Shown here piece by piece: positions 1 to 47,072 of a DNA stretch of 47,072 nt. Under the pieces are notes generated by a model. The model ran no database searches and was not told the DNA's origin. It worked only from the letters and a program-made list of their open reading frames with translations. Made by a program: the position numbers and the translations under genes. The stretch is from a virus. The stretch is from positions 1 through 47,072 of IMG/VR virus record IMGVR_UViG_3300030020_000035; one strand, 5' to 3'. Numbering within the stretch: the stretch's first letter is position 1; every line of letters begins with the position of its first letter.

Positions 1-126
1 TCACCTCGCCGGTGTCGAGGTCGACGACAGCGATCGGGCGCTCGGGGAACATGCTGTCGGTGATGTTTTCCTCGGCCTTCCGCTTCGCCTCGTCGAGAGT
101 GTCAAAGTCGGGGTAGGTGTAGTGAA
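1..126. repeat. Direct terminal repeat, left copy
   Basis: These 126 bases are identical to 46933-47058. The first mismatch is at base 127 (t here, c at 47059). A reading frame on the minus strand continues through the join without interruption, which supports a circular or circularly permuted genome assembled with an overlap rather than a true long terminal repeat. Confidence 0.95.
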
Positions 127-385
127 TGTCGTGCTTGTCGTTGAAGGTGACCGCGCAGTACCGGCCCACGGGGCACCCGGCGGGGTGAACCGTCGCGCCC
201 CCGCGCCAGGGGAAGTACTCAGCCGAATCCTCGCCGGAACTGTTGTCGGTGTTACCGATCTCGATCCAGTACTGCAGGCACACTTCACGATAGGCCACCT
301 GCCTGTCGGTGAGCTTGGTGACCTCGTCCGACTGGGTGATGGTGATGCAGTCGGCGTCGTCGTTGATCTTGTAGCTGTTCGGCAT
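2..385 (-). CDS. Unknown small phage protein, first part of a three-ORF frameshift chain (cut by contig end)
   Basis: The protein begins MPNSYKINDD at ATG 385-383, eight bases after the ribosome-binding site AGGAG in an AACTAGGAG leader. Only the first 128 codons lie here; across the circular join the frame continues from 46932 down to a TGA at 46885-46883, giving 144 residues in all. It is acidic and soluble, with no signal peptide or membrane segment, and I do not recognise the family. Its final codons are GAG-GGA-GCC-TGA-GAC, the recurrent +1 frameshift signal of this region, and the +1 frame opens directly into the ORF at 46609-46884. Confidence 0.8.
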   Translation of the reverse strand, partial: MPNSYKINDDADCITITQSDEVTKLTDRQVAYREVCLQYWIEIGNTDNSSGEDSAEYFPWRGGATVHPAGCPVGRYCAVTFNDKHDIHYTYPDFDTLDEAKRKAEENITDSMFPERPIAVVDLDTGEV

Positions 386-526
386 GTCTGCGTCTCCTAG
401 TTCGCTTGTGTCCGACGGACCCTAGCAGGTCTGAAGGTCATACACTGCAAGCGCTCAAAGGTTTGAGCGCATTGGACCGGTAAGGGGCGAGCCTCGCAGC
501 GCAACTTCCGCTCCGGTCCTGGGGTT
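386..526 (-). repeat. Intergenic repeat unit A: structured element plus GAGCGCTTGC box
   Basis: This gap between two minus-strand genes holds, in transcription order, a long inverted repeat (513-519 with 474-480, CCGGTCC type) enclosing a short hairpin (493-497 with 487-491), then a near-perfect dyad GCGCTCAAA/TTTGAGCGC (451-459 with 462-470), then the box GAGCGCTTGC (456-447) and the AACTAGGAG ribosome-binding leader of the next gene. The same order of parts recurs at 1443-1556, 2383-2506 and 46259-46370. It may combine a terminator with a regulatory site; no run of U follows the hairpin. Confidence 0.6.
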
Positions 527-901
527 TCAGCCGTATGTCACCGCGCCGAGGAGCGCCACCTGGGCGATCCCGTCTGCCGTGTCCGCGTCCCAGTCGCAGC
601 CCTCGGGGTCGTTCCATAGCTCTTGGATTTCGTCACGGAAGGCGACCCCGTGCAGCGCGCGCCCATGGCTGCCGCGAGCGATCTCGACCATGGCCGCGCG
701 CACCTTCCGAACGTCGAGGCGTTTGCCTTTCTCCTCGTAGCTGTCGGTCTCGTCGTTCCACTCGTGGAGCACGGCGTACGTCTCGGCTGGCGGGCAGTCG
801 TGCTTGTACTCGCTGACCTGCGCCCAGTAGCCGGTGCCACCCTCGACAGCGGTCACGATGATGTCGGCCAGTAGTTGTGTGCGGGCTGCGGCTGTCGGCA
901 T
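527..901 (-). CDS. Unknown small phage protein
   Basis: A 124-residue protein starting MPTAAARTQL with a good ribosome-binding site (CTAGGAGA) before ATG 901-899. It has an aromatic, acidic composition with a central EKGKRLDVRKVRAA stretch and a C-terminal GIAQVALLGAV tail. No catalytic motif or membrane segment is evident. Its stop (GGC-TGA-AAC) lacks the frameshift signal of its neighbours, so it seems to be a simple single-ORF unit. Function unknown; the ribosome-binding site and lack of overlap make the gene itself secure. Confidence 0.75.
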   Translation of the reverse strand: MPTAAARTQLLADIIVTAVEGGTGYWAQVSEYKHDCPPAETYAVLHEWNDETDSYEEKGKRLDVRKVRAAMVEIARGSHGRALHGVAFRDEIQELWNDPEGCDWDADTADGIAQVALLGAVTYG

Positions 902-964
902 GATTCTCTCCTAGTTCGGATTTCCCCTCGGCAAGCGCTTCAGGGTTACTGCTCTGCATTCGAC

Positions 965-1126
965 TTACAGCCGGTGCTCGGGCACCTCCCCGATAATCGG
1001 CATCCTCACGAGGCGCTCAGACCTCGCGTACGGGCTGCTGTGCTGGCGTTCGCGCTCCTCCCGGTCCCACTCATCGAGCCGGTCTTCTTCGCGCTCGATC
1101 AGGTCGCGTAGCTGGGAGTCGGTCTT
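965..1126 (-). CDS. Charged coiled-coil ORF reached by +1 frameshift from the 1125-1442 gene
   Basis: The frame has no ATG, GTG or TTG close to a ribosome-binding site. It opens right at the stop of the upstream gene: skipping the T of TAA at 1127 gives Lys-Thr-Asp-Ser and 53 residues rich in Glu, Arg and Asp (core DLIEREEDRLDEWDREERE), probably a helix or coiled coil, ending at TAA 967-965. The coding-like composition and the shared GCC-TAA-GAC signal argue for a fusion product of 158 residues. A CTG start at 1102 is the alternative. Confidence 0.6.
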   Translation of the reverse strand, partial: KTDSQLRDLIEREEDRLDEWDREERERQHSSPYARSERLVRMPIIGEVPEHRL

Positions 1127-1137
1127 AGGCTCCCTCC
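1122..1137 (-). other. Putative programmed +1 frameshift site (GGAG-N3-GCC-TAA-GAC)
   Basis: On the minus strand the codons read GAG-GGA-GCC-TAA-GAC. A Shine-Dalgarno-like GGAG lies three bases upstream of the P-site codon GCC, which precedes a stop readable by RF2. Skipping the T of TAA opens the +1 frame (965-1126). The layout matches the known prfB frameshift design (SD, three bases, slippery codon, stop). Confidence 0.65.
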
Positions 1138-1442
1138 GGGTATGAGTAGCTGCGGAAGCTCGAGGCTTTATAGGCCTGCTCGCCCACCTCGGTGCAGTAC
1201 ACGTTGCGCTGCTCGCCCTTGATCCAGACGTTCACGCCGCGCTTGAAGACCCGCCGGACCACGTATGTGTCGCTCCAGTCGAGGTCGACGGTCACGCTGT
1301 AGCCTGCGCCGACCGGCAGCGTGACGCCGGTCTCACGTACCTGCACGCGTCCCCCGCTGATGGCGAGCATGTTCATGCGCCCGATTTGCGCGACGGTCTG
1401 CGAGGTGTCGCATGGGCGGAAGGTCTCGGTCTCGGTGCTCAT
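1125..1442 (-). CDS. Unknown beta-rich small protein, zero-frame part of a frameshift pair
   Basis: 105 residues from ATG 1442-1440, behind AACTAGGAGACG. The first five residues, MSTET, and the DNA around them match the start of the gene at 3746, suggesting shared or duplicated 5' ends. The body alternates hydrophobic residues (VQVRETGVTLPVGAGYSVTV), as in a small beta-barrel. No recognised family. It ends GAG-GGA-GCC-TAA at the proposed +1 site, so two products are expected, 105 and about 158 residues. Confidence 0.75.
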   Translation of the reverse strand: MSTETETFRPCDTSQTVAQIGRMNMLAISGGRVQVRETGVTLPVGAGYSVTVDLDWSDTYVVRRVFKRGVNVWIKGEQRNVYCTEVGEQAYKASSFRSYSYPEGA

Positions 1443-1556
1443 GGTGAATCGTCTCCTAGTTCATGCTGGGCAAGCGCTCAGCGGTTTGAGTGAAACATTG
1501 GCCAATGGGATAGTGAGTCCCTGCGCGCCGCTTCCTGCAGCCGCCTGGCCAGGCGC
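1443..1556 (-). repeat. Intergenic repeat unit C
   Basis: It lies between the stop at 1557 and the ATG at 1442. It holds a hairpin GGGA/TCCC (507-510 with 518-521 of the second kilobase, i.e. 1507-1510 and 1518-1521) inside TGGCC/GGCCA (1499-1503, 1547-1551), followed in transcription order by CTCAAACCGCTGAGCGCTTGC (box at 1479-1470) and AACTAGGAGACG. The order of parts matches the units at 386-526, 2383-2506 and 46259-46370. Confidence 0.5.
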
Positions 1557-1904
1557 TCAGTCGTCGTCGAAAATCCCCCGTCCGAGGTCTTCCTCAGCCA
1601 TGCTCGGACCTTCGCGCGATTCTTCGCACTGCCGGAAGTAGCGCGCCTCGGCCTCGGCCTCGGCCTCGTCGTCGGCCTCGTCGTCGTCGGCCTGCGCTGC
1701 TTCCAGCATCAATGTGGCGAGACGCTCGTTAGCCTCGTTCAGAGCCGCTTGCGCGCGGGTCATTACAGCGATGTCGTCGATCGTGCCGAACGTCTGGACG
1801 CCGCATAGCTCGCCCAGCTGGCTGATCTCGCGTCCAGCGGAGTGACTCCACTCGATCACTTCACTGACTAGCTGGTTTTGACGCTCAGCGGTCGAGTCCG
1901 TCTC
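1557..1904 (-). CDS. Acidic ORF reached by +1 frameshift from the 1903 gene
   Basis: The frame is open from the upstream stop: skipping the T of TGA at 1905 gives Glu-Thr-Asp-Ser and then 115 residues to a TGA at 1559-1557. The middle is a helical segment (TRAQAALNEANERLATLMLE) and the end is strongly acidic (repeated Glu, Ala and Asp, last residues GIFDDD). The only internal start is GTG 1859, which has no ribosome-binding site. Fusion to the upstream ORF would make about 274 residues. Function unknown. Confidence 0.65.
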   Translation of the reverse strand, partial: ETDSTAERQNQLVSEVIEWSHSAGREISQLGELCGVQTFGTIDDIAVMTRAQAALNEANERLATLMLEAAQADDDEADDEAEAEAEARYFRQCEESREGPSMAEEDLGRGIFDDD

Positions 1905-1915
1905 AGGCGCACCTC
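1900..1915 (-). other. Putative programmed +1 frameshift site (GAGG-N3-GCC-TGA-GAC)
   Basis: Minus-strand codons AAG-AGG-TGC-GCC-TGA-GAC. The Shine-Dalgarno-like AGAGG ends three bases before GCC. A +1 slip at GCC-TGA leads into the ORF at 1557-1904. The bases GCGCCTGAGACGGAC also occur at the site near 46609. Confidence 0.7.
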
Positions 1916-2382
1916 TTCAGCATCGATGCGACGGCCTCGGCGGGCGAGTCGCAGTAGTGCCCGGACTCCAGCTGGTCACCTTCAGGCCTCAGGTATGCCC
2001 AGTGCGACCCGCACTCGCTTAGGATCAGGCCTCGCGGTCCTGCGGACCATGCGACGATGAATGACTGCCAGCCGTCGGGCGCTCCTGCCATCGGCACGAA
2101 GCCGAGGAGGTCTCCCCCGACTGCCTTCCTGCAGAGTGTCTGCAAGCGCTGGGCGGTTGAGCCGACCTTGCAGGTAATGTCGGCCTCGCCATTCTCAGCG
2201 GGAGCCTCAAATCCCGTGAAGGTCGATCGCAGAATCGCGACGGCCTCCTCGCGCGAAATCCCTACACTCTGGGCTGCCCGTATCTGCTCCTCGCGGCTGC
2301 TCGTGTTCGCTGCGACGACGGCTGAGATCGCGCGAATCGCGCGGTTCGCGTTCCTCCGCTTTCCACTTACGTGCTCGGACAT
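1903..2382 (-). CDS. Unknown phage protein with N-terminal helical region, zero-frame part of a frameshift pair
   Basis: I take the start at ATG 2382-2380 (MSEHVSGKRR, 159 residues), eight bases after AAAGG; an upstream in-frame start at 2418 would add 12 residues. Residues 5-60 are basic and helical (IRAISAVVAANTSSREEQIR), and the C-terminal half looks like a small alpha/beta domain (IVAWSAGPRGLILSE, CGSHWAYLRPEGDQ). No family recognised. The coding sequence contains another GCAAGCGCT box (2142-2150). It ends at the +1 site AGG-TGC-GCC-TGA. Confidence 0.7.
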   Translation of the reverse strand: MSEHVSGKRRNANRAIRAISAVVAANTSSREEQIRAAQSVGISREEAVAILRSTFTGFEAPAENGEADITCKVGSTAQRLQTLCRKAVGGDLLGFVPMAGAPDGWQSFIVAWSAGPRGLILSECGSHWAYLRPEGDQLESGHYCDSPAEAVASMLKRCA

Positions 2383-2506
2383 CTGGGACGCCTTTCCGAT
2401 CGCTTGACCGCTGAGCAAGCGCTCGGCGGTTACTGCCCTGCATGGGCCGATAGGAGCGCGACTCCTCGGCGGCTGCAGCCTCGCTGCCCCGCTCGGCCTC
2501 GGCTGG
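2383..2506 (-). repeat. Intergenic repeat unit D with CGCGA-loop hairpin
   Basis: It follows the stop at 2507. A hairpin AGGAG-CGCGA-CTCCT (2452-2466) sits inside GGCCGA/TCGGCC (2445-2450, 2493-2498). Downstream in transcription order comes AACCGCCGAGCGCTTGC (box at 2424-2415). The unit at 46259-46370 has the same loop on a different stem, a compensatory change that favours a folded RNA. Confidence 0.6.
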
Positions 2507-3301
2507 TCAGGCTGCGAGGAGCGACTCCTCGGGCGCGCAGTCGGGCAGCCTCACGAAGCCGTCGTGAGCGCCCATACCGCGCGCTTTACCCTTCGCCCGC
2601 AGCCCTGCGATGACGCCTCGCCCGTCCAAGTACCGGAGGTCATGCAGGTCACCATCGACTACCTGCGCGCCCATGTACGTGAGCGGTAGCGGCTGCCCTT
2701 TCTTCACTGCGAAGACAACGGCTGCGCCAAACCCCTGCGCGAGCGCGTCTCGCACGTTCGCCTCACTCCGAGGAGTCTCAGCGAGCGAGAAGCAGAGTGA
2801 GTAATTCGCGATGCCCGCGACCTTCCGCAGACGCACTGGCCACTTAGTGTAATCGTAGAATCGGACCTCGGGAAAGGCTGCGAACACATTCGGGAAGGCC
2901 TGCCCGTCTCGCTCGACTGGGAAGGCCTCCCATGGGAGATCGGAAGTGCCATTCAGCCTCACTGCGGCTGAGAGACCGGCGCGCGCTGCCCTGCGCTCAT
3001 GCTTCGCGATCTCCCCCACGAGGTCTGCAAGGAACGTGGCTCGGTCAGCGTGAAAGCGCTCGGTGCGAGCGATGCGCGCCCGCTGAATCGCGTTCAACCC
3101 TTCCGAGTCGAGCGCAATTCCCCCGCGACCCGCCGTATTCAGACATGCTGCCCTGCACTGCTCGCTCGAGTGCGGGCACGTGTTCCGACTGCTCATGTTG
3201 GCGGGCGCCAGATGCATGATCGCCGTGAGTACTCCGAGGCCTTCCGACTTGGCCACCTTGGGATTGCTCAGAGTGAGGAGGGACCGCTTGCAGTCGGTCT
3301 C
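2507..3301 (-). CDS. Conserved Cys-containing phage protein of unknown function, reached by +1 frameshift
   Basis: The 264-residue frame opens at the upstream stop (Glu-Thr-Asp-Cys-Lys). From about residue 13 it resembles a phage protein family I know only as uncharacterised: NPKVAKSEGLGVLTAIMHLA, then CPHSSEQCRAACLNTAGRG (four cysteines, possible metal site) and VRLNGTSDLPWE. A GTG at 3256 could be an independent start but has no ribosome-binding site. Fused to the 148-residue ORF upstream, the product would be 412 residues. Composition and family likeness make this the best supported of the +1 ORFs. Confidence 0.75.
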   Translation of the reverse strand, partial: ETDCKRSLLTLSNPKVAKSEGLGVLTAIMHLAPANMSSRNTCPHSSEQCRAACLNTAGRGGIALDSEGLNAIQRARIARTERFHADRATFLADLVGEIAKHERRAARAGLSAAVRLNGTSDLPWEAFPVERDGQAFPNVFAAFPEVRFYDYTKWPVRLRKVAGIANYSLCFSLAETPRSEANVRDALAQGFGAAVVFAVKKGQPLPLTYMGAQVVDGDLHDLRYLDGRGVIAGLRAKGKARGMGAHDGFVRLPDCAPEESLLAA

Positions 3302-3312
3302 AGGCGCACTCC
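3297..3312 (-). other. Putative programmed +1 frameshift site (GGAG-N3-GCC-TGA-GAC)
   Basis: Minus-strand codons CCG-GAG-TGC-GCC-TGA-GAC, with CGGAG three bases before GCC. A +1 slip gives the long conserved ORF at 2507-3301. Confidence 0.7.
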
Positions 3313-3746
3313 GGGTCGCAGCCCGTCAGCGGGTCTGCCACGAGCCGCACGTTCACTGCTCCCTGCGCGTGCAGAAGCACGTTCTCGCGCGCCTGAGCGA
3401 GCGTAATCGGCTCGGCAATCATGACTTCCATGTCGCTGGCCACGATCTCGCTGCCGCGCTGTATGTCGAACCTGTAGCGGGTCGAGACTGCCGTCCGCTC
3501 GCGATTGCGCTCGGCGGTCTTCGTCTCCTGCCCCGGGCTGCGGCTGATCGTGCAGGTGAGCAGCTGACCACGCGTTCCCTCCTGCAGCTGAGAGGCGACC
3601 GTCAATTCGACCTGCCGCAGGTCGGCCTCGCTCATTCCCTGAGAGGCGAGCGCACTGCAGACCTGCTCGGTGAGTCTGTCGGCCAGCCCTGCGAGGTCTT
3701 CGCGATTCTCCCTCGCCCTGCGCTCAGAGTAGGTCTCGGTGCTCAT
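3300..3746 (-). CDS. Unknown phage protein, zero-frame part of a frameshift pair
   Basis: 148 residues from ATG 3746-3744 behind AACTAGGAGACGAC. The start MSTET is shared with the gene at 1442. The first half is helical and charged (ERRARENREDLAGLADRLTE). The second half includes a strand-rich segment (RYRFDIQRGSEIVASDMEV) and ends LTGCDPECA. No known domain. It is the first gene left of the divergent control region, so it is probably the first transcribed of this arm. Its stop is the +1 site into the conserved Cys-containing ORF. Confidence 0.75.
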   Translation of the reverse strand: MSTETYSERRARENREDLAGLADRLTEQVCSALASQGMSEADLRQVELTVASQLQEGTRGQLLTCTISRSPGQETKTAERNRERTAVSTRYRFDIQRGSEIVASDMEVMIAEPITLAQARENVLLHAQGAVNVRLVADPLTGCDPECA

Positions 3747-4323
3747 GTCGTCTCCTAGTTCGTTGATGTCTGGGCGATCATTGCTTCGCCCTTCCGTCCT
3801 ACAGGTGGAACCTTAGCAGCATGCATGACCGATGCAGGCCCAAGGTGCTCACGGACATGTCGGCAGCCCTCTCCCAGACCTTGAGCAGCTGCCCTGTCGC
3901 TTGGCACTCCGGGCGCCCGCTCGCGCAACTACCAGACCTGTCAAGCGCTGCCCTCTCAGGAGCGCCCGCAGCCGCTCCTCAGGCCTCTCTCACGCGCTGC
4001 CCTCGGCCTCTCTCAAGGGCTGCTCAGGAGGCCTCTCACGCGCACCTCACGATCTACTGCGAGCGCTGTGCGATTTGCCCGAATCTAAGTGCCCTCGCAT
4101 CATGAGTCGACCCGACTCACATTACATGCAATCTAAGTGGGGTTGTGTGCGATGTGGGTAGGGGTGGGGTACCCCTAAGATGCTGGCATCACTGACGCCT
4201 GCCGCCGGGTGGAAAAGGGTTCGTACGCTTCCTGAGGTACGTCCCCGAACCGCCCAAAACCCGCATTCTAGAGCCAAATCCCGCCAAATCCGCCGATTTC
4301 GGCCGTTCTCGAGAGGATCCGCC
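3747..4323. promoter_or_regulatory. Divergent control region between the left minus arm and the late operon
   Basis: I see no convincing gene in these 577 bases. Possible control signals are the dyad TGAGTCG-ACC-CGACTCA (4103-4119), flanked by the direct repeat AATCTAAGTG (4082-4091 and 4130-4139); the palindromes GGGGTACCCC (4166-4175) and GATGC-TG-GCATC (4179-4190); and a tandem GCCAAATCC pair (4273-4281, 4283-4291). The part at 3945-4065 carries imperfect repeats of GGCCTCTCTCA-type sequence. A clear -35/-10 pair is not visible. Confidence 0.5.
4103..4119. promoter_or_regulatory. Operator-like inverted repeat
   Basis: TGAGTCG and CGACTCA form a perfect 7-bp dyad around ACC. Two copies of AATCTAAGTG lie 48 bp apart on either side. 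The position between divergent operons suggests binding of a dimeric regulator; this is inference. Confidence 0.45.
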
Positions 4324-4506
4324 ATGAGACCCCGAATCGCGGCCGTTCTGCGGCGAATCGCCTTCAAAATCAGCCCTCCGAGGTCGATTTCGGTGGATGT
4401 CGGGCTGACCGGGGAGACGGTCGCACGGATCATCGAGAGCGTGCGGGCCGAACTGCTGCCGCCGGCCTGCGCGAGCGACCACGACTACCGCTCGATGCGC
4501 TCGTGA
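4324..4506 (+). CDS. Small basic protein, first gene of the late operon
   Basis: 60 residues, MRPRIAAVLRRIAFKISP at the start, from ATG 4324 behind GAGAGGATCC. The stop TGA (4504-4506) overlaps the GTG start (4503) of the next gene, a GTGA coupling also seen many times in the early operon. The N-terminus is basic and the middle (VDVGLTGETVARIIESVRAE) helical. Function unknown; it may work mainly as a coupled leader gene. Confidence 0.55.
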   Translation: MRPRIAAVLRRIAFKISPPRSISVDVGLTGETVARIIESVRAELLPPACASDHDYRSMRS

Positions 4507-4886
4507 GCGCGCCGGCCCCCATCATCGTCCATCAGGAGATCACGGCTGGCGATGACTACAAGGCTGCGGAGGGCCGCGCGCTCACCTGGCAGTCTCCCCA
4601 GTGGCCCAACCTGGCAGGTGCCTCGATCTCCCTGGTCTGGGGCTTCGACCAGGCGAACATCCTGGGCGCCTCCCCGGTGACGTGGACGACCATCCAGCCG
4701 TCGACTCCCGCGTCGACCTTGGCGACGGTCGAACTCAGCCACGAACAGACGAAGGAAGCGGCCGAAGGCTGCTTCGACTACGTGCTCCGCGCGGTGCTTG
4801 CCGACGGCGACACCTTCACGCTTGCGACTGGCCAGCTGACGATCAGCGTGGAACCGGGCCTCGCGCTCCTCGACCCGATCATCTAG
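4503..4886 (+). CDS. Small beta-rich structural-type protein
   Basis: 127 residues from GTG 4503, coupled to the gene before it. It reads as a compact beta domain (ALTWQSPQWPNLAGASISLV; DYVLRAVLADGDTFTLATGQ), similar in style to N-terminal domains of baseplate or fibre proteins such as BppU, and resembles the next protein in order and strand pattern. It probably binds or decorates the virion, since it opens the late operon ahead of terminase. The similarity is by eye only. Confidence 0.65.
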   Translation: MSAPAPIIVHQEITAGDDYKAAEGRALTWQSPQWPNLAGASISLVWGFDQANILGASPVTWTTIQPSTPASTLATVELSHEQTKEAAEGCFDYVLRAVLADGDTFTLATGQLTISVEPGLALLDPII

Positions 4887-4895
4887 GCGGCTTCC

Positions 4896-5240
4896 ATGAC
4901 TGTGCTCCAGAATGGCGTCTCCCCGGCGCCGGCCGTGCTCGAAGTGATCCGTGGCATGACGTATCGCTGCTCGTTCCGGTGGTTCGCGAACGAAGCGGAG
5001 ACGGTGGCCCTGAACCTGACGGGCGTCACGGTCACGCTGACCGTGGTGGGGCTGTTTACGCTCACGGTCGGGAACGGCCTGACGGTCAACGCCGCCGCCG
5101 GCACTTGCGCCGTGAAGATCCCGCCGGCTCTGTCCAGGGGGGTCCAGCTGGACCAGGCGCACTTCTACATCACCTTTGAAGAAAACAGCGAAGAAGTTGC
5201 CCCGCCGGTCGCCGGCACCATGACCTTCACCAATCCGTAG
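4896..5240 (+). CDS. Small beta-rich structural-type protein, likely relative of the preceding one
   Basis: 114 residues from ATG 4896. The pattern of an opening RGMTYRCSFRWF strand, a LNLTGVTVTLTVVG pair and a closing GTMTFTNP strand again fits a BppU-type beta domain. The ribosome-binding site is weak. The gene ends in TAG fused to GGAG for the next gene (TAGGAG). Probable minor virion or fibre-assembly component. Confidence 0.65.
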   Translation: MTVLQNGVSPAPAVLEVIRGMTYRCSFRWFANEAETVALNLTGVTVTLTVVGLFTLTVGNGLTVNAAAGTCAVKIPPALSRGVQLDQAHFYITFEENSEEVAPPVAGTMTFTNP

Positions 5241-5249
5241 GAGAGCCAC

Positions 5250-5849
5250 ATGACACAGCTGCTCGCCGGCTTCAACGGCACCATCAAGAAAGCACAGAAC
5301 AAAGTGCTGGCGGAAAAGATCAAATACGCGAGCCTCGGCCAGCGCAAGGCGGCGCAGACGTTCAAAGAAGCCACCACGTCGAAACTGGTGCTCACCGCTC
5401 ATGGCCTGGTCACGGGCCAGACGATCGTGTTCACGTCGCTGCCGAACGAAACGTCCGGCCTGGTCACGGGTCGCCTGTACTGGGTGACTGCGACCACGAA
5501 CGAAATCGAACTTGCCGAAAACGAAGGCGGCGCGAAACTCACTTGGACGGCGCTCGGCGCAGAAGGCTGCGTCCTGCAGCGCGTGCTCGAGTGTACCGCG
5601 ATCAAAGCGCGCATCCCGATCACGCTGGCGCAGGTCGGTGACGGCTTCGCGGAAGACGCGACCTCGTTCGCGATCGAAACAACGGGGGCGCAGACCGGCG
5701 AAAACTCCATCACCGACGTGCTGTTCTTTGAAGCGCTCACGGCCGGGGAACTGCTCGGCGGCTACTGCCTGCCATCCAAGCTGGAAGAATCCGCTGCGGC
5801 GGTGGTGACGATCCTGAGCATCAAGGCTAACAACCTAGTCGCCCCGTAG
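5250..5849 (+). CDS. Virion protein with E1-FCCH-like beta domain
   Basis: 199 residues from ATG 5250 behind TAGGAG. Residues 1-35 are helical and basic. Residues 43-100 (KLVLTAHGLVTGQTIVFTSL ... GRLYWVTATTNEIELAE) match the small beta repeat often labelled as the FCCH domain of E1 enzymes in phage virion proteins. The C-terminal part is another beta region. It sits next to the hydrolase-bearing protein and probably forms part of the same fibre or spike. No enzymatic motif. Confidence 0.7.
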   Translation: MTQLLAGFNGTIKKAQNKVLAEKIKYASLGQRKAAQTFKEATTSKLVLTAHGLVTGQTIVFTSLPNETSGLVTGRLYWVTATTNEIELAENEGGAKLTWTALGAEGCVLQRVLECTAIKARIPITLAQVGDGFAEDATSFAIETTGAQTGENSITDVLFFEALTAGELLGGYCLPSKLEESAAAVVTILSIKANNLVAP

Positions 5850-5866
5850 TCGCCTAGGAGGTCGTG

Positions 5867-8056
5867 ATGACGCTAGCTGTCGGCAGTGAAGCACCGGGGA
5901 CAGTCTCCCCAGTCGTCATCGGTAAAGGCGAAATGCTGTGCGAGAAGGTCACCCCCTCTCAGCGAGCGAAAATCACGTCGCTGTCGTTCGTCACCAGCTC
6001 GACCGCGAACACGGCCACGTCGGTTCGCATGTACGTGTGCAAAGTGTCGGGTGGCAACCCTGGCGCGGTCATCGCGTCTGCGACGCACGTCGGCACGCCC
6101 GCCGGCTCGAGCACCGTGGTCTGTGCGGCCGAACTGGTCGAAGGCATCGTGTCTCCGACCGAAGAAGTGTACCTGTGCATCCTGGCGGTCGGTGGCAACG
6201 TGCACCTGGAGACCACCGGCCTCCTGAGCGCGGACACGAACAAAACCCCCGGCGAAATCACCGAATACACCGGCAGTAACGTCACGGCCTGGATCGAAAA
6301 GGCAAACAAGGCCGCGTTCCAGGCATACGCATCCGGTACCGTGCTGGGAGCCAGCGTCGCCGTAGTCCTCAAGACCGGCACGCACGTCGAAGCGCCCGTC
6401 AAAAACAACCGGGTGAACGTCGTACTGAACGCAGGCGTCGCGCTCGAAGTGAACGCTATCGCCGGCGCCGCTGTGCCCGTGTACTACGGGCCGGGTGGTG
6501 CTGAAGGCGAAGCCGAACTCGCGAAATGGAAACTGGAAGAAAAAGAACCGGCCCTGCAGTCGGGTACGGGCGTCCGCTACCTGTGGGCGTGGACGGGTAG
6601 TGTCGCAAACAGCAAGTCCGTCATCTTCCTACATGGCGGCGGCGACATCAACAACCAGTGGCGCTCGATGGAAGGCTACGGCCAGGAAACGAGCGAATAC
6701 GTCCAGCTGTTCGCGCCGGCCGGAACGAAAACAACACCCAAAGGCTACGGCTTCGCGGTCTTCAACGTAAACTACCGCGACCCGCCATCGGTGAACGCGG
6801 CGCGGCAGCTCGAAGACATTGTCGAAGGGTTCAAGTACGTCGCCTCGCACGCGGCTGCGTACAACGGCCAGACCTCTGGCATCACGGTCATCGCCGGCTC
6901 CGCAGGTTGCGGTCTGGCGCTTCGGGCGATGCAGATAGTAAACGCGGAAGCTCCGGGCACGATCGCCGGCATCGCGATGCTGTCGCCGTATGGCCTGGAG
7001 TTCGAGCGCACGCTGGAAGACATGGAGTCGGGCGCATACCGCGAATACCCGAACAGCAGCGAACCGACCGTCAAGCACGCGGGCGGCAGTGTTCCGAACC
7101 TGATCGAACATGCCCAGGAATACCTCGAACAGGAACTGAACTACACCGGCAGCGGCTTTACGCCCGCATGGTCGCCGCCAATTCACTCGTACGCCAGTAA
7201 GACGAACGCGACGGCGAGCCGCACGAAGCAGCGCGAACTGAGCGCCGGGGATCGCCTCACGCCAGGCGCCCCGAAGCTGCTGATGTTCAAGTGCGCGAAA
7301 GACCTAATCGAACCGCAGTGGATCACGCCCACCGTAGAACGCCTCGAACGCGAAGGCAAGAACGTCAAGCTGCATGTGGTCGAATCTGGCCTCGGTGCAG
7401 AAGGGCACAGCTTCGCGGGCCTGTGGACGCACGCGGCGGAACCGTTCTCCACGAAGCGCGTGAACGAACTGATCGCCCTGTGGATCAAAGGCGAAGCTCC
7501 GTTTTCACCGAACGAAACCCTGCCAGTACTGAGTGTCGGTGTGGGCGTGACCGCACAGGTCTCCCGCACAGTGCCGGGGCCGGTGACGGTCGCGTCGGGC
7601 ACGACGGCGCACGTCGCCATTAGTCGCAGCTTCGCGCCCGTGGTACGGAGCGGCGTGCGGGCCTCCGTGGTAGCGAGTCGGACGTTCTCGGCGTCACTGG
7701 TGGCCGGCGTGCAGGTGAGGGCTACGGCCTCTTACAGCTACGCGGTGAGCCTGCGTAGCGGCATCAGTGCTGCGGCGGTGGCTAGCCGCAGTCGGGTTGT
7801 GACCTTGCTGTCCGGCATCGGCGTAAGGGTCATGGCGCTCCGAACGCAGACGGTGTCGGCGCGCGTCGGCACTACGGTGGCGGTCTCGGTATCACGCACG
7901 GTCTCGCCTTCACTGCGGGCCGGCGTGTCCGTTCAGGCCGACGTGGTCGTGCTGCGATCGACTGTGTTCACGGCGCTGACTACCCCGGCGCCTCTCTTCG
8001 GCAGCATTCAGGTGCCTGCACGCATTCCCTTCACTCTCACGGTGGAACAACTCTAG
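5867..8056 (+). CDS. Large fibre-like protein with alpha/beta-hydrolase (esterase) domain and 18-residue repeats
   Basis: 729 residues from ATG 5867, five bases after AGGAGG. Residues 1-210 are beta-rich. Residues 235-545 form an alpha/beta hydrolase: oxyanion motif HGGG (256-259), nucleophile elbow AGSAGCG (Ser345), probable acid Asp479 in CAKDLIEP and catalytic His514 in EGHSF. Residues 577-702 are seven exact 18-residue units of the form SG-x-V-x-V-x-x-x-SR-x-x-x-x-L-x, with a degenerate unit before, probably a beta-solenoid or trimeric stalk. The likely role is a host-surface polysaccharide or glycolipid de-esterifying fibre. The gene is unusual in lying upstream of terminase. Confidence 0.8.
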   Translation: MTLAVGSEAPGTVSPVVIGKGEMLCEKVTPSQRAKITSLSFVTSSTANTATSVRMYVCKVSGGNPGAVIASATHVGTPAGSSTVVCAAELVEGIVSPTEEVYLCILAVGGNVHLETTGLLSADTNKTPGEITEYTGSNVTAWIEKANKAAFQAYASGTVLGASVAVVLKTGTHVEAPVKNNRVNVVLNAGVALEVNAIAGAAVPVYYGPGGAEGEAELAKWKLEEKEPALQSGTGVRYLWAWTGSVANSKSVIFLHGGGDINNQWRSMEGYGQETSEYVQLFAPAGTKTTPKGYGFAVFNVNYRDPPSVNAARQLEDIVEGFKYVASHAAAYNGQTSGITVIAGSAGCGLALRAMQIVNAEAPGTIAGIAMLSPYGLEFERTLEDMESGAYREYPNSSEPTVKHAGGSVPNLIEHAQEYLEQELNYTGSGFTPAWSPPIHSYASKTNATASRTKQRELSAGDRLTPGAPKLLMFKCAKDLIEPQWITPTVERLEREGKNVKLHVVESGLGAEGHSFAGLWTHAAEPFSTKRVNELIALWIKGEAPFSPNETLPVLSVGVGVTAQVSRTVPGPVTVASGTTAHVAISRSFAPVVRSGVRASVVASRTFSASLVAGVQVRATASYSYAVSLRSGISAAAVASRSRVVTLLSGIGVRVMALRTQTVSARVGTTVAVSVSRTVSPSLRAGVSVQADVVVLRSTVFTALTTPAPLFGSIQVPARIPFTLTVEQL

Positions 8057-8066
8057 GAGCGGCGCG

Positions 8067-8612
8067 ATGCCCCCCTACCCGAAGCACGAGTCGGTACGTG
8101 CGCGCAAGAACAAGTCAAGCACCGCGACGGAGCTTGTCATCCGCAACCCGGATGAATACGTGGTACCGGAGCCTCCCGAAAACTGGGAGATCGTGAAAGA
8201 GAAGGACGCCGACGGCAACACAGTCGAGCGGCGCGTGAAGAAGGACTGGCACCCCGAGGCGCTGCACTTCTGGGAGGAAGCCTACACCTCCCCGATGTCC
8301 GACCAGTGGGTGCGCGGCGAACACGCGGTGCTCCGTCAGCTCATGCTCCTGCAGCAGGCGCTGTGGGAGGCCGCTGAACGCGGCAAGACCGGCGGGCTGG
8401 CGATGATCACCGCCGAGAACACCCGCCTGATGAAGCAGATGGGCCTCACCATGATGGGCCGGCGCAGCCTGCAGTTGACGGTCGCCCAGACCGCCGAGAC
8501 GATCACCCGCATCCAAGGCGGCGCCCAGGGCAGCGTGAGCGGACCCAGGTTCGACGCGCTCGGCTCATCCTCCGAGGAAGACGAGGAGCCTGAGGAAGCT
8601 CTCTTCGTCTGA
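8067..8612 (+). CDS. terS: Terminase small subunit
   Basis: 181 residues from ATG 8067 behind TAGGAG. The core WHPEALHFWEEAYTSPMSDQ and the helical GEHAVLRQLMLLQQALWEAA are typical of actinophage small terminases. The C-terminus is acidic (SSSEEDEEPEEALF). It should bind the packaging site and recruit the large subunit. Its TGA overlaps the ATG of terL (TGATG), so the two are translationally coupled. Confidence 0.8.
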   Translation: MPPYPKHESVRARKNKSSTATELVIRNPDEYVVPEPPENWEIVKEKDADGNTVERRVKKDWHPEALHFWEEAYTSPMSDQWVRGEHAVLRQLMLLQQALWEAAERGKTGGLAMITAENTRLMKQMGLTMMGRRSLQLTVAQTAETITRIQGGAQGSVSGPRFDALGSSSEEDEEPEEALFV

Positions 8613-10363
8613 TGGGGGTCTTCGCGATCCCCGGCGCCGAAGCCACCCCCGGCCCGACGCTCGGATGGCAGGTGCGCCTGTGGATGGAGCGCTACCTCGT
8701 GCATGGCCCTGGCGACATCCGTGGCCAGCGCTACCAGCTCGACATCGAGAAGGGCGCGGTCCTCAAGAATGCATATCGACTTCAGCCGGCTGGCAGCCGG
8801 ACTCCTGAGGGGCAGTCCACCGAGGGGCGCCGACGCTTCAAGCGTGTCGGTCTCTCAGTGCGAAAGGGATGGGCTAAGACCGAGTTCGCTGCAGCCATTG
8901 CCGCCGCAGAGCTTCATCCCGAAGCCCCTGTCCGCTTCGATCACTGGGCTGAGGAGGGCGAGCTTTCCACATGGGAGTACGTAGATAAGAACGGCGAGCT
9001 TCGCCCCTACGTCTACTCGGCCGGCGAGCCGTACGGCATCGGAGTGAAAGACCCGTACATCCCGATGGTTGCCTACACCGAGGAGCAGAGCGAGGAGCTT
9101 GCCTTCGGTGCGCTGAAAGCGATGCTGGAAGAGGGTCCGCTGGCCGGCGACTTTGACATCGGCCTCGAGCGGATCATTGTCCTCGACTCGAGCGGTCGCG
9201 CAGCCGGTAAGGCCGTAGCACTGGCCAGCTCCCCCGACGGTCGAGATGGAGCGCGTACCTCGCTCAACGTCTTCGACGAGACGCACCGCATGGTGACCGA
9301 GAAACTCGTCAAATCCCACCAGACGATGCTCGCGAACATCCCCAAGCGCAAGGCTGCAGACGCATGGAGCCTTGAGATCACGACGGCCTTCGAGCCGGGC
9401 CTGGGATCGGTCGCTGAGGGCACGATGGAATACGCCACTCTGGTGAGCGAAGGCAAGGTCGAAGATTCGCGCCTGTTCTTCTATCACCGTCAGGCCGGCG
9501 ACGAGCATGTCCTACGCACCGAGAAGGGCGAACCCATCCCAGCAGGGATGCGTGCAGCCGTTATCGATGCGTCGGGACCAGCGTCGATCTGGACTGACAT
9601 CGACGCGATCGTCGAGCTTGGTCTCGACCCGCAGACGGATCCCGCCTACTGGGAGCGTGTGTGGCTGAACCGGCCGGTGCAGCAGTCGCTGCAGGCTTTC
9701 CCAATCAACAACGTCGACCGGCTGATCATGCCGGGTCGCGACGGCGAGCTGTGGCGCCCTCCCAAGGGCAACCGCGTCGTCTTCGGCTTCGACGGCGCAC
9801 AGACTCGAGACACGACCGCCCTGGTAGGAACCGACCTAGCCAGCGGCACCCAGTTCCTCTTCGCGGTCTGGAAGAACCCAGGCACCGAGGCGGGCTGGCA
9901 CGTTCCCCAGGCAGAGGTCGACGCCGCCGTGGCGTTCGCCTTCGGCTACTGGGACGTGTGGCGTCTCTACGCGGACCCGTACTTCTGGGACACCCATGTC
10001 GCTGACTGGGTGGCTCGGTTCATGTATCGGGGCAAGCCGCGAGTCTTCGAGTGGGCGACCAACACCCACAAGAAGATGGCACTTTCGCTCAAGGCGTATA
10101 TCGCCGCCATGAACGAGGGTGTCTGGCACTACGACGGCGACCCGGAGTTCCGCACGCACCTGGCCAACGCCAGGAAGCACGCGATTCCGATCCTTGATGA
10201 AGATGGCGTGAATCTCTTCACCATCCGCAAGGAGCGCCCTGACTCACCCTTGAAGATCGACATCGCGATGGCCGGCTGCCTCTCCTATGAGGCGTACCGG
10301 GACGCGGTGGCGGCTGGCGAGACCATCAACGTCCGGTCTCGCGCGCCCGTGTCGATCTCCTAA
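8612..10363 (+). CDS. terL: Terminase large subunit (DNA-packaging ATPase/nuclease)
   Basis: 583 residues. The N-terminal ATPase has a Walker A-like GLSVRKGWAKTE (residues 80-91) and Walker B FDE (221-223) in LNVFDETHR. The C-terminal RNase-H-like nuclease supplies Asp394 (FGFDGAQTRD), Asp455 (YADPYFWD) and Asp550 (LKIDIAMA). Length and order fit the family. It translocates DNA into the prohead and cuts the concatemer. The stop is followed by a 158-base structured gap before the portal gene. Confidence 0.9.
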   Translation: MGVFAIPGAEATPGPTLGWQVRLWMERYLVHGPGDIRGQRYQLDIEKGAVLKNAYRLQPAGSRTPEGQSTEGRRRFKRVGLSVRKGWAKTEFAAAIAAAELHPEAPVRFDHWAEEGELSTWEYVDKNGELRPYVYSAGEPYGIGVKDPYIPMVAYTEEQSEELAFGALKAMLEEGPLAGDFDIGLERIIVLDSSGRAAGKAVALASSPDGRDGARTSLNVFDETHRMVTEKLVKSHQTMLANIPKRKAADAWSLEITTAFEPGLGSVAEGTMEYATLVSEGKVEDSRLFFYHRQAGDEHVLRTEKGEPIPAGMRAAVIDASGPASIWTDIDAIVELGLDPQTDPAYWERVWLNRPVQQSLQAFPINNVDRLIMPGRDGELWRPPKGNRVVFGFDGAQTRDTTALVGTDLASGTQFLFAVWKNPGTEAGWHVPQAEVDAAVAFAFGYWDVWRLYADPYFWDTHVADWVARFMYRGKPRVFEWATNTHKKMALSLKAYIAAMNEGVWHYDGDPEFRTHLANARKHAIPILDEDGVNLFTIRKERPDSPLKIDIAMAGCLSYEAYRDAVAAGETINVRSRAPVSIS

Positions 10364-10369
10364 CACTGC

Positions 10370-10493
10370 TGGCCGGCGATACGCCCATGGGGCGGTCGAG
10401 CGCGCGCCCGGCCATGCAGACCACCCATGAGAACCCCTTTGGGGTCGGGTGGTTGGCGCCCATATCGGCGCCGGACCCCAGCGACGGCTGGGG
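10370..10493 (+). ncRNA. Four consecutive stem-loops between terL and portal
   Basis: The gap folds on paper into four adjacent hairpins. The first is TGGCCGG/CCGGCCA (10370-10376, 10408-10414) with an inner CGCCC/GGGCG. The second is ACCACCC/GGGTGGT (10420-10426, 10447-10453) with inner ACCCC-TTT-GGGGT (10433-10445). The third is GGCGCC-CATATC-GGCGCC (10455-10472). The fourth is CCCCAGC-GACG-GCTGGGG (10476-10493). No U-run follows, so a simple terminator is unlikely. It may be a processing, stability or packaging-related RNA element. Confidence 0.6.
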
Positions 10494-10521
10494 CAACCCT
10501 TCACTCACCTAGGAGAATCAT

Positions 10522-12072
10522 ATGGCGTCCACGCCTGCGGAAGCGAAGCGGTACCTGATTCTCCTAGACGCCAGGCTGAAAGCCCGCACCCCGGAGATCA
10601 CTCTGTGGGAGCAGTACTACGAGGGCTTTCACCGTCTCGCCTTTGCGACGGCCCGATTCCGCTCGGTCTTCGGGAACCTGTTCCACGAGTTCGCTGACAA
10701 CTGGTGCGAGCTGGTCGTGAGTGCCAGCGTCGAGCGCCTGAGCATCAACGGCTTTCGCGTTGGCGAAGAGGCCGACGAAGCCGATCTCGACGCGATGCGG
10801 TTCTGGAACGACAACTGCCTGAACGCCGACAACCGCATGGCACACACCGAGGCCGTCAAGCTCGGTCATGCCTACCTGCTCACCGACGGTGAAAACAAGG
10901 CGTTTGAAACTGAGAGTCCCCTGGTCACGATCGAGCACCCCTCTCAGGCGATTGTGCTGCACGACCCGACGAACCGCCGGCACCGCCTCGCCGGCCTCAA
11001 AGAGTGGGTCGACCACAACACCGGCAAGGTCTATGCGACCGTCTACATGCCGGACGCCATCTACCGCTTCGAGGCCGAAGAGTCCAACAAGCCTGAAGCG
11101 AGCAGCGGTCTCGCGAACAGCGGGCTGGTTCGCACCACGGACTACGAGGTGTCTCCGTCGTCGAAAGTCGGCCAGGGCATCGAGTGGGTCGAACGTGTGG
11201 GCGTGCCGTTCGTGGTTCCGAACGGGCTGAAAGTCGTCCCGCTTATCCCGCTGATGAACAACCCCACGCTGAAGCGCGGCGGCACATCAGACCTCTCCGT
11301 GGTCATCCCGGTGCAGGACGCGGTCAACAAGACCGTCGCGGACATGCTGGTCGCCTCCGAGTTCGCCGCCTTCGCTCAGCGTTGGGCGACGGGCGTCGAC
11401 GTGCCGAAGGATCCCCAGACCGGCCTGCCGATCGCTCGAGGGGACTTCCTGGCCGGCGCCGCGCGCATCTGGGCGTCTGAGCATCAGGACACCAAGTTCG
11501 GGCAGTTCGAGGCGAGCGACCTGAAGAACTACGTCCACGCGATCGAGATGTACATCCAGCACATCGCGGCGCTGACACGCACTCCTCCCCATTACCTGCT
11601 CGGCCAGTCCGGCGCGTTTCCCTCCGGTGACTCACTCACCGCGACCGAGACGGGCCTGGTGGCAAAGGTCAACTCGAAGAAGGATGACTTTGACCCCACC
11701 TGGGCCGAGACGATCAAACTCTGCTTCCGCGCCGCCGGCAACGAGGCAAAGGCCAAAGAGGTCATTGAGACTCTCTGGGGCGACTCTGAGCAGCGTATTC
11801 GCTCTCAGCGTATCGACGGTGCCGTCAAGCTCACAACCCTGGGTGTGCCGCAGCAGGCGATCTGGGAAGACGAGCTTGGTGCCACACCACGCCAGGTTGC
11901 ACGCTGGCACAAGATGAAGAAGGACATGGGCATGGACGAAAACTCCTCGGAGTTCGCCGTCCCGCCGCCCCTGGCCGAAGGTGAAAAGCCGCCGCCGGTT
12001 GGCCCTGAGGGAAACCTCCAGGCTGAGCAGGCAGCTACGCAGGCCACTCGAGTCACTCGTATCACTAACTAG
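10522..12072 (+). CDS. Portal protein (SPP1 gp6-like)
   Basis: 516 residues from ATG 10522 behind CTAGGAG. Typical portal features are the helical start (RYLILLDARLKARTPEITLW), the DNWCELVVSASVERLSINGF segment, and the HIAALTRTPPHYLLGQSGAF core with its PPHYLLG hallmark. It forms the dodecameric ring at the packaging vertex, docks terminase and later the neck proteins. Position between terL and scaffold supports the call. Confidence 0.9.
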   Translation: MASTPAEAKRYLILLDARLKARTPEITLWEQYYEGFHRLAFATARFRSVFGNLFHEFADNWCELVVSASVERLSINGFRVGEEADEADLDAMRFWNDNCLNADNRMAHTEAVKLGHAYLLTDGENKAFETESPLVTIEHPSQAIVLHDPTNRRHRLAGLKEWVDHNTGKVYATVYMPDAIYRFEAEESNKPEASSGLANSGLVRTTDYEVSPSSKVGQGIEWVERVGVPFVVPNGLKVVPLIPLMNNPTLKRGGTSDLSVVIPVQDAVNKTVADMLVASEFAAFAQRWATGVDVPKDPQTGLPIARGDFLAGAARIWASEHQDTKFGQFEASDLKNYVHAIEMYIQHIAALTRTPPHYLLGQSGAFPSGDSLTATETGLVAKVNSKKDDFDPTWAETIKLCFRAAGNEAKAKEVIETLWGDSEQRIRSQRIDGAVKLTTLGVPQQAIWEDELGATPRQVARWHKMKKDMGMDENSSEFAVPPPLAEGEKPPPVGPEGNLQAEQAATQATRVTRITN

Positions 12073-12107
12073 GGGTCCACGGTGACCCACGAAGGAGATC
12101 AAGCGCG

Positions 12108-12755
12108 ATGCCTGACGCCCCCGCCCCGACGATCCTCGATGGCCTCGGCCTCACCCCCGCAGACGGGGGCGTGCCTGCCCCCGTCGCTGAGCCTGCAGCT
12201 GCTGTGCCTCCCGCTGCACCTGCTGCCCCCGCCGTACCTGCCGCGCCGGCTCCTGAGCCGATCGTGGTCCCAGAGGGTGCGCGTAACCCTGACGCTGTCC
12301 AGAAGGCTATTGCGGCTGAGCGGGAGACTGCTCGACTCGCGAACGCTGAGCGACGCCGCCTGGAAGCTGAGCTGGAGGCTGAGCGCGCCGCTGCGCTTCC
12401 TCTGGCGGACCAGCTCGCGCTTGCACAGGCGGGTGAACAGGCGGCTGCGCTGACCGCGATGCGCTTTGAAGTCGCGGCCGAGGCGGGGCTTCCGCTGAAC
12501 CTGGCCAGCCGACTCAACGGGTCGACGCGCGAGGAGCTGACGGAGGATGTCAAGACCTTCTCCTCCCAGGTCGGCACGATCACGCCGGCCCCCCTCGTAG
12601 CACCTGAGGGTGGCCTTCGTCTGCCGCCGCCGGTCAAGGCCAACCCTGAGCTGGCACACAACGCGCTGATCTCGGCGCTCGTCGGCCAGGGCCGCATGGC
12701 CGCACCGCAGGCGCGTGACCCGTTCGCGGGCCTCGAGCCGGCACCGCAGGACTAG
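12108..12755 (+). CDS. Capsid scaffolding protein
   Basis: 215 residues from ATG 12108 behind GAAGGAG. An Ala/Pro-rich N-terminus (15-50) leads into a long charged coiled coil (AVQKAIAAERETARLANAER, RRRLEAELEAERAAALPLAD), then a basic-Pro C-terminal region. This architecture and its place just before the capsid gene are typical of scaffold proteins that template HK97-type prohead assembly. No protease motif is seen. Confidence 0.8.
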   Translation: MPDAPAPTILDGLGLTPADGGVPAPVAEPAAAVPPAAPAAPAVPAAPAPEPIVVPEGARNPDAVQKAIAAERETARLANAERRRLEAELEAERAAALPLADQLALAQAGEQAAALTAMRFEVAAEAGLPLNLASRLNGSTREELTEDVKTFSSQVGTITPAPLVAPEGGLRLPPPVKANPELAHNALISALVGQGRMAAPQARDPFAGLEPAPQD

Positions 12756-12901
12756 CAGCAGGGCGGGCGACCCGCTTACTCGTTTCACCCAACTCTTGGG
12801 ATTGGCGTCGTGGTGATCCACCCGCGCCCCTCACCCGGTCATTGCCGCGACGGCGTGGACGGATTCACAACCGCCATTCAAATCCGTAGTGGAAAGAAGA
12901 A

Positions 12902-14101
12902 ATGACCGCCAACCAGATTCCCTTCAGTGGTGCAGCGAACGTATCCGGTGGATACCTCCTGCCGCCTGAGCAGGGAGAGATTCTCGTCAACGGCATCCTC
13001 GTCGAGACCGGAGCCATCCAGCTCGCCGGTGATGCTCGCAGCACCTCTGCCCGCAAGACCAACTTCCCGATCTGGCTCGGTCGCCCGACCGCCGGCCCGG
13101 TGGGAGAGGGTGGCACCAAGGGTGTGACCGGCGCCGCGTTCGGCCAGGCCACGCTGGAAGTCGTCAAGTTCGCGTCCATCATCGTGTTCACGGACGAGCA
13201 GCTGGAAGACCTGCAGAACGGTGACCTCTCGGTCCTCGCTGACGCAGGTGTCCGCCAGGCGCTGTCCGTGGCGATCGACGCCCACGCTGTCGACCTGTCG
13301 GGCGGCTCGAACATCTCGGGCGGCTCGGTTTTCAACTCGCCGTTCCTGCCCAGCGCCGGCCCCGGCGTGACGCTCGCTGGTACCACGGGTACCGAAATCC
13401 AGAAAGGCGTCTCGGCGGCTCTCGGGATCCTCGAGGAAAACGGTTACGGAAATCCCGCCGACATCGGTGTGCTGCTCGGCTTCGGCTTCCAGCAGCCGCT
13501 GCGTGACGCGCGCGACGCCAACAACCGTCCGCTGTACGACGGTGGGCAGTACGCCGGTCAGACGATCGACCCGCTGTACGGCCTCGCACGCGCTCACTCG
13601 ACGAACCTCGTGTCGCTGAACTCGAGCGCCCTGACGTTCAAAGGCACGACCGTGTCTGGCTCGGGCACGATCACGATCACGACTCGCGGCACGGCGCCGC
13701 TGGTCATCGGCCAGCCGATCTCGGACGCGAAAAGCGAGATCCCGGCCGGCGCGGTCATCATGACCAAGACCGGCGTCGATGGCGCAGAGACGGCCATCAC
13801 CATCGGTACCTGGGTCAACGGCGTCCTGACCGCTGCCGTCTGCGGCGGCACGGAAGCCACCCCGGAGCTGATCACGGTGAAGCGGCCGGTCGGCGTCATC
13901 GCTCACCGCCCGAACATCCACGTCCGCATCCGTCAGGACGTGGTCGTGAAGACGAGCAACGAGGCGTCGGTCGAACTCGTCGCCGGCTCGAAAGAACTGG
14001 TCAGCCTCTTCCAGGCCAACCTGACCGCCGTCCTGTACGAGACCCGCCTCGGCGTGCTCGTCCACGACAGCACCCGCGCGATCGTCCCGCTCTGGTACTA
14101 G
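12902..14101 (+). CDS. Major capsid protein (HK97 fold) with inserted beta domain
   Basis: 399 residues from ATG 12902. The N-terminal arm, the E-loop region (ARKTNFPIWLGRPTAGPVGE), the spine-helix area (FTDEQLEDLQNGDLSVLADA) and the C-terminal P-domain strand (ETRLGVLVHDSTRAIVPLWY) fit the HK97 capsid fold. Residues about 240-330 are Thr/Gly-rich and look inserted; the segment LVIGQPISDAKSEIPAGAVI resembles an insert in the baseplate J protein here. It may decorate the capsid surface. Confidence 0.88.
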   Translation: MTANQIPFSGAANVSGGYLLPPEQGEILVNGILVETGAIQLAGDARSTSARKTNFPIWLGRPTAGPVGEGGTKGVTGAAFGQATLEVVKFASIIVFTDEQLEDLQNGDLSVLADAGVRQALSVAIDAHAVDLSGGSNISGGSVFNSPFLPSAGPGVTLAGTTGTEIQKGVSAALGILEENGYGNPADIGVLLGFGFQQPLRDARDANNRPLYDGGQYAGQTIDPLYGLARAHSTNLVSLNSSALTFKGTTVSGSGTITITTRGTAPLVIGQPISDAKSEIPAGAVIMTKTGVDGAETAITIGTWVNGVLTAAVCGGTEATPELITVKRPVGVIAHRPNIHVRIRQDVVVKTSNEASVELVAGSKELVSLFQANLTAVLYETRLGVLVHDSTRAIVPLWY

Positions 14102-14103
14102 AC

Positions 14104-14442
14104 ATGTCCGACGACGTGTCGATGGTCGACCCGGCTGCCCCCGCTGACGCGGGGGTGGCTGCGTCGGTCACACCACCGCTCGACCCCGCCGTGACGCCTG
14201 AGGCGCCCGTCGAGGTCGACCCCCTGCCCGACCCCCTGCCTGAGCCTCTCGTGGCTCCTGCGGACCTCAGCGCCGACGACGCTTACGAGGCCGTCGAAGC
14301 GATCGAGGCCGCGCAGAACCAGGCGGCGGATCCCAGGGAAAACCACACGGTGGGGCTGCTTCACAGCGACTCCATCTTCCGCCCGGCTCCGAAACGGGGC
14401 ATCGAGGGGCAGCGCTACGAACAGGTGCTCACCAGCCTGTAG
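14104..14442 (+). CDS. Pro/Ala-rich small head-region protein
   Basis: 112 residues from ATG 14104, two bases after the capsid stop, without a clear ribosome-binding site, so probably coupled. The N-terminal 60 residues are Pro, Ala and Asp rich (PLPDPLPEPLVAPADL), followed by a helix (DDAYEAVEAIEAAQNQAAD) and a basic end. The gene order, between capsid and connector genes, suggests a minor head or joining protein. Not recognised further. Confidence 0.7.
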   Translation: MSDDVSMVDPAAPADAGVAASVTPPLDPAVTPEAPVEVDPLPDPLPEPLVAPADLSADDAYEAVEAIEAAQNQAADPRENHTVGLLHSDSIFRPAPKRGIEGQRYEQVLTSL

Positions 14443-14451
14443 GAGATAACC

Positions 14452-14763
14452 ATGGACGCGACCACAGAGACGGACATCGGTGGACGCCCCATTCTGGTTG
14501 AGGGGTTGCTCGGCCGGCTACTGCGCCGGCCGACGCACCCCCAGCCAGTTGGTGAGGATGTAGAGCAGTGGATGAAGGTCACTGCCCTGCAGACCGACGG
14601 CATCGACATTCACTTCACCAAGTACCGCCCGTCCGACATCACCGGCCAGCGCCCCATCTGGTACGAGTTTGTCTACAACCTGGGTGACATCGACCTCCCC
14701 CCCATTGGAATCCCGATGGGACCGCGTCACTTCGGCATCACAGCGCGACCGAGAGAAGGCTAG
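14452..14763 (+). CDS. Small head/neck-region protein
   Basis: 103 residues from ATG 14452 behind TAGGAG. It contains an aromatic-rich beta segment (DIHFTKYRPSDITGQRPIWY) and ends FGITARPREG. No recognised motif. Its position right before the connector genes suggests a neck or head-completion role; this is inference. Confidence 0.7.
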   Translation: MDATTETDIGGRPILVEGLLGRLLRRPTHPQPVGEDVEQWMKVTALQTDGIDIHFTKYRPSDITGQRPIWYEFVYNLGDIDLPPIGIPMGPRHFGITARPREG

Positions 14764-15204
14764 ATGCTCGACTCCCCCGCCTGGGCACCGTCCATCGAAC
14801 AGGTCGCGGCGCGCATCATGGCGCGCACCCGCCTTCCGAACGGCCTCCCAGCCCAAACCTTTACAAGCGAAACCACGCCAACGAGCACGCAGGTTCTGGT
14901 CATCATCAACCAGGCAGTTTCTCTCATGCGCCCCGTGCTCGGGCCAGTGCCCGACTCGCTGGTCGACCTGGCCCAGGCGCTCGCCGCCTTGCGCTCTGCG
15001 TACATGATCGAGCTGGCCTACTTCCCGGAGCAGGTCGAGACTGCGATGTCCCCCTACCAGTCGCTGCGCCTCGAGTTCAAGGACTCGATGAAGGACTGGG
15101 ATATGGCGGCGCGCGGCCTCGAGCCGAACTCCGTCTCGAACCTGCACTCGATGCACGTCGCCACCGAATACCCCGCCTACGCGACCGGCGCGTTCAATGC
15201 CTAA
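14764..15204 (+). CDS. Head-tail connector (adaptor)-type protein
   Basis: 146 residues from ATG 14764, immediately after the previous TAG. It is largely helical (SIEQVAARIMARTRLPNGLP; LVDLAQALAALRSAYMIELA), as expected of gp6/gp15-type adaptors that sit below the portal. The stop lies inside the next gene (8-bp overlap with ATG 15197). The assignment rests on helical pattern and gene order. Confidence 0.65.
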   Translation: MLDSPAWAPSIEQVAARIMARTRLPNGLPAQTFTSETTPTSTQVLVIINQAVSLMRPVLGPVPDSLVDLAQALAALRSAYMIELAYFPEQVETAMSPYQSLRLEFKDSMKDWDMAARGLEPNSVSNLHSMHVATEYPAYATGAFNA

Positions 15205-15712
15205 GACGCGCTTCTCCGTCCACATGGGCATCACGGGTGCGGACGAGACGTGCTCAGCGCTGGAAGACATGGCACTCGCCCTGATCAAGAGCAAGCCGAT
15301 CATGGTGAAGGCAATGCCGATCATCCAGCGCCAGATGATCGAGCGGATGGCCGAGGCTCCCTGGCTGCCCCTGACCGAAGGCACGGTCGAACGCAAGATC
15401 GGGCAGTTCGAGAATCCCGAGGTGTTTCGCGACGAGTCCCGGCCCATCCGAGGGAAAGCCACCCGAATCCCCGACCTGCTGTACCACGCGATCGTTACTC
15501 CCGGCACGCCCGGCGCTCTGCGGCGCGTCACGCCAAAGTCCGCGACTTTCGGCGTCGAGAGCAAAAACGGTCAGCTGCTCTGGTACGCGCGCTTCGTGCA
15601 GAACGTGAAAGGCCGGCAGAGGCGCATCCTTGCGTTCACGCCGGCCAACGCCATCGAGCTAGCGGAGCTTGTCAAGTACGAGGTCTATAGCTCGTGGACC
15701 GAGAGGTGGTGA
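15197..15712 (+). CDS. Neck or head-tail joining protein
   Basis: 171 residues from ATG 15197, overlapping the preceding gene. It has a helical N-terminal half (ALIKSKPIMVKAMPIIQRQM) and a basic beta C-terminal half (GKATRIPDLLYHAIVTPGTP, FVQNVKGRQRRILAF). This resembles tail-completion proteins of the HK97 gp10 or Mu gpG virion-morphogenesis class, as the position suggests. Moderate confidence. Confidence 0.65.
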   Translation: MPKTRFSVHMGITGADETCSALEDMALALIKSKPIMVKAMPIIQRQMIERMAEAPWLPLTEGTVERKIGQFENPEVFRDESRPIRGKATRIPDLLYHAIVTPGTPGALRRVTPKSATFGVESKNGQLLWYARFVQNVKGRQRRILAFTPANAIELAELVKYEVYSSWTERW

Positions 15713-15715
15713 GCG

Positions 15716-16333
15716 GTGCCGTCTGATCTTGAAGTCTTCGGCCCTCTGGTCATCGACACGCAACTGCCAGAAGCAGTGGAAGCCACGCTAAAACTGTGGA
15801 TGCAGACCTACCTGCAGCGGCTCGAGCGCGCGATCTCCAAGCCCGTCAACTGGCTGCCGCCCCCGCAGTCCTACACGATCACCTCCGACTGGGACCACTA
15901 CCCGGAAGAGGCGCTGCCGGCGGTGCTCATCATGTGTCCCGGCGTGACGAAGCCCAAGATGGACGGGCGCCGCGAATACCGTGGCGTCTACCCGGTGCGC
16001 GTCGGGATCTTCGTGGAGGCTAGGGACCGCGTCTCGACCGATGCGCTGGCCAAGTACTACGGCACGGCGCTCCGCGAGCTACTCCTGCAGAAGGGTTCCC
16101 TAGGCGACTTCGCAACCGCCACGGCCTGGGCGGGCGCCGACTATGGCACCCGTGTGTCAGACCGCTCGCAGCGCACCGTGGGCACAGCAGAAATCAAGCT
16201 CGAGGTGGAAGTCCGCGCGATCGTGCGCCGCCTGTCGGGTCCGGTTGAACCCATCACCACCGGCCTGGCCCCTCCGTCTCTCCCTGAGGTCACTCGGGAA
16301 ACGCCAGTCAAGCTCGAACCGAAACCTCTCTAG
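15716..16333 (+). CDS. Tail terminator / tail-completion protein
   Basis: 205 residues from GTG 15716, after a TGA at 15710-15712. The alpha/beta segment (AVLIMCPGVTKPKMDGRREY, RGVYPVRVGIFVEARDR) and its position just before the sheath suit a tail-terminator or completion protein that caps the tube. The C-terminal 40 residues are Pro-rich. It ends in TAGGAG, providing the next ribosome-binding site. Confidence 0.65.
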   Translation: MPSDLEVFGPLVIDTQLPEAVEATLKLWMQTYLQRLERAISKPVNWLPPPQSYTITSDWDHYPEEALPAVLIMCPGVTKPKMDGRREYRGVYPVRVGIFVEARDRVSTDALAKYYGTALRELLLQKGSLGDFATATAWAGADYGTRVSDRSQRTVGTAEIKLEVEVRAIVRRLSGPVEPITTGLAPPSLPEVTRETPVKLEPKPL

Positions 16334-16342
16334 GAGGCCACC

Positions 16343-16558
16343 TTGCCTTACCTGTACATCGGGTCTCATGTCGAGTCCCTCGCATGCGGTCGCCCCATAG
16401 CAAGTGGGGAAACCGTCGAGACAGTAGACGCCGCAGACCAGCGACTGGTCGACGACGGACTTCTCATCCCCGTCGCACCAGATGTGGTTCAGGTTGAACC
16501 CGTCGTCCCGGTAAACACCGACTCAGAGGAGCCTGCGGCAGATGCGCCCCGGACCTAA
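16343..16558 (+). CDS. Small acidic protein preceding the sheath
   Basis: 71 residues with TTG start (16343) seven bases after TAGGAGG; no ATG or GTG fits better. It has a PYLYIGSHVESLACGRPIAS opening and a Pro/Val/Asp-rich tail. It overlaps the sheath start by 17 bp. Small proteins of this kind are common just before the sheath gene in contractile-tail modules; role unknown. Confidence 0.65.
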   Translation: MPYLYIGSHVESLACGRPIASGETVETVDAADQRLVDDGLLIPVAPDVVQVEPVVPVNTDSEEPAADAPRT

Positions 16559-17972
16559 CGCAGCCAACACCACGGCACCCACCTCGAACACGTCTCCGGT
16601 CTCGACCGCGACATGGTTCCCGGTTGGTCCCGCAGCACAGGGTCCGACGACTCCTGTGCTCATCACCAACTTCGCCCAGTACCAGAAGGTCTTCGGAGGT
16701 CGCGGGACTTTCTCCGCAACCCTCTCCGACTCGATCGAACAGTTCTTCCTCGAAGGCGGCGCGCGTGCATACGTGACCCGCGTCGTTGGCGCCGCTGCGG
16801 TAACCGCATCGGTCGTCCTGAAAGACTCCACCGCCGCCGCGTCGGCCACGGTGTCGGCACTGGGCGCCGGCACATACGGCAACGCCTTCACCCTGACGGT
16901 TGGGGGCACGCTGGAAACGGCGTACACCATCACCGTCAAGAACGCAACGGAAACGCTCGAAGTCTCCCCGGCGCTCTCGAGCCTCGCGGAACTCGCAGCG
17001 TGGGGCAAGCTGTCTGCCTACGTCACGGTTGCGGTGACCGGAACGAAAAGCCCGAACGTCGGTGGCCCGTTCGCCCTGACGGGAGGTACCGACGAAACCG
17101 CCGGCATCACGACCGCTGTGTACGAAGCGGCGTTCGCGAAGCTCCTGCAGGAATACGGCCCTGGCCACCTGTCGGCTCCCGGCGTGTCCACCTCGAGCGT
17201 CATCGAAGCGCTGTACAAGTACGCGGCGCTGCAGAAACGGCTCGCCGTCGCTGACTTGGCGAACGCCGGGAAGGCGACGCTACTGACTGCGGCTGCCGTG
17301 TTCCGCGCGCTCACCGCAGTCAACCGCCCCGGCATTCTGCTCGGGGACTGGCAGCAGGCTCCTCCGCTGCCTGGCACCATCGCGCCGAGGGCGGTTCCGC
17401 TGAGCGCCTACTTCGCAGCCAAAGCGGCTGTGATCGACTCGCTCGGCAACCCGAACCTCCCCGTCGCCGGCAAACAGGCGATCCTTCCCAGCTCGCTTGG
17501 TAAAGAACAGGTCTTCACCGAATCGGAACTGGAAGAACTGTACCTCGCGGGCGTCAACGTCTGCAAGGTTGTCAACGGCCAGGTCAGGATCTACGGCTGC
17601 CGCACCGCCGTGAACCCCACGACCGACCCGCTGTACCTGCAGTTCAACAACGTTCGGCTGGACATGGCGATCACATGGAAAGCCCTCGCCATCGAGGAGC
17701 AGTACATGTTCTCGCAGGAGGATGGGCAGGGGAACGACAGCTCGGCCTATGGCAGCGCCCTCGCCGGCATGCTGCTCCCGCTGTACACCATCGGTGCCCT
17801 GTTCGGGAAAACGCCGCAGGAAGCATTCTCGGTGGAAGCCGGGCCTGCAGTGAACACCCTGGCCACGGAGGAAGAAGGCAACCTCAACGCCACGGTCTCG
17901 GCCCGCCGCGCTAAAGGTGCCGATCAGGTCAACTACAACTTCAACCGCGTGCCGATCACGCAGGAAGTCTAG
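16542..17972 (+). CDS. Tail sheath protein
   Basis: 476 residues from ATG 16542. Recognisable sheath features are the N-terminal ALLERGY-type region (TTPVLITNFAQYQKVFGGRG), the EQFFLEGGARAYVTRVVG segment, and the C-terminal domain with LAGVNVCKVVNGQVRIYGCR and the final RAKGADQVNYNFNRVPITQE strand that interlocks neighbouring subunits. This protein establishes that the tail is contractile. It ends TAGGAGG before the tube gene. Confidence 0.92.
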   Translation: MRPGPNAANTTAPTSNTSPVSTATWFPVGPAAQGPTTPVLITNFAQYQKVFGGRGTFSATLSDSIEQFFLEGGARAYVTRVVGAAAVTASVVLKDSTAAASATVSALGAGTYGNAFTLTVGGTLETAYTITVKNATETLEVSPALSSLAELAAWGKLSAYVTVAVTGTKSPNVGGPFALTGGTDETAGITTAVYEAAFAKLLQEYGPGHLSAPGVSTSSVIEALYKYAALQKRLAVADLANAGKATLLTAAAVFRALTAVNRPGILLGDWQQAPPLPGTIAPRAVPLSAYFAAKAAVIDSLGNPNLPVAGKQAILPSSLGKEQVFTESELEELYLAGVNVCKVVNGQVRIYGCRTAVNPTTDPLYLQFNNVRLDMAITWKALAIEEQYMFSQEDGQGNDSSAYGSALAGMLLPLYTIGALFGKTPQEAFSVEAGPAVNTLATEEEGNLNATVSARRAKGADQVNYNFNRVPITQEV

Positions 17973-17980
17973 GAGGCGCG

Positions 17981-18409
17981 ATGAGGCGCGAGGATCTCTA
18001 CAACTGCTACATCGAAATCCGTGGCAGTGACGGAACACTAGTGAAACTCCAGTGCGACAAGATGTCCGGCATTGGCATGAAGGCCAAGAGCCAGGTGTAC
18101 CGGGCAGCGAACGGACTGGAAACGGAGCAGGTGCTCGGCGCTCCGCGCAAAGCGGACCCGGTGACGCTGACCCGGCTGTACGACCCAACCGTCGACGCGG
18201 TTGCACCCTGGCTCCTGAGCCAGTGCGGTCGCGCGTCGGTGACGGTCACGAAGGAACCGCTGGATGAAAACGGGCACAAGCTCGGCAACAACCTCATCCA
18301 GACCGGCAAGCTGGATGACTTCACGACGCCGGGCACCGACTCTGAGTCGGACAAGGCGGCGCTCTGCATGTTCGCAACCACGGTGACCACTCCGGTCGCC
18401 ACCGCGTAG
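17981..18409 (+). CDS. Tail tube protein
   Basis: 142 residues from ATG 17981 behind TAGGAGG. Compact beta barrel pattern (NCYIEIRGSDGTLVKLQCDK; ADPVTLTRLYDPTVDAVAPW; RASVTVTKEPLDENG), and it directly follows the sheath, as tube proteins do in contractile phages. It forms the inner tube through which DNA passes. Confidence 0.82.
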   Translation: MRREDLYNCYIEIRGSDGTLVKLQCDKMSGIGMKAKSQVYRAANGLETEQVLGAPRKADPVTLTRLYDPTVDAVAPWLLSQCGRASVTVTKEPLDENGHKLGNNLIQTGKLDDFTTPGTDSESDKAALCMFATTVTTPVATA

Positions 18410-18428
18410 CACAACTCCAAGGAGCCAC

Positions 18429-18974
18429 ATGTCCGACAGCCCCATCGACTCACCGACTGACACCGCGACGGTTCAGACACCCTCCCCCGATGGGGCTGTC
18501 GAGCCGTCTCCGCTGGACTCTGTCCTCGCAGGCATCAAGGCCGACCGCCTGAAGCTCGGCGCCGGCTCCGACCCGCTCGACCTCGTCGTCCCCGGCTACC
18601 ACGGGGCGCTCGTGCTCCGCTGTCAGTGGATCCCCTTCGCCAAGCTCACTGCCGGCGCGAAGGCTCTCGCTGACATCTCAGAGCCGACAGAGCAGATGAT
18701 CGTCGCGTCGGCCGACACGCTGGTCACGACGTGCAAGGAGTTTCTCATCAAGGTGGACGGCGTCCTCAAACCTCTGTCGACCACCGCTGAGCCGATCACG
18801 TTCGGTGACCCGCGCCTCGCTGAAGCGCTGGGCTTCCCCGCCCCGGCGACCGCTCGAGCCGGCGCCGAAGCCGTGTTCAGGAACGACTACGCGATGATCC
18901 GCACCGGCAACGCCATCGTGGCGTGGCTGCAGGACACCACGAAGACGCTGGACGAGGAGTTCCTGGGAAACTAG
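18429..18974 (+). CDS. Tail assembly chaperone, zero-frame product
   Basis: 181 residues from ATG 18429 behind AAGGAG. An acidic, disordered N-terminus is followed by a helical/beta domain (LDLVVPGYHGALVLRCQWIP; EQMIVASADTLVTTCKEFLI). It sits between tube and tape measure, where chaperones with a frameshifted second form are expected. The stop TAG (18972-18974) comes straight after the slippery GGGAAAC. Confidence 0.85.
   Translation: MSDSPIDSPTDTATVQTPSPDGAVEPSPLDSVLAGIKADRLKLGAGSDPLDLVVPGYHGALVLRCQWIPFAKLTAGAKALADISEPTEQMIVASADTLVTTCKEFLIKVDGVLKPLSTTAEPITFGDPRLAEALGFPAPATARAGAEAVFRNDYAMIRTGNAIVAWLQDTTKTLDEEFLGN
18965..18971 (+). other. -1 ribosomal frameshift slippery site GGGAAAC
   Basis: The zero frame reads CTG-GGA-AAC-TAG, so G-GGA-AAC is a canonical X-XXY-YYZ heptamer placed right against the stop. 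Slipping -1 gives GGG-AAA-CTA-GGG and enters the frame of the 19180 ORF. The context is the conserved G/GT-type chaperone arrangement of tailed phages. Confidence 0.85.
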
Positions 18975-19180
18975 GGCGCCGCGAGTCCACGCAGGTCATT
19001 GCCCAGGCTGCCGTACTCGGCCTGGGCAATGCCTTGGAGATGCTCGACTTCGATCGGCACTCTGAGAAGTGGCTCGCGGCCGAAGCCGTGATCAAAGAGG
19101 CTACGCGCCTCAGGCATGAAGAACACGACCACCTGGCCACCGCGATAATCGCGCGGCTCGGAGAAGCCTTCGGGGGCTAG
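18971..19180 (+). CDS. Tail assembly chaperone, -1 frameshift extension
   Basis: 69 residues added after the slip (LGRRESTQVIAQ at the start), helical and charged (EAVIKEATRLRHEEHDHLAT). The fusion with the upstream ORF would be 250 residues. An internal ATG at 18923 in this frame has no ribosome-binding site, which supports expression by frameshifting. It ends TAGGAG before the tape measure gene. Confidence 0.8.
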   Translation, partial: LGRRESTQVIAQAAVLGLGNALEMLDFDRHSEKWLAAEAVIKEATRLRHEEHDHLATAIIARLGEAFGG

Positions 19181-19190
19181 GAGACACGCC

Positions 19191-21023
19191 ATGGCCGGCA
19201 TTGAGGCATCCGAGGTCGCAGTCCGCATGCTGTTGCTGGACTCGAAGGCTTTTCAGGAGGAAATGGCGAAGAACGCGGACAGTGTCCGTGCGGTTCGCGA
19301 CGCCGTGGAGGAGGTCGACGCCGCCGGCACTGAGGGTGGCCTGACGGGCTTCCTGGGCCGCTCGAGCGCCGCGCTCGATACGGTGAACGGCAAGCTCGCC
19401 AACATCTCCAAGTCTGCCCTGCAGTTCGGCCGGCAGACGGCCGTTGTGAGCGCTGGCGCCGCCGCACTGATCTACGAGTCCGTGAAGGAACACGCCGCAG
19501 TCGAAGCTGACTACATCCAGCTGCAGACCCAGGCGCACCTCAAGTACGCCTCCGAACGGGTCCAGCTTGAAAAGGACGCGAAAGGCATGAGTAAGTACGG
19601 CGTCGACCCGAAAGAAGTGGTCGAAGCGTACTACCCGCTCCAGTCCGTCCTGCACAACACCAAGCAGGACTACGAAGGGCTGAAGGCCGCAGCCGAGGGC
19701 GCTGCGGTTGGCCATGACACACTCCTGAACGCGACGAACGCGGTCACCTCGGGCTTCAAGCTCGGCTTCAAGGACGTGCATGGCTTCAAGGAAGAGATGG
19801 CGCTGCTCGACGAAACCGTCGGCGCCGGCAAAATGCACCTCCCCGACCTCACCGAGACTTTCTCGGGAAAGCTCTGGGCGACCTCTGTCGCGCTGGGCCT
19901 GCCTGAGCGCGAGATCCTCGCCACAGTGGCTGCCGCCACGGCGACGATGGGCGAAGGCGGCGGCATCAAGTTCTCCAACACCCTCTCGACGATGCTCCTC
20001 AAAGCCATCGGCTTGAAAGGCGAGGCCAAGAGCGCGGCGACGAAGCTCGGCCTGACCGAGTTCGAGGCAGCCGACGAGCTTCGCGAAACCGGCGGCATGC
20101 ACAAGCTCCTCAGCCAGCTCGCCGCCGCACGCGGTCGCCTGGGCCAGGACGAATGGCAGAAAGATGTTTCCGAAATGTTCGGCGGCTCCCGCTCGGCCGG
20201 CACCCTGTTCCAGGCTTTCAACCAGATGAAAGCGCAGCAGGAAATCGAAACTCGCCTGGACGGCGTGTCGGGCGGCAAGACGCTCGACAAGCACTTCGGT
20301 GAAGCGTCGAAGGCCCTTTCGTTTGACATGAAACAGCTCAAGTCTCAGACGCATGAAGCCCTCAACGAACTCGGCAAGTTCTTCGGGCCTCCCGTGATCA
20401 AAGGGCTGAAAGACCTCGCCGGTTTCGTTCAGGAAGTCGCTGGCACATTCAGCGAACTGCCCAAGCCCATCAAGGATGGCCTCGGCGTTCTCGTGGTGTT
20501 CACCGCCGCGCTCGCCCCGGTCGCCTTCGTCGTGGCCGGTCTCGCCCGCGTGTTCATGATGGTCATCTGGCCGATCGAGAAGTTCATCTGGCTGGTCAGG
20601 TTCGTCCCCACCATCCTAGAGACCCTCGATGGCGCCGCGTGGGGTCTAGCCGCCGCGCTCGAGGGCGTGAGCTTCGCTGCTGTCACCGCCGGCCTGGCGA
20701 GCGTCGTGGCGTTTACCGCCCCGATCCTCGCCCTGGTCGCAGCCTGGAAAGCCCTGGACAAACTGCTTCCTCAGGGTGACCGTCCCGAAAATCTGCTCGG
20801 CGGCAACCAGCCAGGGGAAAAGCACCAGAAAGCCAATGAAGAAAAGGTCGTCAAGCGGTTCAACGAAGAGGGCGCCCACGCCGAACCACACATCAACGGC
20901 GTCTATGGCCGTCAGATCGAACTGATTCTTCACACGAAAGTGGATCTCGACGGCAAGCAGGTCGCCCTCGGCATCGTGCATCCTCTCCACCAGATCGAGC
21001 GTCGCGAACAGAACCTGAGGTAG
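19191..21023 (+). CDS. Tail tape measure protein
   Basis: 610 residues from ATG 19191. It has a TP901-type tape measure core (GGGIKFSNTLSTMLLKAIGL; EWQKDVSEMFGGSRSAGTLF), an N-terminal helical part, and a hydrophobic stretch near residues 425-520 (GLGVLVVFTAALAPVAFVVA; VAFTAPILALVAAWKALDKL) likely to insert in the host membrane. By the usual 0.15 nm per residue its length would set a tail of about 90 nm. It follows the chaperone pair. Confidence 0.9.
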   Translation: MAGIEASEVAVRMLLLDSKAFQEEMAKNADSVRAVRDAVEEVDAAGTEGGLTGFLGRSSAALDTVNGKLANISKSALQFGRQTAVVSAGAAALIYESVKEHAAVEADYIQLQTQAHLKYASERVQLEKDAKGMSKYGVDPKEVVEAYYPLQSVLHNTKQDYEGLKAAAEGAAVGHDTLLNATNAVTSGFKLGFKDVHGFKEEMALLDETVGAGKMHLPDLTETFSGKLWATSVALGLPEREILATVAAATATMGEGGGIKFSNTLSTMLLKAIGLKGEAKSAATKLGLTEFEAADELRETGGMHKLLSQLAAARGRLGQDEWQKDVSEMFGGSRSAGTLFQAFNQMKAQQEIETRLDGVSGGKTLDKHFGEASKALSFDMKQLKSQTHEALNELGKFFGPPVIKGLKDLAGFVQEVAGTFSELPKPIKDGLGVLVVFTAALAPVAFVVAGLARVFMMVIWPIEKFIWLVRFVPTILETLDGAAWGLAAALEGVSFAAVTAGLASVVAFTAPILALVAAWKALDKLLPQGDRPENLLGGNQPGEKHQKANEEKVVKRFNEEGAHAEPHINGVYGRQIELILHTKVDLDGKQVALGIVHPLHQIERREQNLR

Positions 21024-21026
21024 TTG

Positions 21027-21734
21027 ATGACTGACTTTGCGTTCTTCGAGTTCCGCTCGAGTTCCGCGCATAGCGAACAGCTGAAGGTCCGCTGTCGCTA
21101 CGGCGGGGGCACGATCGAGACCAAGGGCGGCACGGGCGTGTACAAGGTCGTGGCCCGTCCGTACCTGCCCGCGCTCACCGTCTGGGAGGGTCCGAAGGAA
21201 CCGCTCACCCACACGATCCCGTTCGTGCTCGACGGCTACGAGCACGATGTCGACCAGCATCCAGCCGTCCAGCAGATCATGAAAATGGGCGGCTGGGTGA
21301 ACGGCGCACAGACCGAGGAACCTCCCCAGCTGATCCTCGATGGCTACGGCACCATCCTTGCAGACTTCACGCAGGAACCCTCCAACACCTGGGTGCTATC
21401 GGCACCTCCGATGTGGGGTGCGCGCATTGTCAACGAGGAAGGCACCCTGGTTCGCCAGGAAGGCAAGCTGACCTTTCTCCTCTTCAACACCGACGCGACG
21501 ATTCTCCGGGTAGCGCCGCCGGCAGCTCACAAAATCGTCCACATCGCGAAGTCTGGAGAGACGTTTGAAACAGTGGCTTACCATCTTCTTGGCGACGCTG
21601 GCCTGGGGACTAAGCTCGCCCAGTTCAACGATCGCTACCACGCACACGAAAAGCTCGAACCCGGCCAGTCTGTCGAAGTGCCTGACAAGACCGAACAGCA
21701 GTATTGGAAGTCTCACCCGCACTTCCGGCCGTAG
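21027..21734 (+). CDS. LysM-domain tail protein (baseplate/tube junction)
   Basis: 235 residues from ATG 21027; a TTG at 21024 directly before it is less likely. Residues 1-165 are beta-rich (VVARPYLPALTVWEGPKEPL). Residues 170-225 form a LysM module (HIAKSGETFETVAYHLLGDA ... LEPGQSVEVPD) typical of the gp53/gpX-type proteins between tape measure and hub in contractile tails. LysM binds glycan chains or baseplate partners. It ends TAGGAGG. Confidence 0.82.
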   Translation: MTDFAFFEFRSSSAHSEQLKVRCRYGGGTIETKGGTGVYKVVARPYLPALTVWEGPKEPLTHTIPFVLDGYEHDVDQHPAVQQIMKMGGWVNGAQTEEPPQLILDGYGTILADFTQEPSNTWVLSAPPMWGARIVNEEGTLVRQEGKLTFLLFNTDATILRVAPPAAHKIVHIAKSGETFETVAYHLLGDAGLGTKLAQFNDRYHAHEKLEPGQSVEVPDKTEQQYWKSHPHFRP

Positions 21735-21744
21735 GAGGGTCACC

Positions 21745-23799
21745 ATGGCGCAGGCGTCCGCAATTGAAAAGCTCGCTGCGGCCACGGTTGCGGAGTTTGA
21801 ACGTCGTGAAGGCCGGCCGAATGCGAAGTTCGATCTCTCGAACGTGGAACTCGTCGACGAGTCGAACCAGAAGCTCGACTGGGACATCTTCACGGACCTC
21901 ACCAGCGCCCCCATGACGCTGACGATCACCGGCGCCTCGTCGGTGAAGATCGTGGTGGAGGACCCCAAGGGCGAGCTTCTCAACGATCCCGTCTTCGCCA
22001 ACTGGATGTTCAAGCAGGAGCTGGTGAGCAAGAGCAGCGCCAAGGTTTACACCGGTCGCAAAATCACCGACTCGAGCAAGAGCGAGCGGTACGGCGAAGA
22101 AGACGAAGAAGAGTGGATCCTTCCCGAACGGCCGATCGACCTAAACCTCGACGGCACATGGTTCAGGCTAAGCGGGTTCACCGTCGACAAAACAGAGCTG
22201 ACCCTCAGCTTTGAAGACCGCATCGCGTGCATTCTCCGCGAAGAAGTCGGCACCTTCGTCACCGTCAACCGTGGCGACTTCACACGCGCGCAGTTCATTG
22301 AAAAACTCGCGAAGACCGCCGAACGCATCAGGCACATGAAGATCCCGGTCTTCATCCCTGAGGCGAAGATCGTGCAGCTGATCGAAACGCCGACCTCCGG
22401 GGAAACGGCCGGCGACCTCAAATCATCCTCGGCGCGTGCGCTCTCCCCCACTGACGGCATCACCGTCAAGGGGCAGCCGGCGTCGGCCACCCAGCTGCAG
22501 ATCCTCAGCGAAGCGCTCGAAGTCGCGGTCGAACTCAAAGCCCCCTTCAAGGCGCAGGTCGCGCTGATCATCGCGATCATCACAGAGAACGTCGCGAGCA
22601 ACCCGAACCCCGGCACCCCGACCGACGAGGGTGTGCTGTCGCTCCTCGCTACGACGGCAGCTGCGTACCACATCAGCCCGTACAGCGTGCCGGCGGTCTC
22701 CTCCCAGTTCCTGTCCGGTCCTGGCTTCACGGGCAGCCCTGGTGCGATCGACCTGGCCAGGGTCAACACCCACCTGAGCGCCTCGGAAATCGCCGGGGTC
22801 ATCCAGGGCGGTGAGTACGAACGCTCGGGCGCATGGACGGCAGAAGCCGAACACATGGTCCGGGTCTACGGGTCCACAGAGTCCACGGAAGGTCTCGACG
22901 GCGCCACGGTGCCCGGACCCTACGCCTTCTCCCGTGGCGTCGCAGAGACGACCTGGGACTGCATGCAACGCCTCGCCAGCGAGGTCTCTTGGTACTGCTT
23001 CGTCCGCGACAACACCCTCTGGTACGTCTCGGGCAACTTCCTGATGGCACAGCAGTCCTCGATGCACGTTCAGAAAGGTGAAGCCGGCGTCGACTGGGTC
23101 AACCCCGACATCGAACTGGGCGCCCGTGACGGTACCGCCGAGGTCGTTGTCGAGGGACGCGCCGTGCCTTTCACCGCCATCTCGGGCAACGCCGTCGACG
23201 TGGCTCGAGTCGGGCCGGCGAACGGCAAGTGGGTCGTCACGACGATCGCCATGGATCTTGACGATCACTCCGACGCCATCAAGGTCACGCTCCAGAAGCC
23301 GCTCCCGGCCCGCCCGGAACCTGCCTCTGGCTCGGGCGCCGTTGGCGTGGGCGAACTCGAAGGCTCCGCAGCGCGCGGCGCCGAACCGGGCACAGCTCTC
23401 GCCGCGTTCTACGCCGCGAACTCCCTCAGCGAAATGCAGCTCCCCTACCTGTGGGGCGGCGGGCATAAGCCGGGCGCGCTCGCTCTCGTCAAAAAGGGCG
23501 GCGAAGGTCTGGACTGCTCTGGCTCCACGTCCTGGGTACTGCACGAAGCCGGCATGTATCCCGGCACCACCGGCCAGACCTCAACGGCTTTCGAGTCATG
23601 GGGCGATGCCGGTGAAGGGAAAGAGATGACGGTCTGGGCGAACGCTGAACACGTCTATATCGAGTTCAAAATCCCTGGCCACGCTCACGCTCGTGGCGAC
23701 ACCGTCAGCCCTGGCGATGTCGGCTTCCGACTGCAGTCCGTGTGGCCACCGCCAGAGGGCACGGCTGGGTTCACCCCCCGGCACTGGCCCGGCACCTGA
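21745..23799 (+). CDS. Baseplate hub protein with C-terminal NlpC/P60 peptidase
   Basis: 684 residues; the start is ATG 21745 behind TAGGAGG, not the earlier in-frame ATG that overlaps the LysM gene. Residues 1-540 look like a phage late-control gpD or gp27-type hub (DIFTDLTSAPMTLTITGASS; YSVPAVSSQFLSGPGFTG). Residues 555-684 are an NlpC/P60 domain: PYLWGGGH, catalytic Cys591 in LDCSGSTSWV and His636 in NAEHVYIEF. It should cleave peptidoglycan peptide cross-links during DNA entry. Ends TGA, then AGGAG. Confidence 0.88.
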   Translation: MAQASAIEKLAAATVAEFERREGRPNAKFDLSNVELVDESNQKLDWDIFTDLTSAPMTLTITGASSVKIVVEDPKGELLNDPVFANWMFKQELVSKSSAKVYTGRKITDSSKSERYGEEDEEEWILPERPIDLNLDGTWFRLSGFTVDKTELTLSFEDRIACILREEVGTFVTVNRGDFTRAQFIEKLAKTAERIRHMKIPVFIPEAKIVQLIETPTSGETAGDLKSSSARALSPTDGITVKGQPASATQLQILSEALEVAVELKAPFKAQVALIIAIITENVASNPNPGTPTDEGVLSLLATTAAAYHISPYSVPAVSSQFLSGPGFTGSPGAIDLARVNTHLSASEIAGVIQGGEYERSGAWTAEAEHMVRVYGSTESTEGLDGATVPGPYAFSRGVAETTWDCMQRLASEVSWYCFVRDNTLWYVSGNFLMAQQSSMHVQKGEAGVDWVNPDIELGARDGTAEVVVEGRAVPFTAISGNAVDVARVGPANGKWVVTTIAMDLDDHSDAIKVTLQKPLPARPEPASGSGAVGVGELEGSAARGAEPGTALAAFYAANSLSEMQLPYLWGGGHKPGALALVKKGGEGLDCSGSTSWVLHEAGMYPGTTGQTSTAFESWGDAGEGKEMTVWANAEHVYIEFKIPGHAHARGDTVSPGDVGFRLQSVWPPPEGTAGFTPRHWPGT

Positions 23800-23809
23800 G
23801 AGGAGCACC

Positions 23810-24328
23810 ATGGACCGCTTCACTCAGCGCCAGTCGTTCGACCGCTCTCGTGGGCCTTCCGTCGCCGCTGCGGGCGACGGGATGGCCCAGGGGCAGCCGT
23901 ACACCGCTGTCATCCGCAGCGGGATCACCGCCGGCCTGGTGCAGGTCTCCATCGGTGCGTTCAACCTCTCGGCCACCATGCTGGCCCACATACAGCCGGA
24001 CACGCCGTGCTCCATCGGTGAAACCTGCCTCGTGCTTTTCGACGAGCAGAAGATTCCGTGGGTCGTTCAGGGCGCGTGGCCCGTGTCCTATGGTCCGTTC
24101 ACCGCGTTCTCCACCAACCTCCCGCTGGCCGGTGAAGAGAAGAAGGTCGAAGTCGCGCACGGGATGCCCACCACTCCGGTTGCGGTGTGGGGTGGACTGC
24201 AGGACGGCTTCTACTCGGCGTGCCTGGGGTGGCGCTGGGAAGCCACCGCCACGACGATCAGCATTACTTTTCACACCCTGCAGGCGCAGACCAAAGTCGA
24301 AGGACATCTCGTCTTCATGGCGCGCTAA
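23810..24328 (+). CDS. Baseplate protein (spike/gp45-like)
   Basis: 172 residues from ATG 23810, five bases after AGGAG. Residues 35-85 look like a small OB-type barrel (VIRSGITAGLVQVSIGAFNL; DTPCSIGETCLVLFDEQKIP), followed by a beta C-terminal domain with GWRWEATATTISITFH. Place and fold suggest the gpV/gp45-type central spike adaptor or a baseplate protein just before the gp25-like wedge protein. Confidence 0.68.
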   Translation: MDRFTQRQSFDRSRGPSVAAAGDGMAQGQPYTAVIRSGITAGLVQVSIGAFNLSATMLAHIQPDTPCSIGETCLVLFDEQKIPWVVQGAWPVSYGPFTAFSTNLPLAGEEKKVEVAHGMPTTPVAVWGGLQDGFYSACLGWRWEATATTISITFHTLQAQTKVEGHLVFMAR

Positions 24329-24344
24329 CTCGAAGGGACTCCGC

Positions 24345-24659
24345 ATGACAGTGATCCCGCACTTCGCTCTCCCGCTGCGCTACCACGCCGGGGTCGCCGG
24401 CATCAACGAACAGGACTCCGACGCCGACGTGGCGGCATGCGTGTTCGCTGTCTGCATCACGGAGCCGGGACAGTTCCTCGACCTGCCCGGCTTCGGCCTG
24501 CCCGACATCACCTTCGGCCAGGAGCCGCTCGCTCCCAGCGCCATCCTCGGCCCCATCAGCCGCTGGGAGCCGCGCGCTTCCGCGCTCGTGACCACCAGCC
24601 CGTCACTGCTCGATGAAGCGATCGTCAACGCCAACGTCCAGATCGGCGCTACTCACTGA
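24345..24659 (+). CDS. gp25-like baseplate wedge protein
   Basis: 104 residues from ATG 24345. The small alpha/beta protein (ADVAACVFAVCITEPGQFLD, LPGFGLPDITFGQEP) fits the gpW/gp25 family that starts sheath polymerisation at the baseplate. Its TGA overlaps the ATG of the baseplate J gene (ATGA at 24656 is not used; the overlap is TGATG at 24657-24661). Confidence 0.78.
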   Translation: MTVIPHFALPLRYHAGVAGINEQDSDADVAACVFAVCITEPGQFLDLPGFGLPDITFGQEPLAPSAILGPISRWEPRASALVTTSPSLLDEAIVNANVQIGATH

Positions 24660-26020
24660 TGCCCGAATACCTCCAGCCGCCGGTTGAAGCTAACCCCTCG
24701 GCACTTCTGATTCAGTACAACGAATACATGGAAGCCGCGTTCCCTGGCTGGACTCCGTCGCCTGGGCAGCTCGACGCACGCATCGGCGGGGCAGTGTCAC
24801 AGATCGCAGCCCAGGTGGCACAGGCAGCCGGCGACGGCGCGACGAACTTCTTTCGCTTCTTCGGCGCCAACGTCGTCAACCTGCCGCCCCGTGAAGCCGC
24901 TTACTCCACCGGGGTTGCGACGTTCACTGCGACCGACGCCCTCGGGCACACGATCCCAGCCGGCACGACAGCCATCTGGCTAGACGGGCTTGGTAACAGG
25001 TGGGGCTTTGAAGCCACCGAAGCGGCGATCATCCTCGTAGGGAACACAAGCGTGGTCGGGGTGCCGATGCGTGCCTGCATCGTTGGCCCTGGTGCTGACA
25101 ACCTGTCGGGCGCCGCAGTCGAAGTGGCCACAACGCCGCCGCTGGCCTTCGTCTCTGCCGTGACCATGGCCTCCCCCACCAACGGCGGCGCGGAAGCCGA
25201 GAGCGACAACGCCTACCTGAACCGCCTGGTCGAAGAGGGCAAAACCCTTACCCCGGCGCCGATCGTCCCCGCCGACTTCAACGTCCTGCTCACTGCCCAC
25301 TCGAACGTGGGGCGCGCGACGACCCTGCGGGGTTTCAACCCGACGGCGACAACCACGCACGCCGGCACCACCGCGACGACCGTAAAGGAAATCACCGGGC
25401 TGACAACTGCCATCACCGAACAGCTGGTCGTCGGCAGTGCCGTCTCCGGGGGGAACCTTGCCGCCGGTACCGTCGTGACCTCGGTGGGTAGCGGCGTCGT
25501 GGGCATCAGCATCCTGCCCACGAAAGCTGAAACCGCCACCTGCACCTTCACGGGCCTGCTGAAAAGCGCCGGCTACGTGGCCTCCTACGTCGGCTCTCCG
25601 ACGGGCACGGTGCTCACCGCCCCCGAAATGGCGCTCCTCGAAACCGAACTCGAGGAACAGACGCTCTCGGGCGTGGTCGCCAAGGTACTTGCTCCGACAG
25701 TCACCGCCGTGAATGTCGCGGCCACCGTCTACGCCTGGCCTGGCCAGAACATTGAAACGATCAAAGTCTCGGTCGAAGCCGCCATCGCCGCGTACTTCAA
25801 CCCGGAAAACTGGGGCCGTCCTCCCACCGGGCAGAGTAAGGAATGGAACAACGACCCGGTGGCGCGCATCGTGAACTGCGAGCACGCCATCCTGCAGATC
25901 GTTGGCACTCACTACGTTGCGTCGCTGACGTTCGACGGCGGCACTGAAAACGTGGTGCTTCCCGGAGTGGTCGCGCTGCCGAAACTCGGCACGATCGCCG
26001 TCACCATCAACCTGGGCTAG
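24659..26020 (+). CDS. Baseplate J-like protein
   Basis: 453 residues. It has the baseplate J hallmarks RIGGAVSQIAAQVAQAAGDG, SDNAYLNRLVEEGKTLTPAP (the AESDNAYLNRL motif) and a C-terminal wedge domain (AYFNPENWGRPPTGQSKEWN). Residues about 220-295 are an inserted Thr/Val-rich beta domain (EQLVVGSAVSGGNLAAGTVV) like the one in the capsid protein. It forms the peripheral baseplate ring with gp25-like and gpI-like partners. Confidence 0.9.
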   Translation: MPEYLQPPVEANPSALLIQYNEYMEAAFPGWTPSPGQLDARIGGAVSQIAAQVAQAAGDGATNFFRFFGANVVNLPPREAAYSTGVATFTATDALGHTIPAGTTAIWLDGLGNRWGFEATEAAIILVGNTSVVGVPMRACIVGPGADNLSGAAVEVATTPPLAFVSAVTMASPTNGGAEAESDNAYLNRLVEEGKTLTPAPIVPADFNVLLTAHSNVGRATTLRGFNPTATTTHAGTTATTVKEITGLTTAITEQLVVGSAVSGGNLAAGTVVTSVGSGVVGISILPTKAETATCTFTGLLKSAGYVASYVGSPTGTVLTAPEMALLETELEEQTLSGVVAKVLAPTVTAVNVAATVYAWPGQNIETIKVSVEAAIAAYFNPENWGRPPTGQSKEWNNDPVARIVNCEHAILQIVGTHYVASLTFDGGTENVVLPGVVALPKLGTIAVTINLG

Positions 26021-26029
26021 GGAGGGCAC

Positions 26030-26659
26030 ATGACTTCCTCCTACGCCGGGCCGGCGCTGACGCCGACCGGGGAACGTCTCTACGCCCAGCTGGCGCCGAC
26101 GTTCTTCGGGGAAGACTCGCAGTACGGATGGGCGGGGGCGCACCTGTGTGCTGCCCTCGCCACCATGTTCGACCAGACCGTCACTGTGGTCATGACCCCA
26201 GGCAAACCGCTGTATGCGGTGCTCGGGGAACCGATGAACATCCCGGCGGCGTGGCTACCGTGGCTCGCCCAGTTCGTCGGGCTGACGCTCACACAGTCGC
26301 CCAGCGTCGCGGTGTCGCGCCAGTGGATCGACGCGCCGCTGGGGTACACGCGCGGGAAGGTGTCGGCCATGGTGCTCGCCGCACAGGCGACGCTAACCGG
26401 AGCGAAAACGATCTACTTCTACCCGCGCTATGGCGGCTCGGCGTTCCTGATCAAGGCGGCGACGAACACGGCTGAAACGCCGAACCCCGCCGCCACACAG
26501 GAAGCCATCGAATCAATGATGGCCGCGTGGGATGTTCTCGAATACGCCGTCCTGACGGGCGGCACCTTGGCCGTGCTGGAAGCGGCTCACCCCACGCTCG
26601 CGCTGCTGGAAGCCGCCCACTCGACGGTGTCCAGCATGGAACTCGAACCCGCCCTCTAG
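26030..26659 (+). CDS. gpI-like baseplate protein
   Basis: 209 residues from ATG 26030 behind AGGGAGG. The segment PAAWLPWLAQFVGLTLTQSP is typical of P2 gpI-type proteins that follow baseplate J and link the baseplate to fibres. The C-terminal end has a repeated LAVLEAAHPTLALLEAAHST motif. It ends TAGGAGG before the tip gene. Confidence 0.8.
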   Translation: MTSSYAGPALTPTGERLYAQLAPTFFGEDSQYGWAGAHLCAALATMFDQTVTVVMTPGKPLYAVLGEPMNIPAAWLPWLAQFVGLTLTQSPSVAVSRQWIDAPLGYTRGKVSAMVLAAQATLTGAKTIYFYPRYGGSAFLIKAATNTAETPNPAATQEAIESMMAAWDVLEYAVLTGGTLAVLEAAHPTLALLEAAHSTVSSMELEPAL

Positions 26660-26668
26660 GAGGCCGAC

Positions 26669-27238
26669 ATGGCTGCATCAGGACGCACCGCCCGCAGGCT
26701 GCTCGACTTCTTCAAAACGACGGACGCGCCGACGATCGCAGCGTGGTCGGAAGCCCTGGCCAATCAGCTCGACAACGACGTGGAATACCACCAGGGCACG
26801 CTCGCCGCGCGCCCCGCCGCCGCGCTCAGCGGGCGCATGTACCTCGTGCAGGGTGACGCCACGCCCGCCAACAACGGCGTGCTCTGGGTTGACAACGGCA
26901 CGACGTGGGTCGACCCGAACGAAAGCGGCCTGGCTGAACAGGGATACACCCATTCAAAAGGCATGGCCTACGGAGCCGGGGGCAGCGTGACGCCCAGCAC
27001 TGCGCGCCCGTGCTACGCGGTGTTGATCCTCAAAACCAACAAACTCAGCACGACGATCGACGTGGAAGTCGGCGGCGTTTTCGTCGGATGCGTGACATCG
27101 TTCATCTTCGACCTCGAAGGTGAAGTCAGGATGATCCCAGGGTCGCTCGGCTTCTACGTGCCGCCGGGTGCAACCGTGTCGTATCCGAAAGAAACGGGCA
27201 ACACGGGGGTCGCTGAACTCAGGTGGATCGAACTCTAG
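26669..27238 (+). CDS. Short tail-fibre or tip protein
   Basis: 189 residues from ATG 26669. A helical N-terminus (LLDFFKTTDAPTIAAWSEAL) precedes a region with GVLWVDNGTTWVDPNE, common in fibre-attachment domains, and a beta C-terminal domain (TTIDVEVGGVFVGCVTSFIF ... PPGATVSYP). As the last gene of the tail module it is probably a receptor-binding tip or a fibre adaptor. No collagen-like or pectinase repeats. Confidence 0.7.
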   Translation: MAASGRTARRLLDFFKTTDAPTIAAWSEALANQLDNDVEYHQGTLAARPAAALSGRMYLVQGDATPANNGVLWVDNGTTWVDPNESGLAEQGYTHSKGMAYGAGGSVTPSTARPCYAVLILKTNKLSTTIDVEVGGVFVGCVTSFIFDLEGEVRMIPGSLGFYVPPGATVSYPKETGNTGVAELRWIEL

Positions 27239-27666
27239 CGACAGGCGCGCGGCGGAATTATCTCTTCCAGCCAGTAATCACGTACGTTCCGGGTGGGCGT
27301 TAGTTCATCGGTCTCGGGGATGCCTCGCAGGTTCCCGATCTCATGGACGAGAGCCACGCACAGCAGCTCGCCACGCACCGCCTCGGTGGTCGCGTTCCAG
27401 TATGTGCTGTTGAGCGTGATCGAGCATGTCGCCGGGGTCGCCCATGACATCGGGGCAACCGTCTGGCCGTAGCTTTCCTCGATCGCTCGGATCGCCTGCG
27501 TCTCTGGGCCAACCGTCAGATGCACCGGACAGGGCGCGCCGTGTGAGTACTTCAGCGCCCGTGACATCTCCACGCGCACTGCCGGCGGCACGCCGGCCAG
27601 GGCGTCGGAGCAGACCCCAAGGATCAGGAGCACAGCAGCGACGGGCAGCAGCTTTCTCATATCCAT
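27235..27666 (-). CDS. Secreted protein with degenerate zinc-protease motif
   Basis: The only minus-strand gene in the late/lysis arm, overlapping the stop of the tip gene by 4 bp. 143 residues from ATG 27666. A signal peptide (MRKLLPVAAVLLILGVCSDA) is likely, with cleavage near ALAG. It contains VHEIGNLRGIPETDE, which resembles HExxHxxGxxH of small metalloproteases, but the second and third histidines are Asn and Glu, so zinc catalysis is doubtful. The several cysteines may form disulphides. Possibly a host-wall or superinfection-related moron gene. Confidence 0.65.
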   Translation of the reverse strand: MDMRKLLPVAAVLLILGVCSDALAGVPPAVRVEMSRALKYSHGAPCPVHLTVGPETQAIRAIEESYGQTVAPMSWATPATCSITLNSTYWNATTEAVRGELLCVALVHEIGNLRGIPETDELTPTRNVRDYWLEEIIPPRACR

Positions 27667-27704
27667 CAACCTAGGGTCATTCGTGGCCTCTGTCAAGGAG
27701 CACG

Positions 27705-28007
27705 ATGACCGAACCGCAAGTATGGGCGCTCCTCTCCGAGACCCTCGGACGCCTCGAGCAGAAGCTCGACGCCGCACTCTCCTCGTTCTCAGGGAAGCTC
27801 GAGGGCAAGGCCGACCGCGCCGACATCCTCAGGCTGGACGAGGCCCGCGAGTCGACACGCATCGCCACCGAGAAGCGCCTCGCCGCTCTCGAGAACGCCT
27901 CGGCCCGCAGCGAAGGCGCCGGCTCGTTCCTCGCCAAGATTTGGACGGCGTGCTCGGCCTCGGCGGCGCTCGGCTACCTCGTCGTCTACGTCCTGCACAC
28001 GCACTAA
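27705..28007 (+). CDS. Coiled-coil membrane protein of the lysis region
   Basis: 100 residues from ATG 27705 behind AAGGAG. Charged helical body (LGRLEQKLDAALSSF, DEARESTRIATEKRLAALEN) and one C-terminal membrane segment at about 79-97 (CSASAALGYLVVYVLHTH). This tail-anchored layout is common among actinophage lysis-cassette proteins and could serve as a holin partner or membrane chaperone; function not proven. Confidence 0.68.
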   Translation: MTEPQVWALLSETLGRLEQKLDAALSSFSGKLEGKADRADILRLDEARESTRIATEKRLAALENASARSEGAGSFLAKIWTACSASAALGYLVVYVLHTH

Positions 28008-28017
28008 CGGAGGCCCA

Positions 28018-28728
28018 ATGACACGCGCACTAGGCATGACCCGCCCGCCGGACCTCGAGCACATGATCAAGTACCCGCTCAGCGGCGCCTCGCTCGCCCC
28101 GACGAACTCCCCAGTCACGATCGCCACCAACTGGTACACCAGCTTCGACGAACCGAAACTGATCGATGGCAGCTACCACTTCCCCGACGTGGCCAAGGGT
28201 GAATCCCTCGGCACCGTTCGCGGCGGTCACTGCACCTGCCTGCTCCCCATGGGGGCGATCAAAATCCTCAACCCCCTCTTCTGGCGTTTCTACAACCAGG
28301 CCGAAGTCGGGGCGTGCGAGGGATTCGGTCACGCAAAAGCGAAATCCCTCCTCGACGGGAAGCTCTACGACGCCTTCTGGCTGTACAACGAAGCGCGCCG
28401 GCTCGAAGACAACACCGGGGAAGGGTCGACCTCCCGCTCGGTGCTCAAGGCCATGCAGACCATCGGCATGCGTCTCCAGTCGGGAGCCGTGGCCAGTCAG
28501 TCTGTCGCGGCCGACGGCCCTGTCGAGACCGACCTTGGCATCAAGACGTACCGCTGGACCGTGGACATCGACGAAGTCTGCGCCGCGCTCGGCCGACCCG
28601 ACGCCGAGGCGCTGCCCCTGTCCAACAACTGGGGCGAAGACGCACCCGTTGTCACCTGGCTCCCGAGGGCCACGCTGGAACGCCTGCTCCGTGAGGAAGG
28701 CGAAGCTGACGTACTCACCGACGACTAG
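28018..28728 (+). CDS. Papain-like (C1-type) cysteine-peptidase fold protein, possibly inactive
   Basis: 236 residues from ATG 28018 behind ACGGAGG. The family signature is YNQAEVGACEGFGHAKAKSL, with oxyanion Gln94 and nucleophile Cys100, then LYDAFWLYNEARRLEDNTGE and a late SNNWGEDAPV (Asn204), followed by LPRATLERLLREEGEAD. The catalytic histidine expected before the NNWG motif is absent: the only later histidine is His105, right beside the cysteine. It lies between a membrane protein and a holin-like gene. It may be a virion or lysis factor. Confidence 0.62.
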   Translation: MTRALGMTRPPDLEHMIKYPLSGASLAPTNSPVTIATNWYTSFDEPKLIDGSYHFPDVAKGESLGTVRGGHCTCLLPMGAIKILNPLFWRFYNQAEVGACEGFGHAKAKSLLDGKLYDAFWLYNEARRLEDNTGEGSTSRSVLKAMQTIGMRLQSGAVASQSVAADGPVETDLGIKTYRWTVDIDEVCAALGRPDAEALPLSNNWGEDAPVVTWLPRATLERLLREEGEADVLTDD

Positions 28729-28737
28729 AGGAGTCCC

Positions 28738-29316
28738 ATGTCCCTGAATCGCATCGTGGCCCTGTTCACGCCTGTCTTTGCGGCCGGCGCCGCGCTGGCC
28801 ACCGGCTACCTGTCCAAGCACTTCCCCGGCCTGCCGGTGCTGGAACCTGCTGAAGTCGTGGCGCTGGAGATTACGGCCGCGACCTCGGCCTCTGCTGCCG
28901 CCCTGAAGTGGCTACATGGCAGCCAGCAGATTGATCGGCTCGAGTCCGAGGCGGACACCGCCTACCGGGCGATCGAGGCGCATGCCGCGTCGGCGGGGAT
29001 CCACCTGCCCGATGAAAGCGAGCTGCTCGAGGATGCGGAATCGGAGATCGCTCACCTGACAGCCCAGCTCACCGAGGCTATCCATGGCCGCTCGGCAGCC
29101 GAGATCAAGCTGGCCAGCATCAACCGGGCCATCAGTCACATCCGGTCGGACGCGAACCTCGTGGTCCCCGACGTGAGTGAAGTGCAGCCGGACGCAGTGG
29201 CGCAGCCGGAAGACCTCGTCGCCGCGACGGTGACTAACGCCGCCATCTCAACCCAGGTGCCGGTGCCGGTCGTCGCGACCGTCGGCAACCTCACGGAGGC
29301 AACCCAGTCCTCATGA
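28738..29316 (+). CDS. Holin-like membrane protein with long cytoplasmic tail
   Basis: 192 residues from ATG 28738 behind GAGGAG. Two N-terminal hydrophobic stretches (about 5-25, IVALFTPVFAAGAALATGYL; and 38-58) are followed by a soluble coiled coil (QQIDRLESEADTAYRAIEAH) and an Ala/Val-rich tail. The position two genes before the endolysin suggests a holin. The TGA overlaps the next ATG (ATGA). Confidence 0.68.
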   Translation: MSLNRIVALFTPVFAAGAALATGYLSKHFPGLPVLEPAEVVALEITAATSASAAALKWLHGSQQIDRLESEADTAYRAIEAHAASAGIHLPDESELLEDAESEIAHLTAQLTEAIHGRSAAEIKLASINRAISHIRSDANLVVPDVSEVQPDAVAQPEDLVAATVTNAAISTQVPVPVVATVGNLTEATQSS

Positions 29317-29489
29317 CCGAAATCAAAGACCCTCACCTCGGTGGTGAATGGCACGCCCCGAAAGCCCCGGTGCCTGAGCCGATCCGCGTGATCGTGCCGG
29401 CGGTCACCGCGACCGTGGCGACCACTGAGCCAGCTCGGAACATCATCCCCCTCAACGCTGGAATCACCGAGGTGACACAGGAATCATGA
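29313..29489 (+). CDS. Small Pro/Val-rich protein coupled to the endolysin gene
   Basis: 58 residues, MTEIKDPHLGGEWHAPKAPV at the start. The ATG overlaps the stop of the preceding gene (ATGA), and its own TGA (29487-29489) overlaps the endolysin ATG (29486), so all three are coupled. No membrane segment. It may be a translational link or a small lysis regulator. Confidence 0.55.
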   Translation: MTEIKDPHLGGEWHAPKAPVPEPIRVIVPAVTATVATTEPARNIIPLNAGITEVTQES

Positions 29490-30298
29490 TCAAGCGCCTA
29501 CTCCTGACTCTCACGGCGACCGTGGCACTGGCAGGATGCGGCTCGCCCGCGACGAGCTTCCACAGCATCGTCGCCCCGCCGGAAAGCTCGGTCAGTCCGA
29601 CCGGGCCGCTGAACCCCTCTCCCCCGAAACCGGCTGCCCCTCCGCATCTCACGGAGGTGACCAGCCAGCACATCGACGCCGCCGGTCTGCATCTCATCGA
29701 GTACTTTGAGAACAGCGATCAGCCTGAGTACTGTCCCTACTACGACGAATACGGTCGGGTGTGGACGATCGGCTTCGGGCAGACCGAAGGCGTCACTCGC
29801 TACTCGCGGTGCATCAGCCATGCACAGGCGGAAGCGAACCTGCAGTATCTCGTGGAGACCCGGTACGAATGGGGCATCAATGCCCTGGGGGTTCCGCTGA
29901 CGCAGAATGAGCGCGATGCTCTCTGCTCGTTCAGCTGGAACCTCGGCGCCGGCATCTACGAGGGCACCGCTGTCGGCTACTTCCTTCGCACCCGACAGTT
30001 CTACGCAGCGACGCGGGTGATGCTCCAGTACGACCATGCCGGTGGCGTGGTACTGCCTGGCCTCAAGACACGGCGCGAAGCCGAGGTTCGGCTGTTCCTG
30101 ACACCGGAGCCTGTCGTTCACCCCGTGGTTCACGGTCCCTCTCGCTCCTCCCTCATCGCCAAGCGCGAAGTGCTGAGGTCGCTCGAGAGGGCACACAGCT
30201 GCCTGCTCCCGCCCAAGTACGGCGGCGGCAGGTGGCACCACCCCTGCACCGTATGGCGGCAGCAGGGCGACGCAGTCGATCACCTACTGGTTACCTAG
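29486..30298 (+). CDS. GH24 endolysin with lipoprotein signal
   Basis: 270 residues from ATG 29486. A lipobox signal (LTLTATVALAGC, Cys18) predicts a lipid-anchored exported enzyme. After a Pro-rich linker, residues 60-205 are a GH24 lysozyme: catalytic Glu75 in EYFENSD, Asp87 and Thr94 in DEYGRVWTIGFG, then ALCSFSWNLGAGIYEGTA and GGVVLPGLKTRREAEVRLF. The C-terminal 60 residues are basic with several Cys and His (HSCLLPPKYGGGRWHHPC), perhaps a wall-binding tail. Its last codons, GTT-ACC-TAG, form part of a promoter-like element. Confidence 0.87.
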   Translation: MIKRLLLTLTATVALAGCGSPATSFHSIVAPPESSVSPTGPLNPSPPKPAAPPHLTEVTSQHIDAAGLHLIEYFENSDQPEYCPYYDEYGRVWTIGFGQTEGVTRYSRCISHAQAEANLQYLVETRYEWGINALGVPLTQNERDALCSFSWNLGAGIYEGTAVGYFLRTRQFYAATRVMLQYDHAGGVVLPGLKTRREAEVRLFLTPEPVVHPVVHGPSRSSLIAKREVLRSLERAHSCLLPPKYGGGRWHHPCTVWRQQGDAVDHLLVT

Positions 30299-30312
30299 GC
30301 CCGCCCTAGCGT
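30289..30312 (+). promoter_or_regulatory. GGTTACC-type early promoter element, copy 1
   Basis: GGTTACCTAGGCCCGCCCTAG (30289-30309) shares its first 21 bases with the copy on the minus strand at 37330-37310. The TA of a -10-like TAGCGT begins 18 bases after the first G. It points to the gene at 30407, but a terminator hairpin lies in between. It overlaps the endolysin stop. Confidence 0.6.
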
Positions 30313-30335
30313 TGTAGGTGTGGATCACATCTCGA

Positions 30336-30383
30336 AGCCCTCGCCCTCACTCGGTCACACCGGTTGAAGGGCGAGGGCTTTTC
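30336..30383 (+). terminator. Rho-independent terminator after the endolysin
   Basis: AGCCCTCGCCCT (30336-30347) pairs perfectly with AGGGCGAGGGCT (30368-30379), with an inner CGGT/ACCG, and is followed by TTTTCGTCGTT. It ends the lysis transcript. Because a promoter-like element lies just upstream (30289), it could also act as an attenuator for the next gene. Confidence 0.85.
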
Positions 30384-30406
30384 GTCGTTCTTGACAAGGG
30401 AGTCAC

Positions 30407-31630
30407 ATGGACCGCATTGCAGATGCCGTGATCATCGCAGCGAAACGGGAGTCGATCCGGCAGACCGCTGCGGCGCTCGACATGCCAGAGAGCACCCTCA
30501 GGGGGTGGATCCAGGGCAGCCCTGAGCTGTCGGAGGCGTTCGGTTACGTCGAGGCGCCTGACATGCGAGGCGCCTCGGCCAAGGCTGCGATCCGCGCGCT
30601 GAACAAAGAGGTGAAAGTCCTGGGCGAGGCGCTCGGCACCCATCAGGACAGGCTCGACGAGATGATCGTCGCCGCGCGCCGGCCCGTGAGTCGGCCAACA
30701 TTCACTCGCACCCGCACCGCCTCACACTTCTCCAAGCCAGAACGCTCCGTCGTGCTCCCGATCTTCGACGTGCAGTACGGCCAGCACGTTCGCCCGCAGG
30801 ACACCCCGTTCGGCAAGGGCGGCTTCTCAGAGGCGATCTTTGACGAGCGGCTCGAGCGCTACCTGGCCAAGGTCTGTTCATATCTGAAGGATCGCGCTAC
30901 CTCCACGAGCTTCACGGAGATGGCGCTGATCTTCGGCGGCGACCTGAACGAGGGGGATCACATCTTCCCTGGCCAGGTCTGGCAGCTGGAGAAGAACCCG
31001 ATCCGCCAGTCGCTTGACCTGAGGGAGAAGCTCGGGGAGGCAGCCCGGCGACTCATACGGTTCGGGAAGGAGGAACTCGAACTCGACCGCATCGCCGTCC
31101 TCGGCGTCCCCGGCAACCACGGGAAAGTGGGCGGCAAGCAGTCCGGCGCCACGCCCGCCGACTACAGCTGGGACTTCCTGACGACCTCGCTGATCTTCGA
31201 CGACCTCCGCGACGAGCCGGTCGACCTGTTCGTGAACGAGGCAGCCGGCGCCATCCTGTTTGAAACGGAGGGCAACCTGATCCTGATCACCCATGGCCAG
31301 GAGATCAAGGGCGCGATGGGGATCCCGTACTACGGGCTGAAGAACGCCGACGGCCGTTACATCCGCCTGTCACAGCGCATTCACCAGTACCACCTGATGG
31401 GTCACATCCACCAGCCGGCGAACATCCCGAACGGCTCGGGTGGCGCGACGATCGTGTCCGGCGACTGGGTCGGGGCGAACAACATGAGCGGCATGATCAT
31501 CGCCGGCTCGAGGCCGCAGCAGAGCGTGCTGCAGTTTTCCCGCAAGTACGGCCTCACCGATGAATCTCGCATCTACCTCGACGACCACACGCTCGACCAG
31601 CGCGCAGAGGTCTACGCGCTGGCCCGTTAG
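30407..31630 (+). CDS. HTH-metallophosphoesterase fusion protein
   Basis: 407 residues from ATG 30407 behind AAGGGAG. Residues 5-40 form a helix-turn-helix (IRQTAAALDMPESTLRGWIQ). Residues 112-345 carry the calcineurin-type phosphoesterase motifs FDVQYGQH, FGGDLNEGD, GVPGNHGKVG, ILITHGQEIKG and LMGHIHQP, with all metal ligands present. A nuclease or phosphodiesterase directed to DNA by its HTH is a reasonable reading. It is alone between the lysis terminator and the recombinase remnant. Confidence 0.82.
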   Translation: MDRIADAVIIAAKRESIRQTAAALDMPESTLRGWIQGSPELSEAFGYVEAPDMRGASAKAAIRALNKEVKVLGEALGTHQDRLDEMIVAARRPVSRPTFTRTRTASHFSKPERSVVLPIFDVQYGQHVRPQDTPFGKGGFSEAIFDERLERYLAKVCSYLKDRATSTSFTEMALIFGGDLNEGDHIFPGQVWQLEKNPIRQSLDLREKLGEAARRLIRFGKEELELDRIAVLGVPGNHGKVGGKQSGATPADYSWDFLTTSLIFDDLRDEPVDLFVNEAAGAILFETEGNLILITHGQEIKGAMGIPYYGLKNADGRYIRLSQRIHQYHLMGHIHQPANIPNGSGGATIVSGDWVGANNMSGMIIAGSRPQQSVLQFSRKYGLTDESRIYLDDHTLDQRAEVYALAR

Positions 31631-31644
31631 CTAAGCAGAAGCTA

Positions 31645-31890
31645 TTGCGCCTCAACATCCCTGCCGATACGTTGTCAACGCCGCACACCGGGAGCACCCG
31701 GAGCGTCGCCAAGGAAGGGGACTTGTTGGATGACCTACCGCCTGAGGCAAGAGCAAGGCTAGAGGCGGTGATGGCCCGGCAGCTACGGGGCAACCATCGG
31801 TGTGTCGCTCCCATAGAGATAGAGGCGCACCCTCTTCTCGACAGGGTCACGGCCACGGATGACCTCGATCTTGCTGAAGGCAGCCTCTAG
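31645..31890 (+). CDS. Doubtful small ORF opposite the recombinase remnant
   Basis: 81 codons from TTG 31645, or shorter from TTG 31723 behind AAGGAAGGGG. The middle looks protein-like (DDLPPEARARLEAVMARQLR), but the 3' half is antisense to the recombinase fragment. No family recognised; kept as a possibility only. Confidence 0.25.
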   Translation: MRLNIPADTLSTPHTGSTRSVAKEGDLLDDLPPEARARLEAVMARQLRGNHRCVAPIEIEAHPLLDRVTATDDLDLAEGSL

Positions 31891-32413
31891 CAGCTCCCGC
31901 AGTTCCTCTGGGGAGGCGTCGTCGAGATGCTCTCGAGGGGTGATCCGCGTGCTCCGGGCAGCGGCCTGGGCGTGCTGACGGAAGTCGGCCCGTGCGGCAT
32001 CTACCGCCGCAGTACGCTTCCGCGAGCGCGTCGTGATAGCGACCGCCCAGAGCCTTCCTCAGGGTGGGGTCGGTCGCGAAGGCGTACAGCTCAGCCTCGG
32101 CCTCTGCGAGCGTCTCCTGGGACGCCCCTGTGCCCTCTGGCGGGTCGTCGCTAGTCGTGAAGCCCCCGGTCACCCACACGCGCCGCAGCATCTTCCGCGC
32201 GTAGCCCTCGAGCCGGTCGGCGGCGAGCACTGCCGGTGCCTCGCATTTCGCCTCCGTGGTCTGCCCGTATTTGCATCGGTAGACCCGGACGCCGGCCGAC
32301 CTGCTGCCGACCATGGATCGCCCGCAGCCCGCGCACACGGCCACACCCGACAGCGTGACTTCGTGGTCGTCGCAGACCAGGATCGGTGCGGCTGTATCGT
32401 CTGCAGGGGTCAC
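31783..32413 (-). pseudogene. Orphan C-terminal part of a large serine recombinase, frameshifted
   Basis: GTG 32413-32411 sits six bases after a perfect AGGAGG. The product carries the recombinase zinc ribbon (LSGVAVCAGCGRSMVGS ... YRCKYGQTTEAKC) and then the coiled-coil region (LAEAEAELYAFATDPTLRKA). Near 32011 the homologous frame moves +1: beyond it the other frame reads AARADFRQHAQAAARSTRIT and ends LRELLEAAFSKIEVIRGRD to a TAG at 31785-31783. Without the shift the ORF runs to 31847. The catalytic and DNA-binding domains are missing. It is either decay of an integrase or a re-used zinc-ribbon protein. Confidence 0.7.
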
Positions 32414-32423
32414 GACGTGCCTC

Positions 32424-32825
32424 CTAGATTCCTACATCGACGGGGTCAAGGTGAATGGCACTGAGAATCTTCAGCGCCAGCGGTTCTTCGATCATCGAGG
32501 CGTGGCTCTTCGCACCATTCTGCAACGTCTCCCCGAGACGCCTGGCCAGCCTGCTCGTCTCCCCCTGCGCCCATCCGATCCGCACGCATATCTGACAGCG
32601 AGTCTCGTAGCTCCTCTGCACGGCCTCCCGTAGCCGCTGAACCGGCACCATGTTCACCTGCACCTTCCGCCGGCTGGCCTTGGGTTTCGCAACGGGCCGA
32701 GAGCGTTTGATCCACCCGTCCCTATCCCAGCGCCCGATGGTGCTCTTGTCGACGCCCAGCGCCTTGGCGGTCTGCGTGTAGCTCATGCCGAGGTGTTCGA
32801 CGCATTCCTTCGCGACGCCGATCAT
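32424..32825 (-). CDS. HTH DNA-binding protein
   Basis: 133 residues from ATG 32825, which overlaps the stop of the gene before it (ATGA). Residues 10-40 form a helix-turn-helix (MSYTQTAKALGVDKSTIGRW), with a following basic stretch (KRSRPVAKPKASRRKVQVN). The C-terminal half is helical. It could be a small regulator or replication-initiation helper; it lies just upstream of the recombinase remnant in the early operon. Confidence 0.72.
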   Translation of the reverse strand: MIGVAKECVEHLGMSYTQTAKALGVDKSTIGRWDRDGWIKRSRPVAKPKASRRKVQVNMVPVQRLREAVQRSYETRCQICVRIGWAQGETSRLARRLGETLQNGAKSHASMIEEPLALKILSAIHLDPVDVGI

Positions 32826-33118
32826 TGGCCGCACCCTTCGTCGTAAACGTCTCGCATATCCTTGACGGCTTGGATCGCCCAGCTCTCGATGCTGCGGAGC
32901 TTCGACGGGCCATACTCGATGTCGACCCCGGACAGGCGCGCGCACTCGCAGAGCGCGGCTTCCAGCGACCGGATGCGCTCGTCGGCTTCCTCGGGCGTGA
33001 GCACGACGGGCGGGGGAGGAGCCGGGACCGCATGGATCCCGTGCTCCTCCACCCTGCCACACTGCAGACAGCCCAGCGGGGTGCGACTATCCTTCTCTGT
33101 TCTGAATGCGTGTGGCAT
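32822..33118 (-). CDS. Small early protein with CxxC motif
   Basis: 98 residues from ATG 33118. LGCLQCGRVEEHGIH near the N-terminus may be half of a zinc site; a Pro/Val linker and a helical part (EEADERIRSLEAALCECARL) follow. It lies between ssb and the HTH gene and overlaps the latter by 4 bp. Function unknown. Confidence 0.65.
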   Translation of the reverse strand: MPHAFRTEKDSRTPLGCLQCGRVEEHGIHAVPAPPPPVVLTPEEADERIRSLEAALCECARLSGVDIEYGPSKLRSIESWAIQAVKDMRDVYDEGCGQ

Positions 33119-33125
33119 GTCAGCC

Positions 33126-33542
33126 CTAGAAGGGCACCTCCTCGTCGGCGGGCGTGCCGGGGTTCAGCGGCGGCGCCGTTGCCTGGGTGCCACGCGCTGC
33201 GGATTCCGCCTTGGTGGTGAGGAACTCGATGCTGTTGATGACGATCGAGACCCGTTCCCGCTTGCCGCCGCTGGCGTCGTCCCAGCGCTGCTGCTGCAGC
33301 CGGCCGAGGATCGAAACCCGGTCGCCCTTGTGGCAGAAGCGCATGATCGTGTCGGCCGTTTTGTTCCATGCCGTGCAGTTGAAGAAGTGCGCCTCGTCTT
33401 CGTAGCTGCCGTCCGACTGCTTGCTCGCGCTGTTGACTGCGATGCCGATCTCTGCGAGGTTGGACCCGCTGGCCAGTGCTCTCGCCTCGGGGTCTCGCGT
33501 GAGCCGGCCGATGATTGAAACGAGGTTAGTGTTGGACGCCAT
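33126..33542 (-). CDS. ssb: Single-stranded DNA-binding protein
   Basis: 138 residues from ATG 33542. OB-fold features are VSIIGRLTRDPEARALASG, FNCTAWNKTADTI and GDRVSILGRLQQQRWDD. The acidic C-terminal tip DEEVPF is the interaction tail of bacterial-type SSBs. It protects ssDNA for the ERF/RecA recombination system encoded nearby. The start overlaps the previous gene's TAA (TAATG). Confidence 0.92.
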   Translation of the reverse strand: MASNTNLVSIIGRLTRDPEARALASGSNLAEIGIAVNSASKQSDGSYEDEAHFFNCTAWNKTADTIMRFCHKGDRVSILGRLQQQRWDDASGGKRERVSIVINSIEFLTTKAESAARGTQATAPPLNPGTPADEEVPF

Positions 33543-33925
33543 TAGGCGGTCACCGTCTTTCCTGTAGTCCTGCGCTTGCTGAGCTTGATGGCATCCTTGA
33601 ATGCCTTGACGACCTTCGCGTGCGCCATGTCACGCCCGTACGAGTCGTTGATGGAGATCACGTTGAAGTCGCATGCCGCTAGCGCGGCCTGGTTGAGCAG
33701 GTCGCGTCCCACGTAGAAGTCGGGCGAGCATTCGCTGCCCGCTGCGCGCCTCAGGGCGCCCAGGGCGCAAAAGCACTTCGCCCGTGGTGACTTCCAGCCG
33801 ACGCTGGCGCCCCGGATCGGGGCCGTTCGCGCGTACTCGTCCTGCGTCCAGTGCTTCGGGTTGGCGATCAGGGCAAGCGCCTTCTCCAGCACCTCTGTGA
33901 CCGGGTTCTTTGTGCGTGCTGCCAT
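33542..33925 (-). CDS. DUF6197-like protein
   Basis: 127 residues from ATG 33925. The pattern HWTQDEYARTAPIRGASVGW, then RAKCFCALGALRRAAG and SYGRDMAHAKVVKAFKDAI, matches the DUF6197 family of actinobacteria and their phages as I remember it. Role unknown. It is part of the early operon, immediately before ssb. Confidence 0.7.
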   Translation of the reverse strand: MAARTKNPVTEVLEKALALIANPKHWTQDEYARTAPIRGASVGWKSPRAKCFCALGALRRAAGSECSPDFYVGRDLLNQAALAACDFNVISINDSYGRDMAHAKVVKAFKDAIKLSKRRTTGKTVTA

Positions 33926-33926
33926 G

Positions 33927-34610
33927 TCAGACTCCCGCCTGTTGCGGATCTACGCCGAGTGCCCTGGACAGGGCGACGGCCTTCTGGTAGGGCAGCAGGA
34001 AGGCACAGAACGGTGCCCCCTGACGCCCCTTCTGCAGGGACATGCCCAGCGCCCACTGCACACTGGCTAGTGCCTGGTCGGTCTTCTGCTGCGTGCCTCC
34101 CGTTCGCCACCCCTCGGACCCGAAGTCCGCATCCCACTCCCGCTCGAGCTGGACGAGCCTCTCGTGAGCGGTGCGAACGACCTCGGCGTATGAGCCGCCG
34201 GCCTCCACGTAGGCGTACAGCGCGTTGCGGAGCGGTGCGTTGGGAACACGCTCGATGCGTGCCAGCTCGCCTATGAGCTTGGTGCCCAGCACGGGAAAGA
34301 CTCCCCCCATGCTCTTGACGTGCTGCACCCACAGCTCCACGTCGTCTGCGTTGTACCGCCCGTAGGTGGCGCGGCTGACGGTGTGGTACAGCTCGCGGCG
34401 CAGCGCAGTCACCTTGACATACGCAGCCTCGCGCAAATCGTCCGTCGTGTCATCCTCCACGAGACTCTCTATCTCCTGAATCTGGACGCGGTACGTCTTA
34501 GCCTGGGCGGCTAGAGCAGCGATCATATGTAGCACTCCCCTGGCAGCTTCGCGGTCCCTCTCAAGCTCCTGCTCAAGCTCCGCTCGGCCAGCCGTTGTCA
34601 TTGCGAGCAC
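33927..34610 (-). CDS. Unknown helical early protein
   Basis: 227 residues from GTG 34610, seven bases after AGAGGAC; an ATG at 34601 is also possible. The N-terminal 100 residues are coiled coil (AELEQELERDREAARGVLHM). The rest is mixed, with RTAHERLVQLEREWDADFGS and LSRALGVDPQQAGV at the end. I do not recognise the family. Confidence 0.65.
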   Translation of the reverse strand: MLAMTTAGRAELEQELERDREAARGVLHMIAALAAQAKTYRVQIQEIESLVEDDTTDDLREAAYVKVTALRRELYHTVSRATYGRYNADDVELWVQHVKSMGGVFPVLGTKLIGELARIERVPNAPLRNALYAYVEAGGSYAEVVRTAHERLVQLEREWDADFGSEGWRTGGTQQKTDQALASVQWALGMSLQKGRQGAPFCAFLLPYQKAVALSRALGVDPQQAGV

Positions 34611-34624
34611 GAATGCGTCCTCTC

Positions 34625-35170
34625 TTACTTTGTAGGGCGATACTCGTCGGCTGTCAAGTGGTTCTTGCCGAGGAGCCTCTCAACGAACTCGCGGGTCATG
34701 CGCGTCGGTGCGTCGTTGACCTCTGCGACGTGGTGGAAACGTTCGAGATGGATCTCGTTGCGGCAGACGAACTCGAGGTCGTCGTAGCGCGTGCCGTTGT
34801 CTCGGTTGACCGTAAACCCGATCTTGAACCCGTCGATCGCACGGCAGATGTAGACCGGCGACCATTCTTCCTTGAGCCTGGCGATGACTACTTTCTGCCG
34901 TGCGTCTCCGAACTTCCAAGCCTTCGTCTTCTCGAAGGTCTCGGTGTAGTACTTGGCGATTAGCTTGGCCGTCCCGGCCTGCGGGTGCTCTGCTCTCTCC
35001 TTGGTCAGCTGTGCTTTCAGCGACGCCGAGACGCGCTGCTCTTTCACGAGCGCCTCGAGTCCGTTACGCACATCCCCTTCGAGCACCTCGACCTGCATGC
35101 GGTAGCGGTCGAGCAGGCTCGGCGCCGGGGCGTCCATGGCAATCTGTCCGTGTACGTCGATGCTGCTCAC
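34625..35170 (-). CDS. Unknown early protein
   Basis: 181 residues from GTG 35170, whose bases overlap the stop of the gene before it (GTGA). Helical N-terminal part (LLDRYRMQVEVLEGDVRNGL; KAQLTKERAEHPQAGTAKLI), then a region with SPVYICRAIDGFKIGFTVNR and HLERFHHVAEVNDAP. No catalytic motif recognised. Confidence 0.65.
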   Translation of the reverse strand: MSSIDVHGQIAMDAPAPSLLDRYRMQVEVLEGDVRNGLEALVKEQRVSASLKAQLTKERAEHPQAGTAKLIAKYYTETFEKTKAWKFGDARQKVVIARLKEEWSPVYICRAIDGFKIGFTVNRDNGTRYDDLEFVCRNEIHLERFHHVAEVNDAPTRMTREFVERLLGKNHLTADEYRPTK

Positions 35171-35385
35171 TCGCCCACCACCTTGTAGTACCCCGGCACC
35201 TGGCTCAGCCGGTTCTGCCGCTCATACACGACGCTCCGAACCCCCCTGGCCAGCGGCGGGGCGTCCGCCTCTCGCACGTAGTAAACCTCTGACATCAGCG
35301 GGACGTGAATCCGGTAGCCCGGATCGCGCACTTCGCGTCGCTGTCCGTCCAGCGGCCCACCAAAGAAGAGGCAGCCCTGTATCAC
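35167..35385 (-). CDS. Small early protein
   Basis: 72 residues from GTG 35385, coupled to the previous stop (GTGA at 35385-35382). The sequence GCLFFGGPLDGQRREV and VYERQNRLSQVPGYYKVVGE looks like the small beta proteins often found in actinophage early operons. The frame is also open upstream, but the coupled GTG is the natural start. Confidence 0.62.
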   Translation of the reverse strand: MIQGCLFFGGPLDGQRREVRDPGYRIHVPLMSEVYYVREADAPPLARGVRSVVYERQNRLSQVPGYYKVVGE

Positions 35386-35807
35386 TTCTGCCAGCCGTCC
35401 GCGTCCGCCTCGCGCGACCAGAACCCCATCGCCTGGGCAGCGTCTCTGTCGGCGCGACACAGTCGCACGGTCTCCATGGCCGCACGGTCGCGGGCAGCCG
35501 CACTGTCCCTGCCCTCTTTCGCCTGCAGGACAGCGTCGCTCCCCTTCGCGAGGATCTCCGCGCCGCCGGCTCCGTGCGTCGGCTTCAGGCGTCCGAACTC
35601 GATGGCGAGCTGGCGGTGATAGTCGGCCTCTGCCTTCGACAAGGCTTCGCCGGTCAGGGTGCTGTTCGCGATGGCCGCACGGTGCTGGGATGAGACCGTC
35701 ATGCACATCCGCCTGAAGGTGGCGTAGTCGTATGGCTCTGTCCCTACCAGGGAGTCGCTGAGCACCTCCAGCGACTCCCCAGTCGTCGGGTCGATGACTT
35801 GCCGCAT
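35382..35807 (-). CDS. Unknown early protein
   Basis: 141 residues from ATG 35807, two bases after the stop of the winged-helix gene. It starts MRQVIDPTTGESLEVLSDSL, continues helical (AIANSTLTGEALSKAEADYH) and ends EADADGWQK. The open frame extends further upstream, but that part is antisense-like and overlaps the wHTH gene. Function unknown. Confidence 0.65.
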   Translation of the reverse strand: MRQVIDPTTGESLEVLSDSLVGTEPYDYATFRRMCMTVSSQHRAAIANSTLTGEALSKAEADYHRQLAIEFGRLKPTHGAGGAEILAKGSDAVLQAKEGRDSAAARDRAAMETVRLCRADRDAAQAMGFWSREADADGWQK

Positions 35808-35809
35808 GC

Positions 35810-36046
35810 TCAGCCGGCCAGCTTCTGCTGCAGTTTCCGGCCTTTGGCGGTGAGCGTGTACTCGTTGGCGGGGCGACCGATCGGCGGTTTGACGACGCCG
35901 ACGATGGTGAGGAGCTTCTGTTGGACGAGTCCGTAGAGGAACGTGCTCGACGTGCCGAGGCGCTTGGCCGTCAGCGCGCCGCCGTGGCGGGCGAGTGCGT
36001 TCAGGACGGAGTGGGTTTTCGGTGTGACCTTCGCTGCTGCTGCCAT
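35810..36046 (-). CDS. Winged-helix DNA-binding protein
   Basis: 78 residues from ATG 36046, six bases after AGGAGG. Helices THSVLNALARHGGALTAKRL and STFLYGLVQQKLLTIVG and a wing with PIGRPANEYTLTAKG form a MarR/ArsR-type winged helix. As the only small classical regulator in the early operon it is a candidate early-to-late switch or operator-binding protein. Confidence 0.78.
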   Translation of the reverse strand: MAAAAKVTPKTHSVLNALARHGGALTAKRLGTSSTFLYGLVQQKLLTIVGVVKPPIGRPANEYTLTAKGRKLQQKLAG

Positions 36047-36064
36047 GGTGCCTCCTGTGTGGGT

Positions 36065-36151
36065 TTAGATTGATCGTTCGACAGTTGCGCGCTGCGCTGG
36101 CGTCAGCGAGCGAAGGAACGCGATCAGCTGATTCAGGCTGAGCGTCTTCAC
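36065..36151 (-). CDS. Micro-ORF coupled to the 36148-36576 gene
   Basis: 28 codons from GTG 36151, overlapping the preceding TGA as GTGA. It reads VKTLSLNQLIAFLRSLTPAQ and ends TVERSI, an amphipathic helix. The overlap is the same kind that links at least eight other gene pairs in this phage. Confidence 0.4.
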   Translation of the reverse strand: MKTLSLNQLIAFLRSLTPAQRATVERSI

Positions 36152-36576
36152 GAGTACAACTCCAGCAGGTGGCCGATCTGCAGGGCGTACTGCTTGCCGC
36201 CCCACTCGGTGATTTCATCCAGCTGGGCCTGGGGCAGCGACTCCAGCTCGAGAGTGGACATGCGGTGCCTGTACTCGAGCACCTCGGCGTCAAACGTACC
36301 CTGAATCGTCAGGGTCTCCGTGTCGGACCCAGACCCGGAGAACGTCATCACCGACGGCGAGCTGACGATGTGGTATCCGGCCGCTTTCAGGCGCGTGAGC
36401 ACCTTTGCCGCCGTGGCCAGCGCCTCGAGCTGGTCGATGCCGTTGCCCTCGATGCTCTCAGCCACGGTCCTGAGCGCGGGCGCTCGCTGGGCAGCCTGCG
36501 TGGCTTTGATCTCCTGGGCCTCGAGCCTGGCACGAAGCTCCTCGCGCCGGCCACCGCTGATGTCGTGAACGCTCAC
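36148..36576 (-). CDS. Unknown early protein following ERF
   Basis: 142 residues from GTG 36576, overlapping the ERF stop (GTGA). Helical first half (REELRARLEAQEIKATQAAQ), then a beta segment (AAGYHIVSSPSVMTFSG; ETLTIQGTFDAEVLEY). Coupling to ERF suggests a recombination or replication accessory role; no known domain. Confidence 0.65.
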   Translation of the reverse strand: MSVHDISGGRREELRARLEAQEIKATQAAQRAPALRTVAESIEGNGIDQLEALATAAKVLTRLKAAGYHIVSSPSVMTFSGSGSDTETLTIQGTFDAEVLEYRHRMSTLELESLPQAQLDEITEWGGKQYALQIGHLLELYS

Positions 36577-37274
36577 GCTGGCACCTCCGTCTTGAGCCAC
36601 GCTTCGACGGCCTCGGCCTGATCGACGTTCAGGTGACCGATCCTGCCGGTGGTCACCCCGACGGTCGCGAGCTTGGCCTTGAGCACCGCGTGCGGGCCAG
36701 TTTCCGCGTCCCAGCACCCTGCGACTTCCGAGAGGTGCTTGATCGCTTCGGCGCGGTCGATGGGGATGAGCGGCGCCGCCGGCCTCGCGTCGTCGACGTG
36801 GGCCGCTGCGGACACGGTCGTCGCTTCACCCTCCGGGTCGTCGCCCGCCGGGATGAGGAACAGCGTCAGGAACATGTACTTGAGCGCTCCTGCGAACGCC
36901 TTGTAGATGCCCTTGTCCCCGCCGATGTCGGTGCCGGCACCCGCCCAGACCACTTCCACTCTGTCTCCCGACTCAACGTCGAGGAAGAGGTAGTTGATCT
37001 CGATGCTGGTGACCATCCCCTTGCCGCCGATGGCGGGGGTCGTCTGCAGGGAGCCGGGAATCACGCTCGGTATGACGAGCACGCCCTGCCCGTAGAGGTG
37101 CGCCCGGACAGCACGCTTCACGTCCACTTCCTGCACGTAGTCGTAGTGCTGGTGCTCGTTCCTGCCGTCCTTCGCGATGCCGTTGATCGCCTGTGCAGTG
37201 GCGAGGAGCTTCTGGGGCAGTGTGGAGGCCACGGTCGTGGTCTCCTCTGGCACCTCTACTATTTCTGCGTCCAT
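36573..37274 (-). CDS. erf: ERF-family single-strand annealing protein
   Basis: 233 residues from ATG 37274 behind CGGGAG. The ERF signature is GAGTDIGGDKGIYKAFAGAL and KYMFLTLFLIPAGDDPEGEA, with KDGRNEHQHYDYVQEVDVKR before it. A variable linker and a helical C-terminal domain follow (EAIKHLSEVAGCWD). It anneals complementary ssDNA during phage recombination, presumably with the exonuclease upstream and SSB downstream. Confidence 0.88.
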   Translation of the reverse strand: MDAEIVEVPEETTTVASTLPQKLLATAQAINGIAKDGRNEHQHYDYVQEVDVKRAVRAHLYGQGVLVIPSVIPGSLQTTPAIGGKGMVTSIEINYLFLDVESGDRVEVVWAGAGTDIGGDKGIYKAFAGALKYMFLTLFLIPAGDDPEGEATTVSAAAHVDDARPAAPLIPIDRAEAIKHLSEVAGCWDAETGPHAVLKAKLATVGVTTGRIGHLNVDQAEAVEAWLKTEVPA

Positions 37275-37306
37275 TGCTTTCTCCCGTTCGGTTTCTCTAC
37301 TTTCTA

Positions 37307-37330
37307 AAACTAGGGCGGGCCTAGGTAACC
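37307..37330 (-). promoter_or_regulatory. GGTTACC-type early promoter element, copy 2
   Basis: On the minus strand GGTTACCTAGGCCCGCCCTAGTTT runs from 37330 to 37307, with -10-like TAGTTT at 37312-37307. Its first 21 bases equal those at 30289-30309. It contains the exonuclease stop codon and lies 33 bases before the ERF start. Confidence 0.65.
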
Positions 37331-38343
37331 ACTTGCCAGACCCCTTTATCCTGCTCGATCACGCCCCGCTTCTTCAGGCTCTTGAGCACGCCCAGCAGCT
37401 GGCCGCGCTCCATCGCCAGGTTGTCTTCAGCGAGGGGCAGTAGGTCCGCGAACTTTCTGGGCAGCTGATCCATGACTGCTTTCTCAAGACGCTGTTCGCG
37501 TTTGACCTGCGGGTCCGCGTCCTTGATCCGCTTGATCGCCTTGTGAGCCGACAGGTAGTCGAGGAAGTCCTGCCCCGTCGACCACGACGGGATGAAGTCG
37601 TACGTTCCGTCGGGGTGTGTGTTGAGCACGAACTGTGCGTCGGTCGCCGGGAAGCCCATCTCGACGCTCGCCAGCTCGTACCCGGACAGCTGCGGGAAGT
37701 GGCTCGTGGGGTAGCACCCCTTCGCGGTCTTGAGGTCGTCGAGGGTCAGCGCCGAGGCGCAGGACGCAGCGAGGGAGCGAACGCGATCAGCCTGCGGCGA
37801 CTCGTGATCCTCGAACAGATCCTTGAACGGGTGTTCCAGGCCGACAAGCCGGCGCGCGCTGATGAGACATCGCACGTCGTACCTTCCTGCAAAGCGGTGA
37901 ACCGCTGAGACGAGCTGCACCTCTGTCGCCACGAACTCGGGTCGATAATCGACGTACCACTGGCACACGGCCTTGGCGTGGCCGAGGGATTCCTCGGAGA
38001 AGCCGGACAGGTCGACGGTGCCGCTGGTCGCGAGTCCCTCGAGCACGTCGTGGACCCAGGTGCCACGGTCGCCGGCCGCGTCCCGCTTGCCCCACGGCGT
38101 CAGGCCGCGCTTCTGCAGGGCGGCGCGCAGCTCGTCGGGGTGCTCGAACTGGTTGAGGTTGCGGATCTCGTACGCGCCCTCGTAGCCGATGCGGAAGCCC
38201 CACGCGGACGCGATGCCCCAGGCGTCCTGATCACCGATCTTGGCAACCGTCGAGACCCCGGCTAGTTTCTCTCCGTCGAGGTAGTAGGAGTGGGACGCCC
38301 CGTCAAAAGTGACCGGCGCCCGTGCGATCGTCGAGTCGGTCAT
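37321..38343 (-). CDS. RecB/Cas4-like PD-(D/E)XK exonuclease
   Basis: 340 residues from ATG 38343, coupled to the preceding stop (ATGA). Nuclease motifs: GTWVHDVLEGLA, then Glu in VATEVQLVSAVHRFAGRYDV (with Asp), DDLKTAKGCYPTSHFPQLSG (catalytic Lys, Gln) and YELASVEMGF. The C-terminal 100 residues include a small winged-helix-like part (GQLLGVLKSLKKRGVIEQDK). It probably resects phage DNA ends for ERF. Its stop is inside a promoter element. Confidence 0.85.
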   Translation of the reverse strand: MTDSTIARAPVTFDGASHSYYLDGEKLAGVSTVAKIGDQDAWGIASAWGFRIGYEGAYEIRNLNQFEHPDELRAALQKRGLTPWGKRDAAGDRGTWVHDVLEGLATSGTVDLSGFSEESLGHAKAVCQWYVDYRPEFVATEVQLVSAVHRFAGRYDVRCLISARRLVGLEHPFKDLFEDHESPQADRVRSLAASCASALTLDDLKTAKGCYPTSHFPQLSGYELASVEMGFPATDAQFVLNTHPDGTYDFIPSWSTGQDFLDYLSAHKAIKRIKDADPQVKREQRLEKAVMDQLPRKFADLLPLAEDNLAMERGQLLGVLKSLKKRGVIEQDKGVWQVVT

Positions 38344-39092
38344 GGCCGGTCATCCAGCTCGGCGTGATGCTTGCCGAAGTACATGAGGGCAAAGCAGTGA
38401 AACACCACGCTCGCGAGGTGCATGCACTCGGTCTCCGGGTCGAGTTCCTCGCCGCCCCAGAACGCCATGGCATGACGGATGAGACTGTCGAAGCTCAGCG
38501 ACCAGGCGTAGCCTTTCCGCCAGTTGTGTGCGGAGTACTTCGCAGCGCCCCTCGCATACAGCTCTGCGACGTTGGCAAGCTCCTCCCACGGGATCAGGTT
38601 GAACTGCTGCGGCTTCTGACCCTTCTGTCCACCTGTCCTCATGTCGACGATGCGTACCTCACCCGTGGCTGGCGCCGGCTGACAGTGTGTCTCGGGCGGG
38701 GCGCTGGCGTGGGCCACGTCGATCTCCACGTCGGTGACTAGATCCATCTCCGGGTAGCGGTAGATCGGCAGGCCACACAGCCGCGCCACGAACGTCTCGA
38801 GTCGAGCGCCACGCGATTTCTCCCAGCCAGGAAGCACGGCGATCCCTTCGATGCCCCCGTCCGCGATCATCTTCACGTCGCGAGCGAGGAGGTCTCCCCA
38901 GGTGTCTCCGTCGGCGTACTCGTCGGGGTTCCCGGTGACTGACCGTTCGGCTGCCGCTTTTGAGGCCGGCGAGTCCAGCTCAGCCGGGCTAGTGACACAC
39001 CAGTCCCTGATCCGCAGCTGGGTCGCCGCCTCCTCAAACGCGGGAAAGTTGAAGTGCGGGATCCCCGACATCGGGCCGGCTATGTACAGCAT
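38340..39092 (-). CDS. DUF4406 + dATP/dGTP diphosphohydrolase-like fusion
   Basis: 250 residues from ATG 39092; longer starts exist, but homologous domains begin at MLYIAGPMSG. Residues 1-95 are a DUF4406, deoxyribosyltransferase-like domain (YIAGPMSGIPHFNFPAFEEA ... DVKMIADGGIEGIAVLPGWE). Residues 155-245 match the N-terminal dATP/dGTP diphosphohydrolase family (FNLIPWEELANVAELYARGA; AKYSAHNWRKGYAWSLSFDS; LIRHAMAFWGGEELDPETEC). Together they suggest remodelling of nucleotide pools. Confidence 0.78.
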   Translation of the reverse strand: MLYIAGPMSGIPHFNFPAFEEAATQLRIRDWCVTSPAELDSPASKAAAERSVTGNPDEYADGDTWGDLLARDVKMIADGGIEGIAVLPGWEKSRGARLETFVARLCGLPIYRYPEMDLVTDVEIDVAHASAPPETHCQPAPATGEVRIVDMRTGGQKGQKPQQFNLIPWEELANVAELYARGAAKYSAHNWRKGYAWSLSFDSLIRHAMAFWGGEELDPETECMHLASVVFHCFALMYFGKHHAELDDRP

Positions 39093-39114
39093 CACTGCCC
39101 CGAATATGTCTCGT

Positions 39115-39315
39115 CTACGCATAGCGCACCGCACGGGTCTTCTGCTGACCTTTGACGATCGCGACGACCTGCCAGCTGGGGATGATTCCCCGCCACGCCC
39201 GACGCCAATACCGCGTGTTGTTGCGGTGCTCGCGAAGGATGAGGCGCCGGAACGAGCGCCGCTGGCGTCGGTTCATGGTGGCGAAGTCGATCTCCGTCTT
39301 GTCCTTGAGATTCAC
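39115..39315 (-). CDS. Small basic protein
   Basis: 66 residues from GTG 39315, coupled to the stop before it (GTGA). Strongly basic (MNRRQRRSFRRLILREHRNN, RYWRRAWRGIIPSW), suggesting nucleic-acid binding. No known family. Confidence 0.62.
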   Translation of the reverse strand: MNLKDKTEIDFATMNRRQRRSFRRLILREHRNNTRYWRRAWRGIIPSWQVVAIVKGQQKTRAVRYA

Positions 39316-39770
39316 TGGCTCATTCCTTTCAGCGCGTCCCTCGCGGGCGCGGTCAACGGCGTCTCGACCACGGCGCGCTCGCCGTCGTCGGTTTTGCGTC
39401 CGGCCTCGCCGCGGATTTGTTCTACGCGGCGCTCGGTGATGCCGTACAGCCATGCGACTTCAACCGCTGGCTTCCCTTCTTCTTCAAGGACCACGGTGCG
39501 TGTGGCTGACCGGAGTGGGTGCCGCGTGTCGGCGGGGTTGTTGAATCTGGACGGCCACTCGAGCGCCTTCATGCGAACCTCAAGTAGGCGTGCAACCCGG
39601 ACGAGGATCTGCTCGACCTCAACGGCTTCGCTTTCAAAGTCGCGCGGCGCCTTTGGGTCTTTCACCTCCGAGACCTTGTTCTCGTTCAGCTGTGCGGTGC
39701 TACCGGCGGCGGTGAGCAGCAACAGCCGGTGGCTCTTGATGATGGAGCGGATGGCGTCCGCGAATGTCAT
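39312..39770 (-). CDS. Protein with HTH/sigma-like motif
   Basis: 152 residues from ATG 39770, coupled as ATGA to the nuclease gene. The N-terminal half is helical (EVEQILVRVARLLEVRMKAL); residues about 103-125 (VEVAWLYGITERRVEQIRGE) look like a helix-turn-helix similar to region 4 of sigma factors. Possible transcription regulator. Confidence 0.65.
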   Translation of the reverse strand: MTFADAIRSIIKSHRLLLLTAAGSTAQLNENKVSEVKDPKAPRDFESEAVEVEQILVRVARLLEVRMKALEWPSRFNNPADTRHPLRSATRTVVLEEEGKPAVEVAWLYGITERRVEQIRGEAGRKTDDGERAVVETPLTAPARDALKGMSQ

Positions 39771-40108
39771 GCAGCTCCTCTAAGTAGGGTCTTGAGTACG
39801 GCGAAGAACCAGCTGAGCGGAACGTCAACCCGCCATTCACCTTTGTTGCGACGCCATACCACCATCGGGATGCGCTGCGCCAGTGCGGCTTCGGCCTGGG
39901 CCTGCCTCACCATCGCATCCACGGAGAGCCGCTCGTCGCGCTTCACCTCTAGGTGATACGCAGGGAAGTCGGGGAGGAACACGTCGGGCCACGGGTGGTC
40001 GCCGGCCTGCAGCTGCGCTGTGCGTTCAGCTGCGATGCCGTGACTGATGGCGAGATTGACGATGTCTCTCTCGCCTTGCGCCCCCTTGTTCCTGCTCATT
40101 GATCCCAT
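39767..40108 (-). CDS. Holliday-junction-resolvase-like PD-(D/E)XK nuclease
   Basis: 113 residues from ATG 40108; an ATG at 40099 (MSRNKG) also fits. Motifs: Glu in NKGAQGERDIVNLA, Asp in WPDVFLPDF and Glu-x-Lys in AYHLEVKRDE, followed by MVRQAQAEAA and PMVVWRRNKGEW. This is the Hjc/VRR-Nuc-type fold used to resolve recombination intermediates. A GGTTACC-type promoter sits so close that the mRNA is probably leaderless. Confidence 0.8.
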   Translation of the reverse strand: MGSMSRNKGAQGERDIVNLAISHGIAAERTAQLQAGDHPWPDVFLPDFPAYHLEVKRDERLSVDAMVRQAQAEAALAQRIPMVVWRRNKGEWRVDVPLSWFFAVLKTLLRGAA

Positions 40109-40114
40109 AGCTAA

Positions 40115-40138
40115 AAGGTAAGGCGCGACTAGGTAACC
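40115..40138 (-). promoter_or_regulatory. GGTTACC-type early promoter element, copy 3
   Basis: The minus strand reads GGTTACCTAGTCGCGCCTTA (40138-40119), with -10-like TACCTT at 40120-40115. ATG 40108 begins six bases further, so transcription would start at or next to the start codon. Confidence 0.65.
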
Positions 40139-40169
40139 ACCCCGTGGCGTGCGTCTGATGTGATGGCTT

Positions 40170-40225
40170 AGGTGGGCAAGTGCCCGCTAAGGCTTCATAA
40201 GTGAGGATCGCCGCAGTCCCGCCAG
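40170..40225 (-). terminator. Probable terminator after the HNH gene
   Basis: Downstream of the stop at 40239, GTGAGGA and TCCTCAC form a 7-bp inverted repeat across about 40202-40236 on the minus strand, followed by TTATG, and a second hairpin GGGCA/TGCCC flanked by CTTAG/CTAAG lies near 40165-40195. Together with the promoter element at 40138 this divides the early region into two transcripts. Confidence 0.45.
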
Positions 40226-40238
40226 CCTTCCTCACCAA

Positions 40239-40538
40239 TCAGGTGGGGAACGCCCCTGTGAGTATCTTGAACGCGCGCATGATCCCGACCCGCTCGACCA
40301 TCGCCGCCTGCTCCTCGTATGTCACGAACGGGAGCAGGTCAAGCTGGTGCCCGTCAAATCGTTGATGGGCGAAGCATCCAAAACGTCCGCACAGCGGGAC
40401 CACCAGCTCGGGCGACTCGAAGGCCGACTTTGAGACCGATCGGGGCACGAGGTGCGCGGCTTCGAGCTTCGCCGCCGGCCCGTCTCCGCAGACGCGGCAG
40501 ACGCCCTCGCGCTCGACCTTCTCCCTAGCCGCGTTCAT
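40239..40538 (-). CDS. HNH-endonuclease-like protein
   Basis: 99 residues from ATG 40538, coupled to the primase stop (ATGA). CRVCGDGPAAKLEAAHLVPR, then VVPLCGRFGCFAHQRFD, gives the Cys/His framework of HNH proteins; the canonical asparagine is not obvious, so activity is uncertain. Location after primase suggests a replication-linked role. Confidence 0.65.
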   Translation of the reverse strand: MNAAREKVEREGVCRVCGDGPAAKLEAAHLVPRSVSKSAFESPELVVPLCGRFGCFAHQRFDGHQLDLLPFVTYEEQAAMVERVGIMRAFKILTGAFPT

Positions 40539-41407
40539 GCGTCGAAGATCCTCATGAGCTTCGACCGGGCGATGGCGAAGTCGATCGGCGCCAGCGGGAT
40601 CGGGATCCCCCACAGCAGCGCGGCAAGGTCGTAGATGTTGCCGCCCATGACGCGCTTGTCGAGGATGGGTTCACAGCCGTAGCAAGCCCACAGGGTGCCG
40701 TCGAGCTTGAGGCTCGGCGTTTTCTCCTGTCCCCCTTTGTGAAACGGACACTGACCCCAGTCCCCGGACGCGGAGCGACCCGTGAGTCTCGAGAAGTAGG
40801 TCACGGACGGGACGTTCTTGAGCGCGTCCGTGTAGTGCGTGCTCGCCTGGGGCGTGATCTCCCGTCGAGGCGCAACGAGCATCCGCTCGAGCCACGCGGG
40901 AGGGATGTCGGCTGGTGACACCTCGCCAGGATCCCCGTCCACGCTCCACTCATACTGCGCGCCCGACGGATGCGTCGACGGCGGCGCGACGATGTACCCC
41001 GACGCCTTGATGTCAACGCCTGAGGTCTTCCCCCTCGGCTGCCCCGTGGGCGTGATCTCCCTGGCGAAGGAGCCGCCGGGGTTTCTGAACACGAGGTGCT
41101 GCCCGCCGCCCCCGCTGAGTGATTCAACGGTCGGCGGCAGCGGACCAAGCTCTACGATGAGGTCGTGAAGGCTGTCGTCCCCGCCGTGCCGTGGGTCTAC
41201 GTCGATGACCACAAGCCCACTCGCCTCACAGCTGATGCCGATGTTGTGTCGGGGGTGACCCTCCCACCAGCGGAAGACTCGAGCGAGGTCCGACGTGGCG
41301 TCATTCATGCCGTGCTCGGTGGCCGGCACCTTCGAGCGGGGCTTCAGCGGATGGATCGCCCAGCCCCGATCCGCGTACTCGCAGGCTGCGTCTCGCAGCG
41401 CTCTCAA
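40535..41407 (-). CDS. Prim-Pol primase with CHC2-type zinc ribbon
   Basis: 290 residues from TTG 41407, whose bases overlap the preceding TGA (TTGA); the frame is open further upstream but lacks other starts near the domain edge. Residues 1-190 are a bifunctional primase/polymerase domain: YADRGWAIHPLKPRSKVP, GLVVIDVDPRHGGDDSL (catalytic Asp pair), GGGGQHLVF and GVDIKASGYIVAPPSTH. Residues 215-275 form the zinc ribbon GQCPFHKGGQEKTPSLKLDG ... ACYGCE. It should prime or even extend phage DNA. No helicase is encoded nearby. Confidence 0.85.
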   Translation of the reverse strand: MRALRDAACEYADRGWAIHPLKPRSKVPATEHGMNDATSDLARVFRWWEGHPRHNIGISCEASGLVVIDVDPRHGGDDSLHDLIVELGPLPPTVESLSGGGGQHLVFRNPGGSFAREITPTGQPRGKTSGVDIKASGYIVAPPSTHPSGAQYEWSVDGDPGEVSPADIPPAWLERMLVAPRREITPQASTHYTDALKNVPSVTYFSRLTGRSASGDWGQCPFHKGGQEKTPSLKLDGTLWACYGCEPILDKRVMGGNIYDLAALLWGIPIPLAPIDFAIARSKLMRIFDA

Positions 41408-41736
41408 GCTAGTTGCTCGACGTACAGTGCCCGGAGGTCTGCGGCCTGGGACTTGGCCAGCCAGAGACACGCCTGTTTCAGCACGAGGGCGAGCGCGGCG
41501 ATCTTGGCCTCGTTCTCCCGCAGTAGCTCGCGCCATACTTCGGCTTCGGCGCGGCCGGCGGTGTCATTGACAAGCTCGCCGGGTATCTCTTCCCCGTCCT
41601 TGACCCAGCTGGTGTAGACCACGTCGGCGCGGGTGCTGACGTACAGATTGCCGGCCTCACCGCGTCGCTCCTCGGTGCGGACCCATAGCATCAGCGTGCC
41701 GTTGGGATGTCTGACTACTTGGCCGGGACCGTGCAT
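41404..41736 (-). CDS. Unknown protein, first gene of the early operon
   Basis: 110 residues from ATG 41736. Beta N-terminal half (HPNGTLMLWVRTEERRGEAG) and helical C-terminal half (ELLRENEAKIAALALVLKQA). It is the first gene after the early promoter element and is probably translated from a leaderless mRNA. No known domain. Confidence 0.7.
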   Translation of the reverse strand: MHGPGQVVRHPNGTLMLWVRTEERRGEAGNLYVSTRADVVYTSWVKDGEEIPGELVNDTAGRAEAEVWRELLRENEAKIAALALVLKQACLWLAKSQAADLRALYVEQLA

Positions 41737-41744
41737 CTCGACAG

Positions 41745-41768
41745 ACGTTACGGCGCCCCTAGGTAACC
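41745..41768 (-). promoter_or_regulatory. GGTTACC-type early promoter element, copy 4
   Basis: The minus strand reads GGTTACCTAGGGGCGCCGTA (41768-41749), with -10-like TAACGT at 41750-41745. The start codon follows eight bases after the hexamer, so the transcript should begin at ATG 41736. Confidence 0.7.
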
Positions 41769-41775
41769 ACTGGTC

Positions 41776-41799
41776 GGTTACCCAGCCGGGCGTTACTGT
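41776..41799 (+). promoter_or_regulatory. GGTTACC-type promoter element, copy 5, divergent from copy 4
   Basis: GGTTACCCAGCCGGGCGTTA on the plus strand, with TACTGT at 41794-41799. Its GGTTACC and that of copy 4 form an inverted repeat with a 7-base centre, so one regulator could control both directions. It points to the recA operon. Confidence 0.55.
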
Positions 41800-41902
41800 T
41801 CCAGTTGTGCTCGGATCAACCGCCTCTCAAAGCAACCACTTCTTCATCTGCGAATGAATCTCCGTGGTCGATGATATTCGGCTGGCGAGTGTCTCCCTTG
41901 AA

Positions 41903-41935
41903 GGCTAGAGACAGGGATCCCGGCAGTCTCTAGCC
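41903..41935 (+). terminator. Perfect 10-bp hairpin inside the divergent promoter region
   Basis: GGCTAGAGAC (41903-41912) pairs with GTCTCTAGCC (41926-41935) around GGGATCCC, followed by GCTTCTTCG. Lying between promoter elements 5 and 6 it may terminate or attenuate the upstream transcript. Confidence 0.55.
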
Positions 41936-41957
41936 GCTTCTTCGAAACGCTCAGAGT

Positions 41958-41982
41958 GGTTACCCCCCCCGCGTGATAGATT
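41958..41982 (+). promoter_or_regulatory. GGTTACC-type promoter element, copy 6
   Basis: AGTGGTTACC, then a run of C and GCGTGATAGATT. The -10-like TAGATT (41977-41982) has an extended TGA in front. Spacing is one base longer than in the other copies. It drives the structured leader of the recA operon. Confidence 0.55.
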
Positions 41983-41991
41983 AGTCAAGTC

Positions 41992-42169
41992 GATGGTTGG
42001 GGCACCGCCCTGGCCATCATCCATTTGCCCCCCAAAGCCCGGTGCTACCGGGATGGGGCTGAGCGTCGGCGGTGTGTAGCAAGCCGCTGACGATGGGCCG
42101 CTCGAAGCCGCCTAACCGCTGCGCCTAGCGCGTCAACACGTCGCTTGCCGATGTGCTGCGCCTTAGCAC
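41992..42169 (+). ncRNA. Structured leader of the recA operon
   Basis: Between promoter element 6 and ATG 42209 there are four possible hairpins: GATGG/CCATC with inner GGGC/GCCC (41992-42018), CCCGGT-GCT-ACCGGG (42038-42052), CGTCGGCGG/CCGCTGACG (42064-42072, 42084-42092) and GTGCT/AGCAC (42153-42157, 42165-42169). No ORF is evident. A regulatory leader or small RNA is plausible. With 41737-41991 this makes 472 bases without a gene. Confidence 0.5.
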
Positions 42170-42208
42170 GTAGCACGCCGCTTCCCGGCCCACAACTTGG
42201 AGGTTCCC

Positions 42209-42499
42209 ATGTGCGACCCAGACGATGGCGAGGCGATCTGCCATGCCGCGCGCCTGATCGAAACGACCGCGCTGATCGACGGTAGCGAGGCGATTGTCGC
42301 CCTCTATGACTCGGTCGGCCTGACGCCAGAAGCCCTGGCGCACATGATCGTTCACGCCCAGGTGTTCGCCCGCAAGATCGACGTTGCTTCCTTCGCCGTC
42401 GGCGCGCTGATTGCTCGCCTGTCAGACGCCCAGGCCGAGGCCATGGACGAAACCCTCACTGATCACGACCTAAAGGAACTGCTGAATCCACTGCCATGA
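42209..42499 (+). CDS. Small unknown protein, first gene of the recA operon
   Basis: 96 residues from ATG 42209 behind TTGGAGG. Acidic and helical (ALAHMIVHAQVFARKIDVAS, LTDHDLKELLNPLP), no known motif. Its TGA overlaps the next ATG (ATGA). Confidence 0.7.
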   Translation: MCDPDDGEAICHAARLIETTALIDGSEAIVALYDSVGLTPEALAHMIVHAQVFARKIDVASFAVGALIARLSDAQAEAMDETLTDHDLKELLNPLP

Positions 42500-42663
42500 C
42501 CCCTGGTCAACTTGACATAGACGAGTGCATCTCCATCGCAGAGCATGATGGCTACGGCACCTGCGACGAATGCCCGGACCCGGCGTCATGCCAGGCTGAG
42601 GGCGTGTGCGTGCTCGAGCTGAGCACTTCCCTTGAGCCGGCGAGCCAGTGGGACCGGGTATGA
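42496..42663 (+). CDS. Cys-rich small protein upstream of recA
   Basis: 55 residues from ATG 42496. Six cysteines (DECISIA, CDECPDPASCQAEGVCVLE) suggest a small metal-binding or disulphide protein. It overlaps its neighbours at both ends (ATGA), so it is translated together with recA. Confidence 0.62.
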   Translation: MTPGQLDIDECISIAEHDGYGTCDECPDPASCQAEGVCVLELSTSLEPASQWDRV

Positions 42664-43634
42664 GTCTCGAGGCCACCCTCAAGGAGATCAACCGCGACTT
42701 CGGCGCCGGATCAATCAGCACGCTCTCTGCGGCTCCTCGCCAGGAGCTTTCGGTTATCCCGACCGGCGCGTTGACGCTCGACCTGGCCCTCGGCTGCGGC
42801 GGCGTCCCTCGTGGGCGGATCGTGGAGATATTCGGCCCTGAGTCGTCCGGGAAGACGACGTTGGCTCAGCACATCATGGCCCAGGCCCAGAAACTGGATC
42901 TGCGGTGCGCGATGGTCGATGCTGAGCATGCCTTCGACCCCGCCTATGCGAGGGCGCTGGGCGTCGATCCTGACGCTCTCCTGTTCAACCAGCCGGACTA
43001 CGGCGAGCAGGGCTTGGACATCGCCTTGAGGCTCATCGAGTCGGGCGAGGTCGGGCTGGTGGTGGTCGACTCGGTCGCGGCGTTGACGCCGAAATCGGAG
43101 ATCGACGGCGACATGGGTCACCTGGGTGTCGGCGGTCAGGCCCGCATGATGGGCCAGGCGATGCGGAAGATGACGGCTGCGGCGTCTCGCACCCAGACCT
43201 GCGTGATCTTCATCAACCAGATCCGTGAAAAGGTCGGCGTGATGTTCGGCAGCCCGGAGACGCAGCCCGGTGGGCGCGCTCTGAAGTTCCAGGCTAGCCA
43301 GCGTCTGGACATTCGCCGCCTGGAGACCTACAAGGTCGACGGCGAGCCGACCGGCAACAAGGTGAAAGTCAAGGTCGTGAAGAACAAGACGGGCGCCCCG
43401 TTCACCGAGGCGTTCTTCGACATCGAGTTCGGCACGGGTATCTCGACCGCCGGCTGCCTGCTGGACGTGGGGCTGGCTTGCGGCGCGCTGAAGGGCGGCG
43501 GTGGCCGCTATGCGCTCGCGAGCACGGGGGAGGCTCTCCCCCATGGCCGCGCGAAAGCCATCCAGGCGCTTCGAGACGATCCTGAGCTGTTCGCCACGTT
43601 CGACGGCGAGGTACGGAAGGAGCTGGGCCTGTGA
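42660..43634 (+). CDS. recA: RecA recombinase
   Basis: 324 residues from ATG 42660 (coupled ATGA; an earlier GTG is less likely). Walker A GPESSGKTT, VDAEHAFDPAYARALGVD, Walker B-type LVVVDSVAALTP, loop regions MGHLGVGGQARMMGQAMRKM and FINQIREKVGVMFGSPETQP, and GGRALKFQASQRLDIRR are all present, so it should be active. It lacks the long C-terminal tail of some host RecAs. It provides strand exchange for a recombination-driven replication mode. Confidence 0.94.
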   Translation: MSLEATLKEINRDFGAGSISTLSAAPRQELSVIPTGALTLDLALGCGGVPRGRIVEIFGPESSGKTTLAQHIMAQAQKLDLRCAMVDAEHAFDPAYARALGVDPDALLFNQPDYGEQGLDIALRLIESGEVGLVVVDSVAALTPKSEIDGDMGHLGVGGQARMMGQAMRKMTAAASRTQTCVIFINQIREKVGVMFGSPETQPGGRALKFQASQRLDIRRLETYKVDGEPTGNKVKVKVVKNKTGAPFTEAFFDIEFGTGISTAGCLLDVGLACGALKGGGGRYALASTGEALPHGRAKAIQALRDDPELFATFDGEVRKELGL

Positions 43635-43774
43635 ATCGCAAAGTGCCTCTGACGTACGACTCGCGCCACAAGATGGCGTCGCATGCCGGCGGCAAGACCA
43701 CATGGCACGGCGACCCTGCGCGCGGCGACTTCACGCCTGCCAGCGTCCGCAAGAAACCGCCTAAGCATCGGTGA
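43631..43774 (+). CDS. Small basic protein between recA and HNH
   Basis: 47 residues from GTG 43631, overlapping the recA stop (GTGA). Basic and Gly/His-rich (HKMASHAGGKTTWHGDPARG, ending KKPPKHR). Its TGA overlaps the next GTG (GTGA). Confidence 0.55.
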   Translation: MNRKVPLTYDSRHKMASHAGGKTTWHGDPARGDFTPASVRKKPPKHR

Positions 43775-44124
43775 GTAACCCGACCATCTGTCTCGAGGAT
43801 GGGTGCCCGGAAATTGCGGGTCCGTCCAAGCGCTGCGGGATTCACGCCCGATCGGCGCCAAGGAGTCCCTCGAGCCGCGCGACGAGCATGTCTGGCTACC
43901 GCCGGCTGAGGGCTGAAGTGCTCCGTCGCGACGGCGGAATCTGCCATCTGTGCGGGCTGCCCGGCGCGGACACCGCTGACCATGTGATGCCGGCGAGCCA
44001 TGGAGGCGGCAATTCCCTTGCGAACCTCGCCGCGAGTCATCGCCACTGCAACCGAAAGAAGTCAAATCGTGTCACGTATCTACTCGGCTCAGAGCGAGCC
44101 GTACCGCCAGCTTCAGGGCTATGA
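43771..44124 (+). CDS. HNH endonuclease
   Basis: 117 residues from GTG 43771. The HNH core is YRRLRAEVLRRDGGICHLCG, ADTADHVMPASHGGGNSLAN and LAASHRHCNRKKSN: the zinc cysteines, DH, the central Asn and the final His are all in place. It probably nicks or cuts DNA, in packaging or recombination; HNH genes often sit next to terminase, but here it is next to recA. Confidence 0.85.
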   Translation: MSNPTICLEDGCPEIAGPSKRCGIHARSAPRSPSSRATSMSGYRRLRAEVLRRDGGICHLCGLPGADTADHVMPASHGGGNSLANLAASHRHCNRKKSNRVTYLLGSERAVPPASGL

Positions 44125-44371
44125 CCCTGCCGGCGCCGACGAGGTGGCGGGCTTTCCGTCCCTGGTAGTCGGCCGCAACCCGTTCACGGGCGAACGCGGC
44201 GAGAATCAGTTTCTCCCGCAGGACGGCCGCGAGTTCGTGCCCGCGACCCCGCACTCCAACAAGCTGCTTCCCGGCACACTGCCTCAGACGCAGGGTCCGC
44301 TGGTCGGCGCACCCACTCATGTCAACCCCCTCGGTGACCAGTTCGCCGGCTCGCTTCAGGGCGACAACTAG
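44069..44371 (+). CDS. Unknown protein after HNH
   Basis: 100 residues from GTG 44069, overlapping the 3' end of the HNH gene; AAGAAG precedes it. Gly/Pro-rich (GFPSLVVGRNPFTGERGENQ, LPGTLPQTQGPLVGAPTHVN). No known motif. The stop is fused to GGAG (TAGGAG). Confidence 0.62.
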   Translation: MSRIYSAQSEPYRQLQGYDPAGADEVAGFPSLVVGRNPFTGERGENQFLPQDGREFVPATPHSNKLLPGTLPQTQGPLVGAPTHVNPLGDQFAGSLQGDN

Positions 44372-44380
44372 GAGCCTCAC

Positions 44381-44620
44381 ATGCCCACTGACATCAACGC
44401 TAACCCGTCGAGCAAAAGCAACCCCTGGGCGTCCGGCGGCGCGAACGAGTACGCCGGCAACAACGCCCCGTCGCGCCCTGACAAGTCGACGACCGGCTAC
44501 TACGGCGACCCCGGCGGCAACGTCGTCGACCGCTCCAAGATCAACCGCACGAAGGACGCCGTGTCCTCGCACGGCTCGCAGGCGTTCCCCGGCGGCGAGA
44601 GCACCGGCTCGGGCTTCTAG
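44381..44620 (+). CDS. Small Gly/Ser/Asn-rich protein
   Basis: 79 residues from ATG 44381 behind TAGGAG. Low-complexity hydrophilic sequence (SSKSNPWASGGANEYAGNNA; SHGSQAFPGGESTGSGF), predicted disordered. It is the last gene of the recA operon, followed by a strong hairpin. Confidence 0.65.
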   Translation: MPTDINANPSSKSNPWASGGANEYAGNNAPSRPDKSTTGYYGDPGGNVVDRSKINRTKDAVSSHGSQAFPGGESTGSGF

Positions 44621-44627
44621 CCCCTCG

Positions 44628-44661
44628 TCATCCCCCAGCCTATGCAAGCGCTGGGGGATGA
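44628..44661. terminator. Bidirectional terminator-like hairpin between convergent operons
   Basis: TCATCCCCCAGC (44628-44639) pairs perfectly with GCTGGGGGATGA (44650-44661). It lies between the end of the recA operon and the end of the minus-strand small-gene chain. A U-run is weak on both sides. The loop carries GCAAGC of the repeated GCAAGCGCT box. Confidence 0.7.
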
Positions 44662-44668
44662 TTGCCGT

Positions 44669-44872
44669 CTAGCTGCCAATGGCGCGTGCGAGCCACCGGG
44701 CGTGCAGGACTCGCGCTGCCTTGAGACCTGAGCCGGTGATGCTCCCGCACGCCGGGCAGATGCCCAGGACGAGGTTCTTCGACGGCCAGTCGTTGAGCGC
44801 CGGATGGCGCTTGCAGACCGGGGTCGAGAGCGTCCGCTGGAGCGTGCTCCCGGTGGCGCGTGCGTAGCTCAC
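44669..44872 (-). CDS. Small protein with zinc-ribbon-like cysteines
   Basis: 67 residues from GTG 44872, overlapping the stop before it (GTGA). VCKRHPALNDWPSKNLVLGI, then CPACGSITG, suggests a small zinc site; the C-terminus is helical (LKAARVLHARWLARAIGS). Last gene of the chain. Confidence 0.6.
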   Translation of the reverse strand: MSYARATGSTLQRTLSTPVCKRHPALNDWPSKNLVLGICPACGSITGSGLKAARVLHARWLARAIGS

Positions 44873-45090
44873 AGGAACACCCTCCTCGCCTCTGCGAGCG
44901 TCCCGCACACGTACTGCGGGTCGCAGCACCCCGGCATCGCCCTGAGCGCCTCGTCCGTGGTCCGTGCCGTGATCCCGCAGGTGCATGGCTCGGTCTTCCG
45001 GGCGAGGATCGCTCGCATGCGGCTCTGCCGCTCGTCACGGTGTCTGCGCGCTGCGCCTTCCTGCATCGCCTTCTGTACGTGCGCCCTCAT
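44869..45090 (-). CDS. Small Cys-containing protein
   Basis: 73 residues from ATG 45090, coupled (ATGA). Basic N-terminus (RRHRDERQSRMRAILARK), then CTCGITARTTDEALRAMPGC with further cysteines (CCDPQYVC). Possible metal or DNA binding. Confidence 0.6.
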   Translation of the reverse strand: MRAHVQKAMQEGAARRHRDERQSRMRAILARKTEPCTCGITARTTDEALRAMPGCCDPQYVCGTLAEARRVFL

Positions 45091-45257
45091 GATGCTTCCC
45101 CCGCGTTGCGCCGGTCGCACTCGGCCAGCACCGCGCCGTATGTCATCGGCTTGGCTGACTCCAGCATGTTGGTGGCCTGATTGAGCACCCCGTACGCGGG
45201 CAACCCCGCGACCTGAGACGCCGTCTTGCCCAGATAGTGATGCGTCCACTTGCTCAT
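45087..45257 (-). CDS. Small unknown protein
   Basis: 56 residues from ATG 45257, coupled to the stop before it (ATGA). The sequence begins MSKWTHHYLGKTASQVAGLP. No family recognised. Confidence 0.58.
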   Translation of the reverse strand: MSKWTHHYLGKTASQVAGLPAYGVLNQATNMLESAKPMTYGAVLAECDRRNAGEAS

Positions 45258-45376
45258 CGACTGTTCACCGGCCTTCCCCGTCCGTCCCTCGTGACAAACA
45301 CCTTCGCCCGCTTGGATTCGACCTCGCGGAGCTTCGCGTCGCGGTTGTGCTTGCGCCATTTCCTGGGCGTGCTCAT
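45254..45376 (-). CDS. Small basic protein
   Basis: 40 residues from ATG 45376 (MSTPRKWRKHNRDAKLREVE), coupled on both sides by ATGA overlaps. Highly basic, helical, possibly nucleic-acid binding. Confidence 0.52.
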   Translation of the reverse strand: MSTPRKWRKHNRDAKLREVESKRAKVFVTRDGRGRPVNSR

Positions 45377-45576
45377 CGCGTGCTCTTGTCGCCCGGCTGT
45401 TTGCGGACATCGGCGGCGGGGTGCGAGAACAGGAAGTCCGGCAGGCGCAGACCTCCTGCCGTCGTGCCGGTGTGCATCTCCCCAGCGGAGCCTCGGCCTC
45501 TCGCGCGTCCCGGTCCACAGTCCACGTACTCGGTAAGCGCCTCGCCGTCTACGGTCCTGACTATCGCTCGCTGCAT
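45373..45576 (-). CDS. Small unknown protein
   Basis: 67 residues from ATG 45576 behind a strong AGGAGG inside the 3' end of the preceding gene. It begins MQRAIVRTVDGEALTEYVDC. No domain recognised. Confidence 0.6.
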   Translation of the reverse strand: MQRAIVRTVDGEALTEYVDCGPGRARGRGSAGEMHTGTTAGGLRLPDFLFSHPAADVRKQPGDKSTR

Positions 45577-45782
45577 GACTGCCTCCTAGTTCTGTGCTGC
45601 GTTGTCATTGTCGGGCACTCGTACTCATGCGTCTTGGCAACCGGCCATGCGGCCTCTGCTTCGACCCTGCGTTCCCGCGTGACGCGGTCGGCTTCCTTCG
45701 CCACGATGCACAGCGCAAGCGCTACAAGGTTGAGGAACCCGAACCCTGTAATGCCGGCGAGCACCCACTCGTACGCGGTCAT
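45561..45782 (-). CDS. Small membrane protein
   Basis: 73 residues from ATG 45782, overlapping the stop of the gene before it (ATGA). One membrane helix at about 5-28 (WVLAGITGFGFLNLVALALC), then a charged cytoplasmic part. An ATG at 45815 in the same frame would lengthen it but would ignore the coupled upstream gene. Confidence 0.62.
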   Translation of the reverse strand: MTAYEWVLAGITGFGFLNLVALALCIVAKEADRVTRERRVEAEAAWPVAKTHEYECPTMTTQHRTRRQSCSER

Positions 45783-45919
45783 GAGCGCCACATCGAGTCG
45801 GTCCAGAGCGACCATGTCGGGGTTCCCCGGCGACGGTGAACCCGTCGCTGGATGACCCACGGCCCGATCTGCCACTCCCAATAAAGCTCGCCCTTGAAGG
45901 GTGTTCGTACGAGCTTCAT
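45779..45919 (-). CDS. Small basic, Trp-rich protein
   Basis: 46 residues from ATG 45919, coupled at both ends (ATGA). It begins MKLVRTPFKGELYWEWQIGP and has several Trp and Arg residues. Function unknown. Confidence 0.55.
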   Translation of the reverse strand: MKLVRTPFKGELYWEWQIGPWVIQRRVHRRRGTPTWSLWTDSMWRS

Positions 45920-46080
45920 GCGCTCACCCCCATCGCGCGCCGCAGCGCGCCTCGCAGCGCCACCTTGTAGACGGCGTCTCCGAGGATGAGGCTCACGCCG
46001 AGGGCGGTGGCCAGGTTGTCCACCATGAGGCCCGTCACGGCCTCTCGCGTGTCTGTGATCGCGTCGCTGAGCACCGTCTT
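45916..46080 (-). CDS. Small hydrophobic ORF reached by +1 frameshift
   Basis: 54 residues opening at the stop of the 46258 gene (Lys-Thr-Val-Leu). It has a hydrophobic helical stretch (NLATALGVSLILGDAVYKVA) and a basic end. GTG 46074 could be an independent start but lacks a well-spaced ribosome-binding site. As a fusion the product is 113 residues. Confidence 0.62.
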   Translation of the reverse strand, partial: KTVLSDAITDTREAVTGLMVDNLATALGVSLILGDAVYKVALRGALRRAMGVSA

Positions 46081-46091
46081 AGGCCCACTCC
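46076..46091 (-). other. Putative programmed +1 frameshift site (GGAG-N3-GCC-TAA-GAC)
   Basis: Minus-strand codons TCG-GAG-TGG-GCC-TAA-GAC. The signal matches those near 1125, 1903, 3300, 46609 and 46883. Confidence 0.65.
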
Positions 46092-46258
46092 GAGAGCGTG
46101 CCGTCGCTGCCGATGTACGCGCGGGAGTCTCCCTGCCCGACGATGAGGATCCACTCGCCGCTGCCGCCCTCGTCGAGGAGCACCTCACCGCCTCCCATGT
46201 CTACCCAGCGGGAGAGCGTCTTGATCTGCTCGGGCGTGAGCTTCATGATGAATGGCAT
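46079..46258 (-). CDS. Small unknown protein, zero-frame part of a frameshift pair
   Basis: 59 residues from ATG 46258 behind AACTAGGAGACGACGAC, nearly the leader of the 3746 gene. The sequence begins MPFIMKLTPEQIKTLSRWVD and continues as a small beta domain (LLDEGGSGEWILIVGQGDSR). It ends at the +1 site. Confidence 0.65.
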   Translation of the reverse strand: MPFIMKLTPEQIKTLSRWVDMGGGEVLLDEGGSGEWILIVGQGDSRAYIGSDGTLSEWA

Positions 46259-46370
46259 GTCGTCGTCTCCTAGTTCTCGTTGATGGGTACTGCAAGCGCT
46301 CAGAGATTGAGCGCTAAGAGCCGGTGAGGGCGCGACCCTCGGGCGCTGCTTCCGCCCCGGCCCGTGAGTG
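46259..46370 (-). repeat. Intergenic repeat unit E with CGCGA-loop hairpin
   Basis: Hairpin GAGGG-CGCGA-CCCTC (46326-46340) sits inside GCCGG/CCGGC (46320-46324, 46357-46361). Downstream come the dyad AGCGCTCA/TGAGCGCT and the box GAGCGCTTGC (46301-46292), then the conserved leader. Unit D at 2452 has the same loop on a different stem. Confidence 0.6.
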
Positions 46371-46610
46371 TCAGCTGACGGTCACCTTTCCGGCGTCGAC
46401 CTTGATCACGCCGTAGAACTTCCGCGACCTGTATGGGTCCGGCCCGACGAACGTGTAGTTACCGTCGGGTAGTTCATCCACGCGCCCGCTGTAGCCGCCG
46501 AATGGACTCGTCGACTCGATCTCCACGGTGTGGATGTCGGAGGCGCAGACAGCCTTCACTTCCTTCTTGCTCCTCGGCCTGCGGCTGGCGATGAATATCC
46601 CGTCCGTCTC
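46371..46610 (-). CDS. Third ORF of the double-frameshift chain
   Basis: 79 residues opening at the stop of the 46609 ORF (Glu-Thr-Asp-Gly). Basic start (FIASRRPRSKKEVK), then a beta domain (DIHTVEIESTSPFGGYSGRV; GNYTFVGPDPYRSRKFYGVI). A GTG at 46559 has a possible AGGAG ten bases upstream, so separate initiation is not excluded here. Confidence 0.65.
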   Translation of the reverse strand, partial: ETDGIFIASRRPRSKKEVKAVCASDIHTVEIESTSPFGGYSGRVDELPDGNYTFVGPDPYRSRKFYGVIKVDAGKVTVS

Positions 46611-46621
46611 AGGCGCACCTC
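46606..46621 (-). other. Putative programmed +1 frameshift site (GAGG-N3-GCC-TGA-GAC)
   Basis: Minus-strand codons CTG-AGG-TGC-GCC-TGA-GAC, followed by GGAC, as at 1903. Second site in the chain. Confidence 0.7.
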
Positions 46622-46884
46622 AGTCCGGGCGAGTAGTACCCCTCGCGCGCCCACCACTCGCGGTCGAGCGGGGTCATGGCGTCCCACACATCGGCGGGAA
46701 GCTCGGGGACCATGCTGACCACGTTGTGATAGCCGCTGATCTGCTCGTCGCGCACCGCGAACGCGTGGGCCTCGTAAACGTCCGCGAGCGCCTCGGGCGG
46801 AACGCCTTTGATCTTGTGGTAAGCGGTGCTGCAGCCGTCGCAGTCCACCTCGTAGCTGATGAGAACCCGCGTGAAGGCCGTCTC
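46609..46884 (-). CDS. Second ORF of the double-frameshift chain
   Basis: 91 residues opening at the stop of the first ORF (Glu-Thr-Ala-Phe). VLISYEVDCDGCSTAYHKIK has two cysteines of a possible metal site; later parts are helical (PPEALADVYEAHAFAVRDEQ) and aromatic (DREWWAREGYYSPGL). The only in-frame start nearby, GTG 46905, overlaps the first ORF and has no ribosome-binding site. It ends at the second +1 site. Confidence 0.65.
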   Translation of the reverse strand, partial: ETAFTRVLISYEVDCDGCSTAYHKIKGVPPEALADVYEAHAFAVRDEQISGYHNVVSMVPELPADVWDAMTPLDREWWAREGYYSPGLRCA

Positions 46885-46896
46885 AGGCTCCCTCCT
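46880..46896 (-). other. Putative programmed +1 frameshift site (GGAG-N3-GCC-TGA-GAC)
   Basis: Minus-strand codons AAG-GAG-GGA-GCC-TGA-GAC. AAGGAGG lies just upstream of GCC. First site of the chain. Confidence 0.7.
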
Positions 46897-47058
46897 TGAG
46901 GTCACCCCACACCACGCGAGGGGTGGATTCGGTCACCTCGCCGGTGTCGAGGTCGACGACAGCGATCGGGCGCTCGGGGAACATGCTGTCGGTGATGTTT
47001 TCCTCGGCCTTCCGCTTCGCCTCGTCGAGAGTGTCAAAGTCGGGGTAGGTGTAGTGAA
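46883..47058 (-). CDS. 3' end of the first ORF of the chain (continues at 385-1)
   Basis: This is the C-terminal part of the 144-residue protein whose start is at 385, duplicated here by the contig overlap (TLDEAKRKAEENITDSMFPE to the final DLKEGA). Beyond 47058 the frame stays open to the end of the window, but with sequence unlike that at 127. Confidence 0.8.
46933..47058. repeat. Direct terminal repeat, right copy
   Basis: Identical to 1-126. The 14 bases after it (47059-47072) do not match base 127 onward. Confidence 0.95.
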
Positions 47059-47072
47059 CGCCAGCGGCGCCG

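Follow-up and report, generated by a model that had tools for sequence, protein, structure and literature searches.

Results

The window, i.e., the whole stretch of 47,072 nucleotides analyzed here, comes from a phage whose host is probably actinobacterial, as judged from terminase similarity. The two ends of the contig share an overlap of 126 bp (1–126 = 46933–47058), which indicates a circular or terminally redundant molecule of about 46.93 kb. From this overlap it also follows that the six sites described below lie in one contiguous region and that the ORF ending at 46883 spans the contig ends (Table 1). The initial annotation had described six ORF ends with GGAG or GAGG, three bases, GCC and TRA, and this pattern is present as described at all of them. 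The four bases of the SD core end exactly 3 nt ahead of GCC in 6/6 cases. Exact GCCTRAGACSG matches number six in the window versus 0.18 expected from dinucleotide shuffles, and none of the shuffles contained six; all six are on the minus strand, terminate an ORF and carry the GGAG/GAGG-N3-GCC-TRA arrangement. That the +1 frame is open for 53 to 264 codons at each site was likewise borne out.

Table 1. Candidate signals A to F and the ORFs around them in the window
Feature	Position	Strand	Remarks
Chain A/B first ORF, 5' part	1..385	-	144 aa (MPNSYKIND...KEGA); ATG at 385, AACTAGGAGACGCAGACATG leader; runs on at 46932-46883 over the contig ends
Chain A/B first ORF, 3' part	46883..47058	-	ends at signal A; 47058-46933 repeats 126-1
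Signal A	46878..46895	-	GGAG-GGA-GCC-TGA-GACGG; +1 frame open 91 codons
Chain A/B middle ORF	46609..46884	-	ETAFTRV...GLRCA, 91 codons; entered from A, ends at B
Signal B	46604..46621	-	GAGG-TGC-GCC-TGA-GACGG; in series after A; +1 frame open 79 codons
Chain A/B last ORF	46371..46610	-	ETDGIFIASRRP..., 79 codons; has stand-alone homologues in L093 and in the Streptomyces phages BillNye and Circinus
Signal C upstream ORF	46079..46258	-	59 aa
Signal C	46074..46091	-	GGAG-TGG-GCC-TAA-GACGG; +1 frame open 54 codons
Signal C +1 ORF	45916..46080	-	54 codons
Signal D upstream ORF	3300..3746	-	148 aa
Signal D	3295..3312	-	GGAG-TGC-GCC-TGA-GACCG; +1 frame open 264 codons
Signal D +1 ORF	2507..3301	-	GP88 family protein (Pfam PF17338, phrog_1617), 264 codons; no start ahead of conserved LLTxxNPK
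Signal E upstream ORF	1903..2382	-	159 aa from ATG 2382
Signal E	1898..1915	-	GAGG-TGC-GCC-TGA-GACGG; +1 frame open 115 codons
Signal E +1 ORF	1557..1904	-	115 codons
Signal F upstream ORF	1125..1442	-	105 aa
Signal F	1120..1137	-	GGAG-GGA-GCC-TAA-GACCG; +1 frame open 53 codons
Signal F +1 ORF	965..1126	-	53 codons

The sites at 46883 and 46609 follow each other in series and form a single chain of three ORFs. It had been stated that five downstream frames lack a well-placed start and that the sixth, at 46609, has a possible GTG. Open +1 frames without a start of their own are indeed found, most clearly at 3300, 1903, 1125 and at 46609 itself; the GTG, however, precedes the 46883 junction (it lies at 46905, in the ORF ending at 46609) and hence bears on entry into the middle ORF of the chain. 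This ORF has no ATG near its junction and just that GTG, which is not preceded by a clear SD. At 46079, a GTG lies two codons past the junction, but 13 nt from GGAG.

The products downstream of 3300 and 46609 belong to known protein families, and in both cases the signal sits in place of the absent start codon. Between the 3300 junction and the conserved LLT of GP88 lie seven codons, GAG ACC GAC TGC AAG CGG TCC, with no start among them, and GP88 relatives have their own ATG at the corresponding position. Compared with its L093 counterpart, this GP88 has a dN of 0.32 and a dS of 2.1 (dN/dS about 0.15); by this substitution pattern, the GP88 frame is under purifying selection. A search for relatives of the ORF upstream of 3300 found none. 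At 46609, the first residue of the downstream protein aligns with the initiator methionine of the stand-alone homologues in L093 and the Streptomyces phages, and the junction coincides with the start codon of the free-standing Streptomyces-phage gene.

Several other routes into the downstream frames were considered and rejected. The window encodes no tRNA that could act as a phage-encoded frameshift tRNA, and no stimulating downstream RNA structure was found (mean z 0.17 versus −0.05 in controls). Same-frame readthrough of the stop does not apply, because the conserved proteins lie in the +1 frame and not in frame 0. Initiation at the CTG within the motif would be in the wrong frame, and frame +2 closes quickly.

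We also found the same signal, CGGAGGNGGCC-TRA-GACGG, in about 20 further contigs of uncultivated phages, which belong to several mostly unrelated groups; it often forms chains (four in L023, three in L080 and two in L013; L062 has four sites). The initial description of a family of six with the layout of the prfB frameshift thus understated the number, whereas the spacing between SD and slip codon and the restriction to RF2 stops hold as in prfB. Independent assemblies repeat sites (L011/L019, L029/L071/L092 and L036/L062). Errors in sequencing or assembly, like gene decay, have nothing in their favor beyond the broken frames; six identical errors at one motif would have had to recur in independent assemblies and in many other phages, a recurrence that refutes this explanation and leaves it a negligible probability.

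A long +1 frame is found at 35 of the 38 distinct sites: these openings reach at least 45 codons, a length attained at 45% of the control ORF ends (p = 8e-10). The median opening is 86.5 codons in the +1 frame versus 17.5 and 26 in the other frames, with G–C rich third positions tracking the +1 phase immediately past the junction. Weaker members of this set are G022, G023 and G025, where codon 4 is an ATG or an alternative frame is longer. The stops comprise 30 TGA, 8 TAA and no TAG, although 28% of all stops in these contigs are TAG, and the whole viral collection contained no version of the signal with TAG. GCC occupies the slip position at 38/38 sites. In an unbiased scan, too, all ORF ends that carry an SD and run into GAC.G have GCC, and when the first base of the slip codon was left free, one extra contig appeared, a non-coding chance match. 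The sequence RAGAC(C/G)G after the stop, which had been singled out initially, is present; ACG or ACC after RAG is, however, not the sole fixed part, as the other phages keep GCC and TRA far more strictly than chance would allow.

Loss of signal and phase in homologues had been named beforehand as speaking against frameshifting; both are kept in the diverged pair L015/L025, at 71–77% protein identity. In this pair dN about equals dS, which lends no support to purifying selection there. Scanned cellular genomes gave chance-like matches only, without the frame pattern, and a 31-nt query against 50,697 phage records gave three chance-like partial matches. Loose SD forms (AGGNGNGCCTGAGACGG) added just chance-like matches beyond the main set, and a search for T-less copies (CGGAGGNGGCCRAGACGG) returned ordinary coding matches, none of them in motif contigs. 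By its distribution, the signal is a recurrent phage device; we found no report of this repeated signal in the open-access papers examined.

The phages with the signal share few proteins, and the same 18–20 bp stand at the boundaries of unrelated genes. The motif could thus mainly be a DNA joint for recombinational exchange of gene cassettes, the open +1 frame being a by-product of same-base joining with little translational meaning. Copies without a real +1 ORF after them, or beside a terminator (L030, the second site of L056 and the fourth of L023), would fit such a joint. Yet it would leave downstream genes startless, against the selection seen on GP88; moreover, the ribosome-relevant bases are fixed while their neighbors vary, and the stop varies between RF2 codons only. 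We hence regard a mere DNA joint as very improbable.

The junction codon is ACG at 32, ACC at 4 and ACA at 2 of the 38 sites, and never ATG. ACG accounts for about 40% of the threonine codons in the window, so its preference exceeds the codon-usage prediction, and +1 frameshifting gives no reason for it. Termination–reinitiation would account for it: the ribosome would stop at TRA, be held by GGAGG and restart one base on at a near-cognate ACG, giving two separate proteins. The 9 nt from GGAGG to ACG are in the range of true starts, and the downstream genes stand alone elsewhere, with the junction on their start. Coupled junctions of the GGAGG..TGAGATG type arrange SD and stop almost identically, and this ATG-for-ACG version is fairly common in phages (40 viral stretches, one of them in the motif phage G006). 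They have, however, a true AUG start, in contrast to ACG, ACC or ACA with a fixed GCC and an RF2 stop here; the signal sites offer no recognized start at the stop, and both their stop type and their last sense codon are constrained. ACC, which is spread over three phages and includes GP88 at 3300, and ACA are implausible as starts. TAG is absent although any stop would do for reinitiation, and neither GCC nor its spacing from the SD varies. Apart from G006, the multi-site phages contain no ATG form, though it is one transition away. The base after GGAGG is mostly G at the signal sites and never G in ATG junctions, which argues for two different populations. Finally, in L056/G013 a signal copy lacks one C (GGAGGTGGC-TAAGACGGTCCTC), and the frames are fused in line (...SEVA-KTVL...). 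Together, these observations make reinitiation unlikely.

Discussion

Signal, phase, missing starts, conservation and recurrence can be read from the sequence itself. They point to programmed +1 frameshift signals with prfB geometry and an alanine (GCC) slip codon that act as a serial gene linker, a reading that we consider likely. The slip and its tRNA step, like the yields and the benefit, are inferences from them. On the upstream gene, a ribosome would come to hold GCC in the P site and an RF2-type stop (UGA/UAA) in the A site. The GGAG/GAGG core, 3 nt before GCC, would pair with the anti-SD of 16S rRNA and thereby strain the P-site contact. With termination being slow, peptidyl-tRNA-Ala might move by one base from GCC to CCU, retaining the middle pair and a G–U wobble, and decoding would continue in the +1 frame at GAG/AAG-ACG/ACC. 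Ribosomes that do not slip would terminate and release the upstream protein alone, whereas slipping ribosomes would produce an upstream–downstream fusion, and consecutive sites would result in a multi-domain chain with falling yield. Against frameshifting speaks that GCC re-pairs at two positions only, and to our knowledge GCC is not an established bacterial slip codon. The few copies that lack a real +1 ORF or border a terminator, the lack of a downstream RNA structure, the preference for ACG and the frequency of the ATG version in phages likewise count against it.

The signal occupies the position of the downstream genes' start codon in other phages, which suggests that, in several phage groups, it links genes within accessory regions. 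As unrelated small genes are strung together by one repeated signal, a single ribosome would make fused proteins in series. We think it fairly probable that mostly unrelated uncultivated phage groups use SD-N3-GCC-TRA-GACGG as an interchangeable whole-gene joint, giving graded fusion chains in which as many as four consecutive shifts would follow one start codon. Programmed +1 frameshifting is considered rare among bacteria, and the classic case regulates RF2. A standard +1 joint, repeated many times per genome, serial and found in mostly unrelated phages, would hence be a new mode of gene organization. Gene finders would then miss or mis-start many small phage proteins, and GCC-TRA would be a new slip site for study. 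Such a joint would also raise the question of whether phages gauge RF2 activity in the host, possibly in actinobacteria, where prfB lacks the frameshift signal and has lost this control.

Among known systems, the tail assembly chaperones of the lambda G/GT type are likewise fused by a frameshift close to where an upstream phage gene ends. These usually shift by −1 on a slippery heptamer at one site by the tape measure gene and thus differ in region, direction and signal; in the window, the tape measure gene lies at 19191–21023 on the plus strand, with the signal sites elsewhere and on the minus strand. Eukaryotic antizyme shifts to +1 at UCC-UGA, also with an NCC slip codon before UGA and two pairs that can re-form (cf. 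PMC10885494), but has other stimulators and responds to polyamines. In Listeria phage PSA, phage genes (capsid and tail) undergo a +1 shift at the 3' end of the upstream ORF (PMC5009743). There, a proline slip codon is used in structural genes with one site per gene, in contrast to the alanine GCC, strong SD, accessory genes and repeated cassette seen here. As in prfB, an SD-like sequence ends 3 nt before the P-site codon, an RF2-type stop stands in the A site and the protein is continued in +1 (PMC12421855, PMC3711429). In contrast to CTT(T) with TRA-C in prfB, every phage site has GCC-TRA-G. Nor do the phage sites lie in an RF2 gene, as the downstream frames encode GP88 and unknown proteins, and the signal occurs in many copies per genome, in series, fusing whole proteins. 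Because slip codon and post-stop base differ, the phage signal would work like prfB without being a member of the prfB family.

Results

The initial annotation had described six minus-strand sites in which GGAG or GAGG, three bases, GCC and TRA follow one another, and all of them are present. GCCTRAGACSG matches six times in the 47,072-base virus record and nowhere else, against 0.18 matches in shuffles, and the Shine-Dalgarno-like (SD) core ends three bases before GCC at 6/6 sites. The ORFs ended by GCC-TRA have 59-159 codons, and the claim that the +1 frame is open for 53-264 codons beyond every stop was borne out by measurement (see the table). The sites lie from 46,900 down to 45,900 and then, across the ends, from 3,750 down to 960. 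This is one contiguous stretch, since the window ends overlap by 126 bp (1-126 and the 46933-47072 region), followed by a 14-nt tail, CGCCAGCGGCGCCG, without match. The genome is probably circular or terminally redundant, with about 46.93 kb. Its host is likely an actinobacterium, the sole basis being a terminase match of about 40% to actinobacteriophages. A promoter-like GAGCGCTTGC often stands some 25-60 nt upstream of the window's conserved gene leader.

Sites and related features in the window and in other viral contigs (L numbers; paired L and G numbers denote one carrier)
Position	Strand	Feature
Window, 46883	minus	Site; +1 frame open 91 codons, stops at 46609 (serial)
Window, 46609	minus	Site; +1 frame open 79 codons
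Window, 46079	minus	Site; +1 frame open 54 codons
Window, 3300	minus	Site; +1 frame open 264 codons
Window, 1903	minus	Site; +1 frame open 115 codons
Window, 1125	minus	Site; +1 frame open 53 codons
Window, near 46274, 45590, 3759, 1460, 915, 401	minus	Conserved gene leader ACTAGGAG(A)CGAnnnATG before each cassette
Window, 38340-39134	minus	Possible domain fusion: N-terminal part like nucleoside 2-deoxyribosyltransferase, C-terminal part common to several phage protein families
L056, around 278; L281, around 4255		One-C-deleted signal, in-line fusion ...TSEVA-KTVLP...
L062, 12897		Site after complete anti-restriction ArdC protein (ArdcN and zincin peptidase domain)
L271 (G006), 17638		ATG-form junction
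L297 (G022), 2038 and 2714	minus	GGAGTNGGCCTGAGACAGTANCTATG, ATG at fourth +1 codon
L030, 3427		Chain-end copy or remnant, no long +1 ORF
L056, 437 (second site)		Chain-end copy or remnant, no long +1 ORF
L310, near 1149	minus	Chain-end copy or remnant, no long +1 ORF

The +1 frame after 3300 encodes a GP88 protein (PF17338, E = 1e-39; phrog_1617), which, judging from dN 0.32 against dS 2.1 relative to its nearest relative, is a working protein. In other phages GP88 is a gene with its own ATG immediately before LLTxxNPK. At 3300 the codons from junction to LLT are GAG ACC GAC TGC AAG CGG TCC only, so no recognised start is usable. Contig L093 has the protein encoded after 46609 as a separate gene, equipped with AGGAG and ATG. 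It is likewise a separate gene in the Streptomyces phages BillNye and Circinus, with whose initiator Met the first +1 codon aligns. From both comparisons it follows that the signal occupies the place of a start codon. At the other side of a site, the upstream partner can be a complete known protein, as the ArdC case illustrates.

When 2.9 million viral contigs were scanned by pattern, about 20 besides the window carried the signal in its stronger form, GGAGGNGGCC-TRA-GACGG. Chains comprise four sites in L023/G007, three in L080/G017 and two in L013/G002; L062/G014 carries four sites. By protein comparison, these carriers (42-69% G+C) fall into several groups with few or no proteins in common. 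In the genomes of bacteria and archaea (84,980 species), the core matched 25 times, without the frame pattern, and 50,697 phage records yielded no convincing match.

Over 38 distinct sites, the +1 frame was open for a median of 86.5 codons, with medians of 17.5 and 26 for the remaining two frames; at 33 sites it was the longest of the three. At least 45 codons were open at 35/38 sites versus 45% of 1,555 control ORF ends from the same contigs (p = 8e-10). The sites are not all independent, because the motif may have been passed on in one piece. C/G-rich third codon positions take up the +1 phase right after the junction; no downstream RNA fold stood out. Fixity at GCC-TRA-GAC needs unbiased tests, because the sites were selected by a motif containing it. 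Among ORF ends followed by GAC.G, all those with an SD have GCC and the remainder lack an SD there; when a scan of the collection left the slip codon's first base free, L357 was the one addition, and it is a chance match outside coding sequence. No TAG form occurs in the whole viral collection, and TAG ends 28% of ORFs in carrier contigs.

Discussion

Taken from sequence comparison, the sites are probably programmed +1 frameshift signals. The P-site tRNA would slip at GCC under SD tension while an RF2 stop is read slowly, which would account jointly for SD, spacing, GCC, TRA and phase. Reinitiation on ACG after the upstream stop would explain where the joint sits and why ACG is preferred (32/38 sites versus about 40% of Thr codons); yet it leaves ACC at four sites, ACA at two, the fixed GCC and the missing TAG unexplained, and we consider it unlikely. 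In agreement with frameshifting, the L056/G013 copy reads TCGGAGGTGGC-TAAGACGGTCCTC, the signal minus one C, and its in-line fusion matches what a +1 slip would be expected to yield.

The ATG form GGAGGNGGCCTGAGATGG, found in 40 viral stretches (L317-L356), recurs in phages as an ordinary coupled gene junction. GGAGG is followed there by T, C or A and in no case by G, while G mostly follows it at the putative frameshift sites. As one such junction lies inside motif phage G006, the frameshift and coupled-start modes may interconvert. Weak carriers are G022 and G023, with ATG at codon 4, and G025, where another frame is longer than +1; the L297 copies are possible intermediates between both modes. 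Terminator-like repeats adjoin two of the three chain-end copies, and the fourth site of L023 probably also has no partner ORF. The motif can hence sit at a gene end without useful extension, which fits cassette exchange at the motif.

The likeness to the release factor 2 gene prfB noted in the initial annotation holds for the layout of SD, spacing, P-site codon and RF2 stop (PMC12421855).
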